Part shown: positions 1 through 64,000 of the stretch, piece by piece
How the letters are laid out: every line of letters starts with the position of its first letter
Numbering within the stretch: the first letter of the stretch is position 1
DNA from: Streptomyces sp. NBC_01255
GTDB lineage: Bacteria > Actinomycetota > Actinomycetes > Streptomycetales > Streptomycetaceae
Assembly: GCF_036226445.1 (NCBI RefSeq)
Contig: NZ_CP108474.1
Coordinates: forward strand, 1,550,001-1,614,000
Length of the DNA stretch: 64,000 nucleotides
Direction: 5' to 3'
Made by a program: the position numbers and the translations under genes
The notes under the pieces: model-generated
Seen by the model: only the letters and a program-made list of their open reading frames with translations
Told to the model about the DNA's origin: nothing
Database searches by the model: none

Positions 1-1
1 G

Positions 2-292
2 GGCATGGCCCCGCGCTGGGTGCTCGGCTCGCGAGGCTGGAAGCGCGCCGACTGGGAGGCGGCGACGGAGCGGCTGCGCGGGCGCGGGCTCCTCGACGCC
101 GACGGCGAGCTCACGGAGGCGGGTACGGCCCTGCGCGACGAACTGGAGCAGCAGACCGACCGGCTGGACGCCGCCCCGTACGAGCACCTCGGCGCGGCGG
201 GCGTCGAGCGGCTGACCGAGCTGGGGCGCGGCTTCCTGGTCACGGCGGCGGTCGCGGGCGCCTTCCCCGCGGACCTCGTCGGCAAGGGCTGA
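2..292 (+). CDS. C-terminal part of an SCO6745/SalK-like helix-turn-helix family protein (partial)
   Basis: The reading frame is open at the left edge, so only the last 96 residues are visible. It has the family's typical end: a helical segment with GLLDADGELTEAGTALRDE, a glutamine/aspartate stretch, and a closing AGAFPADL. This resembles the C-terminal half of actinobacterial SCO6745-family proteins, which are winged-helix-like and of unknown biochemical function. The stop codon opens a 10-bp tandem array. The family call is from memory of the motif pattern and cannot be confirmed without the N-terminus. Confidence 0.6.
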   Translation, partial: GMAPRWVLGSRGWKRADWEAATERLRGRGLLDADGELTEAGTALRDELEQQTDRLDAAPYEHLGAAGVERLTELGRGFLVTAAVAGAFPADLVGKG

Positions 293-325
293 GCGGGGCC
301 GAGCAGGGCTGACAAGGGCTGACGC
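286..325. repeat. Four 10-bp tandem units anchored on the stop codon
   Basis: Units of the form GGGCTGAGCG start at 286, 296, 306 and 316. The first contains the stop codon (TGA 290-292). TGA recurs at 310 and 320, and the second unit has CGA instead. Seen directly; see the finding on stop-codon arrays. Confidence 0.85.
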
Positions 326-429
326 GGGCGCGGGGACGCGCGCGGGACGGGTCGGTTGCCGCATCCGGGTGACCGACCCGGCACAATGCACTCGCAAGCT
401 TGAGGCACGAGAAGGCGAGTCGGGACACC

Positions 430-2910
430 GTGACGACGTCCATCGAAGCAAGGATCGCCGAGGAACTCGGCGTACGCGAGCGACAGGTGAAGGCGGCCGT
501 CGAGCTGCTCGACGGCGGTTCGACCGTGCCGTTCATCGCGCGCTACCGCAAGGAAGCGACGGAGATGCTCGACGACGCGCAGCTCCGCACCCTGGAGGAG
601 CGGCTGCGTTATCTGCGCGAGCTGGAGGACCGCCGGTCGGCGATCCTCGACTCGGTACGCGAGCAGGGCAAGCTGACGGAGGAGCTCGAGGCCCGGATCC
701 GGGCCGCCGACACCAAGGCACGCCTGGAGGACATCTACCTGCCCTTCAAGCCGAAGCGCAGGACGAAGGCCCAGATCGCCCGCGAGGCCGGGCTGACCCC
801 GCTGGCGGAGGGGCTGCTCGGCGACCCCTCGGTGGAGCCGGCGGCCGCCGCGGCCGCCTTCGTGGACGCCGACAAGGGCGTCGCGGACACCGCCGCGGCC
901 CTGGAGGGCGCGCGGGCGATCCTCACCGAGAAGTTCTCCGAGGACGCCGACCTGATCGGCGAGCTGCGCGAGCGGATGTGGGGCCGGGGCCGGCTGGCCG
1001 CGAAGGTCAGGGACGGGCAGGAGGAGGCGGGGGCGAAGTTCGCCGACTACTTCGACTTCGCCGAGCCGTTCACGGCGCTGCCCTCGCACCGGGTGCTCGC
1101 CATGCTGCGCGGCGAGAAGGAGGACGTCCTCAGCCTGGACCTGGAGCCGGAGGAGCCGTCCGAGACGCCCGGCCCGTCCTCGTACGAGGGGATCGTCGCG
1201 CACCGCTTCGGCGTGACCGACCGGGGGCGCCCCGGCGACAAGTGGCTCCAGGACACCGTCCGCTGGGCCTGGCGGACCCGCATCCTGGTGCACCTCGGGA
1301 TCGACCTGCGGCTGCGGCTGCGGACCGCCGCCGAGGACGAGGCGGTCCGGGTCTTCGCGGCCAACCTGCGCGACCTGCTGCTCGCCGCGCCGGCCGGCAC
1401 CCGGGCGACGCTCGGTCTCGACCCCGGTTTCCGTACGGGCGTGAAGGTCGCCGTCGTCGACGCCACCGGCAAGGTCGTCGCCACCGACACGATCTACCCG
1501 CACGTCCCCGCCAACAAGTGGGACCAGGCGCTCGACAGGCTGGCGCGCCTCGCGAAGCAGCACGCGGTCGAGCTGGTCGCGATCGGCAACGGCACGGCGT
1601 CCCGGGAGACCGACAAACTGGCGGCCGAACTCCTCGCCAAGCACCCGGAGTTGAACCTGACCAAGGTGATGGTCTCGGAGGCCGGCGCCTCCGTCTACTC
1701 CGCCTCCGCCTTCGGCTCGCAGGAACTCCCCGACCTCGACGTGTCGTTGCGCGGCGCCGTGTCGATCGCGCGGCGGCTCCAGGACCCGCTGGCGGAGCTC
1801 GTGAAGATCGACCCGAAGTCGATCGGCGTCGGCCAGTACCAGCACGACCTGGCGGAGGTGAAGCTCTCGCGCTCGCTGGACGCCGTGGTCGAGGACTGTG
1901 TGAACGGCGTCGGCGTCGACGTCAACACCGCGTCCACGCCGCTGCTTTCGCGGGTCTCCGGGATCAGCGCCGGCCTCGCGGAGAACATCGTCGCGCACCG
2001 GGACGCCAACGGCCCGTTCCGCTCCCGCAAGGCGCTGAAGGACGTGGCCCGGCTCGGCCCGAAGGCGTACGAGCAGTGCGCGGGCTTCCTGCGCATCCGG
2101 GGCGGCGACGACCCGCTCGACTCCTCGGCCGTGCACCCGGAGGCGTACCCGGTGGTGCGCCGGATGGCGAAGACGACGGGCGGACAGGTCGCGGCGCTGA
2201 TCGGTGACACGGGAACGCTGCGCTCGCTGCGCGCCGACGAGTTCGTCGACGAGACCTTCGGTCTCCCGACGGTGACGGACATCCTGCGCGAGCTGGAGAA
2301 GCCGGGCCGCGACCCGCGACCGGCGTTCAAGACGGCCACCTTCAAGGAGGGCGTCGAGAAGATCGGCGACCTGGCCTCGGGAATGGTCCTGGAGGGGGTC
2401 GTCACGAACGTGGCCGCCTTCGGGGCGTTCGTCGACATCGGCGTGCACCAGGACGGTCTGGTGCACGTGTCGGCGATGTCGAAGACCTTCGTCAAGGACC
2501 CGCGTGACGTCGTGAAGCCCGGCGACGTGGTCAAGGTCAAGGTCATGGACGTCGACATCCCGCGCAAGCGGATCTCGCTGACCCTGCGCCTGGACGACGA
2601 GGCGGGCACGGACGCGCCGGGCGGCGCGCCCAAGCGCGGCGAGCGCGGGGAGCGGGCCGAGCGCGGGGAGCGGGCCGAGCGCGGGGAGCGGGCCGAGCGA
2701 GGTGGCCGTCCGCCGCAGCAGCGCCAGGGCGGCGGAGCCGGCAGCGGAGCCGGCGGTGGCGGTGGCGGTGGCCGCCGGAACGACCGAGGCGGCCGGGACG
2801 ACAGGGGCGGCCGCGACCGCTCGTCGGCCCCGGCGCCGGGCAACAGCGCGATGGCGGACGCCCTGCGCAAGGCCGGTCTCCTGGGCGAGGGCGGCGGCAA
2901 GCGCAAGTAG
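430..2910 (+). CDS. tex: RNA-binding transcriptional accessory protein Tex
   Basis: Tex binds nucleic acid and is linked to transcription-complex turnover and RNA quality control. The 826-residue product has the full family layout: an N-terminal helical region starting SIEARIAEELGV, a YqgF/RNase H-like domain near 327-430 (LGLDPGFRTG), paired helix-hairpin-helix motifs near 495-565 (VDVNTAS, KALKDVARLG) and an S1 domain near 650-722 (GVVTNVAAFGAFVDIG). GTG 430 is chosen because the protein then begins TTSIEARIAEE as Streptomyces relatives do; an in-frame TTG at 400 would add ten unconserved residues. The tail after 725 is Gly/Arg/Glu-rich and partly made of 18-bp repeats. Confidence 0.95.
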   Translation: MTTSIEARIAEELGVRERQVKAAVELLDGGSTVPFIARYRKEATEMLDDAQLRTLEERLRYLRELEDRRSAILDSVREQGKLTEELEARIRAADTKARLEDIYLPFKPKRRTKAQIAREAGLTPLAEGLLGDPSVEPAAAAAAFVDADKGVADTAAALEGARAILTEKFSEDADLIGELRERMWGRGRLAAKVRDGQEEAGAKFADYFDFAEPFTALPSHRVLAMLRGEKEDVLSLDLEPEEPSETPGPSSYEGIVAHRFGVTDRGRPGDKWLQDTVRWAWRTRILVHLGIDLRLRLRTAAEDEAVRVFAANLRDLLLAAPAGTRATLGLDPGFRTGVKVAVVDATGKVVATDTIYPHVPANKWDQALDRLARLAKQHAVELVAIGNGTASRETDKLAAELLAKHPELNLTKVMVSEAGASVYSASAFGSQELPDLDVSLRGAVSIARRLQDPLAELVKIDPKSIGVGQYQHDLAEVKLSRSLDAVVEDCVNGVGVDVNTASTPLLSRVSGISAGLAENIVAHRDANGPFRSRKALKDVARLGPKAYEQCAGFLRIRGGDDPLDSSAVHPEAYPVVRRMAKTTGGQVAALIGDTGTLRSLRADEFVDETFGLPTVTDILRELEKPGRDPRPAFKTATFKEGVEKIGDLASGMVLEGVVTNVAAFGAFVDIGVHQDGLVHVSAMSKTFVKDPRDVVKPGDVVKVKVMDVDIPRKRISLTLRLDDEAGTDAPGGAPKRGERGERAERGERAERGERAERGGRPPQQRQGGGAGSGAGGGGGGGRRNDRGGRDDRGGRDRSSAPAPGNSAMADALRKAGLLGEGGGKRK
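2641..2700 (+). repeat. 18-bp in-frame tandem repeats in the tex tail
   Basis: Three perfect 18-bp copies (2641-2658, 2659-2676, 2677-2694) plus 6 bp encode a repeated ERGERA hexapeptide. The period is a multiple of three, so copy-number change keeps the frame. The result is a charged, probably disordered RNA-binding tail. Confidence 0.9.
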
Positions 2911-2918
2911 GGACGGGT

Positions 2919-2946
2919 GGAGGGGCCGATCCGCATCGGCCCCTCC
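2919..2946 (+). terminator. Hairpin terminator after tex
   Basis: A perfect 12-bp stem with a 4-nt loop begins 8 nt after the tex stop codon, followed by a C-rich run. There is no U-tract, as is usual in Streptomyces. Confidence 0.8.
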
Positions 2947-2962
2947 CCCCTGGGGGAACGAC

Positions 2963-2994
2963 CGAGGCCGCGACCCCACCGGGTCGCGGCCTCG
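2963..2994. terminator. Second hairpin, facing the leftward comB-like operon
   Basis: A perfect 14-bp stem with a 4-nt loop lies just beyond the stop codon of the leftward gene at 3009. It and the tex hairpin form back-to-back terminators for convergent transcription. Confidence 0.75.
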
Positions 2995-3008
2995 TCGCAC
3001 GTCACCCT

Positions 3009-3410
3009 TTACGGCACGAAGCGCAGCGCCCACTCGGCGCGGTTGGCGACGGAGAGGTCGTCGTCCTCCGTCAGGGGCCGGAGAACACGGCCGGCCGTGT
3101 TCGGGTCCGCCTGGACCAGGTCGACGATCTCGGCGGCCAGGCCGTCCTGGTCGTCGCCGAGGTCGACGGCCGAGGCGCGGATCAGCTCCGGGAGGGCTTC
3201 CGGGCCGCCGATGGCGGCGAGGACTCCGCCGAGGAGTTCACGGGCGTAGGCGTTCCGGTCGGTGAGGGCGCGGTCCAGCTCCGCCTGGAGCCGGGGCAGG
3301 AGCCCGGCGTCGCCCGAGGACGCGATCTCGTCCGCGAGGTCGATCGTCTCGTCGACGTCCGCGTCGAGATCGTCCAGCATCTCGGTCAGCCGGGTCAGTA
3401 GGTCGGTCAT
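3009..3410 (-). CDS. Hypothetical acidic HEAT-like protein coupled to the ComB-like gene
   Basis: The 133-residue acidic helical protein has no signal peptide or membrane segment. Its pattern of paired amphipathic helices (LLPRLQAELDRAL, LLGGVLAAIGG, NRAEWALRFV) suggests short HEAT-like repeats, a scaffold-type fold. Its start overlaps the stop of the ComB-like phosphatase by 4 bp (ATGA), so the two are translated together. I do not recognise a function; partnership with the phosphatase is inferred only from this coupling. Confidence 0.75.
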   Translation of the reverse strand: MTDLLTRLTEMLDDLDADVDETIDLADEIASSGDAGLLPRLQAELDRALTDRNAYARELLGGVLAAIGGPEALPELIRASAVDLGDDQDGLAAEIVDLVQADPNTAGRVLRPLTEDDDLSVANRAEWALRFVP

Positions 3411-4135
3411 GGTGCTGCCTCCTGGAATGCACCGTCCACGAGGACGGGGACGGTCGTCGAGCTGTCGATCTCGGCGGCCACGGCCACGTCCTGCGGAAAG
3501 CCGTACTCGTACAGTTCACGGCCCGAGTCGCAGCCGTGCAAGGCGGCGACCGGGTCCTCCGTCGCCGCCCACAGCGTGGCCGCCGCACTCGCCTCCGGGC
3601 TCGCGGTGCCGCCCGTACGCGCGAGAGCGGAGAGCACCGCTCCCGCGCCGAGCAGGTCTTCGAGCGCCGGGCGCAGCGAGCCGTCGGGCCAGCGCTCGCC
3701 GGAGGCGATCACGGCGAGCGGGCGGTCCGCGGAGCCGTATCCCCGGTCCGCGAGCCAGCGGGCGACGGCCGTGGGGTTGCGCAGGGAGGCGGCGACGACG
3801 GTCGCGCCCCCGGCCTCCGCCGCGATCGTGGAGCCGTTCGGGGACGGCAGGACCAGGCGCGACGGCATCGGGGCGGCGCGCAGGGCGGCCGGGGAGAGCG
3901 TCCACGGGTGCGCCTCGGTGGCCTCGCGCCGGCCGACGGCGAGGACGGCGTCCTCCTCCCGCGCGAACGCCGCCGCGGTGGCGTCCCGCCAGCGGTACGG
4001 GAGGACGGCGGTGCCGCCCTCGACCGCGACGCCGACGGACGTGGTGAAGGAGAGCACGTCGACCACGACGACACAGGCGGCCGCCGGGGCGAGGGCCCGT
4101 GCCTCGACGGGCCCCCAGCCGAAGGAGATCGTCAT
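3407..4135 (-). CDS. 2-phosphosulfolactate phosphatase (ComB) family protein
   Basis: ComB removes phosphate from 2-phosphosulfolactate in coenzyme M synthesis; in actinomycetes the substrate is not established. The 242-residue product has the family's N-terminal strand (VVVVDVLSFTTSV) and the conserved LVLPSPNGSTIA loop near 124-135, followed by AASLRN. Length fits the family. The remaining coenzyme M genes are absent here, so a different phosphosulfonate or phosphoester substrate is possible. It is the first gene of a two-gene leftward operon. Confidence 0.8.
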   Translation of the reverse strand: MTISFGWGPVEARALAPAAACVVVVDVLSFTTSVGVAVEGGTAVLPYRWRDATAAAFAREEDAVLAVGRREATEAHPWTLSPAALRAAPMPSRLVLPSPNGSTIAAEAGGATVVAASLRNPTAVARWLADRGYGSADRPLAVIASGERWPDGSLRPALEDLLGAGAVLSALARTGGTASPEASAAATLWAATEDPVAALHGCDSGRELYEYGFPQDVAVAAEIDSSTTVPVLVDGAFQEAAP

Positions 4136-4163
4136 GAGGTCGCCGCCGGCACTCGGTCCGCCA

Positions 4164-5801
4164 TCAGAGCTCGGTCACCTTGCCGTCGGCGACCTCGATG
4201 CGGCGGGTGGTGCGGACGGCGTCGAGCATGCGCCGGTCGTGGGTGACCAGGAGCAGGGTGCCGTTGTACGAGTCGAGGGCGGACTCCAGCTGCTCGATCG
4301 CCGGCAGGTCCAGGTGGTTGGTCGGCTCGTCGAGCACGAGCAGGTTCACGCCCCGGCCCTGGAGCAGCGCGAGCGCGGCGCGCGTCCGCTCGCCCGGGGA
4401 GAGCGTGGTCGCGGGCCGCAGGACGTGCTCCGCCTTCAGCCCGAACTTGGCGAGCAGGGTGCGGACCTCGGCGGGCTCCGTGTCGGGCACGGCCGCGCAG
4501 AACGCCTCCAGGAGCTTCTCGGTGCCGTGGAAGAGCTTGCGCGCCTGGTCGACCTCGCCGACGACGACGCCCGAGCCGACCACGGTGTCGCCGGAGTCCA
4601 GCGGGAGCCGGCCGAGGAGGGCGGCGAGCAGCGTGGACTTCCCGGCTCCGTTGGCGCCGGTGACGGCGACCCGGTCGGCCCAGTCGATCTGGAGCGTGAC
4701 GGGACCGAAGGAGAAGTCGCCGCGGCGCACCTCGGCGTCGCGCAGGGTCGCCACGACCGAGCCGGAGCGCGGGGCGGTGGCGATCTCCATGCGCAGCTCC
4801 CACTCCTTGCGGGGCTCGTCGACGACGTCGAGGCGTTCGATCATGCGCTGGGTCTGCCGGGCCTTGGCGGCCTGCTTCTCGCTGGCCTCGCTGCGGGCGT
4901 TGCGGCCGAGCTTGTCGCCGTCGGTGGCCTTGCGGCGGGCGTTCTTGACGCCCTTGTCCATCCAGGACCGCTGCATGTGGCCGCGCGCTTCCAGGGCGGC
5001 CTTCTTGCCCGCGTACTCCTCGAAGTCCTCGCGCGCGTGCCGCCGGGCGGTGTCGCGCTCGTCGAGGTACGCGTCGTAACCGCCGCCGTACAGGGTGATC
5101 TGCTGCTGGGCGAGGTCCAGTTCGAGGACCTTGGTGACGGTGCGGGTGAGGAACTCGCGGTCGTGGCTGATGACGACCGTCCCGGCGCGCAGCCCCTTCA
5201 CGAAGGCCTCCAGCCGCTCCAGACCGTCGAGGTCCAGGTCGTTGGTGGGCTCGTCGAGGAGGAAGACGTCGTAGCGGGAGAGGAGGAGCGAGGCGAGACC
5301 GGCGCGGGCGGCCTGGCCGCCGGAGAGCGAGGTCATCGGCTGGTCGAGGCCGACGGTGAGGCCGAGGGAGTCGGCGACCTCCTCGGCGCGCTCGTCGAGG
5401 TCGGCGCCGCCGAGGTTCAGCCAGCGGTCCAGCGTCTCGGCGTACGCGTCGTCGGCGCCGGGCGTGCCGTCGACGAGGCCCTGGGTGGCCTCGTCCATGG
5501 CGGTCTGGGCGGCGGTGACGCCGGTGCGCCGGGCGAGGAACTCGCGCACGGTCTCCCCGGCGCGGCGCTCGGGCTCCTGCGGGAGGTGGCCGACGCTCGC
5601 GGTGGGCGGGGAGAGCCGCAGCTCGCCCTCCTCCGGGGTGTCGAGCCCGGCGAGCAGCCGCAGCAGGGTGGACTTCCCGGCGCCGTTCACGCCGACGAGG
5701 CCGATGACGTCACCGGGGGCGACGACGAGGTCGAGCCCGGCGAAGAGGGTGCGTTCGCCGTGGCCGGCGGCGAGGTCCTTGGCGACGAGGGTTGCAGTCA
5801 T
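4164..5801 (-). CDS. ABC-F family ATPase (no membrane domain)
   Basis: ABC-F proteins are soluble twin-ATPases that act on ribosomes, as translation factors or antibiotic-protection proteins. This 545-residue protein has two Walker A motifs (GVNGAGKST at 37-45 and GANGAGKST), two signature motifs (SLSGGQAAR and TLSPGERTR) and two Walker B blocks (LLDEPTNDLD and VLDEPTNHLD), with a charged linker between them. ATG 5801 is preferred over an upstream ATG at 5834 because the domain begins directly after it. A TAGGAT-like -10 box (5812-5817, minus strand) lies 10 nt upstream, leaving almost no leader, unlike the second ABC-F gene at 29073. Confidence 0.9.
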   Translation of the reverse strand: MTATLVAKDLAAGHGERTLFAGLDLVVAPGDVIGLVGVNGAGKSTLLRLLAGLDTPEEGELRLSPPTASVGHLPQEPERRAGETVREFLARRTGVTAAQTAMDEATQGLVDGTPGADDAYAETLDRWLNLGGADLDERAEEVADSLGLTVGLDQPMTSLSGGQAARAGLASLLLSRYDVFLLDEPTNDLDLDGLERLEAFVKGLRAGTVVISHDREFLTRTVTKVLELDLAQQQITLYGGGYDAYLDERDTARRHAREDFEEYAGKKAALEARGHMQRSWMDKGVKNARRKATDGDKLGRNARSEASEKQAAKARQTQRMIERLDVVDEPRKEWELRMEIATAPRSGSVVATLRDAEVRRGDFSFGPVTLQIDWADRVAVTGANGAGKSTLLAALLGRLPLDSGDTVVGSGVVVGEVDQARKLFHGTEKLLEAFCAAVPDTEPAEVRTLLAKFGLKAEHVLRPATTLSPGERTRAALALLQGRGVNLLVLDEPTNHLDLPAIEQLESALDSYNGTLLLVTHDRRMLDAVRTTRRIEVADGKVTEL

Positions 5802-5876
5802 GAGGGTACGAATCCTAGGCGACGGCGGGAGCACGGCTCCGCCCGGTCGGGCGGGCCCTGGTCGGGGGGGCTCCGG

Positions 5877-6353
5877 TCAGGCGGCTGCGAGCCGTACGCC
5901 GTGGGGCCCGGGATCGGGCCCGGCCTCGGCCGTCGCGTCGCCGAGGAGGCGGAGCAGGACCGTCCGGTAGGTGTCGCCGCGGAAGCGGTACGGGCCGACG
6001 CCCGGGTAGCCGTCGCGGTCCAGGTCGACGGGATCGCCGAGGCCGCGGGTCTGCCAGGCGAAGTCGCGCCAGACGACGTCCTCGCCGTCGCGCTCGACGA
6101 CAGCGGTGACCGCGCCACAGCCGGGGTCCTCGCAGTCGGGGCAGGAGTAGACGATCCGGCGGCCGGTGGCGCGGAGCAGCGCGCGGAGGGACGCGGCGCG
6201 GAGCGTGGGCGGGAGGTCCGAGGCCAGGGGCGAGACGGCGTCGACACCCTCGACCTCGTCGAGCCGGTGGAGCAGGGGCCAGCCGTCGACCACGAGATCG
6301 GAGGTGTCGCGGTGAGGGCCGGAGAGGTCGAAGGTCGTGTACGCGGACGGCAT
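5877..6353 (-). CDS. Hypothetical protein with a CPDCEDPGC motif
   Basis: This 158-residue cytoplasmic protein has a central Cys cluster (SCPDCEDPGCG) that could bind zinc, then acidic and tryptophan-rich segments (DVVWRDFAWQT). I do not recognise the family beyond conserved Streptomyces hypotheticals. It is transcribed away from the flavoprotein gene at 6436. The palindrome CCGCCCG-gt-CGGGCGG at 5839-5854, downstream of its stop, may help termination. Confidence 0.7.
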   Translation of the reverse strand: MPSAYTTFDLSGPHRDTSDLVVDGWPLLHRLDEVEGVDAVSPLASDLPPTLRAASLRALLRATGRRIVYSCPDCEDPGCGAVTAVVERDGEDVVWRDFAWQTRGLGDPVDLDRDGYPGVGPYRFRGDTYRTVLLRLLGDATAEAGPDPGPHGVRLAAA

Positions 6354-6435
6354 GCCTGAAGTATTTCCCCGGACCCGGTCCCGTTCCATGGCTGTGGAGT
6401 CCCGGAAATGTCCCGGTCCCGGTACGGTCCCCGCC

Positions 6436-7392
6436 ATGGACAGCGACGTGATCGTGGTGGGTGGCGGGGTCGTCGGTCTGACGACGGCGGTCACCCTGGC
6501 GGAGCGCGGACTGCGCGTACGGATCTGGTCACGGGACGACGTGACGGCGACGACCTCGGCCGTGGCGGGTGCCCTGTGGTGGCCGTACCGGATCGAGCCG
6601 GCGGCGGAGGCCGGGGCCTGGGCGCTCGCCTCGCTCCGGGTGTACGGGGAGCTGGCCGCCGATCCGGAGCGGACGGGGGTGCGGTGGGTGGCCGGGGTCC
6701 ACGCGGACGTCGTCCTGGACGGCCTGGGCGCGTGGGCGAAGGAGGTGCCGGGGCTGCGGCAGCTGGCTCCCGAGGACGTGCCGGGTCCGTACGGCGTGGG
6801 TCTCGCGGCGCGGCTGCCGCTCATCGACATGCCGGTCCATCTGGCGTGGCTGCGCGAACGGTTCGAGGCCGCGGGCGGGATCTTCGAGCGGCGCGCGGTC
6901 ACCGGCTTCGAGGAGGCGGCGGCGCGGGCCGGGGTGGTCGTCGACTGCGCGGGGCTCGGCGCGCGGGAGCTCGTACCGGACGCCGGACTGCTGCCGGTGC
7001 GGGGGCAGTTGGTGCTGGTGGAGAATCCGGGCGTCGAGGAGTGGTTCACGGCGGCGGACGACGGGGCGGGCGAGACGACGTACTTCTTCCCGCAGCCGGG
7101 GCGTCTGGTGCTCGGCGGGACGGCCGAGGAGGGGGCGGAGGGGCTCGACGCCGACCCGGCGACGGCCGCGGCGATCGTCGCGCGGTGCGCGCGGGTGCGG
7201 CCGGAGATCGCGGGGGCGCGGATTCTCGGGCACCGGGTGGGCCTGCGGCCCGCTCGGGCGGGCGGTGTCCGGATCGAGGCGGTGGCGCTGCCGGGCGGTG
7301 GCCGGCTGGTGCATCACTACGGGCACGGCGGCGCGGGAGTGACGGTGGCCTGGGGCTGCGCGGCGCGGGCGGCGGAGCTGGTGAGCGGATGA
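6436..7392 (+). CDS. FAD-dependent oxidoreductase, D-amino-acid oxidase-like
   Basis: The 318-residue protein has an N-terminal Rossmann fold (VIVVGGGVVGLT, residues 5-16), the DAO-type segment SAVAGALWWPYRIEP, the central RGQLVLVENPG strand and the C-terminal HHYGHGGAGVTVAWG that holds the flavin in the DAO family. It should oxidise D-amino acids or a related amine with FAD. ATG 6436 is chosen because a TACGGT -10 box (6423-6428) sits 7 nt upstream, indicating a leaderless transcript, and the Rossmann fold starts at once. The exact substrate is not predictable. Confidence 0.88.
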   Translation: MDSDVIVVGGGVVGLTTAVTLAERGLRVRIWSRDDVTATTSAVAGALWWPYRIEPAAEAGAWALASLRVYGELAADPERTGVRWVAGVHADVVLDGLGAWAKEVPGLRQLAPEDVPGPYGVGLAARLPLIDMPVHLAWLRERFEAAGGIFERRAVTGFEEAAARAGVVVDCAGLGARELVPDAGLLPVRGQLVLVENPGVEEWFTAADDGAGETTYFFPQPGRLVLGGTAEEGAEGLDADPATAAAIVARCARVRPEIAGARILGHRVGLRPARAGGVRIEAVALPGGGRLVHHYGHGGAGVTVAWGCAARAAELVSG

Positions 7393-7414
7393 CGTACGAC
7401 TGACGTGCGGCTGA
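7390..7414 (+). repeat. 11-bp tandem repeat placing TGA in all three frames
   Basis: The stop codon TGA at 7390 is repeated at 7401 and 7412 in 11-bp units (TGACGTRCGRC). Since 11 is not a multiple of three, the three stops fall in three different frames. Confidence 0.8.
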
Positions 7415-7441
7415 GCCGGTGGCCGACCGGCCGCGAACGGC

Positions 7442-7484
7442 CGCGGGGCGGGTACGGCCCTTTTCGGACCGTACCCGCCCCGCG
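7442..7484. terminator. Bidirectional terminator hairpin
   Basis: A 16-bp perfect inverted repeat (arms 7442-7457 and 7469-7484) has an 11-nt loop containing TTTT. It lies between the convergent flavoprotein gene and the small secreted protein, so it can serve both. Confidence 0.88.
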
Positions 7485-7491
7485 CGAGCCG

Positions 7492-7794
7492 CTACTTCCA
7501 GAGCGGCGGGCGGTTGTTGTTCTCCGCGTCCTGGCACTGCTGGGCGCGGTGCTCCAGGGCGTCGGCGCGGGCGGCGGCCTTGCGGGCCTCCGTCATGGCG
7601 CCGAGGCCGCGGAGCTGGGCGGCGCGGTTGCGCTCCTTGTGGGCGTCCGACCGCAGCTTGTCGATGTTGCAGGTCATCTTGGCCGCGGCCGCGGGTTCGG
7701 CGGTGACGGTCTGTCCGAGCAGCACGCCCCCGGCGAGCAGCGTCGTGGTGAGCACGGCCGTCAGGGTGCGGCGCAGAGTCATCGTGTGGCGCAT
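7492..7794 (-). CDS. Small secreted protein, function unknown
   Basis: The 100-residue product starts with a signal peptide (basic MRHTMTLRR, then a hydrophobic core, then AEPAAAA as likely cleavage site). The mature part is a short highly charged helix (KERNRAAQLRGLG, EARKAAARADALEHRA) with two cysteines that could form one disulfide. GGAG lies 9 nt before ATG 7794. No family is recognised; a coiled-coil-like surface or exported helper protein is possible. Confidence 0.75.
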   Translation of the reverse strand: MRHTMTLRRTLTAVLTTTLLAGGVLLGQTVTAEPAAAAKMTCNIDKLRSDAHKERNRAAQLRGLGAMTEARKAAARADALEHRAQQCQDAENNNRPPLWK

Positions 7795-7912
7795 GGTGGT
7801 TCTCCAACTTCCCGGCGGAGGCCGCCGGTTTGAGGCATGGTCAATACCGGTCAGTAACATTACCTGTCCGGAAGTCGGTTTCACGCCAATGCGCGGCCCT
7901 GGTGCCGGACCG

Positions 7913-9220
7913 TCAACATTCCTTCACAGGACTCCCACTGACGAGGTGATAGGTCGCGCGCCCGTCGAGGAGGAGCGGGACGAGCATGCGCTGCGACTGG
8001 CGCATCGGCACGAACACCCCGGCGCCCGCCGGCCGGACGGTGACCCCGTGCAGGTCGAGTTCGTCGCCCACGTCGGCGTACTGCGCGGCGTCCAGGCGGT
8101 AGCCGCAGGGCGGGTCGGCGAGGATCTCCCCGGGCTCCGGCGGGTCGTTGTCGGCGCCGCCGAGGAAGACCGGGCCCCGGTCGGCGAATCCCCGGTGCCG
8201 GGCGGCCGCGGTGACCGCCGCGAGCGGCCCGCGCCGCTCGTCGACATAAGCGAACATACCTTCGAGTGTGGCGTGTTGGGTGGCGACGCGGCGCCGGTGG
8301 TTGCGCGCCGGGTCGTCCTGCTCGGCCTCGTCGAGCGCGTCCACACGGGTCTCGACGAGCAGGCCCGCCGCGTGCTTGATGCCCGCGGTGTTGCGCAGGA
8401 TCCGCTCCTGGCCGTCGCCCGCGACCTGCTTGACGGGCTTGCCGGTGAGGGGGTCGGTCCAGATGCCGTAGATGCCGGTGCTGTAGCCGGCGAGCCCGGC
8501 GGCGGGCCGGACGTAGGACTCCGAGAGCGTCCGGGACTCGTCGTGGACGTGAAGGTCGGCGTCGAGACTGCGGGGCCAGAGGGCGAGCAGGTCCTTGTCG
8601 TAGTAGCGGGGTGTGGCCCCGTACTCGTGGAGGTCGTAGACGAGTTCGGGGCGCCGGTCGCGGATGACGGCGGCCACGGCCCGGGCCTCGGCGGTGCGCA
8701 GGGCGATGTGGTCGCGGTTGACGTCGACGCCGTCGCCGTTGCCCCGGGTGTCTGCCTCCCGTCCGTCGGGGTTGGCGGTGGGGACGACGAGGAGAGTGGT
8801 CCGGGCGAGGAAGCGCAGGGTCTCCGCGTCCTGGGCGGAGGAGAGGTCGCGGAGCGTGCTCAGGCACGCCTCGCGGCCCGCGGGCTCGTCGCCGTGCTGG
8901 CTGCAGACGAGGAGCACGGTGGTACGGCCGGTGCCGAGGGTGGCGAGCCGCAGCGGTCGCCCCTGCGACGTGGTGCCGATCGTGCGCAGCGACACCCGGT
9001 CGCTCCCCCGGTCCACGGCCGCGAGGAACTCCCGCTCCTCGGCCTCCGTGGTCCACCGGGCCCCGTGGCTCGTCTCGAATCCGGTGCGCGGGAGGGGGCG
9101 CGGGGGCGCGCTGTCCGCCGCCTTGGCGGGGACGGTGACGAGCGGCAGCGCGAGGGCGGCCGCGCCCGCCGCGAGGGCGAGCACCCGGCGCGAACTCCGG
9201 TGCGTGGTACGGAGTCTCAT
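7913..9220 (-). CDS. Secreted M14-family zinc carboxypeptidase
   Basis: The 435-residue protein begins with a twin-Arg-containing hydrophobic signal ([17 protein letters not shown]) and carries an M14 metallopeptidase domain. The zinc-binding block [10 protein letters not shown] gives the His and Glu ligands, and [10 protein letters not shown] and [10 protein letters not shown] follow as in carboxypeptidase A-like enzymes. It should remove C-terminal residues from extracellular peptides. Its ATG overlaps the stop of the upstream dipeptidyl-peptidase by 4 bp, so the two form one secreted peptide-degrading operon. Confidence 0.9.
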
Positions 9221-11292
9221 CGGGCGGCTCCTGTCCCGGGAAGGCGCGGTCCGGTGACGGCGGCCGGGGGTACGGAGCCGCTGCCGCTCAGGGACGGCCG
9301 GGCGGCGGTCGACGGCAGGGCCGGGGCCGGTCCCGTCGTGGCCCGCGCGAACGCGTCCTTGCCGCCGACCAGGGGCAGCTTCGCCCAGGTACGGCTGAGG
9401 TCGAGGGTCACGGTCGGCGTGGTCGACGGAGGGTCGATCAGGTCCTTGTCGGTGCCGCCGACGATCAGGGCGAGGCGGTGGCCCGCCGGGACGACGTGGT
9501 CGGCGGAGGCGAGGTCCAGGGTGAGGGTGTACGCCCTGCCGGGGGTCAGCGGCCGCTCCTTGCGGGGGTCCGCCCAGGTGCCGAGGTCGGCCCAGCCGCG
9601 GCTGACGACCGTGTACCCGACGTCCGTCGTGCGGGCCCGGGTCTCCTTGAAGCAGGCGCTGTCGCCGGGTGTGCTCGGACCCCAGCAGGTGCGGTCGGTC
9701 AGCGTGGTGATGCCCTCTCCCGCCGCCGCGTAGTCGCGGATCGTGTCGGGGCCGAGGTCGACGAGGACGGCGGAGAGATGCGCGGTGGCGGTGGTCGGGG
9801 TGGCCGTGACCGTCACCTTCGAGGAGCCGGAGATCCGCAGGTCGCGGGAGAGCGGGCGGGTGACGAACCCGGCCTTCTCGGGGGTCGCGGAGTCGACGCG
9901 GGCGGCCCAGTCCAGCTCGCCGAGAGCCGGGTCGTCGGTGAAGGTCGCGGCGGAGCCGGGGGCGGCGGGCGTCCGGGCGAGGGTGCCGGCGCCGGGCTCG
10001 GCGCCGGGGGCGGGGCGCAGGGTGGTGGCCGAGGTGCCGCGCGGCGGCCAGTGCCGGTCGGTGGTCCAGCGGTCCGGTGCGCGCTCGATGTCGGCGACCG
10101 GTTCGCGGTCGATGCCGTTGTCGTATCCGAGCAGGTAGTGGTCGAACCAGCGGTGCAGGGTGCGGACCCAGTCGGCGCGCCGGAAGTCGAAGGGGTCGAC
10201 GTGGCCGGTCTGGGAGAGCCAGATCTTCCGCTCGACGCCGTGCGCGGCGAGCGCGTCCCACCACTGGCCGAACTGGTTGGCGCGGACGTTCAGATCCTGC
10301 TGTCCGTGGACGACGAAGACACTGGCCTTCACCTTCGAGGCGTCCGGCACATGGTTCCGCTCGCTCCAGGCGGGGGTCCAGTCGCCGCTGTACGGGGTGC
10401 CCGCGGCGATCCGGTCCTGGACGGCCCCGCAGCGGTCCCTGGCATCGGGGCTGCTCACGTAGTCGGAGAGCCAGCTCGGGTTGGCGTTGTAGAGGGGAGC
10501 GCCCTGGGAGTGGAAGTAGTCGTACCAGGACGAGATGGCACCGATCGGAACGATCGTTTTCAGCCCTTCCACGCCGGTGGCGGCCACACCGTTGGCGACG
10601 GTGCCGTCCCAGCTCTTGCCGATCATGCCGACGTTCCCGGTGCTCCAGCCGGTGGCCCCGGCCCTGGCCGTGCCGGTGCGGGTGGTGTAGCCGCGGGCGC
10701 GGCCGTTCAGCCAGTCGACGACGGCCTTGGCGGACCGGACGTCGGAGCGTCCGCCGACGTCGTCGCAGCCGTCGGAGCGGTTGGTGCCGGCGAGGTCGAC
10801 GCCGACGAAGGCGTAGCCGCGCGGGACGAAGTAGTTGTCGTAGAAAAGCGGGAACTGCACGGGGTTGCCGTCGGCGTCGTACGTCTTCTTCTGGCTCTCG
10901 TTGCCGCGCCCGCAACAGGCGTAGTACGGGCTGGCGTCCATGACGACCGGGATCTTCCGGCCTGCCGCGGCGGGCTCGCGGGGCCGGATGATGTCGACGG
11001 CGACCCGGTCGCCGCGCCCGTCCCCGTCGCCGTCGAGTCCGGTGTCGACCCAGACGGACTCGCGGATGGCGTCGGCGTAGGAGTGGACGGGCCGTGACTC
11101 GCGTACGGAACTCACGGCAGACGCAGCAGAAGCGGCAGGCGCGGCGGGCCCGGCGAACGCCGGGGCCACCGAGGGCTCGGGCTGCGCACCCGCCGGGGTG
11201 ACCAGGGTCGCGAGCAGGGCGGCCGTGGCCGCGGCCACGAGGGTTCCGTACGGCAGTCGGGCTCCGCGGGTTCTCCGCATTCGCATCGGCAT
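9217..11292 (-). CDS. Secreted Xaa-Pro dipeptidyl-peptidase (S15/CocE type)
   Basis: This 691-residue exported serine peptidase removes X-Pro dipeptides. It has a signal peptide ending near PAGAQPE, an alpha/beta-hydrolase core with the nucleophile motif GKSWDG, a jelly-roll C-terminal domain typical of the CocE/S15 family, and family segments such as [11 protein letters not shown] and [15 protein letters not shown] 11292 is chosen just before the basic start of the signal; ATG 11286 is equally possible. The downstream M14 carboxypeptidase is translationally coupled. Confidence 0.88.
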
Positions 11293-11516
11293 GGGCGGGA
11301 ACGTACCCCGGTCAACTCCCGCGCAAAAGAGTGCAGGAGGCAATCAGGGGTGATTCGGGGTCATCCCCGAGACGGAGGGGTTCATGTCGGCCGAATGGCG
11401 ATCGTGTGACAGGGGGTCCTCTGGACGTGACGGTGCGTCGGGGGCTGAATAGGCTCCGAACTAAGGACCGACGACCACCCGCGCGTCTTACGTTTCTTAT
11501 GACTTGGGGAGCACCT

Positions 11517-13067
11517 GTGCACCGCAGAATCATCGTTCCGAGCGCCCTCGCGGCCTCCCTGCTGCTGGCGATCCCGGCATCGGCGGCCGACTTCCTTCCT
11601 GGGGCCCCGGGCATCGGCGACTCCTACTACCCCGCCAGCGGCAACGGCGGCTACGACGTCTCCCATTACGACCTGCGGCTGAAGTACCAGCCGGAGACCG
11701 ATCTGCTCGAAGGTACGGCGACGATCCTCGCCACGACGAAGCAGAACCTGTCCCGGTTCAACCTGGACCTCGGGCTGAAGGTCAGCGAGGTCCGGGTCAA
11801 CGGGCGCCTCGCGAAGTTCACCACCTCGGGCGACCACGAGCTGGAGGTGACCCCGGCCGCCCCGCTGGAGAAGAACAAGGCGATCTCGGTGGTCGTGCGC
11901 TACGCGGGCAAGCCCTCCGAGTTCAAGGTCGACGGCTGGTCGGCCTGGGCCCGTACCCCGGACGGCGGCGTCGCCGCGCAGGAGCCGGACTCGGCCGTCT
12001 GGTGGTTCCCGTCGAACGACCACCCGCTGGACAAGGCCACCTTCGACGTCTCCGTCTCCGTACCGGACGGCACGCAGGCCATCAGCAACGGCGTGCTCCA
12101 GTCGCAGTCCTCGCGGCTGGGCTGGACGCGCTTCAACTGGCGTTCGAACAAGCCGCAGGCGACCTACCTGGCCACGCTCGCCGTCGGCAAGTTCGACATC
12201 ACGACGGACAAGACGGCGAACGGGCTGCCGGTCCTCAACGCGTACAGCAAGGACCTCGGCGACAACGCGGGCGCGGCGCGCGCCTCGATCGAGCGCACGA
12301 CCGAGGTCGCGGAGTGGCTGGAGGGGGTCTTCGGGCCGTACCCCTTCAACTCCCTCGGCGGGTACGTGCCGAACGTGACCAGCGGCTTCGCCCTGGAGAC
12401 GCAGACCCGCCCGTTCTACAGCCCGCGGCAGTTCGCCAACGGCGCGAACGTGTCGGTCGTCGTCCACGAGCTGGCGCACCAGTGGTACGGCGACAGCGTT
12501 TCCGTCCAGGACTGGAAGGACATCTGGGTCAACGAGGGCTTCGCCCGCTACAGCCAGTGGCTGTGGTCGGAGAAGGAGGGCGAAGGCACGGCCCAGGAGC
12601 TGGCGGACTACGTGTACGCCACGCGGACGGCCGAGGACCCGTTCTGGACGGTCAAGCCGGGTGACCCGGGCGCGGAGAACCAGTTCCACATCGCCGTCTA
12701 CGACCGGGGCGCCCTGGCGCTCCAGGCCCTGCGCAACGAGATCGGCGACGAGGACTTCTTCGCGATCCTGAAGGGCTGGCCGCAGGAATTCGCCTACGGG
12801 AACGCGCGGGTCGGCGACTTCGTGCGGTACGCGGAGCGGGTCTCCGGCAAGCCGCTGGCCGGGCTCTTCGACACCTGGCTGTACCAGCCGTCGAAGCCGG
12901 CCGCTTCGACGGCGGCCGCGGCCGGTCTGTCCGCCCCCGCGGCGGCGCCGGCAGCAGGTCCGGCCGCGCGGTCGGCGGCGCGGTCGGCCGCTCCGAAGCC
13001 CGCGCAGCCGAAGTCGTGGAAGAAGATCGCGGCGACGAACACGGTCCACGACCACGACGAGCACTGA
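11517..13067 (+). CDS. Secreted M1-family aminopeptidase
   Basis: The 516-residue zinc aminopeptidase has a signal peptide (VHRRIIVPSALAAS to ASA), the M1 N-terminal beta domain, and a catalytic domain with HELAHQW at 317-323 and the third ligand in NEGFARY. GTG 11517 has a good ribosome site, GGGGA at 11506-11510; no upstream start has one. The C-terminal helical domain of large M1 enzymes is absent, as in other short Streptomyces forms. An Ala/Pro-rich tail ends in HDHDEH, which might bind metal. It is divergent from the peptidase operon at 7913-11292. Confidence 0.92.
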   Translation: MHRRIIVPSALAASLLLAIPASAADFLPGAPGIGDSYYPASGNGGYDVSHYDLRLKYQPETDLLEGTATILATTKQNLSRFNLDLGLKVSEVRVNGRLAKFTTSGDHELEVTPAAPLEKNKAISVVVRYAGKPSEFKVDGWSAWARTPDGGVAAQEPDSAVWWFPSNDHPLDKATFDVSVSVPDGTQAISNGVLQSQSSRLGWTRFNWRSNKPQATYLATLAVGKFDITTDKTANGLPVLNAYSKDLGDNAGAARASIERTTEVAEWLEGVFGPYPFNSLGGYVPNVTSGFALETQTRPFYSPRQFANGANVSVVVHELAHQWYGDSVSVQDWKDIWVNEGFARYSQWLWSEKEGEGTAQELADYVYATRTAEDPFWTVKPGDPGAENQFHIAVYDRGALALQALRNEIGDEDFFAILKGWPQEFAYGNARVGDFVRYAERVSGKPLAGLFDTWLYQPSKPAASTAAAAGLSAPAAAPAAGPAARSAARSAAPKPAQPKSWKKIAATNTVHDHDEH

Positions 13068-13089
13068 CCGCACGACCGCACGACCCTCG
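13066..13089 (+). repeat. 8-bp tandem repeat just after the M1 stop codon
   Basis: GACCGCAC is present twice (13066-13073, 13074-13081), followed by a partial copy, overlapping the end of TGA at 13065-13067. Confidence 0.6.
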
Positions 13090-13109
13090 TACGGTGACCG
13101 GGCCGTCCG

Positions 13110-13994
13110 TCAGCGCTTCCCGCGGCGGGCGGCCCCGCGTGCCTTCCGGGCCAGGGGCAGGTAGCGCAGCCGCTCGGGCAGGACGGGGACCACGGCCCGG
13201 ACGACCAGGGCGAACCGGCGCAGCGCGCGCTCCTGCGCGTCCGTCCACTCCAGGCCGATGGCCTCGCGGGCGTCCGGGGGCATCAGGCCCACGGTGAGGA
13301 AGGCCCGCAGCCGCAGGAACGGGCGGCGCAGTACGGGCCAGAGCAGCCGGAGCGCGAGCCGGACGGGCAGGGGCCCCCGGTCCGGGGCGGGCACCGGCAG
13401 GTCCGGGTCGAGCAGCTCCCGGACGACGACGGTCGCCTCCAGCTCCTCGGCGAGGACCCTGCGGTAATAGGGCCAGAACTCCTCGACCGTCTGCGGCATG
13501 TCCCGGTCGTGGATGCCGAGGACGCGGCCGACCCGGAGCCACTCGGCGTACAGCTGCCGTTCCTGGGCGTCGGTGAGGGGGCGGGCGAGGAGGCCGAGAC
13601 CGTACCGGTAGACGGGGAAGCCGGTCGCGTGCACCCACGAGTAGTAGGCCGGGGTGAGGGCGTGGTACTTGCGGCCGTGGGCGTCGGTGCCCTGGATGTC
13701 GCGGTGCAGCCGTCGAAGGCGGCGGCCCTCCTCGGCGGCCTCCTCGCCTCCGTACACCCAGAGCTGGACCGAGCGCAGGGAGCGCTCGCCGCGGCCCCAG
13801 GGGTCGGTGCGGAAGACGGAGTGCTCGTCGACCCCGGCGCCGATCGCGGGGTGGGCGACCTGCATGGCGAGGGCGGCGGGCAGCATCAGGAGTGCCCGGA
13901 CGTCCCCGGCGACGCTCCACAGCACGCCGCCGACGGGCGGGGGTGCGGGATCGCCGGCCGGGATTCGGGCGGCGGACTCCTGCGGGCGGTTCAT
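13110..13994 (-). CDS. MpaB-like oxygenase (DUF2236)
   Basis: The family includes rubber oxygenase Lcp and the MpaB oxygenase of mycophenolate synthesis, heme-dependent enzymes that cleave or oxidise isoprenoid chains. This 294-residue form has the family features: DVRALLMLPAALAMQVAHPAIGAGV at the N-terminus, the RTDPWGR segment, and the conserved ALTPAYYSWVHATGF helix with a likely heme-ligand His. There is no signal peptide, so it is cytoplasmic or peripheral. ATG 13994 is supported by GAGGAG about 8 nt upstream. Substrate unknown. Confidence 0.85.
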   Translation of the reverse strand: MNRPQESAARIPAGDPAPPPVGGVLWSVAGDVRALLMLPAALAMQVAHPAIGAGVDEHSVFRTDPWGRGERSLRSVQLWVYGGEEAAEEGRRLRRLHRDIQGTDAHGRKYHALTPAYYSWVHATGFPVYRYGLGLLARPLTDAQERQLYAEWLRVGRVLGIHDRDMPQTVEEFWPYYRRVLAEELEATVVVRELLDPDLPVPAPDRGPLPVRLALRLLWPVLRRPFLRLRAFLTVGLMPPDAREAIGLEWTDAQERALRRFALVVRAVVPVLPERLRYLPLARKARGAARRGKR

Positions 13995-14048
13995 ACGGTC
14001 GCTCTCCTCACACATCCGGTCACATGTCCAGGCTGCACCCACGACGAA

Positions 14049-14089
14049 GGGGCCGTCACCCGGGCGTTCTGCTGCCCGGGGACGGCCCC
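14049..14089 (-). terminator. Strong hairpin terminator after the AtpF-like gene
   Basis: Arms of 17 and 16 nt (14049-14065, 14074-14089) pair with one bulged A and an 8-nt loop. It lies downstream of the stop at 14108 and separates this gene from the mpaB-like gene. Confidence 0.82.
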
Positions 14090-14107
14090 CTCATGGAGAA
14101 CCTGGGG

Positions 14108-14596
14108 TCAGGAGCGGTCGGCCCCGACCGGCTCGCCGACGATGCGGGTGGCGAGGGCGTGGGCCCAGGCGTCGACGTCCGCGGTGAGCTCGCGCTCGGC
14201 GGCGGCGCGCTCGGCGGCGATCTTCTCGGCACCGGCGGCGAGGATGGCCTCGCGCTCGGCGTTGCCCTCGGCGCGGGCGGCGGCGATGGCGGCCGAGCCC
14301 TCCTCGGTGGCCCTGGAGCGGATGCGCGCGGCCTCGTGGCGGGCCTCGGCGAGCTCCGCCTCGTACTGCTCGCGGATCTGCGTGGCCTCGGAGCGCAGGT
14401 CGTCGGCGCGGCCGGTGCCGCCGTCGATGGCGTCCTCACGCTCGTCGAGCGTGCGGCGGATCTTGGGCAGGATCCCCTTGGCCAGGATGAGGAAGGTGAG
14501 GGCAAACAACACCACGCCGAGAATGAGCTCGGCCCAGACGGGGTTGAGGGGACCAAGGTCCATTTCGAAGACAGTGGGGTTACTCGCGAGGGTCAT
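14108..14596 (-). CDS. Orphan F0F1 ATP synthase subunit b-like protein
   Basis: The 162-residue protein has the b-subunit layout: a single membrane helix near 22-41 with the following LPKIRRTLDERE segment, then a long charged coiled coil with the typical QYEAELAEARHEAARIR pattern and a closing RIVGE. Unlike true AtpF it stands alone, between an oxygenase and a sphingomyelinase, and stops about 20 residues short of the region that in AtpF contacts the delta subunit. It may be a spare stator subunit or a membrane-anchored coiled-coil scaffold. A start at the internal ATG 14563 is possible. Confidence 0.82.
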   Translation of the reverse strand: MTLASNPTVFEMDLGPLNPVWAELILGVVLFALTFLILAKGILPKIRRTLDEREDAIDGGTGRADDLRSEATQIREQYEAELAEARHEAARIRSRATEEGSAAIAAARAEGNAEREAILAAGAEKIAAERAAAERELTADVDAWAHALATRIVGEPVGADRS

Positions 14597-14766
14597 GCGC
14601 GCATTCTACCTGGTTCAAATAAGGACAATTCAGACACCGGGGCGAGAGTTGGCGCGGTTGTGCGAGTTCGGCAAGATTCCCGGCATCCAAAGGCTACCGG
14701 AAGGTAACCACGGCTGATTGTATGTGCGGCGCCAGGCCAACCCCCCACGCCTCCTTGGGAGTTCCC

Positions 14767-15756
14767 TTGTCCTTCGCCGCGCTCCGCCGCGCCCCCGGCG
14801 CCGCCCTTTCCCTCGCGCTCGCCGCCGCCACCCTGGCGGCGACCGCCCCGGCCGCCGGCGCCGCCTCCGCCGCGACCGCCGAGGCCCCGCGCCTGAAGGT
14901 GCTCACGTACAACGCGTTCCTCTTCTCCAAGTCCCTCTACCCGAACTGGGGCCAGGACCACCGGGCCAAGGCGATCCCCGCCGCCTCCTTCTTCCAGGGG
15001 CAGGACGTCGTCGTGATCCAGGAGGCCTTCGACAACTCCTCCTCCGACGCGCTCAAGGCGAACGCCGCCGCGCAGTACCCGCACCAGACCCCGGTCATGG
15101 GCCGCAGCAAGACCGGCTGGGACGCCACCGGCGGGGCCTACTCCGCGACCACGCCCGAGGACGGCGGGGTGACGATCTTCAGCAAGTGGCCGATCGTCCG
15201 CAAGGAGCAGTACGTCTACAAGGACGCCTGCGGCGCCGACTGGTTCTCGAACAAGGGCTTCGTCTACACCGTCCTGGACGTGAACGGGAGCCGGGTCCAC
15301 GTCGTCGGCACCCACGCCCAGTCCACCGACCCGGGCTGCTCGGCGGGCGAGGCGGCGCAGATGCGCAGCCGCCAGTTCAAGGCGATGGACGCCTTCCTCG
15401 ACGCCAAGAACATCCCGGCGAACGAGCAGGTCATCGTCGCCGGCGACATGAACGTCGACTCGCGCACGTCCGAGTACGGCACGATGCTCGCCGACGCGGG
15501 CCTGGCGGGGGCCGACTCGCGCACCGGCCACCCGTACTCCTTCGACACCGAGCTGAACTCGATCGCCTCCGAGCGCTACCCGGACGACCCGCGCGAGGAC
15601 CTCGACTACGTCCTCTACCGGGCCGGGAACGCCCGCCCCGCCGGCTGGACCAACCACGTGGTCCTGGAGAAGAGCACCCCGTGGACGGTCTCCAGCTGGG
15701 GCACGCAGTACACGTACACCAACCTCTCCGACCACTACCCCGTCACCGGCTTCTGA
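14767..15756 (+). CDS. Secreted sphingomyelin phosphodiesterase (neutral sphingomyelinase C)
   Basis: The enzyme hydrolyses sphingomyelin to ceramide and phosphocholine outside the cell. The 329-residue protein has a signal peptide and a DNase I-like fold with catalytic elements in order: LTYNAFLF (metal-site Asn), VVIQEAF (Glu), GDMNVDSR (Asp and Asn) and SDHYPV (Asp-His). TTG 14767 is selected because GGGAG at 14757-14761 lies 5 nt upstream; an ATG at 14722 would add 15 residues without a ribosome site. Length matches the bacterial family. Confidence 0.9.
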   Translation: MSFAALRRAPGAALSLALAAATLAATAPAAGAASAATAEAPRLKVLTYNAFLFSKSLYPNWGQDHRAKAIPAASFFQGQDVVVIQEAFDNSSSDALKANAAAQYPHQTPVMGRSKTGWDATGGAYSATTPEDGGVTIFSKWPIVRKEQYVYKDACGADWFSNKGFVYTVLDVNGSRVHVVGTHAQSTDPGCSAGEAAQMRSRQFKAMDAFLDAKNIPANEQVIVAGDMNVDSRTSEYGTMLADAGLAGADSRTGHPYSFDTELNSIASERYPDDPREDLDYVLYRAGNARPAGWTNHVVLEKSTPWTVSSWGTQYTYTNLSDHYPVTGF

Positions 15757-15784
15757 CCGACCGGCCCGGAGCTGGTACCTGGTC

Positions 15785-16270
15785 CTAGTACCCGGACCGG
15801 CCGAACACGCTGTACAGCCAGACGCCGAGGACCCCGGCGACGCAGAGCAGGACGAACCACGAGCCGAGGCTCGTGTGCCGCGACGTGCGGGGTCTGCCGG
15901 GGCGGGCGGCACGCGCCGCCCGCTTCCCGGGCTTGCCCTCCGGCCGTCCCGCGCGGGACGGCCCCTGGGCCGTGTCGGCGCCGGCGGCGACATCGGCGAG
16001 CAGCCGCCGGCAGATCGTCGCCAGCTCCGCCGTCCCGGCCGTCAGGTCGACGACCGTCTCGCTCCGGGCCGGGGCGGTGGTCCCCCCGTCGAGGAGCCGC
16101 CCGGCGCGCAGCAGCGCCCGGTCCTTGCCCCCGGTCGGGGCGAGACTGATCCAGCGGCCCACGTGCTCGCCCCGGATGACCACGCCACCGCCCCGCTCCC
16201 GGTAGACGGTGTGCTCCCGCCACAGGATTCCGGCCAACTCGTCAGCCGTCTCCCTGAGTTGCGCGTACAT
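15785..16270 (-). CDS. Hypothetical tail-anchored protein
   Basis: The 161-residue protein has a cytoplasmic N-terminal domain (TADELAGILWREHTVYRERG, then VIRGEHVGRWISLAP), a basic Pro/Gly/Arg linker (KPGKRAARAARPGRP) and one C-terminal membrane helix at about 137-156, ending RSGY. It has no signal peptide, so it should be inserted by its tail. GGGGAG lies 5 nt before ATG 16270. No family recognised. Confidence 0.72.
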   Translation of the reverse strand: MYAQLRETADELAGILWREHTVYRERGGGVVIRGEHVGRWISLAPTGGKDRALLRAGRLLDGGTTAPARSETVVDLTAGTAELATICRRLLADVAAGADTAQGPSRAGRPEGKPGKRAARAARPGRPRTSRHTSLGSWFVLLCVAGVLGVWLYSVFGRSGY

Positions 16271-16363
16271 CTGACTCCCCTGTTGCCGTTCCCCCGATTC
16301 GAACAGCCGCCGACTCTAGCCCCCACCACCCACAGCGCCCGCGATGCCCCGCCCCCGTGCCCC

Positions 16364-16846
16364 TTACGCGCCGAAGTCGTACACGGTGACCGGTATCCCC
16401 CGGTCCACGAGCCTGCGGACGACCATCGGCCCGACCTCGTCCCAGGAACCGCCGGCCAGTCCGCAGCCGATGCGCGGCATGTGGACGGACGCGCCCAGCT
16501 CCGCCGCCTTGTCGCCGAGCAGCCCGAGCGCGGTGTCGATCGCCCCGTACCGCACGGGCACGGCCTGGTTCCGGACCGTCCGTATGCCGTGCTGGCCCAC
16601 CATGTTGGCCACCCACACGTCGGGTTCGACCCGCACGAACTGGGCGGCGCCGAGTCCGAAGTCGTTGTCCGCCCGGTCGCGGTGCCACCGCCGGAAAGCC
16701 CTCTCCGGCTCCGGCCAGCGGCGCGTGAGCGCGAGGACGAAGCCCCTGCCCCAGCTCCCGGCGTCGTTGCAGACGTGGGCGATGATCCTGACGCCCTCGC
16801 CGTGCGGGGCGGTCGCGTCGCCTTCGACGTACGTGATCCCGTTCAT
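16364..16846 (-). CDS. Macro-domain protein (ADP-ribose binding)
   Basis: The macro domain binds ADP-ribose and often removes it from proteins or from O-acetyl-ADP-ribose. The 160-residue product is a single macro domain: YVEGDATAP, then IIAHVCNDAGSWGRGF (the ADP-ribose-binding loop with Asn) and the second loop MPRIGCGLAGGSW. It resembles the TARG1/ALC1-type branch rather than MacroD. ATG 16846 is chosen as the strand YVEGDAT starts within six residues. It is divergent from the MerR gene and may share its control region. Confidence 0.88.
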   Translation of the reverse strand: MNGITYVEGDATAPHGEGVRIIAHVCNDAGSWGRGFVLALTRRWPEPERAFRRWHRDRADNDFGLGAAQFVRVEPDVWVANMVGQHGIRTVRNQAVPVRYGAIDTALGLLGDKAAELGASVHMPRIGCGLAGGSWDEVGPMVVRRLVDRGIPVTVYDFGA

Positions 16847-16867
16847 GTCGATCACGCTACGGGCAGC

Positions 16868-16919
16868 CACTGACAGTGTGCGTGGTCTTTTACAGCGGTG
16901 GTGAGACAGCAATACTGTC
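16868..16919. promoter_or_regulatory. Divergent control region with two dyads and a leaderless MerR promoter
   Basis: Directly visible: CACTG-A-CAGTG at 16868-16878, GACAG-caata-CTGTC at 16905-16919, and TTTACA (16889-16894) with a 16-bp spacer to AATACT (16911-16916), which ends 6 nt before GTG 16923. The second dyad overlaps the -10 box, as expected for autoregulation. Assignment to MerR is inference. Confidence 0.55.
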
Positions 16920-16922
16920 CAA

Positions 16923-17651
16923 GTGAGCGACGAGGAACACGAGCCGAGCTATACGGTCGACGAGCTGGCCGCGCGGGCCGGGGTCACGGTGCGGACCGTG
17001 CGGTTCTACGGGACGCGGGGGCTGCTGCCGCCGCCCGTCATCGGGGCCCGGCGGGTCGGTCACTACGGGCCCGGGCATCTGGCGCGGCTCGCGCTCATCG
17101 AGGAGCTCCAGCGGCAGGGTATGACGCTGGCCGCGATCGAGCGGTATCTGGAGCAGTTGCCGGACGACCTCAGCGAGCAGGACCTGGCGATCCACCGCGC
17201 GCTCGTGGCCTCCTGGGCGCCCGAGTCCGCCGAGGAGATCACCCTGCGCGAGCTGGAGCGGCGCGCCGGGCGGGCCCTGACCGAGCAGGATGTCGAGCGG
17301 CTCGCCGCGATGGGGGTGGTGGAGCGGATCCCCGGGAGTGAGGACTTCCGGCTCGACGGGACGTTGCTGCGGCTCGGGGTCGAGCTGCTCGACGTGCCGA
17401 TCGAGCACGAGACGATCCTCGCCTCCCGGACCGTCCTCGTGGAGCACGCGCGCTCCGCCGCCCAGGAGCTCTCCCGGCTCTTCCGGGACGAGGTGTGGAA
17501 CCCGTACCGGGAGAGCGCCGAGGACCCGGACCACCTGAACGCCATGCGGTCGCTCTCGGCCCATATGCAGCCGATGGTGGTCCAGGCCCTGGTCACGGCG
17601 TTCCAGCGCTCGCTCCGCGAGGAGCTGCGCGCCGCGTTCAGGAGTCGGTGA
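16923..17651 (+). CDS. MerR-family transcriptional regulator
   Basis: The 242-residue protein has an N-terminal MerR winged helix (YTVDELAARAGVTVRTVRFYGTRGLL, residues 10-35) followed by the HYGPGHLARLALIEEL wing and a long helical effector domain without the metal-binding Cys pattern. It likely senses an organic ligand or acyl-CoA. It is probably leaderless. Its last 14 bp overlap the end of the convergent fadB-like gene; control of that block is plausible but unproven. Confidence 0.9.
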   Translation: MSDEEHEPSYTVDELAARAGVTVRTVRFYGTRGLLPPPVIGARRVGHYGPGHLARLALIEELQRQGMTLAAIERYLEQLPDDLSEQDLAIHRALVASWAPESAEEITLRELERRAGRALTEQDVERLAAMGVVERIPGSEDFRLDGTLLRLGVELLDVPIEHETILASRTVLVEHARSAAQELSRLFRDEVWNPYRESAEDPDHLNAMRSLSAHMQPMVVQALVTAFQRSLREELRAAFRSR

Positions 17652-19812
17652 AGACCTCGCCGCGCTCGGCCTTCTCGACGAGCAGCGCCGGGGGCTCGAA
17701 GCGCTCGCCGTACGTCTCCGCCAGCTCGCGCGCGCGGGCCGCGAAGCCGGCGACACCGCCCTCGTAGCCGTTGATGTACTGGAGCACGCCGCCGGTCCAG
17801 GCCGGGAAGCCGATGCCCATGATGGAGCCGATGTTGGCATCGGCGACGGAGGTCAGGACGCCCTCCTCCAGGAGCCGGACGGTGTCAAGCGCCTCGGAGA
17901 ACAGCATCCGCTCCTGCATGTCGCGGAAGGGGATCTCGTATCCGGGCTTCGTGAAGTGCTCGCGCAGGCCGGGCCAGAGCTTGCCGCGCTTGCCGTCCTC
18001 CGCGTACTCGTAGAAGCCCGCGCCGCCGCTGCGGCCGGGGCGGCCGAACTCGTCGACCATGCGGTCGATCACGGCCTCGCCCGGGTGGGTGGCCCACTCC
18101 CCGCCGGCCTCCTCGATCGCGCGCCGGGTCTCGTTGCGGATCTTGCGGGGCAGCGTCAGGGTCAGCTCGTCCATGAGGGAGAGGACCTTCGCCGGGTAGC
18201 CGGCCTGGGCGGCCGCCTGCTCGATCGAGGCGGGCTCGATGCCCTCGCCGACCATGGCGACACCCTCGTTGATGAAGTGGCCGATCACGCGGGAGGTGAA
18301 GAAGCCGCGGGAGTCGTTGACGACGATCGGCGTCTTGTTGATCTGCCGGACCAGGTCGAAGGCGCGGGCGAGGGCCTCGTCGCCGGTCCGCTCGCCCTTG
18401 ATGATCTCGACGAGCGGCATCTTGTCGACCGGCGAGAAGAAGTGCAGACCGATGAAGTCGGTCTGGCGCTCGACGCCCTCGGCGAGGACGGAGATCGGCA
18501 GGGTCGAGGTGTTGGAGCAGAGCAGCGCGTCGGGGGCGACGACGCCCTGGATCTCCTGGAAGACCTTGTGCTTGAGGGACGTGTCCTCGAAGACCGCCTC
18601 GATCACCGCGTCGCAGCCGGCCAGGGCCTGGACGTCGGAGGTCGCGGTGATGCGGGCGAGGAGCGCGTCGGCCTTCTCCTGGGTGGTGCGGCCGCGGGCG
18701 ACGGCCTTGGCGCAGAGCTTCTCGGAGTAGGCCTTGCCCTTGGCGGCGGACTCGGCGGAGACGTCCTTGAGGACGACCTCGATGCCGGCACGGGCGCAGG
18801 AGTACGCGATGCCGGCGCCCATCATGCCCGCGCCGAGGACGGCGACCTTGCGGACCGGGCGGGGCGCGATGCCCTTGGGGCGGCTGGCGCCGGAGTTGAC
18901 GGCCTGGAGGTCGAAGAAGAACGCCTGGATCATGTTCTTCGCGGTCTGCCCGATGACCAGCTCGGTGAAGTACCGGCTCTCGATGACGCTCGCCGACTCG
19001 AAGTCGACCTGGGAGCCCTCGACGGCGGCGGCCATGATCGCGCGGGGCGCCGGGTAGGGCGCGCCGTTCAGCTGCTTGCGCAGATTGGCCGGGAAGGCCG
19101 GCAGGTTGGCGGCGAACTTCGGGTTGGACGGGGTGCCGCCGGGGATCCGGTGGCCGGGGACGTCCCAGGGCTGGCGGGACTCGGGGTGCGCGTCGATGAA
19201 GGCGATGGCCTTGGCCATCATCTCCTCGGGGGTGGCGGCCACCGCGTGGACGAGGCCGTTGTCGAGGGCGCGCTTCGGGGCGTACTGGGTGCCCTGGAGG
19301 AGCACCTTGAGCAGGGCGTCGGTGATGCCCATGAGGCGTACGGTACGGGCGATGCCGCCGCCGCCCGGCAGCAGGCCGAGGGTGACCTCGGGCAGGCCGA
19401 TCTTGGAGCCGGGGGCGTCGAGGGCGACGCGGTGGTGGGAGGCGAGGGCGATCTCGTAGCCGCCGCCGAGTGCCGCGCCGTTGATCGCGGCGACGACGGG
19501 CTTGCCGAGGGTCTCGATGCGGCGCAGCGCGTTCTTGATCTCCAGGGCGCCCTCGAAGATGTCCCGGGCGTGCTCGGGGCCCGCCTGGACCATGTCCTTG
19601 AGGTCGCCGCCGGCGAAGAAGGTCTTCTTCGCGGAGGTGTAGATGATGCCCCGGATGGAGTCCTGCTCGGCCTCCACGCGGTCGGCGATCGCCGTGATCG
19701 AGGCCCGGAAGGCCTGGTTCATGGTGTTGGCGGACTGGTTCGGGTCGTCGAGGACGAGGGTGACGATCCCGGTCGCGTCCTGCTCCCAGCGGATGGTGGT
19801 GCTCTCGCTCAT
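17638..19812 (-). CDS. fadB: Fatty-acid oxidation multienzyme (enoyl-CoA hydratase / 3-hydroxyacyl-CoA dehydrogenase)
   Basis: The 724-residue FadB-type enzyme carries the hydration and NAD-linked oxidation steps of beta-oxidation. The N-terminal crotonase domain has the oxyanion-hole segment AINGAALGGGYEIALASHH; the second half starts with the NAD fold VAVLGAGMMGAGIA near residue 319 and contains the 3HCDH segment RGFFTSRVIGHFINEG. It follows the thiolase by 47 bp on the same strand, giving the usual alpha/beta pairing. GGAGAAG lies 9 nt before ATG 19812. Confidence 0.95.
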   Translation of the reverse strand: MSESTTIRWEQDATGIVTLVLDDPNQSANTMNQAFRASITAIADRVEAEQDSIRGIIYTSAKKTFFAGGDLKDMVQAGPEHARDIFEGALEIKNALRRIETLGKPVVAAINGAALGGGYEIALASHHRVALDAPGSKIGLPEVTLGLLPGGGGIARTVRLMGITDALLKVLLQGTQYAPKRALDNGLVHAVAATPEEMMAKAIAFIDAHPESRQPWDVPGHRIPGGTPSNPKFAANLPAFPANLRKQLNGAPYPAPRAIMAAAVEGSQVDFESASVIESRYFTELVIGQTAKNMIQAFFFDLQAVNSGASRPKGIAPRPVRKVAVLGAGMMGAGIAYSCARAGIEVVLKDVSAESAAKGKAYSEKLCAKAVARGRTTQEKADALLARITATSDVQALAGCDAVIEAVFEDTSLKHKVFQEIQGVVAPDALLCSNTSTLPISVLAEGVERQTDFIGLHFFSPVDKMPLVEIIKGERTGDEALARAFDLVRQINKTPIVVNDSRGFFTSRVIGHFINEGVAMVGEGIEPASIEQAAAQAGYPAKVLSLMDELTLTLPRKIRNETRRAIEEAGGEWATHPGEAVIDRMVDEFGRPGRSGGAGFYEYAEDGKRGKLWPGLREHFTKPGYEIPFRDMQERMLFSEALDTVRLLEEGVLTSVADANIGSIMGIGFPAWTGGVLQYINGYEGGVAGFAARARELAETYGERFEPPALLVEKAERGEVFTDS

Positions 19813-19859
19813 GTCTCTGCTTCTCCGTGGATCCGTGAAGAGGGGTTCGGACGGGACCG

Positions 19860-21074
19860 TCAGACGCGCTCGACGATGGTGGCGATGCCCATGCCGCCGC
19901 CGACGCAGAGGGTGGCGAGGCCGTAGCGCTTGTCCTGGCGCTCCAGCTCGTCGACGAGGGTGCCGAGGATCATCGCGCCGGTGGCGCCGAGCGGGTGGCC
20001 GAGCGCGATGGCACCGCCGTTGACGTTGACCTTGTCCAGGGAGATGCCCATGTCCTTGACGAAGCGGAGGACGACGGCCGCGAAGGCCTCGTTGATCTCG
20101 ATGAGGTCGATGTCGTCGATGGTGAGGCCGGCCTTGGCGAGGGCCTTGCGGGTGGCCGGGGCCGGGCCGGTGAGCATGATGGTCGGCTCGGAGCCGGAGA
20201 CGGCGGCCGCGACGATCCGGGCGCGCGGGGTCAGCCCGTACCGCTCGCCGACCTCCTTCGAGCCGATGGCGACGAGGGAGGCGCCGTCGACGATGCCGGA
20301 GGAGTTGCCCGCGTGGTGGACGTGGTCGATCTCCTCGACCCAGTGGTACTTCTGCAGGGCCACGGCGTCGAAGCCGCCCAGCTCGCCGATGTCGGCGAAG
20401 GAGGGCTTGAGGCGGGCGAGCGAGTCGGCGGTGGTGCCGGGGCGCAGGAACTCGTCGTGGTCGAGCACGGTGAGTCCGGCGCGGTCCTTCACGGGGACGA
20501 TCGAGCGGGCGAAGCGGCCGTCCTTGACGGCGGCGGCGGCGCGCTCCTGGGAGAGGGCGGCGTACTCGTCGACGTCGCGGCGGCTGAAGCCCTCGATGGT
20601 GGCGATGAGGTCGGCGCCGATGCCCTGCGGGACGAAGTTGGTCTCCAGGTTGGTCATCGGGTCGGCGAACCAGGCGCCGCCGTCGGAGGCCATCGGCACG
20701 CGGGACATGGACTCGACGCCGCCGGCGAGGACGAGGTCCTCCCAGCCGGAGCGGACCTTCATCGCGGCCATGTTGACCGCTTCGAGGCCGGAGGCACAGA
20801 AGCGGTTCTCCTGGACGCCGGCGACGGTGTCGGGGAGTCCGGCGGCGATGGCGGCGATCCGGGCGATGTCGGAGCCCTGGTCGCCGACGGGGCCGACGAC
20901 GCCGAGGACGATGTCGTCGATGGCGGCCGGGTCGAGGCCGGGGTGGCGGGCCTGGATCTCCCGGATGAGGCCGACGACCAGGTCGATCGGCTTGGTGCCG
21001 TGCAGGGATCCGTTGGCCTTGCCGCGTCCGCGCGGGGTGCGGATCGCGTCGTACACGTACGCTTCGGTGCTCAC
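19860..21074 (-). CDS. fadA: Acetyl-CoA C-acyltransferase (thiolase)
   Basis: This is the thiolytic enzyme of beta-oxidation. The 404-residue protein has the nucleophilic Cys93 in [10 protein letters not shown], the catalytic His in GHPLGATGA and the second Cys in CVGGGMGIA, with EINEAFA between. GTG 21074 is used, with AAAGG about 7 nt upstream. It sits between an acyl-CoA dehydrogenase and the FadB-like multienzyme. Confidence 0.95.
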
Positions 21075-21120
21075 GTAAAGCCTTTCGCGATGAGGGTGGT
21101 CGAGCGGGAGAGGGACGACG

Positions 21121-22263
21121 TCAGCCGAGGAGGGAACGGCCGATGATCTCCTTCATGATCTCGGTGGTGCCGCCGTAGATGGTCTGGATCCGGCCGTCGG
21201 TGTAGGCGCGGGCGACCGGGAATTCGCTCATGTAGCCGTATCCGCCGTGCAGTTGCAGGCAGCGGTCGGCGACGCGCTTCTGGAGTTCGGTCGCCCACCA
21301 CTTGGCCATGGAGGCGTGGACAGCGTCCAAGGCGCCGCTCGCGTGCTCCTCGATGCAGCGGTCGACGAAGGTCCGGGTGACGGCGCACTCGGTGGCCATC
21401 TCGGCGATCTCGAAGCGGACGTGCTGGAGCTTGGCGATGGGGCGGCCGAAGGCCTCGCGCTCCTTGACGTACCGGCTGGTGATCTCCAGGAGGTACTCGG
21501 CCCCGGCGATGCCGGCGACGGCGATGGCCAGGCGCTCCTGGGCGAGGTTGGTCATCAGGTGCAGGAAGGCGCCGTTGAGTTCGCCGAGGAGGTTCTCCTT
21601 GGGGACGCGGACGTCGTGGAAGAAGAGCTCGGCGGTGTCCTGGGACTTCTGGCCGATCTTGTCGAGGTTCCGGCCGCGCTCGAAGCCCTCGGCGCCGCGC
21701 TCGACGACCAGGAGGGAGAGGCCGTGCGCGCCGCCCTCCGGGGTGGTGCGGGCGACGACGATCACGAGGTCGGCCAGGATGCCGTTGGAGATGAAGGTCT
21801 TGGAGCCGTTGAGGATCCAGTGGTCGCCGTGGTCCTCGGCGGTGGTGCGGATGCCCTGGAGGTCGGAGCCCGCGCCGGGTTCCGTCATGGCGATGGCGGT
21901 GACGGTCTCGCCGGAGCAGAAGCCGGGCAGCCAGCGTCGCTTCTGCTCGTCGGTGGCGAGCGAGGTGAGGTACGGGCCGATGATGTCGTTGTGCAGGCCG
22001 ATGGCGAGTCCGGGGGCGCCGGCCCGGGTGAACTCCTCGGCGAGTACGGCTCCGTAGCGGAAGTCGGGGTTGCCCCCGCCGCCGTACTCCTCGTCGACGG
22101 CGAGCCCGAGCAGTCCCTGCCGGCCGGCGGCCCGCCAGGCCTCGCGGGCGACGATGCCGTCCCGCTCCCACTGCTCGTAGTGGGGCAGCACCTCCTTGGC
22201 CAGGAAGGTGCGGACGGTCGCCCGGAAGGCCTCGTGGTCGGCGGTGTAGAGCTGGCGCTTCAT
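21121..22263 (-). CDS. Acyl-CoA dehydrogenase
   Basis: This FAD enzyme performs the first oxidation of acyl-CoA. The 380-residue protein has the ACAD signature [11 protein letters not shown], the [13 protein letters not shown] strand and the C-terminal [18 protein letters not shown] with the catalytic Glu position of the family. Its ATG overlaps the stop of the upstream CoA transferase by 4 bp, so the two are translated together, with the thiolase 46 bp further on. Confidence 0.94.
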
Positions 22264-23429
22264 GCTTCGGTCTCCTGGATCTCCGGGGTCTCCGGGGTCT
22301 TCAAGGCGGGGACGGCCCAGTCGCGGGCGACGGCGGCGGTGTCGGCACCGGGCAGGGCGGGGCCCGAGCGGAGGGTGCCGGGGGTGACGGAGAAGCGGGG
22401 AGCGGGGGCCGGCTGGGTGAGGCCGGCATGCTCGGCGAAGGTGGCGCGGGCGGCGAGGTGGGGATGGCTCGGGGCCTCGCGCAGGGAGAGGACGGGGGCG
22501 ACGCAGGCGTCGGTGCCCTCGAAGACGGACGTCCACTCCTCGCGGGTACGGCTCCGGAAGCGGTCGGCGACGGCCGCGCGCAGTTCGGGCCAGCGGGCGA
22601 GGTCGCCGCGCAGGGCGGCGGCCTCCTCGATGCCGATGCCGAGGAGGCGGGTGAACTCCGCGTAGAACTGTCCCTCCAGGGCGCCGACCGCCATGTGTCC
22701 GCCGTCGGACGTCTCGTAGACACCGTAGAAGGGACAGCCGCCGTCGAGGAGGTTGACGCCCCTGCGGTCCTGCCAGCCGCCGGCCGCGAGCATGCCGTGG
22801 ATCATGGTCGTGAGGTGGGCGGTGCCGTCGACGATGGCGGCGTCGACGACCTGGCCCTCGCCGTGCGCCCGCGCGTGCTGGAGGGCGGAGAGGACGCCGA
22901 TGACGAGGTAGAGCGAGCCGCCCGCGTAGTCGCCGACGAGGTTGGCGGGGACGGTGGGCGGCCCGTCCGGGTCGGGGCCGATCATGCCGAGGGCGCCGGT
23001 GATCGCGATGTACCCGATGTCGTGGCCCGCGGTCGTGGCGAGCGGTCCGTCCTGGCCCCAGCCGGTCATCCGGCCGTAGACGAGCCGGGGGTTGCGGGCG
23101 AGGCAGGGCTCGGGGCCGACGCCGAGGCGTTCGGCGACGCCGGGGCGGTAGCCCTCGATCAGGACGTCGGCGCGCGCGACGAGGTCGAGCACGGTGGCGG
23201 GGCCGTCCTCGGCCTTGAGGTCGACGAGGACGGAGCGCTTGTTGCGGTTGGTGAGGTCGCGGGCCGGGTCGATGCCGAGGCCGGCTCCTCCGGGGCGGTC
23301 GACGCGGACGACGTCCGCGCCGAGGTCGGCCAGGAGCATGGCGGCGAAGGGGCCGGGGCCGATGCCGGCCAGTTCGACCACGCGCACCCCGGCGAGCGGG
23401 CCGTTCCGGGCGGTGTGCGTCGTGCTCAT
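22260..23429 (-). CDS. CaiB/BaiF CoA-transferase family protein, alpha-methylacyl-CoA racemase-like
   Basis: The 389-residue protein has the class III fold start (VRVVELAGIGPGPFAAMLLADLGADVVRVDRP) and both positions that act as acid/base in alpha-methylacyl-CoA racemase: His in GHDIGYIAITGAL and Asp in NLVGDYAGGSL. Racemisation of 2-methyl branches lets the following dehydrogenase act on (2S)-acyl-CoA, which fits the operon. A CoA-transferase activity is the alternative. GGGGGC lies 4 nt before ATG 23429. The C-terminus contains a short TPETPEIQE repeat. Confidence 0.85.
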   Translation of the reverse strand: MSTTHTARNGPLAGVRVVELAGIGPGPFAAMLLADLGADVVRVDRPGGAGLGIDPARDLTNRNKRSVLVDLKAEDGPATVLDLVARADVLIEGYRPGVAERLGVGPEPCLARNPRLVYGRMTGWGQDGPLATTAGHDIGYIAITGALGMIGPDPDGPPTVPANLVGDYAGGSLYLVIGVLSALQHARAHGEGQVVDAAIVDGTAHLTTMIHGMLAAGGWQDRRGVNLLDGGCPFYGVYETSDGGHMAVGALEGQFYAEFTRLLGIGIEEAAALRGDLARWPELRAAVADRFRSRTREEWTSVFEGTDACVAPVLSLREAPSHPHLAARATFAEHAGLTQPAPAPRFSVTPGTLRSGPALPGADTAAVARDWAVPALKTPETPEIQETEA

Positions 23430-23445
23430 CGAGCCCCCAGGAGTG

Positions 23446-23466
23446 TGTGACACCAATGATGTAACA
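23446..23466. promoter_or_regulatory. Candidate regulator site: direct repeat TGTNACACC
   Basis: TGTGACACC begins at 23446 and TGTAACACC at 23460, a 14-bp start-to-start spacing, 17 bp upstream of the racemase-like gene in the divergent region. The protein that binds it is unknown. Confidence 0.4.
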
Positions 23467-23610
23467 CCGGAGATGCTAGGAACGTGTTCCACTCGGCACA
23501 AGCCCCCCGGCCGAGCAAGCGCTTGGAAATCGCCGCGGCGCGGAGTTCCGCTATTCTCCGCCGACGACAACCGCGCGCGGCGGCGCGGTACGGCCGAAAT
23601 GAGGGGCTGG

Positions 23611-24864
23611 ATGGAGACAGGGGCGGGCACCGGACGCGGGACCGGAGCGCGAGCGGAGGACGCGGCAGGCGGGGAGGGACCCCAGGACGGCACTCGGCGG
23701 CCGTACGACGTCGTGCTCTTCGGGGCGACGGGTTTCGTGGGCGGGCTCACCGCGGAGTACCTGGCCGAGCACGCCCCCGCGGAGTGCCGCTGGGCGCTCG
23801 CGGGGCGCAACCGCACCGGGCTCGCGGCCCTGCGCGAGCGGCTCGCCGCCCGGTGGCCGCACTGCGCGGAGCTGCCGCTGGTCGTCGCCGACGCCGACGA
23901 TCCGGACTCGCTGCGCGCACTCGCCGAGTCCGCCCGGGTCGTGGCGACGACCGTCGGCCCCTACGTCTGGTACGGGGAGGGTCTGGTCGCCGCCTGCGCG
24001 GAGGCCGGGACGGACTGTGTGGACCTCACCGGCGAGGCCGAGTTCGTGGACCGGATGTACGTACGGCACGACGCGCGCGCCCGTGAGACCGGGGCCCGGA
24101 TCGTGCACGCCTGCGGCTTCGACTCCGTCCCGCACGACCTGGGCGCGTACTTCACCGTCCAGCAGCTCCCGGAGGGCGTACCGCTCCGCGTCGACGGTTT
24201 CGTGCGGGTCGGGGCCGCCTTCTCCGGCGGTACCTTCGCGTCGGCGCTGACCGCGCTCGGCCGGGGCCGGCACGTCCTGGGCGCGGCCCGCGAGCGGCGG
24301 CTGCACGCACCGAGGCTGGTGGGGCGGCGGGCCCGCGCGCCGCTGGGCAGCCCCCGGTTCAGCCGGGAGACGGGCACCTGGGCCCTGCCGCTGCCGACGC
24401 TCGACCCGCAGGTGGTGGCCCGCTCGGCCGCCGCCCTCGACCGGTACGGGCCGGACTTCCGTTACCGCCACTACGCCTCCGTGAAGACGCTCCCGATGGC
24501 CCTGGGCGGCACGGCGGCCGTCGGCGCGGGCGCGGCGGCTGCTCAACTCCCTTCGGTACGGCGATGGCTGATGGAGCGTTACCAGCCGGGCCAGGGCCCG
24601 TCGGAGGAGCGCCGGGCCCGTAGCTGGTTCTCGGTGCGGTTCGTCGGCGAGGGCGGTGGGCGCCGGGTGTTCACCGAGGTGTGGGGCGGCGACCCGGGGT
24701 ACGACGAGACGGCCAAGATGCTCGCCGAGTCGGCGCTCTGTCTGGCCTTCGACGCGCTGCCGAAGACGGCGGGCCAGGTGACGACGGCGGTCGCGATGGG
24801 CGACGCGCTGATCGAGCGGCTTCGCGCGGCGGGCATCGGCTTCCGGGTGGCGCACCGGGGCTGA
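23611..24864 (+). CDS. Saccharopine dehydrogenase-like NAD(P)-binding protein (trans-acting enoyl reductase type)
   Basis: After a flexible Gly-rich N-terminus, this 417-residue protein has a Rossmann fold (VVLFGATGFVGGLTAEYL) and the conserved family segments ALAGRNR, VVATTVGPY, YGEGLVAACAEAGTDCVDLTGE and CGFDSVPHDLGA. The family includes mycobacterial trans-acting enoyl reductases for phthiocerol-type lipids and eukaryotic saccharopine dehydrogenase-like oxidoreductases. A helical segment near 300-320 may touch the membrane. ATG 23611 is chosen because GAGGGG sits 4 nt upstream; ATG 23599 is possible. It is divergent from the beta-oxidation operon. Confidence 0.85.
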   Translation: METGAGTGRGTGARAEDAAGGEGPQDGTRRPYDVVLFGATGFVGGLTAEYLAEHAPAECRWALAGRNRTGLAALRERLAARWPHCAELPLVVADADDPDSLRALAESARVVATTVGPYVWYGEGLVAACAEAGTDCVDLTGEAEFVDRMYVRHDARARETGARIVHACGFDSVPHDLGAYFTVQQLPEGVPLRVDGFVRVGAAFSGGTFASALTALGRGRHVLGAARERRLHAPRLVGRRARAPLGSPRFSRETGTWALPLPTLDPQVVARSAAALDRYGPDFRYRHYASVKTLPMALGGTAAVGAGAAAAQLPSVRRWLMERYQPGQGPSEERRARSWFSVRFVGEGGGRRVFTEVWGGDPGYDETAKMLAESALCLAFDALPKTAGQVTTAVAMGDALIERLRAAGIGFRVAHRG

Positions 24865-24936
24865 TCCGCGCGGCGGATCGGGGCGGGCCCGGCGGGTCCG
24901 TGCGGGCCCGAGAGACCGGAGCAGGCGGGGCCGGCC

Positions 24937-25308
24937 TCAGAACCGTACGAGGCGGAAGGGGTGGCCGGCCGGGTCGGCGTAGACGCGCCAGGCCGGGTCG
25001 CCGCCCCCGCCGTCGAGCGGGGTGGCCCCGAGTTCGAGGACGGCCTCCTCCGCGGCGGCCAGGTCCTCGACCCGCACGTCGAGGTGGAACTGCTGCTCGG
25101 GCGCGCCCCAGACGGGCGGCCGGTGGTCGGCCACGTCCTGGAAGGCGAGGACCGGGCCGGCGGCACCGCGCAGGATGGCGGATCCCTCGCCGACTGCCAA
25201 CCGGGGGTCGGGGCTCTCTACCTCGCCGCCGATCAACCGCTGGTAGAACAGGGCGAGTTCCCGCGCGTCCGGGCAGTCGAGGACGACGCACCGCAGCCGC
25301 CCGATCAT
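24937..25308 (-). CDS. VOC-family (glyoxalase-like) protein
   Basis: The 123-residue protein is one vicinal-oxygen-chelate module with two beta-alpha-beta-beta-beta repeats: VVLDCPDARELALFYQRLIGGE at the start and the closing DPAGHPFRLVRF. The His/Glu pattern of glyoxalase I is not clearly kept, so a binding or resistance role is as likely as catalysis. It is followed by no close gene on its strand. Confidence 0.85.
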   Translation of the reverse strand: MIGRLRCVVLDCPDARELALFYQRLIGGEVESPDPRLAVGEGSAILRGAAGPVLAFQDVADHRPPVWGAPEQQFHLDVRVEDLAAAEEAVLELGATPLDGGGGDPAWRVYADPAGHPFRLVRF

Positions 25309-25434
25309 GCCAGGACCCAGTCGGCGACGACGTACTGCATGCCGTGCTCCGCGGAACGCGGCGGAACGGAAAGGGGTGTTGTCATGGGGGCCACTGTGCC
25401 GGGCGGGAGAGCGGCGCGGTATCCGTACGCGTAC

Positions 25435-26130
25435 TCAGGTATCCCCTAGTGCTTCCCTGAGTGCCCTGCGGCAGAGGGAGTCGGCGTGGCGGGTGGTCTC
25501 GGGGATGCGGTAGCGCGGCGCGAGGCGGAGCGTGTGGGCGCAGGCGCGGTCGAGGTCGACCCGGTGGCCGACGGAGACGAAGACCGGCTTCACCCCGGCC
25601 TGGGTCCGCAGGGCCCGGCCCACCTCCTCGCCTTCGGCGAGCAGGGAGCTGAACCCCCCGCGTTCCACGCCGGGTTGCTCGTAGGTGAAGGTGAAGGGGT
25701 TCTTGGCGACGCCGATGGACGGCCGTCCGGTCAGCACCCCGAGATGGCTCGCGAGCCCGAAGCGGCGGGGATGGGCGAGGCCGTATCCGTCGCAGACGAG
25801 CAGGCCGGGGTCCGCGGTCAGGGCGTCGAGCGCGGCGAGCACGGTCGGGATCTCGCGGAAGGCGAGGAGCCCGGGGACGTAGGGGAAGGAGACGCAGCCG
25901 ACCGCCGTGGCCTCCTCGACCACGTCGAGGGTCCGGGCGTCGAGGACGACGGCCGCGGCGGCGACGAGATCGCGCTCGTCGTCGTAGGCCACGTCGAGCC
26001 CCGTGACGTGGCCTTCGCCGACGGCCGGCCCCGGTTCGTCGAGCACGATCCGCCCGCGCAGCTCCCGCTGGACGTCCCGCGCGGCGTCCTCGTCGGCGGG
26101 CCAGCCCGCCGGAATACCGATGATCGTCAT
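25435..26130 (-). CDS. nfi: Endonuclease V
   Basis: Endonuclease V nicks DNA or RNA next to deoxyinosine or inosine. The 231-residue protein has the catalytic Asp in GLDVAYDDE, the YVPGLLAFREIP segment with the conserved Tyr wedge and Glu, and the second Asp in LLVCDGYGLAHPRRFGLASHLG. Length matches the family. A TAGGGT box (minus strand, 26141-26146) lies 10 nt before ATG 26130, so the leader is minimal. It is divergent from the YciI-like gene. Confidence 0.93.
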   Translation of the reverse strand: MTIIGIPAGWPADEDAARDVQRELRGRIVLDEPGPAVGEGHVTGLDVAYDDERDLVAAAAVVLDARTLDVVEEATAVGCVSFPYVPGLLAFREIPTVLAALDALTADPGLLVCDGYGLAHPRRFGLASHLGVLTGRPSIGVAKNPFTFTYEQPGVERGGFSSLLAEGEEVGRALRTQAGVKPVFVSVGHRVDLDRACAHTLRLAPRYRIPETTRHADSLCRRALREALGDT

Positions 26131-26212
26131 AGTGCGAGCCACCCTACGACCCCGGTTCCGAGGGCTGGAACGCCTCGTCGGCGTCCGCCGGGTGCCCGGT
26201 AGCCTGGCGGTC

Positions 26213-26512
26213 ATGTTCGTACTGGAATTGACCTACACCGCGCCCGTCGAGCGGGCGGACGCCCTGCTCGACGCGCACGTCGAATGGCTGGACGCGCAGT
26301 ACGCCGCCGGCGTGTTCCTCGCCTCGGGGCGGAAGAACCCGCGCGACGGCGGCGTGATCCTGGCCGCCGGGGTCGGCCGCGCGGAGATCGAGGCGATCGC
26401 TGCGGCCGACCCGTTCAGCGCCGAGGGCGTGTGCGCGTACCGGATCACGGAGTTCTACGCGACCAAGACGGTCGAGGGACTCGCCCCGTACCGGGAGCAG
26501 CTGCCCTCCTGA
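26213..26512 (+). CDS. YciI-family protein
   Basis: The 99-residue ferredoxin-like-fold protein has the family His-Asp pattern (DAHVEWLDAQYAAGVFLASGRKNPRDGG) and the AADPFSAEGVCAYRITEF motif. Some YciI proteins cleave chlorinated aromatics, but most have no known reaction. A TAGCCT box (26200-26205) lies 7 nt before the ATG, indicating a leaderless transcript. Its stop is 7 bp from that of the convergent beta-propeller gene. Confidence 0.9.
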   Translation: MFVLELTYTAPVERADALLDAHVEWLDAQYAAGVFLASGRKNPRDGGVILAAGVGRAEIEAIAAADPFSAEGVCAYRITEFYATKTVEGLAPYREQLPS

Positions 26513-26519
26513 ACCTGGC

Positions 26520-27647
26520 TCAGTGGCGTCCGGTGCGGGCGATCCGGCCCTTCTCGCCGGAGGCCCAGCACGACCCGTCGTCCGTGCAGTCCACCGTGTC
26601 GTACGAGCCGGTGTCGATCGTGCGCCAGGTGCGGCCGGCGTCGGTCGTCAGGTCCGTGCCGGTCGGGCCGACGGCGAGCGCGGCCGACCTGCTGTGCGGG
26701 AGCCAGGCGACGCCGGAGCGGTAGGCAGGCGGCGGCGCGTCCGAGGCGTGCCAGGTGCGGCCTCCGTCCCTGGTGACCGCGGCGGCCCGCGGGGACGGCT
26801 GGTCCTTGCGGTAGTCACCGCCGACGGCGATGCCGTGCGTACGGTCGCGGAAGGCGAGGCCGAAGACGCCCCGGGCGGGGTCCCCGGCCGGGATCGGCGT
26901 GGCGGTGGCCGTCCAGGTCAGCCCCCGGTCGGCGGAGTGGAGCACGCGGGCCGTGGCGCCGCCGCCCGTCGCGAGCCACACGTCCCGGGGTCCGGAGGAC
27001 ACCAGGCACTGGCCGCTCGCCGCGAAGCCGGCCTCGCCGGGGAGCGCGTCCGGCATCCCGGCGCTCGGCAGCACGCGCCAGGTCCGGCCGCCGTCGCCGG
27101 TGGAGAGGATGCGGTACTTCCCGTCGACTGGGTCGCTCATGGCGAGTCCGTGCCGCCGGTCGAAGAAGGTGACGCAGTCGTAGAAGGCGCGCGGGTCGGT
27201 GTTCCGGAAGGACTCGGTCCAGGTGGCGCCGCCGTCCTCGGTGCGCAGCAGGCGGGAGGCCTCGCCCTCCCCGATGGCGAGGACGACGGCCCGGCGGGCG
27301 TCGAACGCCTCCACGTCGCGGAATTCGAGCTCTCCCGCGCCGGGCGGTGAGACGTCTCGCCAGCTCCGGCCGCCGTCCGTCGTGCGCAGCACCGTGCCTT
27401 TGGAGCCCGCGGCCCAGGCGGTCCTCCGGTCGACCGCCGCGAGCCCGCGGAAGCGGGCGTCGGTGCCGGTCGGTGTCAGCCGCCAGCCGGCCGCGGCCGT
27501 GGGGGTGTCCCCGGCCTTCCCGGCTTCCCGGGCTTCCCCGGCCGCTCCCCCGGCCCCGGCGCGCGCCGGGGCCGCCAGGCTCAGCGCGAGCGCCGCCCCG
27601 ATCAGCCCCACCGACATCATTCGTCTCGTCTTCCCCATGGACGTCAT
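26520..27647 (-). CDS. Secreted BNR/Ycf48-type beta-propeller protein
   Basis: The 375-residue protein has a signal peptide (MMSVGLIGAALALSLAAP, cleavage near ARA) and six Asp-box-like motifs spaced through the chain (TTDGGRSW, TEDGGATW, TGDGGRTW, SADRGLTW, TRDGGRTW, TTDAGRTW), which mark sialidase-type or Ycf48-type propellers. Sialidase catalytic arginines are not evident, so a binding or assembly role is more likely. ATG 27638 is an alternative start. Confidence 0.85.
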   Translation of the reverse strand: MTSMGKTRRMMSVGLIGAALALSLAAPARAGAGGAAGEAREAGKAGDTPTAAAGWRLTPTGTDARFRGLAAVDRRTAWAAGSKGTVLRTTDGGRSWRDVSPPGAGELEFRDVEAFDARRAVVLAIGEGEASRLLRTEDGGATWTESFRNTDPRAFYDCVTFFDRRHGLAMSDPVDGKYRILSTGDGGRTWRVLPSAGMPDALPGEAGFAASGQCLVSSGPRDVWLATGGGATARVLHSADRGLTWTATATPIPAGDPARGVFGLAFRDRTHGIAVGGDYRKDQPSPRAAAVTRDGGRTWHASDAPPPAYRSGVAWLPHSRSAALAVGPTGTDLTTDAGRTWRTIDTGSYDTVDCTDDGSCWASGEKGRIARTGRH

Positions 27648-27745
27648 GGCGCCGGAAGCTAGTGCCCCGGGGCGGTCCCCGTCCAGGGTGCCTCCCGGGT
27701 GCGCCCCGGGTGCGCCCCGCGCTGGGCGTTCCTAGGCTGAGTGGC

Positions 27746-28222
27746 ATGAGCGACCGTCCGGGCGAGCGTGCCCCGACCGAGGAGAAGCCGAAGCTCAAGG
27801 AGTACGAGGGCGAGGGCATCACCGTCACTTTCGAGCCACGGCGCTGTCTGCACGCGGCCGAGTGCGTGCACGGCCTGCCCGAGGTCTTCGACCTGTCCCG
27901 GCGCCCGTGGGTGCTGCCCGACGCCGCCGAGCCCGGCCTGGTCGCCGAGGTGATCCGCCGCTGCCCCTCGGGCGCGCTCCAGTACCACCACCACCCGGCG
28001 GAGGCCGCCGTCGCCGAGCCCCCCGACTCCCCCACCACCGTGCGCCGCACCCCTTCCGGCCAGCTCGTTCTGCGCGGGGACCTGCTCGTGACCGGCCCGC
28101 ACGGGGACCGGCACGAGACCCGGGTGATGCTGTGCGGCTGCGGTGCCTCCGCGAACCAGCCGTACTGCGACCACTCCGGCCCCTGCGCCGAGCCGGACGA
28201 CGACGTCGCCGATCAGCGCTGA
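27746..28222 (+). CDS. Two-domain iron-sulfur protein: mono-cluster ferredoxin-like plus CDGSH
   Basis: The N-terminal half (residues 20-85) matches the divergent mono-cluster ferredoxin-like domain: FEPRRCLHAAECVHGLPEVF and a later RRCPSGALQ. The C-terminal half is a CDGSH domain with the Cys3-His pattern CGCGASANQPYCDHS, which binds a 2Fe-2S cluster. A flexible Pro/Glu linker joins them. Such proteins probably carry electrons or clusters in the cytoplasm. A TAGGCT box (27733-27738) 7 nt before ATG 27746 predicts a leaderless transcript. Confidence 0.9.
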   Translation: MSDRPGERAPTEEKPKLKEYEGEGITVTFEPRRCLHAAECVHGLPEVFDLSRRPWVLPDAAEPGLVAEVIRRCPSGALQYHHHPAEAAVAEPPDSPTTVRRTPSGQLVLRGDLLVTGPHGDRHETRVMLCGCGASANQPYCDHSGPCAEPDDDVADQR

Positions 28223-28365
28223 CCCTCGACCGCGTCCGTCCGGTGACGCAGGTCACGTGGTCACCGAGTGCACGTTCCGGCCGTGCCGCTCGTCTTCCCT
28301 GGTGTGAGGTGCCCTGGTGTCGGGGAGACGCACAGGATCCGAAACCCGCGCGAGAGGAGCCGGTC

Positions 28366-28782
28366 TTGCCCGCCGTCATCGAGCAGTCCGTCCAGGCCCG
28401 TCTGGTCGCATCCGTGCCCCGGATGGAGACGGTCCCCGCCACCCTGCGGTACGACCGGGAGGACCCGTACGCCGTCAGCATGGCCTTCCCGCCTCCGGCG
28501 ACCCTGGAGGGCGTCGAGGTCTCCTGGGCCTTCGCCCGTGAGCTGCTCGTCCAGGGCGTCGAGCGCCCGGCGGGGGTCGGTGACGTCCGGCTGCGCCCGT
28601 ACGGGTACGACCGCACGGTGGTCGAGTTCCACGCCCCTGAGGGGGTCGCGATGGTGCACGTCAGGACCTCGGAGCTGCGCCTCTTCCTGGAGCGCTCGGA
28701 GCACCTGGTGCCGGCCGGACGCGAGCACCAGTACCTGAACTGGGACCAGGACCTGGCGGAGCTGCTGCGCGAGCGCCCGTAG
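28366..28782 (+). CDS. SsgA-like protein (SALP), sporulation/cell-division regulator
   Basis: SALPs are found in sporulating actinomycetes and direct septum and spore-wall steps. The 138-residue protein has the family core: PATLRYDREDPYAVSMAF, WAFARELLVQGVERPAGVGDVRLRP and the C-terminal LFLERSEHLVPAGREHQYL. TTG 28366 is chosen because GAGGAG at 28354-28359 lies 6 nt upstream. Which SALP (SsgA-G) it is cannot be said with certainty; the sequence is SsgD-like from memory. Its stop is followed by 15-bp repeats. Confidence 0.9.
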   Translation: MPAVIEQSVQARLVASVPRMETVPATLRYDREDPYAVSMAFPPPATLEGVEVSWAFARELLVQGVERPAGVGDVRLRPYGYDRTVVEFHAPEGVAMVHVRTSELRLFLERSEHLVPAGREHQYLNWDQDLAELLRERP

Positions 28783-28844
28783 AGCGTGCGCCATGAATCG
28801 GGCGCCCGTAAGCCGAGCGCCCGTAAACCGAGCGCCCGTAAATC
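28771..28844 (+). repeat. 15-bp repeats derived from the 3' end of the SALP gene
   Basis: GAGCGCCCGTA at the gene's end (28771-28781, with stop TAG) recurs as three adjacent 15-bp units at 28800, 28815 and 28830, each carrying TAA in place of TAG. Confidence 0.8.
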
Positions 28845-28846
28845 GT

Positions 28847-28875
28847 TTGCCCCCGCCCGATCGGGGTCGTACGGT
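28847..28875 (+). promoter_or_regulatory. Promoter of the second ABC-F gene
   Basis: TTGCCC (28847-28852) and TACGGT (28870-28875) are separated by 17 bp, a good sigma-70-type promoter. The predicted start near 28882 gives a leader of about 190 nt. Confidence 0.6.
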
Positions 28876-28902
28876 CGTACCTGACCTTGTCGTCACTTGA
28901 TC

Positions 28903-29067
28903 GGAGAAGGACGTTGCTCGTCTGAGGTTGCGAGACACCGCGCCGCGCGTGCCCCTTGTGCCGCGTGTGCCGTTCTCGACCTCGGCGTACGAGCCGTTCT
29001 TTCCACAGCCCGCGCCCCGGTGTCTCTCGCGTCGCCCATTCACGCCCGCGCTCGCGCAACCGGGAGG
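28903..29067 (+). promoter_or_regulatory. Probable uORF-controlled attenuator leader of the ABC-F gene
   Basis: GGAG (28903-28906) precedes a three-codon ORF, TTG CTC GTC TGA (28914-28925, Met-Leu-Val). Directly after the stop, GGTTGCG (28926-28932) can pair with CGCAACC (29055-29061), which abuts the gene's ribosome site GGGAGG. Overlapping GAGACACCG (28932-28940) can instead pair with CGGTGTCTC (29018-29026). These are mutually exclusive helices next to a ribosome stall site. Confidence 0.55.
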
Positions 29068-29072
29068 CCTCC

Positions 29073-30713
29073 ATGGCGCATCACCCCACGTTCATCACCT
29101 GTTCCTCGCTCTCCTTCTCCTGGCCCGACGGCACCGAGGTCCTCGACGACTTCCGCCTCACGGTCGGCCCCGGCCGCACCGGGCTCGTCGGGCTCAACGG
29201 CTCCGGCAAGTCGACCCTCCTGAAACTCCTCGCGGGAGAGCTCACCCCGGCCTCCGGCGCGATCCGGGTCACGGGCGAGCTCGGCTACCTGCCGCAGAAC
29301 CTCGTCCTGGACACCTCGCGGCGGGTCGACGAGATCCTCGGTATCGCGGGGAAGCGCGCCGCGCTGCACGCCATCGAGGCGGGCGACCCCGCCGAGGAGC
29401 ACTTCACCGCCCTCGCCGACGACTGGGACGTCGAGGAGCGGGCCCGCGCCACCCTCGATCAGCTGGGGCTCACCGCCGTCGGCCTCGACCGGACCGTCGG
29501 CGAGGTCTCGGGCGGCGAGTCCGTCCTGCTGCGCCTCGCGGCGCTGCTGCTCGCCCGGCCCGACGTGCTGCTGCTCGACGAGCCGACGAACAATCTGGAC
29601 CTGCACGCCCGCGCCCGTCTGTACGAAGCGGTGGAGGGCTGGTCCGGGGTCCTGGTCGTGGTCAGCCACGACCGTGAACTCCTGGAGCGCGTCGACCAGA
29701 TCGCCGATCTCCGGGACGGCGAGGTCACCTGGTACGGCGGCCCCTGGTCCGCGTACGAGACGGCACTCGCCGCGGAACAGGACGCCGCGGAGCGGATGGT
29801 GCGGGTCGCCGAAGCCGACGTACAGCGCCAGAAGCGCGAACTGGGCGAAGCCCAGACGAAGTTGGCGCGCCGCAAGCGGTTCGCGCAGAAGAGTTACGAG
29901 AACAAGGTCGTACCGAAGATCGTGGCGAACGGCCGCAAGAGCGATGCCCAGGTCGCGGCGGGGAAGCACCGCACCCTGCACACGGAGCGGCTCTCCGAGG
30001 CCAAGGAGCGGCTCGACGCGGCGGTGGAGGCGGTACGGGACGACGACGAGATCCGCGTCGAACTGCCCCGCACCTCGGTGCCGCCGGGCCGCGAGGTCCT
30101 GTTCCTGCGCGACCTGGAGCTGCGGTACGGGGCCAGGGTCGACGGCGAGTTCGCGCTGCGCGGCCCGGAGCGGATCGCGCTCGTCGGCCGGAACGGCGCC
30201 GGCAAGACGACGCTGCTCCGGACGATCGCCGGGGAGGTGGAGCCGCTGTCGGGCGAGGCGGACGCACGGGTACCGCTCCGCTTCCTGCCGCAGCGGCTCG
30301 ACGTCCTCGACGACGGGCTGAGCGTGGTGGAGAACGTGGCCCGCTTCGCGCCCACGGCGACGGGGAACGCGATCAGGGCGCGGCTGGCGAGGTTTCTGTT
30401 CCGGGGGGCGCGGGCGGATCAGCCCGTGGGCACCCTCTCGGGCGGGGAGCGGTTCCGGGCGACGCTCGCGGCGCTGCTCCTGGCGGAGCCGGCTCCGCAG
30501 CTGCTGATGCTGGACGAGCCGACGAACAACCTGGACATGGGGTCGGTCCGGAAGCTGACGGCGGCCCTCGACGCGTACGAGGGGGCGCTGATCGTGGCGA
30601 GCCACGACGTGACGTTCCTGGAGTCGCTCGGCATCACGCGCTGGCTGCTGCTCGACGGTGAGCTGCGGCCGACGACGGCGGAGGAGGTCCGGGGAGTGAC
30701 TTCGAGGCACTAG
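29073..30713 (+). CDS. ABC-F family ATPase with regulated leader
   Basis: The 546-residue soluble twin ATPase has Walker A motifs GLNGSGKST (40-48) and GRNGAGKTT, signatures EVSGGESV and TLSGGERF, and Walker B blocks LLDEPTNNLD and MLDEPTNNLD. A basic helical linker (QKRELGEAQTKLARRKRFAQ) between the domains is the ribosome-tRNA contact element of the family. GGGAGG (29062-29067) lies 5 nt before ATG 29073. The long leader with a tiny ORF suggests induction by ribosome-targeting antibiotics, as for known resistance ABC-Fs; a housekeeping role is the alternative. Confidence 0.92.
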   Translation: MAHHPTFITCSSLSFSWPDGTEVLDDFRLTVGPGRTGLVGLNGSGKSTLLKLLAGELTPASGAIRVTGELGYLPQNLVLDTSRRVDEILGIAGKRAALHAIEAGDPAEEHFTALADDWDVEERARATLDQLGLTAVGLDRTVGEVSGGESVLLRLAALLLARPDVLLLDEPTNNLDLHARARLYEAVEGWSGVLVVVSHDRELLERVDQIADLRDGEVTWYGGPWSAYETALAAEQDAAERMVRVAEADVQRQKRELGEAQTKLARRKRFAQKSYENKVVPKIVANGRKSDAQVAAGKHRTLHTERLSEAKERLDAAVEAVRDDDEIRVELPRTSVPPGREVLFLRDLELRYGARVDGEFALRGPERIALVGRNGAGKTTLLRTIAGEVEPLSGEADARVPLRFLPQRLDVLDDGLSVVENVARFAPTATGNAIRARLARFLFRGARADQPVGTLSGGERFRATLAALLLAEPAPQLLMLDEPTNNLDMGSVRKLTAALDAYEGALIVASHDVTFLESLGITRWLLLDGELRPTTAEEVRGVTSRH

Positions 30714-30756
30714 CGGGGCATCGAGTCGCGGGGGTGGGGCTCGAGCCCGCGGGACG

Positions 30757-30812
30757 GGGTGTCGAGGGATCAAGGTGTCAAGGTGTCAAGGTGACAAGGT
30801 GACAGGGTGTCA
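30757..30812. repeat. Seven 8-bp tandem units ending on the AbaA-like stop codon
   Basis: Units of AGGTGWCA run from 30757 to 30812. The last three bases are the stop codon (TGA on the minus strand) of the gene at 30810. On that strand TGA recurs in several units and in more than one frame. Confidence 0.85.
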
Positions 30813-31274
30813 ACGGTGAAGTAAGGCCCAGGACTTGGTACCGCCGCCCGGCGTCAGTACGGGGGCGAGGCCCCAGTCTCCGCCGTGCGCGTCGACCGCC
30901 GCGGCCAGCAGCCACATGCTGCGGCTGCGGCGGTCGCGGCATTCCTCGGCCGCGGCGGGCGAGGCATGGACCGGGTGCTGGTCGTAGAGCACGATCCGCA
31001 GCGCCTCGTACTGCCAGCGGACGCGCAGGATCATCTCGCGGTCGGGCGTGAAGCGGTACGCCGCGGCGACGAGTTCCGAGGTGGCGAGGGCGGCGGTCTC
31101 GCAGAGGTCCGAGAGGCCGTGCCGGGTGAGGAGCGTGCCGACCGACTCACGGGCGAGTCCGGCACAGTAGGCGCCTCCGGGGAGGAGCATCGAGTAGCTG
31201 AGGTTCTCCGTGGCGGGAGGTATGGGCCCGGCCGCCGCGACGGCGGACGGGAGGCAACGCAGTGCGCCCTTCAT
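30810..31274 (-). CDS. AbaA-like HATPase-family protein with degenerate ATP site
   Basis: The 154-residue protein has the histidine-kinase-like ATPase fold seen in anti-sigma and AbaA-like regulators (SYSMLLPGGAYCAGLARESVG, then ALATSELVAAAYRF, ending LTPGGGTKSWALL). The usual N-box ELVTNAVxH reads ELVAAAYRF here, so the Mg-ligand Asn is lost and ATP binding is doubtful. It is divergent from a WhiJ-like Xre gene and a DUF397 gene, the standard partners. ATG 31274 is chosen; GTG 31286 is possible. Confidence 0.8.
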   Translation of the reverse strand: MKGALRCLPSAVAAAGPIPPATENLSYSMLLPGGAYCAGLARESVGTLLTRHGLSDLCETAALATSELVAAAYRFTPDREMILRVRWQYEALRIVLYDQHPVHASPAAAEECRDRRSRSMWLLAAAVDAHGGDWGLAPVLTPGGGTKSWALLHR

Positions 31275-31343
31275 CGGGTTGCTCACATTTCTTGCGCATT
31301 GGGGGTGTACGCACACACGGTCACAGTCGCCCCGTGTGAGACT

Positions 31344-31364
31344 TGCGCTACCGACCGTAGCGCA
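31344..31364. promoter_or_regulatory. Candidate operator in the first WhiJ-type cassette
   Basis: TGCGCTAC-cgacc-GTAGCGCA is a perfect 8-bp dyad with a 5-bp centre, between the divergent AbaA-like and Xre genes. A second dyad, ACTAC...GTAGT, is at 31383-31398. Binding by the Xre protein is inferred. Confidence 0.45.
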
Positions 31365-31468
31365 CGACCGGAGCACAGTGCTACTACTTGCGGGTAGTCG
31401 TGCCATTCCGGCCGAAACGGCGATCCGCGAGGGTCGTCGTCGTCACGCAACGAAAGGGGAGATCGCGC

Positions 31469-32320
31469 GTGCCACCCAGGAGCAGCCCGACCGCACGACA
31501 GCAGCGCCTCGGGAGCGAACTGCGCAAACTGCGCGAACAGTCGGGCATGTCGGCCCAGCAGGCCGCCGCCCTCCTGGGCGTCGACCGCACCCGTATCCCC
31601 AACATCGAGTCCGGCCGCTTCGGCATCAGCGCCGAGCGCGTCCGCACCCTCGCCTTCAACTACGGCTGCCCCGACACGGCGCTCGTCGACCTGCTCGCCG
31701 ACATCGCCCAGGAGCGGGACCGGGGCTGGTGGGAGGAGCACCGCGGACTGCTGCCGCCCGCCCTCATCGACATCGCCGAACTGGAGTACCACTCCTCGGA
31801 GTTGCAGAGCGCCGTCACCACCCACATCCCCGGCCTCCTGCAGACCGAGGAGCATGCGCGGGCCGTCTTCGACACCGCTGTCCCGCTCCTGCCGGGACCC
31901 GACCTGGAGGCCCGCCTCGCGCTGCGGCTGCGCCGCCAGGAGGTCCTGGACCGGGACCGGCCCGTGCTCTACGAGGCCGTGATCCACGAGGCGGCGCTGC
32001 GCATGCAGTTCGGCGGGCCGAAGGTCGCGCGGGACCAGCTGGAGCACATCCTGGCGTACTCCGAGCGGGACACCGTGACCGTCCGCGTCATCCCCTTCGC
32101 CGCGGGGGGTTTCCCGGGCGCGGGCCAGTCGTTCACCTATGTGGCCGCGCCCGTGCCGCAGCTCGACACCGTGCAGCTCGACTCCTCCCACGGATCGATC
32201 CTCCTCGACGCGGACATGAAGCTCCGCCGCTACCGGGGACTCCTGGAGCGACTGCGCGGACTCGCCCTGTCCACGACCGAATCACGCGCGTTCATACGCA
32301 CCATCGCCCAGGATCTGTGA
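31469..32320 (+). CDS. WhiJ-like Xre-family regulator with DUF5753 domain
   Basis: The 283-residue protein has an N-terminal HTH (RQQRLGSELRKLREQSGMSAQQAAALLGVDRTRI in pieces; residues 10-45) and a C-terminal DUF5753 sensor domain (HIPGLLQTEEHARAVF, YEAVIHEAALRMQFGG). Members such as WhiJ and Scr1 control development or antibiotic production, usually with a DUF397 partner, which follows 14 bp downstream. GGGGA (31456-31460) lies 8 nt before GTG 31469. Confidence 0.9.
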   Translation: MPPRSSPTARQQRLGSELRKLREQSGMSAQQAAALLGVDRTRIPNIESGRFGISAERVRTLAFNYGCPDTALVDLLADIAQERDRGWWEEHRGLLPPALIDIAELEYHSSELQSAVTTHIPGLLQTEEHARAVFDTAVPLLPGPDLEARLALRLRRQEVLDRDRPVLYEAVIHEAALRMQFGGPKVARDQLEHILAYSERDTVTVRVIPFAAGGFPGAGQSFTYVAAPVPQLDTVQLDSSHGSILLDADMKLRRYRGLLERLRGLALSTTESRAFIRTIAQDL

Positions 32321-32334
32321 AGGACCGCCCCACC

Positions 32335-32604
32335 ATGAACGTCACGACCGACACCCCCCTCGCCGCCGCGCCTCTCGCCGGCGCCCCTCTCGCCGCCGCC
32401 CCCGCCCCCGTCGCTGCCGACATCGACTGGAACGAGGCCTTCTGCAGCGAGGGCGCGAACTGTTTCCGGTTCGGCCTCGACGACTCCGGCCGGGCCTACA
32501 TCGGCTCGACTCTCGCCCCCGGCGAGTACGTCAGCGACTCGGTGGAGGCGCTCCGCGCCCTGATCTCCGCGGTGAAGGCCGGCGCGGCGGACCATCTGCT
32601 CTGA
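32335..32604 (+). CDS. DUF397-type small partner protein
   Basis: The 89-residue acidic protein has an Ala/Pro-rich N-terminus with a repeated PLAAAPLAGAP and a DUF397-like core (FCSEGANCFRFGLDDSGRAYIG, then YVSDSVEALRALISAVKAG). DUF397 proteins are antitoxin-like or co-regulator partners of the adjacent Xre protein. It follows the Xre gene by 14 bp and is surely co-transcribed. Confidence 0.85.
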   Translation: MNVTTDTPLAAAPLAGAPLAAAPAPVAADIDWNEAFCSEGANCFRFGLDDSGRAYIGSTLAPGEYVSDSVEALRALISAVKAGAADHLL

Positions 32605-32642
32605 ACCGTCCGCCCCGAACCGTGCGCTCCGAACCGTCTGCT
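32601..32642 (+). repeat. Three 14-bp tandem units starting at the DUF397 stop codon
   Basis: Units of CYGAACCGTSYGCY start at 32601, 32615 and 32629. The first contains TGA 32602-32604. Confidence 0.8.
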
Positions 32643-32779
32643 CTGCGTAGCCGTCCGGTCGGCCTGTGGCGCACGTCGAGGACGTGACCTGCATCTCCAG
32701 GACCCCACCGGAGCAGCGCACATAACGGAACGTAACCGGACATCGTCCAGACGGGCTTGGCCGACGCCTTACGGAGCCT

Positions 32780-32816
32780 TAACCTACGGTCTCGTAACCT
32801 ACGAATCCGTAGGTAA
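32780..32816. promoter_or_regulatory. Candidate operator of the desaturase gene
   Basis: TAACCTACG occurs at 32780-32788 and 32795-32803, and the second copy forms the dyad ACCTACG-aatc-CGTAGGT (32797-32814). The site lies 39 bp before the desaturase start, where a TetR-like lipid regulator would be expected. Confidence 0.45.
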
Positions 32817-32852
32817 TCCCGTATGCCCTTCTCTCCGTCCCCAGGAGTCCCC

Positions 32853-33827
32853 GTGACGCTCACCTCTCCCCACCTCGGCAGCTCGGCGGAGTGGACCGAC
32901 GCGCGCCTGCTCTACGCGCTGGAAGAGGTCGTGGAGAAGGAGCTCAACCGGCACCTGAAGGTCACCAAGGACTGGATGCCGCACGAGTACGTGCCGTGGT
33001 CCGACGGCCGGAACTTCCCCGGCTTCTTCGAGGACGGCGAGGCCTGGGACCCCAAGCAGTCCAAGGTCACCGAGATCGGAAAGATCGCCCTCGTGGTGAA
33101 CCTGCTCACCGAGGACAACCTCCCGAGCTACCACCACGAGATCGCCAGCCTCTTCGGCCGCGACGGCGCCTGGGGCACCTGGGTGCACCGCTGGACCGCC
33201 GAGGAGGGCCGCCACGGCATCGTGATGCGCGACTACCTCCTGGCCTCGCGCGCGGTCGACCCGGACAAGCTGGAGCAGTTCCGGATGTCACACATGAGCG
33301 AGGGCTTCGAGTCCGACAACCGGCACTCGATGCTGCACTCCGTGGCGTACGTCGCCTTCCAGGAGCTCGCGACCCGCATCTCGCACCGGAACACCGGCCA
33401 CCAGTCGGGCGACCCCGTCTGCGACCGGATGCTCTCCCGCATCGCCACCGACGAGAACCTGCACATGGTCTTCTACCGGAACCTGCTGGGCGCGGCCTTC
33501 GAGCTCGCCCCCGACCTGACCATGATGGCCGTGCGGGACGTGGTCGTGAACTTCCGGATGCCCGGACACGGCATGCCGGGCTTCGAGCGGGCGGCGGCGC
33601 AGATGGCGATCGGCGAGATCTACAACATGCGCATCCACCACGACGACGTCCTCCAGCCGGTCCTGCGCTTCCTCAAGGTCCTCCAGATCGAGGGGCTCGG
33701 CCCGGAGGGCCTCCAGGCCCAGGACGAGCTGGGGCTGTACATGAACGGCCTGGACAGCGAGGCCAGCAAGTTCGACGAGAAGCTCGCGGCCCGCAAGGCC
33801 CGTATGGCGGCCCGAGCGGCCGGCTGA
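32853..33827 (+). CDS. Acyl-[acyl-carrier-protein] desaturase
   Basis: This soluble diiron enzyme introduces a double bond into acyl-ACP. The 324-residue protein has the ligand blocks TEDNLPSYHH, TAEEGRHG and TDENLHMVFYRN, giving the two EXXH-type diiron motifs. AGGAG at 32843-32847 lies 5 nt before GTG 32853. It converges with the WhiB-like gene; the two share a hairpin. Confidence 0.92.
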   Translation: MTLTSPHLGSSAEWTDARLLYALEEVVEKELNRHLKVTKDWMPHEYVPWSDGRNFPGFFEDGEAWDPKQSKVTEIGKIALVVNLLTEDNLPSYHHEIASLFGRDGAWGTWVHRWTAEEGRHGIVMRDYLLASRAVDPDKLEQFRMSHMSEGFESDNRHSMLHSVAYVAFQELATRISHRNTGHQSGDPVCDRMLSRIATDENLHMVFYRNLLGAAFELAPDLTMMAVRDVVVNFRMPGHGMPGFERAAAQMAIGEIYNMRIHHDDVLQPVLRFLKVLQIEGLGPEGLQAQDELGLYMNGLDSEASKFDEKLAARKARMAARAAG

Positions 33828-33843
33828 TCCACCTCTCGCACCC

Positions 33844-33911
33844 CCGAAAAGGAGCGCGTGCGGCTCAGCGGCTGCCCTGCTGCCGCTTGAGCCGCACGCG
33901 CTCCTTTTCGG
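33844..33911. terminator. Very long hairpin formed with an inverted copy of the whiB-like 3' end
   Basis: Arms 33844-33872 and 33882-33911 pair over 29 bp with one bulged base and a 9-nt loop. The right arm and loop lie wholly inside the whiB-like coding sequence, and its stop codon lies in the left arm. It can terminate transcription from both convergent genes. Confidence 0.88.
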
Positions 33912-34122
33912 AGAGCCCGCCCCACACCCCGAAGCGCTCGTCGTGGGCCAGTGCGTACTCCAGGCACGCCACGCGCCCCTCGCACGCCCCGCACAGCTGC
34001 TTGGCCTCGCGCGTCGACGAGCCGGGGGCCGGGAAGAAGAACTCCGGGCCCGCCTGGGCGCACAGGGCGTTCTCACGCCAGGAGAAGTCGGGAGCGGTCA
34101 GCACGTCGGTATCCGTCTGCAT
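33865..34122 (-). CDS. WhiB-family iron-sulfur transcription factor
   Basis: The 85-residue protein has the four cluster cysteines (ALCAQ, then LCGACEGRVAC), the GVWGG turn and a basic C-terminal DNA-binding tail (SEKERVRLKRQQ). WhiB-like proteins bind sigma factors through a 4Fe-4S cluster and act in development or stress. It is not WblE-like or WblC-like by motif; the subfamily is not assigned. ATG 34122 is the likely start. The last 14 codons lie in the shared hairpin. Confidence 0.9.
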   Translation of the reverse strand: MQTDTDVLTAPDFSWRENALCAQAGPEFFFPAPGSSTREAKQLCGACEGRVACLEYALAHDERFGVWGGLSEKERVRLKRQQGSR

Positions 34123-34168
34123 GACCCACACGTTGCCTGCCTGCCGTAAACAGGCCATCAACGTTCGA

Positions 34169-35251
34169 TCAATGGCGGATACCCAGTGCCGGGAGGACCG
34201 TCTCCGCGACCCGGTAGGCCTCCTCCAGGAGCGGGTTCCCGGACAGGATGAACGTGTCCACGCCCAGCTCCCGGTACTCCTGGAGGCGCTCCACGACCTG
34301 GGCCGTCGACCCGACGACCGCCGTTCCCGGACCGGGCCGGAACAGCCCCATGCCGGGCCAGAGATTCGGGTGGACCTCCAGTTCGCGCGCCCGCGCGGGG
34401 ACCCGGCCGCCGTGCTGCCGGAACTGGCGCTGCCAGCCGACACCGTCCTCGCCCGCCCGCTCGCCGAGCTGCCGGGCGTACGTCGCCTCGCTGGTGACGT
34501 CGAGCAGCCGGTCGGCCGCCGCCCAGGCCTCGTCCTCGGTGTCGCGGACGATGAGGTGGAGCCGGAGGCCGATCCGGAGGGTACGGCCGTGGGCCGCGGC
34601 CCGGGCCCGTACGTGGTCGAGCTTCTCCTTCAGCAGGTGCGGGGGCTCGCCCCAGGTGAGGTAGACGTCGACGTGCTCGGCGGCCATCTCGATGCCGGGC
34701 GCCGACGAGCCGCCGAACCACAGCGGGACGTGCGGCTCCTGCACGGGCCTGAGGTCCCGGAAGGAGGCGCCCGCGTTCCTGAGGTCGTAGAAGCGGCCCT
34801 TGTGGTCGAAGACCTCCCCCGCCGTGAGCCGCTTGACGATCGACCAGTACTCGGCGCTGAGTGCGTAGCGCTCGTCGTGCTCGACGTGGAGCCCGTACTC
34901 GCGCAGGGCGGCGGTGGAGCCGTTGACCACGTTGAAGCGGAGCCGGCCGTCGAAGAGGTTGTCGAAGCTGAGCGCCATCTTGGCGAGCAGGGTCGGGGCG
35001 ATCAGGCCCGGGTGGACGGCGAGCAGCGGCTTGAAGCGGGTGCTGGTGGAGGCCGCGAGTGCGGAGCCGAGGGGCCAGACGTCGTAGAGGTCGGTGGCGA
35101 GCAGCGCCCCTGTGTAGCCGAGGCGTTCGACGGTTCCGGCGAGCTGCGCGAGGTAGCCGAGGTCGACGGGGCGGCGGCCCGCCGGCTCCCACGGGTAGGC
35201 GCCTTCGCGCGGGATGATGTACCAGAGGACTTCGGGTGCGGGGGTCGTCAC
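34169..35251 (-). CDS. ssuD: Alkanesulfonate monooxygenase (SsuD-like, FMNH2-dependent)
   Basis: SsuD cleaves the C-S bond of alkanesulfonates to give aldehyde and sulfite. The 360-residue protein tracks E. coli SsuD closely (RPVDLGYLAQLAGTVERLGYTG, VDVYLTWGEPPHLLKEKL, GLRLHLIVRDTEDEAW with the active-site Arg and His, LSGNPLLEEAYRVAE). The region holding SsuD Cys54 reads LLATDLYDVW, so that Cys is missing and the loop is shorter. No SsuE flavin reductase gene is nearby. It is last in the six-gene sulfonate operon, 5 bp after the preceding stop. Confidence 0.9.
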   Translation of the reverse strand: MTTPAPEVLWYIIPREGAYPWEPAGRRPVDLGYLAQLAGTVERLGYTGALLATDLYDVWPLGSALAASTSTRFKPLLAVHPGLIAPTLLAKMALSFDNLFDGRLRFNVVNGSTAALREYGLHVEHDERYALSAEYWSIVKRLTAGEVFDHKGRFYDLRNAGASFRDLRPVQEPHVPLWFGGSSAPGIEMAAEHVDVYLTWGEPPHLLKEKLDHVRARAAAHGRTLRIGLRLHLIVRDTEDEAWAAADRLLDVTSEATYARQLGERAGEDGVGWQRQFRQHGGRVPARARELEVHPNLWPGMGLFRPGPGTAVVGSTAQVVERLQEYRELGVDTFILSGNPLLEEAYRVAETVLPALGIRH

Positions 35252-35256
35252 GGTGC

Positions 35257-36120
35257 TCAGGCCTTCCGGGGCAGCGCGTCGGCGACGGTGATCGCGCGGT
35301 CGATGAATCCGGTGCGGTGGAAGATGTCCGCCGCCTGCTGCTGCTCGGCGATGAACTCCTCGGTGACCGGCTCGATCGTCCAGGGCAGGGCGCGCAGCGC
35401 GGTCTCCCAGTCGTCCGCGGTGCCGCCCTGGTCGGCGGCGGCGATCTCGGCGGCCTCGCGCGGATGCGCGGCGGCCCAGTCGTCGGCCCGCCGGAGGGCG
35501 CGGGTGAGCGCCTCGACGAGCTCGGGCCGCTGCTCGGCCAGGTCTCGGCGGGCGAAGAAGACGGACCGGTCGGTGATGACCTCGCCGGTGCGGACCAGGG
35601 TGCGCAGTCCGCCGGCGCGGCGGGCGGCGGCGAGCTCGGCGCCCTGCGCGACCCAGGCGGTGATCTCACCGGAGCGGAGCTTCGCCTCGCTGGCCGAGTC
35701 GCCGCGTACGGGGGTGATGTCGGTGGCGTACGAGAGGCCGGCGTCGTCCAGGGCCTTGGCGACGAGATGCGTCTGCCAGGAGCCGACGGCGAGGTGGACG
35801 GTGCCGCCCTTGAGGTCGGCGACGGTACGGACCGGGCTGTCGTCGGGGACGAGGAGGGCGCCGTGGTCGGGGCGGGGCGCGGAGACGGCGGTGTAGACGA
35901 TGTCGTGGCCGGCGGCCTGCGCGGTGACGGGCGGCGTGGAGCCGGTGCCGCCGAAGTCGATGGTGCCGTCGGCCAGGAAGGCCCCGGTGCGGACTCCGTC
36001 GGTGTACGGGTGCCAGGTCACGGTCTCGCCGAGGGCGGCGAGCTCCTGCTCCGCGTAGCCGAGGCGGGAGAGGTGGTAGAGGGAGGGGTTGCTGCGGTGG
36101 ACACCGATGGTGACGGTCAT
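35257..36120 (-). CDS. SsuA-like binding-protein homologue without a signal peptide
   Basis: The 287-residue protein has the type II periplasmic-binding fold of sulfonate/nitrate receptors (FGGTGSTPPVTAQAAGHDIVY, VADLKGGTVHLAVGSWQTHLVAKAL, AWVAQGAELAAARRAGG) but begins MTVTIGVHRSNPSL with no signal peptide or lipobox. The start is fixed by the 4-bp ATGA overlap with ssuB. It is therefore cytoplasmic and may be an enzyme or a sensor rather than a transporter receptor. It lacks the DszB catalytic Cys. Confidence 0.82.
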   Translation of the reverse strand: MTVTIGVHRSNPSLYHLSRLGYAEQELAALGETVTWHPYTDGVRTGAFLADGTIDFGGTGSTPPVTAQAAGHDIVYTAVSAPRPDHGALLVPDDSPVRTVADLKGGTVHLAVGSWQTHLVAKALDDAGLSYATDITPVRGDSASEAKLRSGEITAWVAQGAELAAARRAGGLRTLVRTGEVITDRSVFFARRDLAEQRPELVEALTRALRRADDWAAAHPREAAEIAAADQGGTADDWETALRALPWTIEPVTEEFIAEQQQAADIFHRTGFIDRAITVADALPRKA

Positions 36121-36890
36121 GCGGGGGCTCCTTCGAGCGGGGCGGGGGCGGCGGGGGGTGTTCCCTCGGGCGTGTGGACGCCGAGGTCGGCGAGGAGGCG
36201 GCGGCGCAGGGCGACGAAGGCGGGGTCGCCGGGGTCGCGGGGCCGGGCGACGGCGACGGGGACGTCGGTGACGAGCCGCCCGTCGCGCAGGACGGCGACC
36301 CGGTCGGCGAGGCGTACGGCCTCGTCGACGTCGTGGGTGACGAGCAGGACCGCGGGGTGGTGGACGCGGCGCAGCTCGCCGACGAGGTCCTGCATACGGA
36401 GCCGGGTCAGCGCGTCGAGCGCGGCGAACGGCTCGTCGAGGAGCAGGAGTTCGGGCTCCCGTACCAACGCCCTGGCCAGTGCGACGCGTTGGGCCTCGCC
36501 GCCGGACAGGGTGGCAGGCCAGGCGTCGGCATGTCGGTCGAGGCCGACCTCGGCGAGGGCCCGCAGGCCGGTCGCCCTGGTCGCCGCCCCGCGCGGCAGC
36601 CCGACGGTCACATTGCCGAGGACCTTCGTGGAGGGGATGAGCCGGGGCTCCTGGAAGACGATCGTGCGGGCGGCGGGGACGAGGGCCTCTCCTCCGTCGG
36701 CGCCGTCGAGGCCGCCGAGGATGCGCAGCAGGGTCGTCTTGCCGCTGCCGCTCGCCCCGAGCAGGGCGAGGAACTCGCCGCGCGCGAGGGTGAGGTCCAG
36801 GCCGTCGAGGACGGGGCGGGTGCCGAAGACGCGGCGCAGGCCCCGTACCCGTACGGCTGTGGCTGGGGCTGTGGACGTGGACGTGCTCAT
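36117..36890 (-). CDS. ssuB: Sulfonate ABC transporter ATPase
   Basis: The 257-residue ATPase has Walker A GASGSGKTT, Q-loop VFQEPRLIPST, signature LSGGEAQR, Walker B LLLDEPFAALDA and the switch His in VTHDVDEA, as in the SsuB/TauB group. It energises the SsuC permease. Start and stop overlap the neighbouring genes by 4 bp on each side, so expression is tightly coupled. Confidence 0.93.
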   Translation of the reverse strand: MSTSTSTAPATAVRVRGLRRVFGTRPVLDGLDLTLARGEFLALLGASGSGKTTLLRILGGLDGADGGEALVPAARTIVFQEPRLIPSTKVLGNVTVGLPRGAATRATGLRALAEVGLDRHADAWPATLSGGEAQRVALARALVREPELLLLDEPFAALDALTRLRMQDLVGELRRVHHPAVLLVTHDVDEAVRLADRVAVLRDGRLVTDVPVAVARPRDPGDPAFVALRRRLLADLGVHTPEGTPPAAPAPLEGAPA

Positions 36891-37801
36891 CGGGTTCCTC
36901 CTCCGGGGCCCGCCGTGCGCCAGGGCATGAGGATCCGCTCCAGTCCGCGGACGAGGACGTCGGCGGTGAGGCCGAGCAGTCCGTACACGAGGATGCAGAC
37001 GGCGAGGATGTCGGTGCGGGCGTAGCTCTGGGCCTGGGACATCAAGTAGCCGATGCCTTCGGTGGCGTTGATCTCCTCGGCGGCGATGAGCGCGATCACG
37101 CTCAGCGTCATGGAGAGCCGGAGTCCGGCGAGCAGCGAGGGCAGCGCGCCGGGCAGGACGACCTGGCGCACGATCGCGAGGCGGCCGAGGCCGAAGCTGC
37201 GCATCGCCTCGACGAGCTTGCGGTCGGTGTTGCGGACGCCGCCTGAGGCGGAGACGTACATGGGGAAGGTGGTGGCGACGGCGATGAGCAGGATCTTCGC
37301 GGTCTCGTTGATGCCGAACCACACCATGAAGAGCGGGACGAGGGAGAGGAAGGGGATGGTCCGCAGGGTCTGGAGGGAGGAGTCGAGGAGCTCGTCGCCG
37401 AGCCGGGTGAAGCCGGTGGTGATGCCGAGGGTGAGCCCGGCGGCGAGGCCGATGACGAGCCCGATGCCCGAGCGGGTGAGGGACGTGGCGAGCGCGTCCG
37501 GAAGCTGACCGTTCCCCCACAACTCCCCTACGGCTTTGATGACTTGGGGCGGAGACGCGAGCACGTCGGGGGTGAGGAGGCCGGTGGCGGAGGAGATCCA
37601 CCACAGGGTGAGGAGGGCGACCGGGCCGAGGGCGCGGACGGTGAGGGAGCGGGCGCGGGAGCGGGGGCGCCTGACGGGCGGGCGGGGCGCGACGAGTCCG
37701 GTGGCCGTCGTGGTCGCCTTGGGCTCCTCGCTCGCCCTGACCTCCTCGGTCGCTTCGGCCGCCTGGTCCGCCTTGGTCGCCTGGGCCGTCACGCTCGTCA
37801 T
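36887..37801 (-). CDS. ssuC: Sulfonate ABC transporter permease
   Basis: The 304-residue membrane protein has a charged cytoplasmic N-terminal extension of about 50 residues, then about six membrane helices and the EAMRSFGLGRLAIVRQVVLPGALPS coupling loop of the BPD family. Its membrane-core pattern (IPFLSLVPLFMVWFGINETAK) is typical of SsuC/TauC. It overlaps ssuA and ssuB by 4 bp each. Confidence 0.92.
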   Translation of the reverse strand: MTSVTAQATKADQAAEATEEVRASEEPKATTTATGLVAPRPPVRRPRSRARSLTVRALGPVALLTLWWISSATGLLTPDVLASPPQVIKAVGELWGNGQLPDALATSLTRSGIGLVIGLAAGLTLGITTGFTRLGDELLDSSLQTLRTIPFLSLVPLFMVWFGINETAKILLIAVATTFPMYVSASGGVRNTDRKLVEAMRSFGLGRLAIVRQVVLPGALPSLLAGLRLSMTLSVIALIAAEEINATEGIGYLMSQAQSYARTDILAVCILVYGLLGLTADVLVRGLERILMPWRTAGPGGGTR

Positions 37802-38799
37802 GACAGCTTCTCGATGTCAAGGAGATGGGCGGCGATGTCGACCTTGTTCGGCGTGACCTTCTGGTCGGCGTAGAACCCGGCGACGGTCTCGAAGCGCTTG
37901 ATGTCCTCGGCGCCGATCGGATCGACGGTGCCTCCCTTGCGGGTGAAGCCGATCTGGACCTCCTTGGCCTTGCCGTTGACGGCCGTGGGACCGGCGTCGG
38001 TGAAGACGTTGAGATAGGCGGCCGGGTCGCTCTTCTCCTTGGCGCTGTTCTCGTGGAGGTAGCGGTAGAGCGCCTTCACGACCTCGGGGTGCTGCGCGGC
38101 GAAGTCCGAACGGACCGCGTTGAGGCTGTAGTTGTCGGAGTCGATCGCGGTGCCGTCGGCGACGAAGTGCGCCTTGCCGGAGCCGATCTCGGCGACGGCG
38201 TAGGTGGACCAGACGGCCCAGGCGTCCACCTGGCCCGCGTTGAAGACGGCGGCCGTCTGGTCGGGGCGCAGATAGACCCGCTCGACCTTGTCGGCGGGGA
38301 CGCCTGCCCGGGCGAGGGCCTTGAGCAGCAGGTACTCGCCGGTGCCGCCCTTGTTGACGGCGACCTTGCGGCCGACGAGGTCCTTGACGGAGGCGATGTC
38401 CGAGCCCTCGCGGACGAGGATGCCCTCGCCGACGGGGTCGGGGTCGGTGGCCGTGAAGAAGGCGAAGCCGGGGCTCTGGGAGAGGGACGTGATGCCGGAG
38501 GTGATGGAGCCGGTCGCGATGTCGAGCTGGTCGGCGTTCATGGCCTGGGCGGCGGGGGCGAAGGGGCCGGCGCTGCCGGTCCAGGCCACCTTGGCGCCGA
38601 CGGCGGCGAGCGCCTTGTCGAGGCTGCCGTCCTTCTTGCCGCGGGCGAGGACGCCCGCGTTGCCGGGGTCGGGGATGCGGACGGTGACGGTTCCGCTCGT
38701 TCCCTTCGACGCCTCCGTCCCCGTGGCGCCGCCGCAGGCGGTGACGGTGGAGAGGGCGGCGAGGGCCGCCAGAGCGGCGAGCGGGGTGAGTGGGCGCAT
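37798..38799 (-). CDS. ssuA: Sulfonate ABC transporter substrate-binding lipoprotein
   Basis: The 333-residue receptor has a lipoprotein signal with lipobox TVTAC (Cys22) and the SsuA fold: GKKDGSLDKALAAVGAKVAW, DIATGSITSGI, GRKVAVNKGGTGEYLLLKAL and WAVWSTYAVAEIGSGK. It should bind aliphatic sulfonates or sulfate esters outside the membrane and deliver them to SsuBC. It is the second gene of the operon, 63 bp after the desulfinase-like gene. Confidence 0.92.
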   Translation of the reverse strand: MRPLTPLAALAALAALSTVTACGGATGTEASKGTSGTVTVRIPDPGNAGVLARGKKDGSLDKALAAVGAKVAWTGSAGPFAPAAQAMNADQLDIATGSITSGITSLSQSPGFAFFTATDPDPVGEGILVREGSDIASVKDLVGRKVAVNKGGTGEYLLLKALARAGVPADKVERVYLRPDQTAAVFNAGQVDAWAVWSTYAVAEIGSGKAHFVADGTAIDSDNYSLNAVRSDFAAQHPEVVKALYRYLHENSAKEKSDPAAYLNVFTDAGPTAVNGKAKEVQIGFTRKGGTVDPIGAEDIKRFETVAGFYADQKVTPNKVDIAAHLLDIEKLS

Positions 38800-38862
38800 G
38801 ACGGTCGTCCTTCTCGGAGTCGGGTCGGGGGGCGGGGAAGGGGCGGGGGCGGGGCTCGGCGG

Positions 38863-39885
38863 TTACGGGACGGGGTGCGGCGATCGCTGCCCGCTGGCGG
38901 AGGCGAGGAGCCGGGCTCGGCGGAGCGGCTCCGGGTCGGCCCAGGCCCGTACGTCCACGGCCTCGGGCAGGAAGCCGTGTGCGCGCAGCGCCTCCTCCTG
39001 GCGGGCGAGGAGGTCGAGTCGGGTGGCCGACAGGTCCGGGTGGAGGGTGCGGTGGATGCCGGGCCGATAGGCGCCGGCGACACCCTCGGCGCCCGCGCCG
39101 GTCTCGGCGCCGAGGATGCGGGCGACCTCGGCGGGCTCGTCGGCGGCCCAGTCGGCGGCGCGGAGCAGGACGGCGAGGAAGCGCGCGACCAGCTCGGGAT
39201 GCTCGTCCAGGAGGTCCTGGTGCACGGTGAGGGGGCGCGGGGTGCCGTTGTTGACGCGGTGCGCGGGGTCGGGGAGCTCGTCGAGTTCCACGGCGACCTC
39301 GGCTCCGGCGCGGCGGGCCGCCTCGACGGCGAGGGCTCCCTTCACGTACACGGCGTCGACCTCGCCCCGGCGCAGTGCGGCCAGCTCGGCCGCCCACTGA
39401 CCGGAGTGGCCGTCGGCCGGTACGTCGACGAGGACGGCGTCCGTGAGCCCGTACCCCGCCGAGGCGAGGACGCCCTCGAAGCCGCGCACGGCCATGGCCC
39501 GCCAGAAGTCGATCGGCACGGAGTGGCGGGGCACGGCGAGCCGGAGGCCGCGCAGGGCGGCGGCGCCACGGACCGGTGAGCCGGGGCCGACGAGTACGGT
39601 CTGGCGCTCTTCGATCCAGGTGAGGCCGACGAGCCGGGTGCGCTCGCCGCGTGAACGGGCCCACAGCGCGGGCACGTTGCCGCCCTCGCGGAAGAGCCCG
39701 GGAAGAGCGTGGGTGAAGTGGGCGGCGCGGTCGGCGCCGGGTTCGGCGTCCTGGAGGGAACGGACGGCGATCCCGTCCGGGGCGAACTCCCCGGCCAGCC
39801 AGCCGCGGTCGGCGGCGACACCGGTGGCGGTGGGGACGGGGCAACGGGTGAACCAGAGCGTGTCGGGGACGCGGGCAGGGGTCAT
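38863..39885 (-). CDS. DszB-like sulfinate desulfinase homologue
   Basis: DszB of Rhodococcus releases sulfite from 2'-hydroxybiphenyl-2-sulfinate in the 4S desulfurisation pathway and has a periplasmic-binding-protein fold without a signal peptide. This 340-residue protein keeps its active-site motifs: Cys15 in FTRCPVPTA (DszB NCPVPNA, Cys27), His56 and Arg66 with the same 10-residue spacing as DszB His60 and Arg70, the following GERTRLVGLT, and a similar C-terminus (LDLLARQEEALRAHG). It has no signal peptide. It heads the ssu operon, so a sulfinate made from imported organosulfur is a likely substrate. A non-catalytic binding role is the alternative. Confidence 0.82.
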   Translation of the reverse strand: MTPARVPDTLWFTRCPVPTATGVAADRGWLAGEFAPDGIAVRSLQDAEPGADRAAHFTHALPGLFREGGNVPALWARSRGERTRLVGLTWIEERQTVLVGPGSPVRGAAALRGLRLAVPRHSVPIDFWRAMAVRGFEGVLASAGYGLTDAVLVDVPADGHSGQWAAELAALRRGEVDAVYVKGALAVEAARRAGAEVAVELDELPDPAHRVNNGTPRPLTVHQDLLDEHPELVARFLAVLLRAADWAADEPAEVARILGAETGAGAEGVAGAYRPGIHRTLHPDLSATRLDLLARQEEALRAHGFLPEAVDVRAWADPEPLRRARLLASASGQRSPHPVP

Positions 39886-40172
39886 GGCGGGATTCCCGGG
39901 GTGTGGTGGGGCCGGCGGCGCACAGGGGCGCCGGGCCGCTCAGCGGCGTGGTGGAGGCGAGTACGCAGGTCAGGAACGCGGCGCAGGGGACGGGAGGCGG
40001 ACGGGAGACCGTACGCAAGTCACAGGTCACCGGTCGCAGCGGAAAGGACCCGTTTCAGCGGGAGTCAGGAGTAGCGCGGCGAGCGCGCCGCGGCGCGAAC
40101 CACGTACCGGTGTGGTGGCAAGCCGGTGACGGTGTGCGCGGGGCGACGGCGTACGGACGGCTCAGCGACAGG
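39886..40172 (-). promoter_or_regulatory. Leader region between the leader peptide and the desulfinase-like gene
   Basis: These 287 bases contain no convincing second gene. They hold a perfect GC palindrome (CGCGCCGCGGCGCG, 40084-40097) and a distant pair CCGTACGC/GCGTACGG (40009-40016, 40149-40156). These could be part of an attenuator, but I cannot define a terminator by eye. Confidence 0.35.
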
Positions 40173-40183
40173 TCAGCGACAGG
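40162..40183. repeat. 11-bp tandem duplication over the leader-peptide stop
   Basis: TCAGCGACAGG is present twice (40162-40172, 40173-40183). On the minus strand each copy reads as the Cys-Arg-stop sequence TGT CGC TGA, once in frame and once out of frame. Confidence 0.8.
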
Positions 40184-40286
40184 TCGCGGCGGCGACGCGC
40201 GCCAGGTCGATGTGGCGGCGCCGGGTGAGCGCGGGAGCCTCGGGAGGGGCGGCGGGCGTGGAGCGTGCGGTACGTCGTCCGTTCAT
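40173..40286 (-). CDS. Cys-ending leader peptide of the sulfonate operon
   Basis: The 37-residue peptide ends RRRHIDLARVAAATCR, the pattern of short actinobacterial leader peptides found upstream of sulfur-assimilation genes (RRHxDL, then a terminal Cys-Arg). GGGAG lies about 9 nt before ATG 40286. The Cys codon just before the stop suggests that cysteine-starved ribosomes stall there and change the downstream RNA structure, linking the operon to cysteine supply. Mechanism is inferred from position and sequence only. Confidence 0.75.
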   Translation of the reverse strand: MNGRRTARSTPAAPPEAPALTRRRHIDLARVAAATCR

Positions 40287-40335
40287 CACGGGCCTGCTCC
40301 CTTCGCGTCGTCGCCGCTGCGGTGTGTTGGCCGGA

Positions 40336-40365
40336 ACCCTGCCACGGAAGTTCCGACCGTCACAA
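40336..40365 (-). promoter_or_regulatory. Probable promoter of the sulfonate operon
   Basis: On the minus strand TTGTGA (40360-40365) and CAGGGT (40336-40341) are 18 bp apart. The start would lie near 40329, about 45 nt before the leader peptide. The first IclR-type palindrome abuts the -35 box. Confidence 0.45.
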
Positions 40366-40367
40366 CT

Positions 40368-40449
40368 CGGCTCCCACGATGTGGGATTGCGTATGAACAG
40401 AGTGTTTCCGACCGCGTCCCCCACCTGATTCGGCTCCCGCCATGTGGGA
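40368..40449. promoter_or_regulatory. Two near-identical 19-bp operator-like sites
   Basis: CGGCTCCCACGATGTGGGA (40368-40386) and CGGCTCCCGCCATGTGGGA (40431-40449) match at 17 of 19 bases, and each contains a TCCCRC-nnn-GTGGGA palindrome. They start exactly 63 bp apart, six helical turns. They lie between iclR and the ssu promoter, fitting cooperative IclR binding or a loop. Confidence 0.65.
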
Positions 40450-40485
40450 GCGTGGGAGCCCGATCACCCACGGGGAGCGAACTCT

Positions 40486-41277
40486 ATGACGACCGAGGCC
40501 GGCATCGCCCGACCCCCGGCGGGCGCCCAGGCGGTCCGCCGCGCCCTGGACGTGCTGCACTGTTTCCACGACAACGGGCCCGATCTGAGCGCCTCCGACC
40601 TCGCACGCCGGCTCGAGCTCTCCACCTCCACGGCGCACCGGCTGGCGCGGACCCTGCTCGGTGCGGGATTCCTGGAGCAGGACGCCCGGACCGCCCGCTA
40701 CCGGCTCGGTCCGGCGATGACCGAGCTGGGCCGGCTCTCGTACCACCAGCGGGGGCTGCACCTGGCCACGCCCGAGCTGGCCGATCTGGCCGAACGGACG
40801 GGCGCGACCGCCGACTTGGCGCTGCGCAGCGGCCCGCACGTGGTGATCGTGGCGGGCGGTTCGGTGACGCCGAAGGTCGGCCTGCGCCGGCCCCTGCACT
40901 CCACGGCGCTCGGGAAGGTGCTGCTCGCCTGGCCCCGCGCGGGCGAGGGCGGCCCCCGCTCCCTGCCGCCGCTGCCCGCGTTCACCGAGCGGACCATCGT
41001 CGAACCTCCGGCCCTGACCGCCGAGTTGGCCCGCGTGCGGGAGGCGGGGTACGCCCTCAACGACGGCGAGTCGGCCCACGGGGTGCGGACCGTGGCCGTG
41101 CCGGTCCTGGAGCGGGCGGGGCACGCGCGGTTCGCGCTCGCGGTCCGCGCGACGCCGGAACTGATCACCGACGCGCGGCTCGACTGGTACCTGGCGCAGG
41201 CGCGCGAGTGCGCCAGGGCGCTGGAGGTCCTGCTCCTGGCCCCGACGGAACGGCGGGACCCCGGAGACCGCGCCTGA
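40486..41277 (+). CDS. IclR-family transcriptional regulator
   Basis: The 263-residue protein has the IclR winged helix (AVRRALDVLHCFHDNGPDLSASDLARRLELSTSTAHRLARTL in pieces; residues 12-55) and the effector domain with LHSTALGKVLLAW and GYALNDGESAHGVRTVAVPV. IclR proteins repress or activate catabolic operons in response to small acids. GGGGAGCG (40472-40479) lies 6 nt before ATG 40486. Its position, divergent from the sulfonate operon, makes it the likely regulator. Confidence 0.92.
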   Translation: MTTEAGIARPPAGAQAVRRALDVLHCFHDNGPDLSASDLARRLELSTSTAHRLARTLLGAGFLEQDARTARYRLGPAMTELGRLSYHQRGLHLATPELADLAERTGATADLALRSGPHVVIVAGGSVTPKVGLRRPLHSTALGKVLLAWPRAGEGGPRSLPPLPAFTERTIVEPPALTAELARVREAGYALNDGESAHGVRTVAVPVLERAGHARFALAVRATPELITDARLDWYLAQARECARALEVLLLAPTERRDPGDRA

Positions 41278-41310
41278 CGGCGCCTGACCGCGCCTGACGG
41301 CGCCTGACAC
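41271..41310 (+). repeat. Four 10-bp tandem units carrying the iclR stop codon
   Basis: CGCCTGACSG units start at 41271, 41281, 41291 and 41301. The first TGA (41275-41277) is the iclR stop, and with a 10-bp period the TGAs cover all three frames. Confidence 0.88.
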
Positions 41311-41313
41311 CCC

Positions 41314-41346
41314 CGCCAAGTAGGTCACGATCCGTCCTACTTGGCG
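41314..41346. promoter_or_regulatory. 11-bp palindrome upstream of the NmrA-like gene (HxlR-like operator)
   Basis: CGCCAAGTAGG (41314-41324) and CCTACTTGGCG (41336-41346) pair perfectly across 11 bp. The AAGTA/TACTT half-sites with an 11-18 bp centre resemble HxlR-type operators. It could also fold as an iclR terminator, although no U-run follows. Confidence 0.5.
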
Positions 41347-41415
41347 CCTAGCGTTCGTCGCGTGCGGCGGCGCGGACGAAGCCTCGCCGCCCCGTGCGGA
41401 CGAGGAGTGAGCGAC

Positions 41416-42240
41416 GTGACGATTCTGGTGACCGGTGCGACGGGGACCCTGGGGCGCCGGGTGGTCGAGGGGCTCCGGCGCGAGGGGCGGAAGGTGCGGG
41501 CCCTGACCCGTACCCCGGCGGGGGCGAACGGTCTGCCCGGGGACGTGGAGGTGGCGGGCGGCGATCTCACCGACCCGGGGACCTTGGAGGCCGCCCTCGA
41601 CGGGGCCTCCGCCGTACACCTGCTCGGCACCACCGGCTACGACCACGCCCCGCTGCGGACCGGAACGCAGCTCATGGCGATGGCCGCCGCGGCGGGCGTG
41701 CGGCGGCTGACGGTCCTCGCCCCGGACGAGGGCGGCGAGTTGGAGCGGGCGGTCCGGGCGAGCGGCCTGGAGTGGACGTTCGTCTGGCCGATCGACCTGA
41801 TGGCCAACACCCTGGGGTGGGCGGACACCGTTCGCGCCACGGCGGAGGTCCGCGAACCGTACGGGGGGCGCAGGACCGCCTCGGCCGACGAGGCGGACGT
41901 CGCCGACGTGATCGCGGAGCTGCTCGTGCGGGGCGGCCACGCGGGACGGCGGCTCGTCGTGACGGGGCCCGAGGCGCTCACGCCGGCCGACAAGGTGGCC
42001 GCGCTCGCGGCGGCGACCGGCCGCGAGCTCCGCTTCACCGAGCTGACCGACGGCGAGGCCCGTCACCGGTGGCGGGCCGAGGGCTGGCCCGAGGAGGGCA
42101 TCGACTTCATGCTGCACATGTGGGCGACCGTGCCCGCGTCGGTGGCCGAGGTGACGCCGGCCGTCGAGGAGGTCCTCGGCCGTCCGCCCCGGAGCTTCGC
42201 CCAGTGGGCGACGGCCCACGCCGCCGCCTTCCGCGCCTGA
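41416..42240 (+). CDS. NmrA-like NAD(P)-binding protein (SDR atypical)
   Basis: The 274-residue protein has a Rossmann fold (ILVTGATGTLGRRVVEGL), the atypical-SDR region AVHLLGTTGYDHAPL and EWTFVWPIDLMAN, without the classical YxxxK pair. NmrA-like proteins are redox sensors or quinone reductases. GTG 41416 has GAGGAG 8 nt upstream and is preferred over GTG 41407. The palindrome 70 bp upstream suggests redox- or aldehyde-responsive control. Confidence 0.87.
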   Translation: MTILVTGATGTLGRRVVEGLRREGRKVRALTRTPAGANGLPGDVEVAGGDLTDPGTLEAALDGASAVHLLGTTGYDHAPLRTGTQLMAMAAAAGVRRLTVLAPDEGGELERAVRASGLEWTFVWPIDLMANTLGWADTVRATAEVREPYGGRRTASADEADVADVIAELLVRGGHAGRRLVVTGPEALTPADKVAALAAATGRELRFTELTDGEARHRWRAEGWPEEGIDFMLHMWATVPASVAEVTPAVEEVLGRPPRSFAQWATAHAAAFRA

Positions 42241-42273
42241 CCCCGCAGGGTTCGGCACGCACGTGCGCGGAGA

Positions 42274-42302
42274 TTTCCGCACGGTCGTGCGTTCAGTACG
42301 AT
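42274..42302 (+). promoter_or_regulatory. Promoter and operator of the TetR gene
   Basis: TTTCCG (42274-42279) and TACGAT (42297-42302) are 17 bp apart. The perfect palindrome CGCACG-gt-CGTGCG (42278-42291) fills the spacer, placing a repressor between the two boxes. The start of transcription would be at or next to ATG 42310. Confidence 0.6.
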
Positions 42303-42309
42303 GGGGGGC

Positions 42310-43017
42310 ATGAGCGGCAGCACCGGAAGCACCACGGGTACCCGCACCGGCACGGCCACAGGATCCGGCACGGGCACCAAGACGGACGGACGTGTCGAGC
42401 GCGGCAACCAGACGCGACGCCTCGTCCTCGGCCGGACCATGGACATCGCGTCCGTCGAAGGCCTCGAAGGCCTGTCCCTCGGCCGGATCGCGACCGAGCT
42501 GGAGCTGAGCAAGAGCGGCGTCTTCGCGCTCTTCGGCTCCAAGGAGGAGCTCCAGCTCGCCACCATCAGAGCCGCCGTCGCCGTCTTCGCCGAGCAGGTC
42601 GTCGCCCCCCTGAAGGACGTGCCGCCGGGGGCATCGCGCGTGCGCGCCCTGTGCCGGAACTGGCTCACGTACTCCTCGGGGCGGGTCTTCTCGGGCGGCT
42701 GTTTCTTCTACGCGGTCTCGGCCGAGTTCGATGCCCGTACGGGTCCGGTGCACGACGCCGTGGCCCGCGCCCGCCTCGACTGGAACGCGTACATGGAGCG
42801 GACCCTGTCGGAGGCCCGTGCGGTGGGCGACTTCACCGAGGACCTGGACGTGGAGCAGCTGGCCTTCGAGGTGATCGCCCTCATGGAGGCGGCCAACGCG
42901 CAGTCCGTGCTGCTCGGCGACACCCGCGCGTACGGCCGCGCCGAGCGGGGCGTCACGGCCCGGCTGCGTTCCTCGGCCACGGACCGGGGCCGCGCGGCAC
43001 TCGCGGATCCGGCCTGA
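42310..43017 (+). CDS. TetR-family transcriptional regulator
   Basis: The 235-residue protein has a low-complexity Gly/Thr N-terminus, then the TetR helix-turn-helix (GLSLGRIATELELSKSGVFALFGSKEELQLA in pieces; near residues 55-90) and a helical ligand domain containing SGGCFFYAVSAEFDARTGPV, seen in the TetR_C_6 type group. It is probably leaderless from TACGAT and self-repressed. A related operator lies at the hydrolase promoter (45137-45150). Confidence 0.9.
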   Translation: MSGSTGSTTGTRTGTATGSGTGTKTDGRVERGNQTRRLVLGRTMDIASVEGLEGLSLGRIATELELSKSGVFALFGSKEELQLATIRAAVAVFAEQVVAPLKDVPPGASRVRALCRNWLTYSSGRVFSGGCFFYAVSAEFDARTGPVHDAVARARLDWNAYMERTLSEARAVGDFTEDLDVEQLAFEVIALMEAANAQSVLLGDTRAYGRAERGVTARLRSSATDRGRAALADPA

Positions 43018-43238
43018 TCACCGCCTCCCCTTTTCCTCGCCCCAAGAGTCTTTCCTCTCACGTCCCACCGGTCTCCGCACCCCGGGCCGTCCACCCGACT
43101 CCTGCCCGGGAACTGATCAGGTGAAGGCCGGGTGTCGCTCACGCGTACGCGACGGGGCGCGCGCCCATGGTGAGCGCGTCGGCCGGAGCCCTCGGCGATC
43201 CCGCCCGCGGTCCGGTCCGCCCCGTGAGAGGAGCGCGT

Positions 43239-44176
43239 ATGTCCGTCTCGGACACCCGTCCCGGCGCCCGCAGGAGGACCGGTCTTCGAAGACCACTCTC
43301 CGCGATGGCCGCCCTGGCCACCTCGCTGGCCGCCGCCCTGGTGCTGCCCGGTCTCGGCCTGTCGTCCCGTCCCCCGCGTACGCCGACAGCGCGGGCGGGC
43401 GGGACATCCGTACGGGCCCGCCGGGCACCGCCCTCGCCTGGGGGACCAACGCGTCGGGCCAGCTGGGCGACGGGAACACCGCCGGGCACAGCACCGTCCC
43501 AGGGCGGGCCTGCGGGAACGCGACCTGTACGACGCCGCTCGGCAAGGTCGTGCAGGTGGCCGCCGGAAACGGGCACAGCATCGCCCTGCTCGAGGACGGT
43601 TCCGTCGTCGGCTGGGGCGCCAACATCAGCGGCCAGCTCGGAGACGGCACCACGACCGACCGCATCTCGCCCGTCCGGGTCTGCACTCACGGCCAGACCG
43701 CTCCCTGCACTCGGTTCCTCGAAGGCGCCACCGCGATCGCCGTCGGCGACAATCACACCGTCGCCGTCCACCAGACGTCGGCCGACCTGGCCACGTCGAT
43801 CACGGCCGGCCCTGAGCCGGTCGCCAACGGCGGGACGCTGACCTACACCGTCCGCGTCCACAACTACGGTCCGACCGCCGCGGAGAACGTGGTCCTCACG
43901 AACCAGCTCCCGGCCTCCGTCCGTTACGCCTCCGCGAGCCCGTCCACGGGCCACTGCGACACCCCGCCGACCGGCACCACGGACACCGTGACCTGCTCGT
44001 TCGGCACCGTGGCCAGGGGCGGGGCCGCCACCGTCACGATCGCGGTGAAGGTCCGCTCGGCCAGCGGCGCCGGAGGCGTCGTCAACGCCGTCACCAACGC
44101 CGTCTTCGCGACCAGTGACACGCCTGACCCCAGGCCGAACAACAACTCGGCCGTGATCACCACGCCGGTGAGCTGA
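43239..44176 (+). pseudogene. Frameshifted secreted RCC1-repeat / DUF11 protein
   Basis: ATG 43239 has a strong GAGAGGAG site 5 nt upstream and starts a signal peptide (MSVSDTRPGARRRTG, then AALATSLAAALVLPG). That frame then loses sense near 43370, where the -1 frame takes up PSPAYADSAGG, two RCC1-like repeats (ALAWGTNASGQLGDG, VVGWGANISGQLGDG) and a DUF11 domain (GGTLTYTVRVHNYGPTAAENV). Adding one base in the C run at 43371-43375 would join them as SSRPPAYADSAGG with a good AYA cleavage site. It is a true frameshift or a sequence error. Confidence 0.82.
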
Positions 44177-44177
44177 C

Positions 44178-45095
44178 TCAGCCTGTCGCGATCCTGTCCT
44201 CGGGCGCGGTCCTGCCCTCGGGCGCCGTGACCGCCGGCTCCGGCTCGGATCCGGCGGTCGCGAACTCCACGGCCTCGGCCACGACTCCGGGGTCCGTCAG
44301 GATGCGCCGGTGACCGAGGCCCCGGGTGACGACGAGCCGGGCCCGGTCGCCGTGGGCGCGGGCCAGCCGGCGTGCCTGGACGACCGGGACCATGTCGTCG
44401 CCCTCGTCGTGGAACAGCAGGACGGGGAGGGCGAGTTCGGCGGCTGCCCGGTCGGCGTCGAGCCGATCCCAGATCCCGGGCTCGCCGGGCGCGACCCGTC
44501 GCTCGACGTGGGCGCGCATACGCCGGATCACCAGCTCGTCCACGCCGAAGCCGGCCCGGAAGCCCGCAAGGAGCATGGTGAAGGAGCCGACGCCGCCGAG
44601 CCCCACGAAGCGGCCGACGCGGACGCCGTCGCGGAGGGCGAGGTGGGTGGCGAGGACGCCGAAGGAATGGGCGACGACGGCGTCGAAGTCCCCATGCCGG
44701 GCATGCAACTCCTTGATGACGGCGCGGTATTCGATGATGTTGCTCGCCTTGCCCGAGGACTCGCCGTGGCCCGGAGCATCGAAGGCGACCGGGCTGTAGC
44801 CGCGTTCGAGCAGGGCCTCGGCGAAGGCGGTGAGCCGTGAGGCGCGCGAGGACCAGCCGTGGACGAGCAGGACGGGCCGGCGCCCGTCGCCCCAGGCGTA
44901 CGTGACGACGTCCTTGCCCCGGACGTGGAGGCGTTCCGTACGGGCGGCGGCGAAGAGTGTCTGCTCCTCGGGCCGCTGCCGGGCCCGGCCCAGCGGGCGG
45001 ACGAAGAGGTGGAAGGCCAGGCGGCCGGCCGGTCCCGGGGCGACGCGGGCGGCGAGGTTCAGAACGGTGCGTACGAGCGGAGCCATCGGGTACAT
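44178..45095 (-). CDS. Alpha/beta hydrolase
   Basis: The 305-residue enzyme has the oxyanion segment VLLVHGWSSRAS, the nucleophile elbow VVAHSFGVLA, the acid in LFHDEGDDMVPV and the His in RGLGHRRIL. A hydrophobic N-terminal segment (APLVRTVLNLAARVAPGPAGRLAFHL, in pieces) may associate with the membrane. GAGGAGAT sits about 6 nt before ATG 45095. The substrate is unknown; lipid-ester hydrolysis is plausible. The promoter carries a TetR-type operator. Confidence 0.87.
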   Translation of the reverse strand: MYPMAPLVRTVLNLAARVAPGPAGRLAFHLFVRPLGRARQRPEEQTLFAAARTERLHVRGKDVVTYAWGDGRRPVLLVHGWSSRASRLTAFAEALLERGYSPVAFDAPGHGESSGKASNIIEYRAVIKELHARHGDFDAVVAHSFGVLATHLALRDGVRVGRFVGLGGVGSFTMLLAGFRAGFGVDELVIRRMRAHVERRVAPGEPGIWDRLDADRAAAELALPVLLFHDEGDDMVPVVQARRLARAHGDRARLVVTRGLGHRRILTDPGVVAEAVEFATAGSEPEPAVTAPEGRTAPEDRIATG

Positions 45096-45130
45096 GCCGG
45101 ATCTCCTCGGTCGGCCAGGATGTGTCAAAA

Positions 45131-45150
45131 ATGTTAGCACGACCGTTCGT
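45131..45150 (-). promoter_or_regulatory. Hydrolase promoter with a TetR-type operator
   Basis: The minus-strand -10 box TAACAT (45131-45136) is preceded directly by GCACGACCGTTCGT (45137-45150, plus strand). This shares the GCACGACCGT core with the palindrome in the TetR gene's own promoter read on the opposite strand. Confidence 0.5.
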
Positions 45151-45213
45151 GTTGTTTTAGGATCGGAGAGGCAGGGCGGACCGGCCCCCACCCGGAACGG
45201 GCCGGCCGCCTTG

Positions 45214-46245
45214 TCACGCCTCTTCGGACGGCTCCTTCTTCGCGCGGCTCGGCTGGACCCGCTTCGGCTCGCCCGGCATCTTCGGATACTCCGGCGGATA
45301 CGGCAGGTCGCCGAGCCCGTGCTCCGCCTCGTCCCGCCGGGCCAGTTCGAGCAGGGACTCCAGGCTGAACCGCTCGCCGTCCATATCGGCGTGGACGTCG
45401 CCGAGTTCGGCGTACCGGAGCTGCATCGTCCTGATGTCGAAGTCGCGCGGCACGGCGTCGTCGATCTCGTCCCACCGCAGCGGCGCCGAGACGGGCGCGT
45501 GCGGGCGCGGACGTACCGAGTAGGCGGAGGCGATGGTCCGGTCCCGGGCGGTCTGGTTGTAGTCGACGAAGATCCGCTCCCCGCGCTCCTCCTTCCACCA
45601 CTTCGTGGTGACCTGCTCCGGCATGCGTCGCTCCAGCTCCCGGCCGCAGGCGATGGCGGCCCTTCTGACCTGTGTGAAGGTCCAGTCGGGCACGATCGGT
45701 ACGAAGACGTGGATCCCGCGGCCGCCCGAGGTCTTCGGCCAGCCGCGCAGTCCGTGCTCATCGAGGACGGAGCGCAGCTCGTGGGCGGCACGGACGGCGT
45801 CTGCGTACTCCGTGCCGGGCTGCGGGTCGAGGTCGATGCGGAGCTCGTCGGGGTGGTCGGTGTCCTCCCGCCGTACCGGCCAGGGGTGGAAGGTGACGGC
45901 GCCGAGGTTGGCGGCCCAGAGCACGGCGGCCGGCTCGGTGGGGCACATCTCGTCGGCCGACCGGCCGCTGGGGAAGGTGATGTGGGCGGTGGGGATCCAG
46001 TCGGGCAGGTACTTCGGGGCCCGCTTCTGGAAGAAGGACTCGCCGGTCACCCCGTCGGGGTAGCGCTCCAGGGTGGTGGGCCGGTTCCGCAGGGCGCGGG
46101 TAATGCCGTCTCCGACGGTGAGGTAGTAGGTGACCATGTCGAGCTTGGTGTAGCCGGGTTCGGGGAAGTACACCTTGTCCGGGTTCGAGACCCGCACGGT
46201 CCGGCCGCCGACTTCCAGTTCCATCGCTGCTGCCTTGCCTGCCAT
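45214..46245 (-). CDS. NHEJ DNA polymerase/primase (LigD polymerase-domain protein)
   Basis: Stand-alone LigD PolDom proteins fill gaps at broken DNA ends, often with ribonucleotides. The 343-residue protein has VRVSNPDKVYFPEPGYTK at the start, the catalytic Asp pair in RIDLDPQPG, GGRGIHVFVPI and the PRPHAPVSAPLRWDE block of the family. It ends in a basic tail. A TAGGCT box (minus strand, 46253-46258) 7 nt before ATG 46245 supports this start and a leaderless transcript. The ligase partner lies divergently 53 bp away; Ku is not in the window. Confidence 0.92.
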   Translation of the reverse strand: MAGKAAAMELEVGGRTVRVSNPDKVYFPEPGYTKLDMVTYYLTVGDGITRALRNRPTTLERYPDGVTGESFFQKRAPKYLPDWIPTAHITFPSGRSADEMCPTEPAAVLWAANLGAVTFHPWPVRREDTDHPDELRIDLDPQPGTEYADAVRAAHELRSVLDEHGLRGWPKTSGGRGIHVFVPIVPDWTFTQVRRAAIACGRELERRMPEQVTTKWWKEERGERIFVDYNQTARDRTIASAYSVRPRPHAPVSAPLRWDEIDDAVPRDFDIRTMQLRYAELGDVHADMDGERFSLESLLELARRDEAEHGLGDLPYPPEYPKMPGEPKRVQPSRAKKEPSEEA

Positions 46246-46298
46246 GCCGGTCAGCCTAGGGTTCGCCGACAAGTCGCGCATACCGGACAATCGGCCCC
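46246..46298. promoter_or_regulatory. 53-bp divergent promoter region between NHEJ polymerase and ligase
   Basis: Both genes appear leaderless: TAGGCT ends 7 nt before the polymerase ATG on the minus strand, and GACAAT (46286-46291) ends 7 nt before the ligase ATG on the plus strand. There is no room for long operators. Confidence 0.5.
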
Positions 46299-47357
46299 AT
46301 GGATCTGCCGGTGATGCCGCCCGTGAAGCCGATGCTCGCCAAGTCGGTGAAGCGGATTCCGCCCGGGATGCAGTACGAGGCGAAGTGGGACGGCTTCCGC
46401 GCCATCGTCCATCGCGACGGGCCGGAGCTCGTCATCGGCAGCCGTACCGGCAAGCCCCTGACCCGGTACTTCCCCGAGCTGGTCGAGGCGCTGGCGACCC
46501 GGCTGCCGGAGCGCTGCGTGGTCGACGGCGAGATCGTGATCGAGCACGACGGCCACCTCGACTTCGACCGGCTCAGCGAGCGCATCCATCCGGCGGACTC
46601 CCGGGTCCGCATGCTCGCGGAGACCACTCCGGCGCGGTTCGTCGCCTTCGACCTGCTCGCCCTCGGGGACGATTCGCTGCTGGACGTGGGGATGAGCGAG
46701 CGGCGGGCGGCCCTGGAGCGGGTCCTCGACGGGGTCGACGCCCCGGTCCATCTGGCACCCGCGACCCGGGACGTCGAGGTCGCCGCCCGCTGGTTCGAGC
46801 AGTACGAGGGCGCCGGGCTCGACGGGGTGATCGCCAAGCCGCTCGACCTGCCGTACCGGCCGGACGCCCGTCTCATGTACAAGATCAAGCACGAACGGAC
46901 GGCCGACGTGGTCGTGGCCGGCTACCGCTTCCACAAGAGCGGACCGGTGGTCGGTTCGCTGCTGCTCGGCCTGTACGACGACAGGGGCGTCCTCCAGCAC
47001 GTCGGCGTGTGCGCGGCCTTCACCGCCGCCCGGCGCGCCGAGCTCGTCGAGGAGCTGGAACCGCTGCGCATGGATCCGCCGGACGGCCACCCGTGGGCGG
47101 CGTGGACGGACGAGTCCGCGCACGAGGGCGCCCGGCTGCCGGGTGCGCCGAGCCGCTGGTCGGGCAAGAAGGACCTGTCGTGGGTGGCGCTGCGGCCGGA
47201 GCGGGTGTGCGAGGTCGGGTACGACCACATGGAGGGCGACCGCTTCCGCCACACGGCCCAGTTCAAGCGCTGGCGCCCGGACCGGACGCCGGAGTCCTGT
47301 GGCTACGGGCAGCTGGACGAGCCCGTCTCGTACGACCTGACGGAGATCCTCTCGTAG
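46299..47357 (+). CDS. ATP-dependent DNA ligase (LigC/LigD ligase type)
   Basis: The 352-residue ligase has the adenylation motif I in YEAKWDGFRAIV (nucleophilic Lys30), motif III/IIIa VVDGEIVI and FVAFDLLAL, motif IV GLDGVIAKP and motif V RLMYKIKHERTADVVVAG, then the OB domain. It has no primase or nuclease domains, so end-joining functions are split among separate genes here. It should seal nicks during repair together with the polymerase-domain protein. Confidence 0.93.
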   Translation: MDLPVMPPVKPMLAKSVKRIPPGMQYEAKWDGFRAIVHRDGPELVIGSRTGKPLTRYFPELVEALATRLPERCVVDGEIVIEHDGHLDFDRLSERIHPADSRVRMLAETTPARFVAFDLLALGDDSLLDVGMSERRAALERVLDGVDAPVHLAPATRDVEVAARWFEQYEGAGLDGVIAKPLDLPYRPDARLMYKIKHERTADVVVAGYRFHKSGPVVGSLLLGLYDDRGVLQHVGVCAAFTAARRAELVEELEPLRMDPPDGHPWAAWTDESAHEGARLPGAPSRWSGKKDLSWVALRPERVCEVGYDHMEGDRFRHTAQFKRWRPDRTPESCGYGQLDEPVSYDLTEILS

Positions 47358-47740
47358 CGCCCGTCGAACACGACGAACACGCACGGAATCGCTGTCGGCG
47401 GAAGCCACCGGAACCGCGAGTGAGATGGTTCACATTCCGCGGTCCGCCTCCTCCGCCCAACACCCCTTTATCGAGAAGATGTTCGACGAACGCCTTCTCG
47501 ATGGACGGGCTCCGCCGTGCCGCGCAGGAGCCGCCGACCACCCCCGCACCTGCGGGAACGCATCCAGGCGTGCCGGTCGCCGGGCACCCCTCCCGCTCCC
47601 CCGCCGGTCGCCTTCCCCGCCCACCGGGCCTCCCGGCGTCACGCCGTCGCGACAGCCCCGTGCCGGAACCCGAACCGCGATCCGGTACGTATGGAGGTGG
47701 AGACACTCCGCACCCTCCCCGGACTCACAAGGACTGCCCC
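47358..47740. other. Intergenic stretch with one inverted repeat
   Basis: No convincing gene is seen in these 383 bases. ATCGAGAAG (47470-47478) and CTTCTCGAT (47494-47502) form a 9-bp dyad with a 15-nt centre. An open frame from ATG 47425 lacks a ribosome site and coding-type composition. Confidence 0.5.
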
Positions 47741-47992
47741 GTGATCGCCTCTCCCTCGCCCCTCGTCCCCGTACCGATCCCCGACAGCGTGGCCGCACTG
47801 ATCGGCGCCTGTCTCCCGCTGCACGTCCTCCAGGCCGAGGTCGACGCGGACTGCGCGGCGCGCGAGGTGTACCGGTTCCGGGGGCCGCTCTGTGCGGAGG
47901 ACCGGGCGGACCGCGAGCACGCCCTCGCGGCGCTGGCGCGCGCCAACAAGATCCTCGCCAAGCACCATCCCCAACTGCCCGTCACCCCCTGA
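47741..47992 (+). CDS. Small hypothetical protein
   Basis: The 83-residue protein starts at GTG 47741 with AAGGA at 47729-47733. It has a Pro-rich start (VPVPIPDS), a helical core with two Cys ([24 protein letters not shown]) and a charged helix ([19 protein letters not shown]). No signal or membrane segment. Family unknown; codon use and the ribosome site support it being real. Confidence 0.65.
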
Positions 47993-48056
47993 TCCAGTAC
48001 ACCTGTTCGGCCGTCCCCCGCATGCACGAGGCCGGTGGCGGTGTGACGCTGCGAAG

Positions 48057-50162
48057 GTGACCACGACCAGCGACGCAGTGCCCGCGCCCCCGGCCGCCAC
48101 GACCGAGCCACCCGTGCTCGACAAGCGCCGCCGCAACATCGTGTTCGGCACGATCATGCTGGGCGTCCTTCTCGCCGCCCTCGACCAGACGATCGTCGGC
48201 ACCGCCCTGCCCACGATCGTCTCGGATCTCGGCGGCGCGGCCCATATGTCGTGGGTGGTCACGGCCTATCTGCTCGCCGAGACGGTCGCGACCGTCCTCG
48301 TCGGCAAGTTCGGCGACCTCTTCGGCCGCAAGGTGATCTTCCAGATCTCGGCGATCATCTTCATCACCGGCTCGTTCCTCTGCGGGCTCGCCACGAACAT
48401 GACGCTGCTGATCGTCTGGCGCGGTCTCCAGGGCATCGGCGCCGGCGGCCTCATGGTCACCTCGATGGCGCTCATCGCCGATGTGATCCCACTGCGCGAA
48501 CGCGGCAAGTACCAGGGCGCGATCGGGGCCGTGTTCGGTGTCTCCACCGTCATCGGCCCGCTTCTCGGCGGACTGTTCACCGACCATCTGAGCTGGCGCT
48601 GGGCGTTCTACGTCAATGTCCCCATCGCGATCCTGGTCGTGATCGCCGCCGCCCGCACGATCCCCTCCGTACGCTCCGCGAGCCGACCCGTCATCGACTA
48701 CGCCGGCATCGCGTTCGTCGCCGCCAGCTCCAGCGCCCTGATCCTCGCGACGAGTTGGGGCGGCAACGAGTACGCGTGGACGTCCGGCGTCATCATCGGG
48801 TTGTTCGTCGGCGGCTTCCTGTCGCTCGCCCTGTTCTGCTGGGTGGAGACCCGGGCGGCCGAACCCATGCTGCCCATGCGGCTGTTCGCCAACCCGGTCT
48901 TCACCGTCTGCTCCGTGCTGAGCTTCGTCGTGGGCTTCGCCATGCTCGGCGCGATGACCTTCCTGCCGACCTATCTCCAGTACGTCGACGGGGACTCGGC
49001 GACCGTCTCCGGCATCCGTACCCTCCCCATGGTCGTCGGGCTGCTGATCGCCTCGATCTTCAGCGGCAACGTCGTCAGCAAGACGGGCCAGTACCGGATC
49101 TTCCCGATCGTCGGCTGTCTGGTGATGGGCATCGGGCTCTATCTCCTGTCACTCATGGGGCCGGAGACCGGCACCTGGCTGGAGTCGCTCTACATGTTCG
49201 TGCTCGGCGTCGGCATCGGCCTGTGCATGCAGGTCCTGACGATCGCCGTGCAGAACACCGTCGAGTACGCCGACCTCGGCACCGCGACCTCGGGCGTCAC
49301 CTTCTTCCGTACGCTCGGCAGCGCCTTCGGCACGGCCGTCTTCGGCACCATCTACGTCAACGCCCTCACGCCCAACCTGACCGCGGGGGTCGCCGAGGCG
49401 GCGGCGATCGCCGGGAGCCTCGGCATCGACCCGGCCGGCCTGGAGCAGGCCGCGCAGAGCCCCGCCGGGGTGCACGGCCTGCCCGACGAGGTCGCGGAAC
49501 CGATCGTGCACGCCTACGCGGACACCCTCCACACCGTCTTCCTGTGGACGGTGCCGGTCGCCGCGATCGGGTTCGTCGTGGCCCTCTTCCTCAAGCAGGT
49601 GACGCTCCGCGACTCGGCCCGTGCCGCCGCACCGGACATGGGCGAGGGCTTCGCCTCCCCCACCATGTCCGGCGACTCGGCGAAACTCCTCGAACTGTCC
49701 GTGGGCCGGATCCTGCGCCGCATCGACCTCGACACCGCCCGGAGGATCGTCGGCTCGTCCGATACCCGGCTCGACACGGCGGGAGCCTGGGCGGTGATGC
49801 AGGTCGAGCTCTTCACCCGGACGGTCGGGCACGCCAGCCTCGGCCTGATCGCGGCCGGGCGGCGGGTGCCGCCCGAGGTGCTCGTGCCGGTCTTCGACCG
49901 GATGGTCGACGAGGGCTTCCTCACCCGGGACGGCAACCTGTTCTCGCACACCCCGGCGGGCGAGCGCGAGGCGGGGGTGATCACCCGGGCCTGGGGCGAC
50001 TGGCTCTCCGACCGGATCGAGCAGGAGCGCGGCCGGCCGAGCGGCCCCGAGCTGCGGGTGGCGACGGACGCCATCGCGAAGAAGGTCGTCGCCGAGGACC
50101 TGGCGAGCGGACTCCCGGCGGGGCGGTCGGGGGACGACCGCACGGTATCCGTGACGCGGTGA
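48057..50162 (+). CDS. MFS drug-efflux transporter (DHA2, 14 helices) fused to a MarR-like domain
   Basis: The first 540 residues form an EmrB/QacA-type proton antiporter: motif [11 protein letters not shown], motif C-like [19 protein letters not shown], and an [13 protein letters not shown] first helix. Residues about 575-680 form a cytoplasmic winged-helix-like domain ([18 protein letters not shown], then [28 protein letters not shown]) resembling MarR. It may sense drug or tune transport. GTG 48057 is used but has no clear ribosome site. The 701-residue length exceeds plain DHA2 pumps by about 170. Confidence 0.88.
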
Positions 50163-50275
50163 CGCCGCCGCCCTGCCACGCGGTGACGCCGCCGTCCTGT
50201 CGCGCGGTGACGCCGCCGTCCTGTCGCGCGGTGGCCTCGCCGTCCTGTCGCGCGGTGGCCTCGCCGTCCCTAGTC
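50156..50275. repeat. Five 24-bp tandem units joining two stop codons
   Basis: Units of GCGGTGACGCCGCCGTCC plus 6 bases start at 50156, 50180, 50204, 50228 and 50252. The first contains the MFS stop (TGA 50160-50162), and the last contains the stop of the convergent YchJ-like gene (50270-50272). Confidence 0.88.
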
Positions 50276-50719
50276 GGTGACGTCGCCGTCCACGTACACC
50301 CAGGCACCCTCGTGGCGGGCGAAGCGGCTCCGCTCGCGCATCGCGCCGGGCTCGCCGCCGTGGACGTAGGCCGCCGCGAAGGTGACGGTGCCGTGCTGGT
50401 GGAAGGCGGTGCCGTCGGTGGTCTCCTGGATCTCCAGGCCGGTCCAGCGCAGTGCCGGGTCGAAGTCGACGTCGCCGGGGCGGGTCTCCGGTGCCCAGGT
50501 GCGCAGCAGGTACGCCTCGTCGCGGACGACGAAGGCGCTGTAGCGGGAGCGCATGAGCAGCTCCGCCGTCGGCGCCGTGCCCGCCGTTCCGCTGTGGAAA
50601 CGGCCGCAGCACGCGCCGTACGCGGCATCGAGGCCGCAGGGGCAGGGGGAGTCCGCGGTGACGGCCCGGGCGGCGGCGGCCGCCGGGGACGTACGGGGAC
50701 GGGTCTTGCGTCGGGACAT
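50270..50719 (-). CDS. YchJ-family SEC-C metal-binding protein
   Basis: The 149-residue protein has an N-terminal SEC-C zinc knuckle (CPCGLDAAYGACCGRFH) and the YchJ NTF2-like core (TAELLMRSRYSAFVVRDEAYLLRTWAPETRP, in pieces). The domain pair is conserved in bacteria but has no known reaction. Its last codons and stop lie in the 24-bp tandem array shared with the MFS gene. Confidence 0.88.
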   Translation of the reverse strand: MSRRKTRPRTSPAAAAARAVTADSPCPCGLDAAYGACCGRFHSGTAGTAPTAELLMRSRYSAFVVRDEAYLLRTWAPETRPGDVDFDPALRWTGLEIQETTDGTAFHQHGTVTFAAAYVHGGEPGAMRERSRFARHEGAWVYVDGDVTD

Positions 50720-50832
50720 GCCGCCATTCTCCCCCAGCGGCGCACGGGCCCCGCGCCCGGCATGTGGACGGCTCCGTGGACGCCCGCCCGTCGTCCCGCT
50801 GCCGGGCAGGTGCGCCCGAGTAGCGTACGGGC

Positions 50833-52176
50833 ATGAAACTGACGATTCTCGGAGGCGGCGGATTCCGGGTGCCGCTGGTGTACGGCGCCCTCCTCGGCGA
50901 CCACGGCCAGGGGCGGGTCACCCACGTCACCCTGTACGACCTCGACGAGGGCCGTCTCTCGGCCATCGCCAGGGTGCTCCTGGAGCAGGGCCAAGGGGTG
51001 CCGGACGCGCCCGTGGTGACAGCGACGTCCGACCTCGACGAGGCGCTTCGCGGGGCCGACTTCGTGTTCTCCGCGATCCGGGTCGGCGGCCTGGAGGGCA
51101 GGGCGGCGGACGAGCGGATCGCGCTCGCGGAGGGGGTGCTCGGCCAGGAGACCGTCGGGGCGGGCGGTATCGCGTACGGCCTGCGGACCGTGCCCGTCGC
51201 GGAGCGCATCGCCCGCAGGGTCTCCGAACTCGCCCCGGACGCCTGGGTCATCAACTTCACCAACCCCGCCGGGCTCGTGACGGAGGCCATGTCCCGGATC
51301 CTCGGCGACCGGGTCGTCGGCATCTGCGACTCGCCCGTGGGCCTGGGCCGTCGCGTCGCCCGCGTCCTCGGCGCGAACCCCGGCGAGGCGTGGATCGACT
51401 ACGTGGGCCTCAACCACCTGGGCTGGCTGCGCGGTCTGCGGATCGGCGGCCGCGACGAACTCCCCCGCCTCCTCGCCGACGAGGAGGCGCTCGGCTCCTT
51501 CGAGGAGGGCAGGCTGTTCGGCCCGGAGTGGCTGCGCTCGCTCGGCGCCGTCCCCAACGAGTACCTGCACTACTACTACTTCAACCGCGAGGCCGTGCAC
51601 GCCTATCGGACCGCCGAGCGCACCCGCGGCGCCTATCTGCGCGACCAACAGGCCGGTTTCTACGAGGAGATGGGCAAGCCCGACACGCCCGCCCTGGACA
51701 CCTGGCACCGGACGCTCGCCGACCGTGAGGCCACCTACATGGCCGCCAACCGCGAGGCCGCCGGCATCGGCGAACGCGACGAGGAGGACCTGGAGTCGGG
51801 CGGTTACGAGAAGGTGGCGCTCGCCCTCATGAGGGCGGTCGCGCGCGATGAGCGGACCACGCTGATCCTCAACGTGCGCAACGGCTCCACGCTCGCCGCG
51901 CTCGACGCGGACGCCGTGATCGAGGTCCCCTGCTTCGTGGATGCGAACGGCGCCCATCCGGTGTCGGTGGCCCCGCTGCCGTACCACGCCGTGGGTCTCG
52001 TGACAGCCGTGAAGGCGGTGGAGCGGGAGGTGCTCGCCGCGGTGGAAAGCGGCTCGCGGGCGACGGCGGTCAAGGCGTTCGCGCTGCATCCGCTGGTCGA
52101 CTCGGTGTCGGTGGCCCGGCGCCTGGTGGAGAACTACACGGCGGAGCACGCCGGTCTGGCCTATCTGCGGCACTGA
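50833..52176 (+). CDS. Glycoside hydrolase family 4 (6-phospho-beta-glucosidase-like)
   Basis: GH4 enzymes use NAD and a metal to cleave phosphorylated or free glycosides by oxidation-elimination. The 447-residue protein has the NAD fold LTILGGGGFRVPLVYGAL, the NFTNPAGLVTEA motif, the metal-binding Cys in GICDSPVG and His in YVGLNHLGW. No PTS genes are nearby, so the phosphate preference is uncertain. TAGCGT (50821-50826) 6 nt before the ATG predicts a leaderless transcript. Confidence 0.9.
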   Translation: MKLTILGGGGFRVPLVYGALLGDHGQGRVTHVTLYDLDEGRLSAIARVLLEQGQGVPDAPVVTATSDLDEALRGADFVFSAIRVGGLEGRAADERIALAEGVLGQETVGAGGIAYGLRTVPVAERIARRVSELAPDAWVINFTNPAGLVTEAMSRILGDRVVGICDSPVGLGRRVARVLGANPGEAWIDYVGLNHLGWLRGLRIGGRDELPRLLADEEALGSFEEGRLFGPEWLRSLGAVPNEYLHYYYFNREAVHAYRTAERTRGAYLRDQQAGFYEEMGKPDTPALDTWHRTLADREATYMAANREAAGIGERDEEDLESGGYEKVALALMRAVARDERTTLILNVRNGSTLAALDADAVIEVPCFVDANGAHPVSVAPLPYHAVGLVTAVKAVEREVLAAVESGSRATAVKAFALHPLVDSVSVARRLVENYTAEHAGLAYLRH

Positions 52177-52196
52177 GCATGGCCGACCGGCACTGA
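52168..52196 (+). repeat. Stop-codon duplication after the GH4 gene
   Basis: CGGCACTGA with the stop at 52174-52176 recurs at 52188-52196, a 20-bp period. Confidence 0.6.
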
Positions 52197-52250
52197 ACCG
52201 ACGGGGAGCGTTCACGGATCCGTCGTGATGCAGTGCGGCTGGCGAACATC

Positions 52251-52279
52251 TTTACGGGATCGGGGGCGCGGCCTAGGCT
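52251..52279 (+). promoter_or_regulatory. Leaderless promoter of the M64 peptidase gene
   Basis: TTTACG (52251-52256) and TAGGCT (52274-52279) are 17 bp apart. The -10 box ends 8 nt before ATG 52288. Confidence 0.6.
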
Positions 52280-52287
52280 CGCGCCCC

Positions 52288-54189
52288 ATGACCTCACAGC
52301 GTCGCAAGGGAGCACGGAGAGGCCTGGCCCGCCTCGTCGCGGTCTGTCTGCTGGCCGTCGGACTCGTGGGCACGGGACCGGCGGCCGCCGAGACCCCGAC
52401 GACGGCCGGTGGTCCGGTCGTCGTCCCCGTCCAGACGACCGGACCCGCGGACCGGCGGTTCAACCTGGTGTTCATGGGCGACGGCTACACGGCCGCGGAG
52501 ATGCCGGCCTTCCGGGCCGACCTCGAACGGCATCTGAACACGTTGTGGAGCATCGAGCCCTTCGCCTCGTACCGCTCGTACGTCAACGTGTGGGCGGTGG
52601 AGGCCCCTTCGGCCGAGTCAGGGGTGGACTGCGACCCGGGCCTGGCGGCCCCCGCCCGCGACACCGCGCTCGACATGGGCTTCTGGGGCGGCTGCAACCC
52701 GGACAGCGTGCAGCGACTGCTCACCGTCGACAGCGCGAAGGCAGGCGCGCTCGCCGATCTCGTCCCCGGCACGAGCCGCGCCAATCGGCAGATCGTCGCC
52801 CTCGCCCACAGCTCCACCTACGGCGGCGCGGGCGGGAGTTACGCCACGGCGTCCGGCGGCAACGCCCTGTCCTCCCTCATCACCCCGCACGAGATAGGCC
52901 ACTCGCTCGGCGGCCTCCAGGACGAGTACGACTACTACGCACGCGGCGTGCCGGGCGAGACCTACTCGGGACCGGAGCCCGGCTCCACGCATCACACCCT
53001 TCTGACGGAAGATCAGATGCGGGAGCAGCGCGCCAAGTGGTGGCGCTGGCTCGGCGAGGAGAGCGAGTCGGGCGGGGTCATCGGCCGCCACGAGGGCGGC
53101 CTGTACAGCACGAAGGGCGTCTGGCGGCCCAGCCGGCACTCCCTGATGAAGACCCTCGGCTACGCCTTCGACCAGGTGGAGCGCGAGGTGATGGTCCGGG
53201 CGATCTCCGCGAAGGTCAACCTGATCCAGGACCACACACCGAACACCACGCCGCTCGGCGCGGACCGGACCGTATGGGTGGACACCCTGCACCCGGTCGG
53301 CGGTGAACTCGCCGTGACCTGGCGGCTGGACGGGCACGCGCTCACCACCCGCGGTGCGCGCACGATCGACCTGCGGAGGCTGGGCCTCTCCCCCGGCACG
53401 CACACCCTCACGGCGACGGTCACCGACCCGACGCCCTTCGTGCGCGACCCGGCGGTCCGCGCTTCCACGGCGCTCACCCGCACGGTCGGCTGGACCGTGG
53501 ACACCTCGCTCACCACGCGGGAGGCGCCGGTGGCGGCCGCGTTCACCGGTCACACCCCCACCAGGGACCCGGTCGGCGCCCGAACGGTCGTCCACGCGGA
53601 CACCACGCACCCGACGGACCGCACTCCCGCCGTGCAGTGGCGCCTGGACGGCCGCCCCGTCCACCCGGCCGGCAGCAAGGGCCGCAACGACCGTGACCTG
53701 GACCTGGGTTCACTGAACCTCACACCCGGTACGCACCGGCTGACGGCCCGCATCCCGGGCACGGACGAGGAGTTGCGCTGGACGATCGACGCCCGTCCGG
53801 CCTCGTCCTCGTACGAACTGTCCGCGCCACTGCGCACCGTGCGGCGTCCCGGCCTCCCCGTCGAGTACGTCTACGACGGGCCGTTCACGATGCGACTGAC
53901 CGCGCGCGACGACCAGGACGGCGCCGTGGTGAGCCAGTTCCGGGTCGACGGCGACGGCTGGTACACGTACTACGGCTGGCCGACGGACGCCGACGCGCCC
54001 TTCCGCTTCTCGCCGAGCGGCACCGTGATCGACGATCTCGTGTACGGGAAGCTCGGCCGGAGCCGGGCGGTGCCGTGGGACGACGCCACCCCGGACTACG
54101 GCACGCACACGGTCGAGTACCGCACGATCGACGCGGCCGGGAACGTGAGCCGGGCCCGGAGCTTCCGCGTCACGCTGCTCGCCCCCTGA
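52288..54189 (+). CDS. Secreted M64-family (IgA peptidase-like) metallopeptidase
   Basis: The 633-residue protein has a signal peptide ending near PAAAE, the M64 catalytic domain (NLVFMGDGYTAAEM, zinc motif HEIGHSLGGLQDEY with HEIGH at 201-205) and a C-terminal half with two Ig-like modules (TVWVDTLHPVGGELAVTWRLDG and VVHADTTHPTDRTPAVQWRLDG are homologous) plus an OmpL47-type end. It should degrade extracellular protein. Exact substrate unknown. Confidence 0.9.
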   Translation: MTSQRRKGARRGLARLVAVCLLAVGLVGTGPAAAETPTTAGGPVVVPVQTTGPADRRFNLVFMGDGYTAAEMPAFRADLERHLNTLWSIEPFASYRSYVNVWAVEAPSAESGVDCDPGLAAPARDTALDMGFWGGCNPDSVQRLLTVDSAKAGALADLVPGTSRANRQIVALAHSSTYGGAGGSYATASGGNALSSLITPHEIGHSLGGLQDEYDYYARGVPGETYSGPEPGSTHHTLLTEDQMREQRAKWWRWLGEESESGGVIGRHEGGLYSTKGVWRPSRHSLMKTLGYAFDQVEREVMVRAISAKVNLIQDHTPNTTPLGADRTVWVDTLHPVGGELAVTWRLDGHALTTRGARTIDLRRLGLSPGTHTLTATVTDPTPFVRDPAVRASTALTRTVGWTVDTSLTTREAPVAAAFTGHTPTRDPVGARTVVHADTTHPTDRTPAVQWRLDGRPVHPAGSKGRNDRDLDLGSLNLTPGTHRLTARIPGTDEELRWTIDARPASSSYELSAPLRTVRRPGLPVEYVYDGPFTMRLTARDDQDGAVVSQFRVDGDGWYTYYGWPTDADAPFRFSPSGTVIDDLVYGKLGRSRAVPWDDATPDYGTHTVEYRTIDAAGNVSRARSFRVTLLAP

Positions 54190-54217
54190 CCGCCCTCAGC
54201 CGGACACCAGGACGCAA

Positions 54218-54254
54218 GCGGAGGCCCGCGGACTCTCGGTCCGCGGGCCTCCGC
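54218..54254. terminator. Bidirectional terminator
   Basis: A perfect 15-bp inverted repeat (54218-54232, 54240-54254) with a 7-nt loop lies between convergent stops at 54189 and 54277. Confidence 0.88.
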
Positions 54255-54276
54255 GCCGCGCTGTTCCGGTATCTCG

Positions 54277-55083
54277 TCAGGGCTTGCGGGCCACGGCGGC
54301 CCACCCCGGGATCGGGTCGTCTCCCTGGACCGGGACGGGCTCGCCCAGCTCCGGGTGCCATTCGGCGGTGAGCGAGACACCCGGCTCGACGAGCTCCAGG
54401 CCCTCGAAGAACGCGGCGAGTTCGTCGCGCGAGCGGGGCCGCAGGGTCAGGCCGCGCGCCTTGTACATGGCGCTCGCCTTCGCCGCGCCCTCCGGGTCGA
54501 AGTCCCCGGTGACGTGGGAGAGGACGACGTAGCTGCCCGGGGCGAGCTTGTCGACGAGCTTGGCGACCAGGTCGTAGGCCCCGTCCTCGTCCCCGACGAA
54601 GTGCAGCAGGGCGAGCATCGACAGAGCGATGGGCTTGTCGAAATCAAGGACCTTTCCGGCCCTTTCGAGGATGATCTCGGGCTCGCGGGCGTCCGCCTGG
54701 ATGTACTCGGTGGCCCCTTCCGGGGTCGAGCGCAGCAGGGCGGCCGCGTGCGCGAGCACGATCGGGTCGTAGTCGCAGTAGACGATGCGGGACTCCGGCG
54801 CGGCCCCCTGCGCGATCTGGTGCAGGTTGGGCTCGGTCGGGATGCCCGTACCGACGTCCAGGTACTGCCGGACGCCGTGGGCGCTGAGCCAGCGGATGGC
54901 GCGGTGCATGAAGGCCCGGTTGACGCGGGCCATGTCCCGGCCCCGGGCGTCGACGGTGAGCAGCTGCTTCGCCATGGCCTCGTCGACCGGGTAGTTGTCC
55001 TTGCCGCCCAGGAACCAGTCGTACATGCGCGCCGGATGCGGCTTGCTGGTGTCGATCCGTACGGATGCGGGGTCCTGGGTCAT
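54277..55083 (-). CDS. DUF574-family SAM-dependent methyltransferase
   Basis: The 268-residue protein has the family start SKPHPARMYDWFLGGKDNYPVD, the SAM site YLDVGTGIPTEPNLHQ, the acidic loop VYCDYDPIVLAHA and the DAREP motif. The family is very expanded in Streptomyces and its substrates are unknown. AGGAGAG lies about 6 nt before ATG 55083. It follows the DUF397/Xre cassette on the same side but is likely a separate unit. Confidence 0.9.
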   Translation of the reverse strand: MTQDPASVRIDTSKPHPARMYDWFLGGKDNYPVDEAMAKQLLTVDARGRDMARVNRAFMHRAIRWLSAHGVRQYLDVGTGIPTEPNLHQIAQGAAPESRIVYCDYDPIVLAHAAALLRSTPEGATEYIQADAREPEIILERAGKVLDFDKPIALSMLALLHFVGDEDGAYDLVAKLVDKLAPGSYVVLSHVTGDFDPEGAAKASAMYKARGLTLRPRSRDELAAFFEGLELVEPGVSLTAEWHPELGEPVPVQGDDPIPGWAAVARKP

Positions 55084-55156
55084 CGGCTCTCCTGGTCGGG
55101 ACGAACGAGTGGCACTTCAGCAAGAGTTACGCGACGGAGCGGGCGAGGCGGAAGGG

Positions 55157-55393
55157 TCAGGTGAGCAGAAAGTCAGCCTGACCGGATTTGGCCCCCTGGA
55201 TGAAAGCGGCGATCTCCCCGTGGGTGTAGATGAGCGCGGGTCCTTCAGGGTCTGCGGACTGTCGCACGGCGACTCTGCCGTCGGCCAGCTTCATGGCCTC
55301 CACGCAGTTGCCCCCGTTCCCGCCGCTCCAGGGCTTGTGCCAGCCGTCGGCACCGAGCTCAGCGGCGGGCATGCCGTTGTATATGCGATCCAT
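55157..55393 (-). CDS. DUF397-family partner of a WhiJ-like regulator
   Basis: The 78-residue protein has the typical DUF397 pattern (WHKPWSGGNGGNCVEAMKL, VAVRQSADPEGPALIYTHGEIAAF in pieces). It starts directly after the Xre stop codon with no gap, so it is translated from the same message. Confidence 0.92.
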   Translation of the reverse strand: MDRIYNGMPAAELGADGWHKPWSGGNGGNCVEAMKLADGRVAVRQSADPEGPALIYTHGEIAAFIQGAKSGQADFLLT

Positions 55394-56266
55394 TCACAGC
55401 TCCTTGCGGAGATCCCGGAGGATCTCCTTCGTGCGTTGTGCAGTCGCGGCCTGAGCCGCCATGCGGTCCATGACCTCCAGGTGGGATGCCACCTCGGGGC
55501 GCGCGTCGAGGTAGACGGCGCCGGTCAGGTACTCGCTGTAGACCATGTCGGGGAGTTCGGGCATGGCGAAGCGGAAGAGGACGAACGGTCCGTAGGTGCC
55601 GGGGTGGTGGCCGGACGCGAACTCCGCGATCTGCAGGGTGACGTTCGGCAACTCGGACGCTTCGAGCAGCCGGTCCAGCTGGTCGCGCATCACTTCGGGC
55701 CCGTCACCGACCGGTCGGCGGAACACCGTCTCGTCCATGATCACCCAGAACTTCGGGGCGTCCTCCCGCGTCAGCAGGGACTGGCGCTCCATCCGTAGGG
55801 CTACATGACGCTCGGCGTCCTCGTCATTGCCGGCATCGCTGGCGCCGACCGCCCCGCTGCGCAGAATGGCTCGGGCGTAGGCCTCGGTCTGCAGGAGACC
55901 GGGGATGAACTGGGGTTCGTACGCCCGGATCAGGCTGGCCGCCCCCTCCAGGCTCACGTACATGGAGAACCAGCCGGGCAGCACGTCGTGGAACCGCTGC
56001 CACCAGCCCGGGAGGTTGGCCTCCTCCGTGAGGGCGACGAACCCCTCCGCCTCGGCCTCCGTGATCCCGTACTCCTTCAGCAGGAGTTGTACGTACGGAA
56101 CCTTCAGTGCGACCTCGGCCGTCTCCATGCGCCGGACGGTGGCCGGGGCCACCCGGAGGATCTTGGCGGCCTCTTCCCTCTTCAGGCCGGCGCGCTCCCG
56201 CAGATCCTGCAGACGCCGGCCGAGAACGACCTGTCCCACCGTGGGGGCGGACCGCGGCTCGCTCAC
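55394..56266 (-). CDS. WhiJ-like Xre-family regulator with DUF5753 domain
   Basis: The 290-residue protein has an N-terminal HTH (LGRRLQDLRERAGLKREEAAKIL, then RVAPATVRRMETAE) and a DUF5753 domain (PQFIPGLLQTEAYARAILRSGA, FWVIMDETVFRRPVG). GGGGAGGT lies about 6 nt before GTG 56266, so this start is chosen over an upstream ATG at 56341. It is paired with DUF397 downstream and a divergent HATPase gene, like the first cassette at 30.8-32.6 kb. Confidence 0.92.
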   Translation of the reverse strand: MSEPRSAPTVGQVVLGRRLQDLRERAGLKREEAAKILRVAPATVRRMETAEVALKVPYVQLLLKEYGITEAEAEGFVALTEEANLPGWWQRFHDVLPGWFSMYVSLEGAASLIRAYEPQFIPGLLQTEAYARAILRSGAVGASDAGNDEDAERHVALRMERQSLLTREDAPKFWVIMDETVFRRPVGDGPEVMRDQLDRLLEASELPNVTLQIAEFASGHHPGTYGPFVLFRFAMPELPDMVYSEYLTGAVYLDARPEVASHLEVMDRMAAQAATAQRTKEILRDLRKEL

Positions 56267-56329
56267 TCTCAGACCTCCCCGACGCACTGTTTCGACGAGT
56301 GTGCCACGAAGCCGGGCCAGAGAGAACAC

Positions 56330-56366
56330 GGCACTCTGCAATTTTCAGAGTGCCACTTGCCAAGTG
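56330..56366. promoter_or_regulatory. Two adjacent palindromes in the second WhiJ-type cassette
   Basis: GGCACTCTG-caatttt-CAGAGTGCC (56330-56354) is a perfect 9-bp dyad, and CACTTG-c-CAAGTG (56354-56366) follows directly. They lie between the divergent Xre and HATPase genes. They do not match the dyad in the first cassette. Confidence 0.55.
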
Positions 56367-56480
56367 TCCGAGTCAGGAGGACAGTGTTCCGGTGAACCAG
56401 TACACGCTGCCGTCGTGCGCCACCGCGCCACGGGGGCAGCGCCGTACGGCAGTCCTGCCCACTGTTGTGAGGAACCGGTC

Positions 56481-56978
56481 GTGGCTTCTGGTAACGCGCA
56501 GCCTTCAGGTCTCATGAGCCCTCGAGTCATGGCCCAGCGCCCGGAACCCCTGACCGATACCGGTATCCGCACCGACGACGTACGCCGCTTCGCGTTCGAG
56601 CTCCCCGCCCTGACCGCCTCGGTGGCGCGGGCCCGCCGCCTCGCGGAGGAGCGGCTCATTCTGTGGGGCTGCGGCCCCGGCATACGCGACACGGTCGCCC
56701 TGGTCGTCTCCGAACTCGTCACCAACGCCGTCGTCCACACCGCGAGCAACCGGGTGATCTGCGAACTCCGCGAGGGCGAGGACACCTTGCGCATAGCGGT
56801 ACGCGACGAGGGCGGGCCTGCGGGGCCGCGGATGCGCGACTGCGGCGAGGACGAACGCGGCCGCGGACTCCTCATAGTCGACGCGCTGTGCACCGCCTGG
56901 GGCGCCGACCGCACCGGGCACGGCACGGCGCAGATCGTCTGGGCGGAGCTCGCCCACGGCATGGGGGAACCGTGCTGA
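56481..56978 (+). CDS. AbaA-like HATPase-family regulator
   Basis: The 165-residue protein has an intact GHKL ATP site: N-box VVSELVTNAVVHT, G1 VRDEGGPAGP and G2 ERGRGLLIVDAL. It belongs to the anti-sigma/AbaA-like group that accompanies WhiJ-like regulators. GAGGAA lies 6 nt before GTG 56481; ATG 56514 would shorten it by 11 residues. The next gene overlaps its end. Confidence 0.9.
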   Translation: MASGNAQPSGLMSPRVMAQRPEPLTDTGIRTDDVRRFAFELPALTASVARARRLAEERLILWGCGPGIRDTVALVVSELVTNAVVHTASNRVICELREGEDTLRIAVRDEGGPAGPRMRDCGEDERGRGLLIVDALCTAWGADRTGHGTAQIVWAELAHGMGEPC

Positions 56979-57505
56979 GGTCGGTGGCCACCCTCCTGAT
57001 CCCCCGGTCGGCCCGCAGGCCCCCGGAGAACCCGACCGTCCCGCGCCAGGGCGGCGCCTCGGAGCCCAGGGGACCGCACGGCAGGACACTCGGCTCCACG
57101 TCGCCCGGCTCCGGCACCCTCGACTCCCCGGAACTCGGCGCGACCCGCCTGACCGTCCCCGCCGGCCTGTACACGGGCCTCGGCTGCGACGCCGTCGGCG
57201 TCCCGGCCCGCTTCGGCTTCAAGATCCTCTCCCGCCTCCCCGCCAAGGGCTGCGTCTACGCCGACACCGACTGGTGGTGGTGGCTCGTCCCGGCCGGCTC
57301 CGACCTGGACCTGACCTGGCCGCTGCCCGCCTGCTACGCACCGGGCGCCGAGGTCCCGGACCGCGGCCCCCGCCTCGTCCACCACCCCGACGGCACCTCC
57401 CCCTACACACCGCCGATCCCCCTGTACCTGCTCGCCTGCCAGCTGACGGGAATCGCCCCGGCCTGGTCCGTGCCCCCGGCGCCCCCCGTACGCAGTGCGC
57501 TCTGA
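56972..57505 (+). CDS. Hypothetical protein with a four-tryptophan run
   Basis: The 177-residue protein starts at GTG 56972 inside the last codons of the HATPase gene and has a basic, Pro-rich N-terminus. A C-terminal domain follows (RFGFKILSRLPAKGCVYADTDWWWWLVPAG in pieces, then LPACYAPGAEVP and YLLACQLTGIAPAW). I do not recognise the family; translational coupling suggests a partner of the HATPase protein. No membrane helix is evident. Confidence 0.75.
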   Translation: MLRSVATLLIPRSARRPPENPTVPRQGGASEPRGPHGRTLGSTSPGSGTLDSPELGATRLTVPAGLYTGLGCDAVGVPARFGFKILSRLPAKGCVYADTDWWWWLVPAGSDLDLTWPLPACYAPGAEVPDRGPRLVHHPDGTSPYTPPIPLYLLACQLTGIAPAWSVPPAPPVRSAL

Positions 57506-57539
57506 CGCTCAGGGGCGATGACCGCATAGGCTCGGAACC

Positions 57540-58250
57540 ATGTTCACCCCGCAGGGCCCCAGCCTCCGCGAGCTGACCGTCCAGGCCCTCTCCTCGGTCG
57601 AGCACGGTTACGACCTGCTCGCGAACAAGTTCGACGCGACTCCTTTCCGCACCTCCGACCGCCTCCTGAGCGCAGTGGCCGACACCCTGGAGGAGCTCGG
57701 CCCCTTCGACTCGGGGCTCGACGTCTGCTGCGGCACCGGCGCCGGACTCGGCGTCCTCCGCTCCGTGTGCGCGGGCCGCGTCACGGGCGTCGACTTCAGT
57801 ACGGGCATGCTGACCCGGGCCCGCCGCGCCCACCCCACGGCCACCCTGGTCCGCTCGGACGCCCTGGCCCTGCCGTTCGCCCCGGTCTTCGACCTGGCCG
57901 TCAGCTTCGGCGCCTTCGGCCACTTCGTCCCGGACGACCAGCGCACCCTCTTCACCCAGGTCCACGCCTCACTCCGCCCCGGCGGCACCTTCTCCTTCCC
58001 CCTCCCGGCCCCACCCCGGGTCGGCTCGCGCCTCTACTGGACGCTGTGGGGCTTCGACGCCACGATGCGCGTCCGGAACGCCCTGTGGCGCCCGAGGTTC
58101 GTCATGTACTACCGCACCTTCCGCCTCGCGGACGTCCGCACCCGCCTGGAAGAAGCAGGCTTCGAGGTCTCCCTGATCCCGATCGAGCCCCTGGGCAGAC
58201 GAGAGGACGACAGCCCCCACTGCCGCCTGGTGGTGGCCCGGAAGCGATAA
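57540..58250 (+). CDS. Class I SAM-dependent methyltransferase
   Basis: The 236-residue protein has the SAM-binding motif GLDVCCGTGAGLGVL, the acidic VTGVDFSTGML and the SLRPGGTFSF strand of UbiE-like enzymes. A TAGGCT box (57527-57532) lies 7 nt before ATG 57540, giving a leaderless transcript independent of the upstream genes. Substrate unknown. Confidence 0.9.
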   Translation: MFTPQGPSLRELTVQALSSVEHGYDLLANKFDATPFRTSDRLLSAVADTLEELGPFDSGLDVCCGTGAGLGVLRSVCAGRVTGVDFSTGMLTRARRAHPTATLVRSDALALPFAPVFDLAVSFGAFGHFVPDDQRTLFTQVHASLRPGGTFSFPLPAPPRVGSRLYWTLWGFDATMRVRNALWRPRFVMYYRTFRLADVRTRLEEAGFEVSLIPIEPLGRREDDSPHCRLVVARKR

Positions 58251-58440
58251 CCGCCACCGGGGTCGCCCGGCCTGTCAGGGGATCGCTCCACCCCAGAAGG
58301 GGTGGGGGTGGTCTCCTGGAAGGAGATGTCCGCGGGGCGGACGGTGTGGGCGCTTCCGTGGCGTCACCCCGCCCGCCCCTTTCGAAGGCACCCGCCCGGT
58401 CCCCCGCATACCGAGCCGTCGCCGCCGCGACGGCCTGGCT

Positions 58441-58809
58441 TCAGGCCTTCTTGACCACGCTGGACTTGAGCTGCATCGCGCCGAAGCCGTCGATCCTGCA
58501 GTCGATGTCATGGCCGTCGACGCCGTCGACCAGGCGGATGTTGCGTACCTTGGTGCCCGCCTTGATGCCCGACGGGTTGCCCTTGACCTTGAGAGCCTTC
58601 ACGACGGTCACCGTGTCGCCGTCGGTGAGCACGTTGCCGACGGCGTCCTTGATCACGCGCTCGCCGGCCGCGTCCGTACCGTCACCGTCCGTCGCGCCGT
58701 CGGTGGCCGGAACCCACTCGTGGCCGCACTCCGGGCACACCACCAGGTTGTTCATCTCGTACGTGTACTCGCTGGAGCACTGGGGACACGGGGGAAGGTT
58801 CTCGATCAC
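58441..58809 (-). CDS. PhnA/YjdM-type zinc-ribbon protein
   Basis: The 122-residue protein has an N-terminal zinc ribbon (CPQCSSEYTYEMNNLVVCPEC) and the PhnA domain (VLTDGDTVTVVKALKVKGN, then KAGTKVRNIRLVDG). Its role is unknown despite the old phosphonate name. A TATCCT box (minus strand; 58816-58821) 6 nt before GTG 58809 indicates a leaderless start. Confidence 0.9.
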   Translation of the reverse strand: MIENLPPCPQCSSEYTYEMNNLVVCPECGHEWVPATDGATDGDGTDAAGERVIKDAVGNVLTDGDTVTVVKALKVKGNPSGIKAGTKVRNIRLVDGVDGHDIDCRIDGFGAMQLKSSVVKKA

Positions 58810-58872
58810 TCCCCCAGGATAGGCGCCGGGCGCCATCGGGCGTCCCGGCCGCTCGCCCGGCCTGTGGAAAAC

Positions 58873-58911
58873 GAGAAGTGCCGGTCGATTCGAGATCGAC
58901 CGGCATTTCTC
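58873..58911 (-). terminator. Terminator of the tRNA-Leu gene
   Basis: A 17-bp stem with one G-U pair and a 5-nt loop lies 5 nt past the tRNA 3' end and is followed on the minus strand by GTTTTCC. Confidence 0.85.
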
Positions 58912-58916
58912 TTCGG

Positions 58917-59001
58917 TGTCCGAGGGGGGACTTGAACCCCCACGCCCGATAAAGGGCACTAGCACCTCAAGCTAGCGCGTCTGCCATTCCGCCACCCGGA
59001 C
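58917..59001 (-). tRNA. tRNA-Leu(GAG)
   Basis: The 85-nt class II tRNA folds with acceptor GTCCGGG/CTCGGAC, discriminator A, anticodon stem CTAGC/GCTAG with loop TTGAGGT (anticodon GAG), a long variable arm and T-arm GGGGGTTCAAGTCCCCC. CCA is not encoded. I see no integrase next to it. Confidence 0.95.
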
Positions 59002-59189
59002 AAGGTGTCTGTCGCTTCGGGGTTTCCCTCGCGGCGACAGAGATAACTCTACCAGGGGTTTGGGGTGCCCTTCACCAGGGTTTTCCGTGGTCAGCGGCGT
59101 GGAGCAGTCGGAATCTCCATGATCCAGACCGGACTGCCCGGTGGTGTGCACAGTGTGTGTTCAGCGATGTACAAGGGGTGGGCGGGCGG

Positions 59190-59218
59190 CCTCGGGCCCC
59201 CCTGTGAGGGGCCCGAGG
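59190..59218 (-). terminator. Terminator at the end of the ebo-type operon
   Basis: A perfect 11-bp stem (59190-59200, 59208-59218) with a 7-nt loop lies 6 nt beyond the stop of the sugar isomerase gene. Confidence 0.82.
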
Positions 59219-59224
59219 GGTGGG

Positions 59225-60289
59225 TCAGCGGCCCTTCTCGCGCAGGGAGTGGAGGTGGGCACTGGACCTGCGGGCGAAGTCGAGCGAGTCGACCGGGTTG
59301 TCGCGCTCGGCCTGCCAGTGGTGGGCGTGCCTGCCGTGGTGGGTGCGGTTGACCGCCGAGATGAAGCGCCGGTAGTCGATGTCCCCGTCCCCGACGTCGG
59401 TCATGCGGTAACCGTAGGGAACGGCGGAGTCGTCGCGGTCGCCGTCCTTGACGTGGAACAGCGGGTAGCGGTGTGGCTGGGCAAGGACGTAGTCGAGCGG
59501 GTCGAAGGGGGCGGGGGTGCCGTCCGGACGCGTCGAGTAGCGGTACTGGCCCACGTACGCCCAGAAGACGTCCATCTCCAGGTGGACGAGGTCCGGGTCG
59601 GTCTCGGCGAGGAGGACGTCGTAGAGCCGCACGTCGGGGCGGTCGGTGGCGAAGGAGAACTCCTCTGAGTGGTTGTGCTGGTAGAACTTCATGCCGCGCT
59701 TCCGTGCCGCGGCGCCGTACCGGTTGAACTCCTCTGCGCAGCGCTTCCAGCCGTCGACGGTGGCGCCGTAGCGCCAGGGGCCGGACGCGGTGCCGATGTG
59801 GGGCAGGCCGAGGGCTGCCGCGTCGTCGAGGACCCGGTCGAGGTTCTGGGCGAAGGTGTAGGCGCCGGGGTCGCTCGCGTAGTAGCCGACGTGGCTTCCG
59901 ATGCCGCGCAGCCCGTGGTCACGGGTGAGGCGCTTGAGTTGGGCGAGTGTGAGGGGGCCGCCGGTGCCCTGGGTGTAGCCGGCGTACTCGACCTCGTCGT
60001 AGCCGAACCTCTGGAGCTCGGCGAAGACCGCGGCGAATCCGAGGGCGGCGATCTTGTCGCGCAGCGAGTAGAGCTGGATGCCGAGGCGGCCGGGAGGCAG
60101 AACCGGCCTGCCGTGGCCCTTGCCCTGGGGTTCGGCGGCAGGGGCCGCGGGGGTGGCCGCGGCGGGGGTGGCTGCCGCGCCCAGCAGGGCGGCGGCGGTC
60201 GCGCCGGCGGCGACGCCGAGCATGTTGCGCCTGCTGAGCCGGTGGGTGAGCTCGGGGTCGGCGGCTTCCGTACGGCGGCTGAGATTCAT
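59225..60289 (-). CDS. Tat-exported sugar phosphate isomerase/epimerase-like protein
   Basis: The 354-residue protein has a Tat signal (LSRRNMLGVAAGATAAALLG) and an AP endonuclease 2/xylose isomerase-type TIM barrel (LGIQLYSLRDKI, YDEVEYAGY, YQHNHSEEF, HLEMDVFW, LFHVKDGD) with the metal-binding Glu/His/Asp pattern. The substrate is probably an inositol- or sugar-like compound outside the membrane. It follows the phosphodiesterase gene by 58 bp and closes the leftward operon. Confidence 0.9.
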   Translation of the reverse strand: MNLSRRTEAADPELTHRLSRRNMLGVAAGATAAALLGAAATPAAATPAAPAAEPQGKGHGRPVLPPGRLGIQLYSLRDKIAALGFAAVFAELQRFGYDEVEYAGYTQGTGGPLTLAQLKRLTRDHGLRGIGSHVGYYASDPGAYTFAQNLDRVLDDAAALGLPHIGTASGPWRYGATVDGWKRCAEEFNRYGAAARKRGMKFYQHNHSEEFSFATDRPDVRLYDVLLAETDPDLVHLEMDVFWAYVGQYRYSTRPDGTPAPFDPLDYVLAQPHRYPLFHVKDGDRDDSAVPYGYRMTDVGDGDIDYRRFISAVNRTHHGRHAHHWQAERDNPVDSLDFARRSSAHLHSLREKGR

Positions 60290-60347
60290 CTGTGGACAAC
60301 TCCTCGGGTGTCGGTGGCGGCTGCTTCACTGGATTCAGGTCGGCTCC

Positions 60348-61736
60348 TCACGCGAGTCCGGCCAGTCGGAGCAGCAGGGACTTCACATCGGTGGCCGCGA
60401 CGCGGCCGCTTACGGCGCGGGGGGTGGAGCACAGAATGAGCGGACCTTCGTCATCGCTCGTGGGGAGGCGGCCATGGCTGCCGCGAATAGGTGAGGGGTC
60501 GAGGGGCACCACCGCGAGCCGGTAGCGCATGCCGAGCTTCTTGCGGGCGACCTCCCTGGCCGCCTTGAGCCGTACGTACGGATCGAGCGGGTCCATGAAG
60601 AGTTCGGCGGGGTCGTAGCCGGGCTTGCGGTGGATCTCGACGAGCCGGGCGAAGTCGGGCGCGCGGGCGTCGTCGAGCCAGTAGTAGTACGTGAACCAGG
60701 CGTCGGGCTCGGCGAGGGCGACGAGTTCGCCGGAGCGCGGGTGGTCGAGGCCGTGTTCCTTCTTCCCCTCGTCGTCGAGGAGCGATTCGACGCCGGGAAG
60801 GTCCAGGAGGACGTCCCGGACCGTGGGCAGGTCCTCGGGGCGGCGGACGTAGACGTGCGCGATCTGGTGGTCGGCGACGGCGAACGCACGGGAGGTCATG
60901 GGGTCCAGGTACTCCATGCCGTCCTGGGTGTGGACCTCCAGGAGCCCGGCGCGGCGCAGGGCGCGATTGATGTCGACGGGCCTGTTCACCCGGGTGATGC
61001 CGTACTCGGAGAGGGCGACGACCGTGCGTCCTTCGGCGCGGGCGTCGGCGAGGAGCGGGGCGAGGGCGGTGTCGAGGGCCGCGGCGGCCCGGAAGGAGCG
61101 CGGGTCGTCGGGGCCGTAGCGCTGGAGGTCGTAGTCGAGGTGCGGGAGGTAGCAGAGAGCGAGGTCGGGGCGGCGGGTGCGGAGGATGTGGCGGGTGGCG
61201 TCGATGATCCACCGGCTGGAGACGAGGTCGGCGCCCGGACCCCAGAAGTGGAAGAGGGGGAAGGTGCCCAGTTCCTCGGTGAGTTCGTCGTGGAGGGCCG
61301 GGGGCCGGGTGTAGCAGTCGGGTTCCTTGCGGCCGTCGGCGTAGTAGACGGGGCGGGGGGTGACGGTGATGTCGGTGTCGGCACCCATGGCGTACCACCA
61401 GCAGATGTTGGCGACGGTGTAGTCGGGGTGGGCGCGGCGGGCCGCGTCCCAGAGGCGGTCGCCGGAGACGAGGCCGTTGTGCTGGCGCCAGAGCAGGACG
61501 TCGCCGAGTTCGCGGAAGTACCAGCCGTTGCCGACGATGCCGTGTTCGGCGGGGAGGGTGCCGGTGAGGAAGGTGGTCTGGGCGGTGCAGGTGACGGCGG
61601 GCAGGACGGTGGAGAGCGGCGCCTGGGAACCGGCCCGGGCGAGGGCGGCGAGGTGGGGCATGTGGTGGAGGAGCCGTGGGGTGAGGCCGACGACGTCGAG
61701 CACCAGGAGGGGGGTGGGGTCAGTGGAGTGGCTCAC
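60348..61736 (-). CDS. Alkaline phosphatase-superfamily phosphodiesterase (nucleotide pyrophosphatase type) of the ebo operon
   Basis: The 462-residue enzyme has the metal-site Asp in LLVLDVVGL, the nucleophilic Thr in CTAQTTFLTG, EHGIVGNGWY, the metal ligands in YLPHLDYDLQRYG and SEYGITRV, and ADHQIAHV near the end. Related proteins occur in ebo clusters of cyanobacteria and actinomycetes. There is no signal peptide. Its ATG overlaps the eboE stop by 4 bp. Confidence 0.9.
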   Translation of the reverse strand: MSHSTDPTPLLVLDVVGLTPRLLHHMPHLAALARAGSQAPLSTVLPAVTCTAQTTFLTGTLPAEHGIVGNGWYFRELGDVLLWRQHNGLVSGDRLWDAARRAHPDYTVANICWWYAMGADTDITVTPRPVYYADGRKEPDCYTRPPALHDELTEELGTFPLFHFWGPGADLVSSRWIIDATRHILRTRRPDLALCYLPHLDYDLQRYGPDDPRSFRAAAALDTALAPLLADARAEGRTVVALSEYGITRVNRPVDINRALRRAGLLEVHTQDGMEYLDPMTSRAFAVADHQIAHVYVRRPEDLPTVRDVLLDLPGVESLLDDEGKKEHGLDHPRSGELVALAEPDAWFTYYYWLDDARAPDFARLVEIHRKPGYDPAELFMDPLDPYVRLKAAREVARKKLGMRYRLAVVPLDPSPIRGSHGRLPTSDDEGPLILCSTPRAVSGRVAATDVKSLLLRLAGLA

Positions 61737-62926
61737 GGCAGTTCCTTGAGGCCGAGGTCGGTCAGCAGGTCGCGGGCCAGGGTCAGTTCGGCGGCGATGC
61801 CGTCCGCGAGCCGGGCGCGGGTACGGGGGCGACGGTCGGCAGGGAGGGCCTGCCAGGTGTAGGTCTCGACCTCCAGGTGACGGGTGAGCGGGTGGGGTCC
61901 GCCGACGAGGAGGCCGAGGGTCTCCTGGAGGACGGGAAGCGTGGAGTCGAGCGGAGGGGCGGGTGGGGCGTGGAGGGGGACGTGGAAGTGGGCGCGCCAG
62001 GGCGTCGCGTCGGGAAGGCCGGCGCCGGGGCCGGGGCCCGCGCCGGGGGTGGCGAGGGCTTCGGGGAGGTCGTCGGTGCCCCGCAGGCCGGCGGCGGTCC
62101 TCGTACGGGTCTGGTGGAGGAAGCGGGGTTCGGCGAAGGCACCGAGCGCGGCCCTGACCTCGGGGAGGTGCGGGTGTTCGGCGTGGAGCGCGGCGGAGAG
62201 CTGCGCCTTGGGGACGGCGATTCCGGCGGCGGTGAGCGCGTCGAGGGCGGTGCGTGGGTCTTCGAAGGAGGTCGCGAGGTGGCAGGTGTCGAGGCAGACG
62301 CCGATGCGGGCGCGCGGTACGCCGCTGAGCGCGGCGACGGCGTCGGCGACCGTTTCGACGGTGCAGCCGGGTTCCGGTTCGAGGCCGATCCGGATGCTTC
62401 GTCCGGTGAGCTCCTCGAGTGCGTCGAGGCGGGTGGCGAGCGTGGCCAGGGCGGTGCGGGCGGTGGCGGCCGCGCGGGTGCCGAAGGGGGTGCGCCAGGC
62501 GAGGGGCAGGGTGGAGACGGATCCCTCGCTGACGTCCTCGGGGAGGAGCGCGGCGAGGAGCCGGGCCAGGTCGGTGGTGTGGGCGAGGCGTTCGGGACGG
62601 GTCCAGTCGGGCTGGTAGACCCGGTGCTTGACCTCGTCGGCGCCGAAGCCCTCGTAGGGGAAGCCGTTCAGGGTGACCACTTCGAGGCCGCGGCGGTCGA
62701 GTTCGGCGCGCAGGGCGCGGAGCGAGGCCGGGTCGGTGGTCAGGGTGTGGGCGGCGGCGCGTGCGAGCCAGAGGCCGATGCCGAGACGATCGCGGCCGAG
62801 GCGGCGGCGGACGGGCTCGCAGTGGTCGCGGAGCTGGGCGAGGACGCCGTCGAGGGTCTCGGCCGGGTGGACGTTGGTGCAGTACGCGAGGTGGACGGTG
62901 GAGCCGTCGGGGTGCCGGAAGCGCAT
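61733..62926 (-). CDS. eboE: EboE-like TIM-barrel metabolite-traffic protein
   Basis: The 397-residue xylose-isomerase-like barrel protein has the EboE features HLAYCTNVHPAETLDGVL, VVTLNGFPYEGFG, LEPEPGCTVET and GVCLDTCHLATSFEDP. In cyanobacteria ebo genes are needed to move precursors of secondary metabolites to the periplasm; the enzyme activity is not known. ATG 62926 is 10 bp after the TatD-family stop. Confidence 0.9.
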   Translation of the reverse strand: MRFRHPDGSTVHLAYCTNVHPAETLDGVLAQLRDHCEPVRRRLGRDRLGIGLWLARAAAHTLTTDPASLRALRAELDRRGLEVVTLNGFPYEGFGADEVKHRVYQPDWTRPERLAHTTDLARLLAALLPEDVSEGSVSTLPLAWRTPFGTRAAATARTALATLATRLDALEELTGRSIRIGLEPEPGCTVETVADAVAALSGVPRARIGVCLDTCHLATSFEDPRTALDALTAAGIAVPKAQLSAALHAEHPHLPEVRAALGAFAEPRFLHQTRTRTAAGLRGTDDLPEALATPGAGPGPGAGLPDATPWRAHFHVPLHAPPAPPLDSTLPVLQETLGLLVGGPHPLTRHLEVETYTWQALPADRRPRTRARLADGIAAELTLARDLLTDLGLKELP

Positions 62927-62936
62927 GCGGGGTGCC

Positions 62937-63785
62937 TCATTCCCCGCCGCGGAGGAGGGAGTTGCCCTCGTGCAGGCCCTGTGGGGAGGGGAGGTCGAGC
63001 CGGAGGCGCCCGCTGAGTCCGTAGAAGGCGACGGGGTTGCGCCAGAGGACCCGGTCGACGTCGTCGTCGGTGAATCCGGCGGCGAGCATGGCGTCGCCGA
63101 CGGCACGGGTCTTGAGGGGGTCGCTCCTGCCCCAGTCGGCTGCCGAGTTCACGAGGACCCGCGCGGTCCCGTGGTTCCGGAGGATCGCGACCATCCGGTC
63201 CACGTCCATCTTGGTGTCGGGGTAGACGGAGAAGCCGAGCCAGGCGCCGCTGTCGGCGGCCTCCTTGACGGTGGTCTCGTTGAGGTGGTCGAGGAGGACG
63301 CGGTCGGGGGCGAGCGCGGACTCGCGGACGACGTCGATGGTGCGGCGCAGGCCGGTGAGCTTGTCGCGGTGCGGGGTGTGGACGAGGGCGGGCAGGCCTT
63401 GGTCGGCGGCCAGCTGGAGCTGGGCGGCGAGGGCGGTGTCCTCGGCCGGCGTCAGGGAGTCGTAGCCGATCTCGCCGACGGCGACGACACCGTCCTTGGC
63501 GAGGTAGCGGGGCAGGTCGTCGAGGACGGGGGTGCAGCGGGGGTCGTTGGCCTCCTTGGGGTTGAGGGCGAGGGCGCAGTGGTGGGTGATGCCGTACTGG
63601 GCGGCGCGGAAGGGTTCCCAGCCGAGGAGCGAGTCGAAGTAGTCGAGGAAGGAGGCGGGCGAGGTGCGGGGCTGGCCGAGCCAGAAGGAGGGTTCGACGA
63701 GGGCGCGGACGCCGGCGTCGCGCATCGCCTGGTAGTCGTCCGTGGTGCGCGAGGTCATGTGGATGTGGGGGTCGAAGACGCGCAT
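62937..63785 (-). CDS. TatD-family metal-dependent hydrolase of the ebo operon
   Basis: The 282-residue protein has the metal-binding HxH in FDPHIHMTSR, the Glu in AVGEIGYDS, His in ALVHTPHRD and LLDHLNE, and a closing Asp in NSAADWG. It corresponds to the TatD-like member of ebo clusters. Its start shares one base with the eboA stop (TGATG). Confidence 0.9.
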   Translation of the reverse strand: MRVFDPHIHMTSRTTDDYQAMRDAGVRALVEPSFWLGQPRTSPASFLDYFDSLLGWEPFRAAQYGITHHCALALNPKEANDPRCTPVLDDLPRYLAKDGVVAVGEIGYDSLTPAEDTALAAQLQLAADQGLPALVHTPHRDKLTGLRRTIDVVRESALAPDRVLLDHLNETTVKEAADSGAWLGFSVYPDTKMDVDRMVAILRNHGTARVLVNSAADWGRSDPLKTRAVGDAMLAAGFTDDDVDRVLWRNPVAFYGLSGRLRLDLPSPQGLHEGNSLLRGGE

Positions 63786-64000
63786 CAGGACTCCTCGACG
63801 GGTGCGGTGGCGGTGAGGGCGAGGACGTGGGGCAGGTCGGCGGGGAGGGGGCGGCCCGCGGCGGTGAGCTCGGCGGCGTGGGCGGCGAGCATCCGGGCGA
63901 GTTCGGTGTCTCCGGCGGAGCGCTCGGCGAGGCCGGCGACGGCGGTGACGGGGACGCCGGTGAAGAGGCATTTCAGCAGGGCGTGGCGCCAGGTGTGGGG
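63785..64000 (-). CDS. eboA: EboA-domain protein, C-terminal part (partial)
   Basis: The last 71 codons are visible; the gene continues beyond the right edge. They begin HTWRHALLKCLFTGVPVTAVAGL and end in an Ala-rich helix with LARMLAAHAAELTAAGRPLP, the usual EboA end. EboA is a helical protein of unknown activity always found with EboE and the TatD-like hydrolase. Confidence 0.85.
   Translation of the reverse strand, partial: PHTWRHALLKCLFTGVPVTAVAGLAERSAGDTELARMLAAHAAELTAAGRPLPADLPHVLALTATAPVEES

Follow-up and report, generated by a model that had tools for sequence, protein, structure and literature searches.

On the minus strand of the window, by which we mean the whole 64,000-nucleotide stretch of Streptomyces sp. 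NBC_01255 DNA analysed here, a gene for a DszB-type desulfinase-like protein heads a tight row of genes for an SsuA-like protein, a permease, an ATPase, a second SsuA-like protein and an SsuD-like (LLM) monooxygenase (Table 1). This agrees with an earlier note on the same DNA, which had placed the gene at the head of a sulfonate uptake operon. Three of the five junctions in the row are overlaps, one leaves 5 bases between the genes, and 63 bases follow the first gene. The DszB-type reading frame runs from an ATG at 39885 to a stop at 38863; it is a real gene, present in one full-length copy in the 8.57 Mb genome.

Table 1. Genes and features of the DszB-type locus, in positions of the window
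Feature	Position	Strand	Remarks
IclR-type regulator, divergent	40486..41277	+	IclR_C and HTH_IclR domains (search run on 40444-41277)
20-base repeat, two copies	40367..40449	.	copies 90% alike, with a spacing of 63 bases; possible operator ahead of the IclR gene
DszB-type desulfinase-like protein	38863..39885	-	340 aa; tetrad Cys15/His56/Arg66/Gly69; one cysteine; without signal peptide
SsuA-like lipoprotein, exported substrate-binding	37798..38799	-	SsuA_fam E 2.1e-39, 135.5 bits vs cut-off 163.5; lipobox-type N-terminus
SsuC-like permease	36887..37801	-	PRK11365 SsuC E 3.7e-65, under cut-off
SsuB-like ATPase	36117..36890	-	PRK11247 E 8e-66, under cut-off (search run on 36117-36893, an extra codon included); ATG at 36890 overlaps permease stop
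Second SsuA-like protein, leaderless	35257..36120	-	SsuA_fam E 1.4e-43, 149.2 bits vs cut-off 163.5
SsuD/MsuD-like FMNH2-dependent monooxygenase	34169..35251	-	SsuD 1nqk/1m41 E about 1e-90; MsuD 7jv3 E 2.9e-86

The best NCBIfam matches of the operon genes are to Ssu models, every one of them under the curated cut-off. The second SsuA-like protein has SsuA as its closest solved structure (2x26, E 3.2e-33) and, judged by eye, is without a leader in 18 of 18 loci, each of which also encodes a lipoprotein SsuA; being leaderless, it is probably cytoplasmic. The reading frame of the divergent IclR-type gene opens with a GTG at 40444, the ATG at 40486 being the likelier start, and a gene of this type is found in all 44 Streptomycetaceae loci. 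The 17-base core of the repeat in front of it occurs in 11 of 210 loci, two of which are the own genome while some of the others are one genome repeated. In addition, 10 ORFs in the region from 32.8 to 43.0 kb were classified. Neither a DszC-type gene nor a flavin reductase is among them, and none encodes a monooxygenase closer to DszA than to SsuD, so that for this region the earlier remark on missing dszA/dszC-type neighbours is borne out.

When the DszB-type sequence alone was searched against the PDB sequences with phmmer (E up to 0.001), DszB was the sole protein matched, with entry 2de2 at E 3.3e-18 and entries 2de3/2de4 at E 9.8e-17. The score against Rhodococcus DszB (P0153) was 66.2 bits, compared to a maximum of 4.0 among shuffled sequences (85 of 100 shuffles gave a score), and a chance likeness was therefore rejected. 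A profile built from 27 proteins of this kind, which we call ssu-type, matched a profile of 16 DszB/TdsB-type proteins with a probability of 100 and an E of 2.5e-48 over 329 columns; searched against the PDB, the same ssu-type profile gave DszB as by far the best match (E 2.8e-37), with SsuA at 1e-5. On the PDB match, the shuffles and the profile matches together, kinship with DszB, rather than with an ordinary SsuA, is firm as judged from sequence. An ancestry among substrate-binding proteins is still visible in matches to NMT1 (E 1.1e-5) and to SsuA_fam (E 1.2e-17, under the cut-off), and among the matches listed (the best 120 of 1812 relatives) most named relatives are annotated as ABC transporter substrate-binding proteins. 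In a genome scan, the closest named records among the matches listed, from Streptomyces sp. Root431 and S. gardneri, share 96% protein identity.

Counted along the phmmer alignment, C15, H56, R66 and G69 pair with C27, H60, R70 and G73 of DszB, the four residues named as its active site in PMC12168087, according to which the sulfinate is held by His60 and Arg70 and reacts with Cys27. The earlier assignment of Cys15, His56 and Arg66 to the DszB triad was therefore correct, and the glycine can be added to it. The same is true of the shared His-to-Arg spacing, which is 10 in both proteins without gaps, whereas the Cys-to-His spacing is 41 in the window protein against 33 in DszB, so that gaps are needed. 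The C-terminal half also aligns with DszB, both in a second phmmer stretch and in the profile-profile comparison, as the earlier reading of a similar C-terminal segment had it. The protein shows no signal peptide, its N-terminus not being hydrophobic, and no in-frame start lies upstream before a stop codon, which leaves no room for a leader.

The window protein and the best 120 of its 1812 relatives, 121 rows in all, keep the tetrad without exception, and 118 of these rows have a single cysteine. These rows were picked by shared words, not by cysteine, and represent close relatives, the named ones being Streptomyces and one Kitasatospora. In another set of 112 rows, a count biased towards Cys because one of the two scan patterns contains Cys-Pro, the cysteine is found in 105, the histidine in 110, and the arginine and Gly69 in all 112. 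Ser replaces Cys in seven rows and the His is absent from two, in some proteobacterial paralogues, which implies that not every member need be a desulfinase-type enzyme. Such Ser-for-Cys paralogues lie beside Cys copies in the Pseudomonas loci L123, L128, L134, L139, L141 and L143, and a Burkholderia paralogue (L014, 5230-7962) has Ser for Cys and no His; possibly, the Ser-for-Cys forms are inactive partners.

Despite this homology over the whole length, with the tetrad and a single cysteine common to the window protein, DszB (P0153) and TdsB (P0173), the window protein belongs to a sister clade and lies in an ssu rather than a dsz operon. A single-cysteine DszB is also noted in PMC8557817. 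On a tree of 75 proteins (56 ssu-type, 16 DszB/TdsB-type and 3 of the substrate-binding type), the ssu-type group, with rows from Streptomyces, the Nocardia family, Actinomadura, Pseudomonas, rhizobia, Burkholderia and Sphingobium, is the sister (support 99/98) of the DszB/TdsB clade (100/99). DszB and ssu-type rows together are split from the three substrate-binding rows at 100/99, these three being very long branches. The tetrad, a clade apart from substrate-binding proteins and the missing leader, which are features of the DszB superfamily, are thus present in the window protein. Its identity as DszB itself was rejected, as it falls outside the DszB clade and carries Gly at the Leu226 position. 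What remains of the earlier description as a DszB homologue is the homology and the tetrad, in a member of a sister subfamily.

The two groups were compared in an alignment of 51 proteins, 34 of them ssu-type (Actinomycetota and Pseudomonas) and 17 DszB-type. Leu226 of DszB, present in 17/17 DszB-type rows, is replaced by Gly183 in all 34 ssu-type rows, a pairing that the profile-profile alignment reproduces, and the position of Trp225 (Trp in 9/17) is Lys182 in the same 34. Ser25-Asn26 becomes Thr13-Arg14, Tyr63 (9/17) becomes His59, and Ala250-Val254 becomes Gly-Thr-Pro-Arg-Pro in 34/34 ssu-type rows. In addition, a set of 27 ssu-type rows that takes in rhizobial, Burkholderia and Sphingobium proteins has His59, Lys182, Gly183, Arg210 and Arg217 without exception. 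One deposited desulfinase, P0169, has Gly at the Cys position, the tetrad being otherwise common to the 51-row alignment; it was kept in alignment A3 and left out of alignment A5 and the tree.

Trp155, Phe203 and Leu226 are residues that we take to line the DszB pocket (Leu226 after Lee 2006), and the first two are constant throughout the DszB clade. Their counterparts differ between the two alignments: in the 51-row alignment Trp155 pairs with Trp128 (Trp in 16/34) and Phe203 has no partner, while in the profile-profile alignment Phe203 pairs with Trp164 and Trp155 has none. The aromatic wall of the pocket may therefore be partly kept. The residues at the Leu226 and Trp225 positions, being unlike those of DszB, make a biphenyl-like aryl substrate less likely, and the comparison as a whole suggests a substrate smaller or more polar than biphenyl sulfinate.

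The SsuD-like monooxygenase is nearest to SsuD and MsuD in a PDB search and falls short of the curated SsuD test (352 bits vs a cut-off of 518). In MsuD, W195, R225 and R296 are required for sulfite production, according to PMC8234197; all three are kept here, as W200, R230 and R305. Its pattern at six positions recurs in 43 of the 45 rows that share at least 60% identity, the protein itself among them, and the Trp and both Arg are retained in 33 of 59 rows at 35-59% identity. SsuD Tyr331 is replaced by Asn339, and the sulfonate-binding loop reads Arg-Pro-Gly-Pro instead of Arg-Gly-Gly-Ala, its proline leaving it without the backbone NH that MsuD uses. The enzyme may act on a sulfonate, or these changes may mark another substrate. 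The operon as a whole resembles SsuEADCB in its SsuA-, SsuB- and SsuC-type genes and in a monooxygenase that keeps the Trp and both Arg with which MsuD binds the sulfonate; it differs by the addition of the DszB-type and the leaderless SsuA-like protein, by products all scoring under the Ssu cut-offs, by the Asn and the altered loop of its monooxygenase, and by the absence of a flavin reductase from the 10 ORFs classified. A second SsuD-like gene is found elsewhere in the genome, and no SsuA- or permease-type matches were detected in the 13 kb around it.

The gene company was then compared across genomes. Same-strand genes for SsuA, permease, ATPase, second SsuA-like protein and LLM monooxygenase accompany the DszB-type gene, within the stretch covered, in 61 of 64 actinobacterial loci (42/44 from Streptomycetaceae and 19/20 from other Actinomycetota), the exceptions being S. 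bikiniensis, S. violaceus and a 6.1 kb contig of Actinomadura roseirufa. The 80 loci of this named-genome scan were chosen by similarity, and some of their genomes are shared with a set of 20 Streptomyces regions (one genome twice), of which 18 carry the five-gene set. The other two, of a 51-52% identity type, are without an importer and have only the LLM and an IclR-type gene. All 17 ssu-type regions examined from the Nocardia aurantia family contain the set, ordered in 16 of them as SsuA, permease, ATPase, DszB-type, LLM, LLM and second SsuA-like, while in the remaining one (L191) the DszB-type gene comes first. Across the groups of Actinomycetota, then, the gene order varies but the same neighbours recur, and this speaks for a shared function.

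Outside the Actinomycetota the surroundings are different. Each of 16 Pseudomonas loci has a DszC-related gene nearby, and 12 have a same-strand LLM; none of the 16 has a same-strand SsuA- or permease-type gene. In three of them (L128, L129 and L141) an ssu-type ATPase, two permeases and a substrate-binding protein are encoded on the opposite strand at a distance of 6 kb. In L123 the same-strand ATPase is of the oligopeptide type, and its DszC-related gene, the only one classified, is SfnB-like (390 bits vs a cut-off of 431). The Sphingobium and Burkholderia loci have three DszB-type copies each, beside ssu-type genes. The Sinorhizobium copies adjoin acyl-CoA-dehydrogenase-like and NtaA-type genes, and a DszA-related monooxygenase of the NtaA type is found in two Sinorhizobium loci and in a Mesorhizobium locus. 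On pSymA of Sinorhizobium (L016, 7974-11305; L017, 5690-9020), two DszB-type genes flank the acyl-CoA-dehydrogenase-like gene with the NtaA-type monooxygenase downstream, possibly a 4S-like cluster in symbionts. True dszABC genes were found in three loci (L048, L208 and L209).

The earlier note had also stated that DszB is not known from ssu operons, and on this point it was not quite right. Table 1 of PMC8557817 lists among the proteins of Rhodococcus qingshengii IGTS8 that are up on dibenzothiophene (log2 change >2, by its footnote) peg4799 SsuA, peg4801 SsuB, peg4804 SsuD and peg4806 SsuA, together with peg4802, 'Dibenzothiophene desulfurization enzyme B, SsuA/DszB'. An annotated DszB thus lies within an SsuA-SsuB-SsuD-SsuA cluster (peg4799-4806), and since the peg numbering fits the gene order of the 16 Nocardia aurantia family regions, peg4802, matched by annotation and gene order, is probably an orthologue of the window protein. 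In Gordonia terrae, PMC3868597 lists a desulfinase gene, up-regulated on benzothiophene, that by locus number adjoins sulfonate-type ABC genes; this bdsABC system, likened here by description, differs in that DszC- and DszA-type monooxygenase genes belong to it. No activity for an ssu-linked DszB-type protein was found among the matches listed in the open-licence PMC full text. The arrangement is therefore not new, and the operon type is already in print but unexplained as far as open-licence PMC shows.

Taken together, the whole tetrad, the lack of a leader and the ssu-type operon make a sulfinate-splitting step the best reading of the locus. We propose, with a probability of roughly 0.59, that the gene product is a cytoplasmic member of the DszB superfamily that cleaves C-S bonds, a desulfinase that would release sulfite from a non-biphenyl sulfinate. 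Under sulfate limitation, SsuABC would import an organosulfur compound, and the sulfinate would either be imported as such or be formed from the cargo by the flavin monooxygenase of the operon. His56, Arg66 and Gly69 would then hold the sulfinate by its SO2 group, Cys15 would take part in splitting it, and the sulfite released would enter assimilation. The substrate would perhaps be doubly charged. The sulfinate as substrate, the sulfite as product, the order of the steps and their regulation are what we infer from the homology and the conserved operon. Several points count against this reading: the SsuD-like neighbour would itself free sulfite from alkanesulfonates, so that no obvious source of a sulfinate is encoded; the Leu226 and Trp225 residues of DszB are replaced; some proteobacterial paralogues lack the Cys or the His; most named relatives among the matches listed carry the name of a binding protein; and two of the 20 Streptomyces regions are without the importer. 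Of the earlier suggestion that a sulfinate, perhaps aryl or alkyl, is split in the cytoplasm, the location and the splitting agree with the tetrad, the missing leader and the operon, while Gly183 and Lys182 tell against a biphenyl-like aryl substrate.

The public annotation makes the protein a routine binding component of the ABC importer, exported like others of its kind. This would account for the database names and for the place beside the SsuA-, SsuC- and SsuB-type genes, but the operon already has its own lipoprotein SsuA; with the leader absent and no in-frame room for one, we rejected this explanation, which is hardly tenable. A binder that stays in the cytoplasm needs more consideration. 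The substrate-binding fold could serve, with no catalysis, as a sensor or as a carrier to the monooxygenase, or could inform the IclR regulator, and the visible ancestry, the other leaderless protein of this type in the same operon and the Ser-for-Cys paralogues sharing loci with Cys copies in Pseudomonas and Burkholderia are all in line with such a role. However, binding alone would not require the constancy of the tetrad and of the lone cysteine seen among the close relatives, and the closest family is an enzyme; we therefore regard it as unlikely, if still credible.

If the protein is an enzyme, its chemistry may differ from that of DszB. Direct desulfonation, sulfone cleavage or decarboxylation, with the Cys as proton donor, would suit an importer and an LLM enzyme that look sulfonate-directed, and the five invariant residues unlike those of the DszB clade (His59 to Arg217) suggest a more polar substrate; yet the His, Arg and Gly that anchor the sulfinate in DszB are all retained, and another leaving group appears rather improbable to us. 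In the opposite direction, the protein might be an aryl-sulfinate desulfinase whose specificity is essentially that of DszB, and so one part of a scattered 4S-like pathway, an idea to which the conserved tetrad, the aromatic Trp164 paired with Phe203 (in the profile-profile alignment only), the DszC-related genes of Pseudomonas and the NtaA-type monooxygenases of Sinorhizobium and Mesorhizobium lend some colour. The replacements at the Leu226 and Trp225 positions throughout the ssu-type rows, the separate clade and the absence of dszA and of dszC from the window's classified ORFs speak against it, and we consider it very improbable.

Most work on DszB has treated it as a slow catalyst for desulfurising fuels. 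If the desulfinase reading is true, a broad sister subfamily would provide natural desulfinases with other substrates, would bear on the origin of DszB and would extend sulfur assimilation in soil by a sulfinate branch; the recurrence of the same gene set in many bacteria suggests that a route by which sulfur is obtained from sulfinates has been overlooked. We further suggest, tentatively and at somewhat less than even odds, that the ssu-linked clade could be the main branch of the DszB superfamily, devoted to a widespread assimilation of sulfinates in soil, that many 'alkanesulfonate' importers might serve sulfinate-yielding compounds, and that the substrate might be polar and non-aromatic. 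In that case, DszB would be a specialised sister recruited for dibenzothiophene. Since the genes are present in easily handled Streptomyces and Pseudomonas, the question is directly testable.

As to the spread of the subfamily, one genome scan gave at least 564 confirmed stretches. In phylum-wide searches, in which no more than 5 to 7 candidates were scored for each genome, a first sample had a full-length member in 2 of 296 genomes, the own genome included, and any match in 9 of 296, while a second had a member in 2 of 396, again with the own genome, a third match being partial. Among 199 Streptomyces genomes, 24 have a member, the own genome included (one of these split in two and one of only the 54% type), and 19 further genomes have weak matches only. 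In the Nocardia aurantia family a match at E<1e-114 occurs in 25 of 201 genomes, N. aurantia included, and the regions of 17 of the 25 were examined; beyond these 25, the family has two true dsz cases, one split gene and one weak match. DszB-type genes in two pieces were seen in L064 (genome G300) and in L188/L190 (genome G780), either as pseudogenes or as assembly errors.
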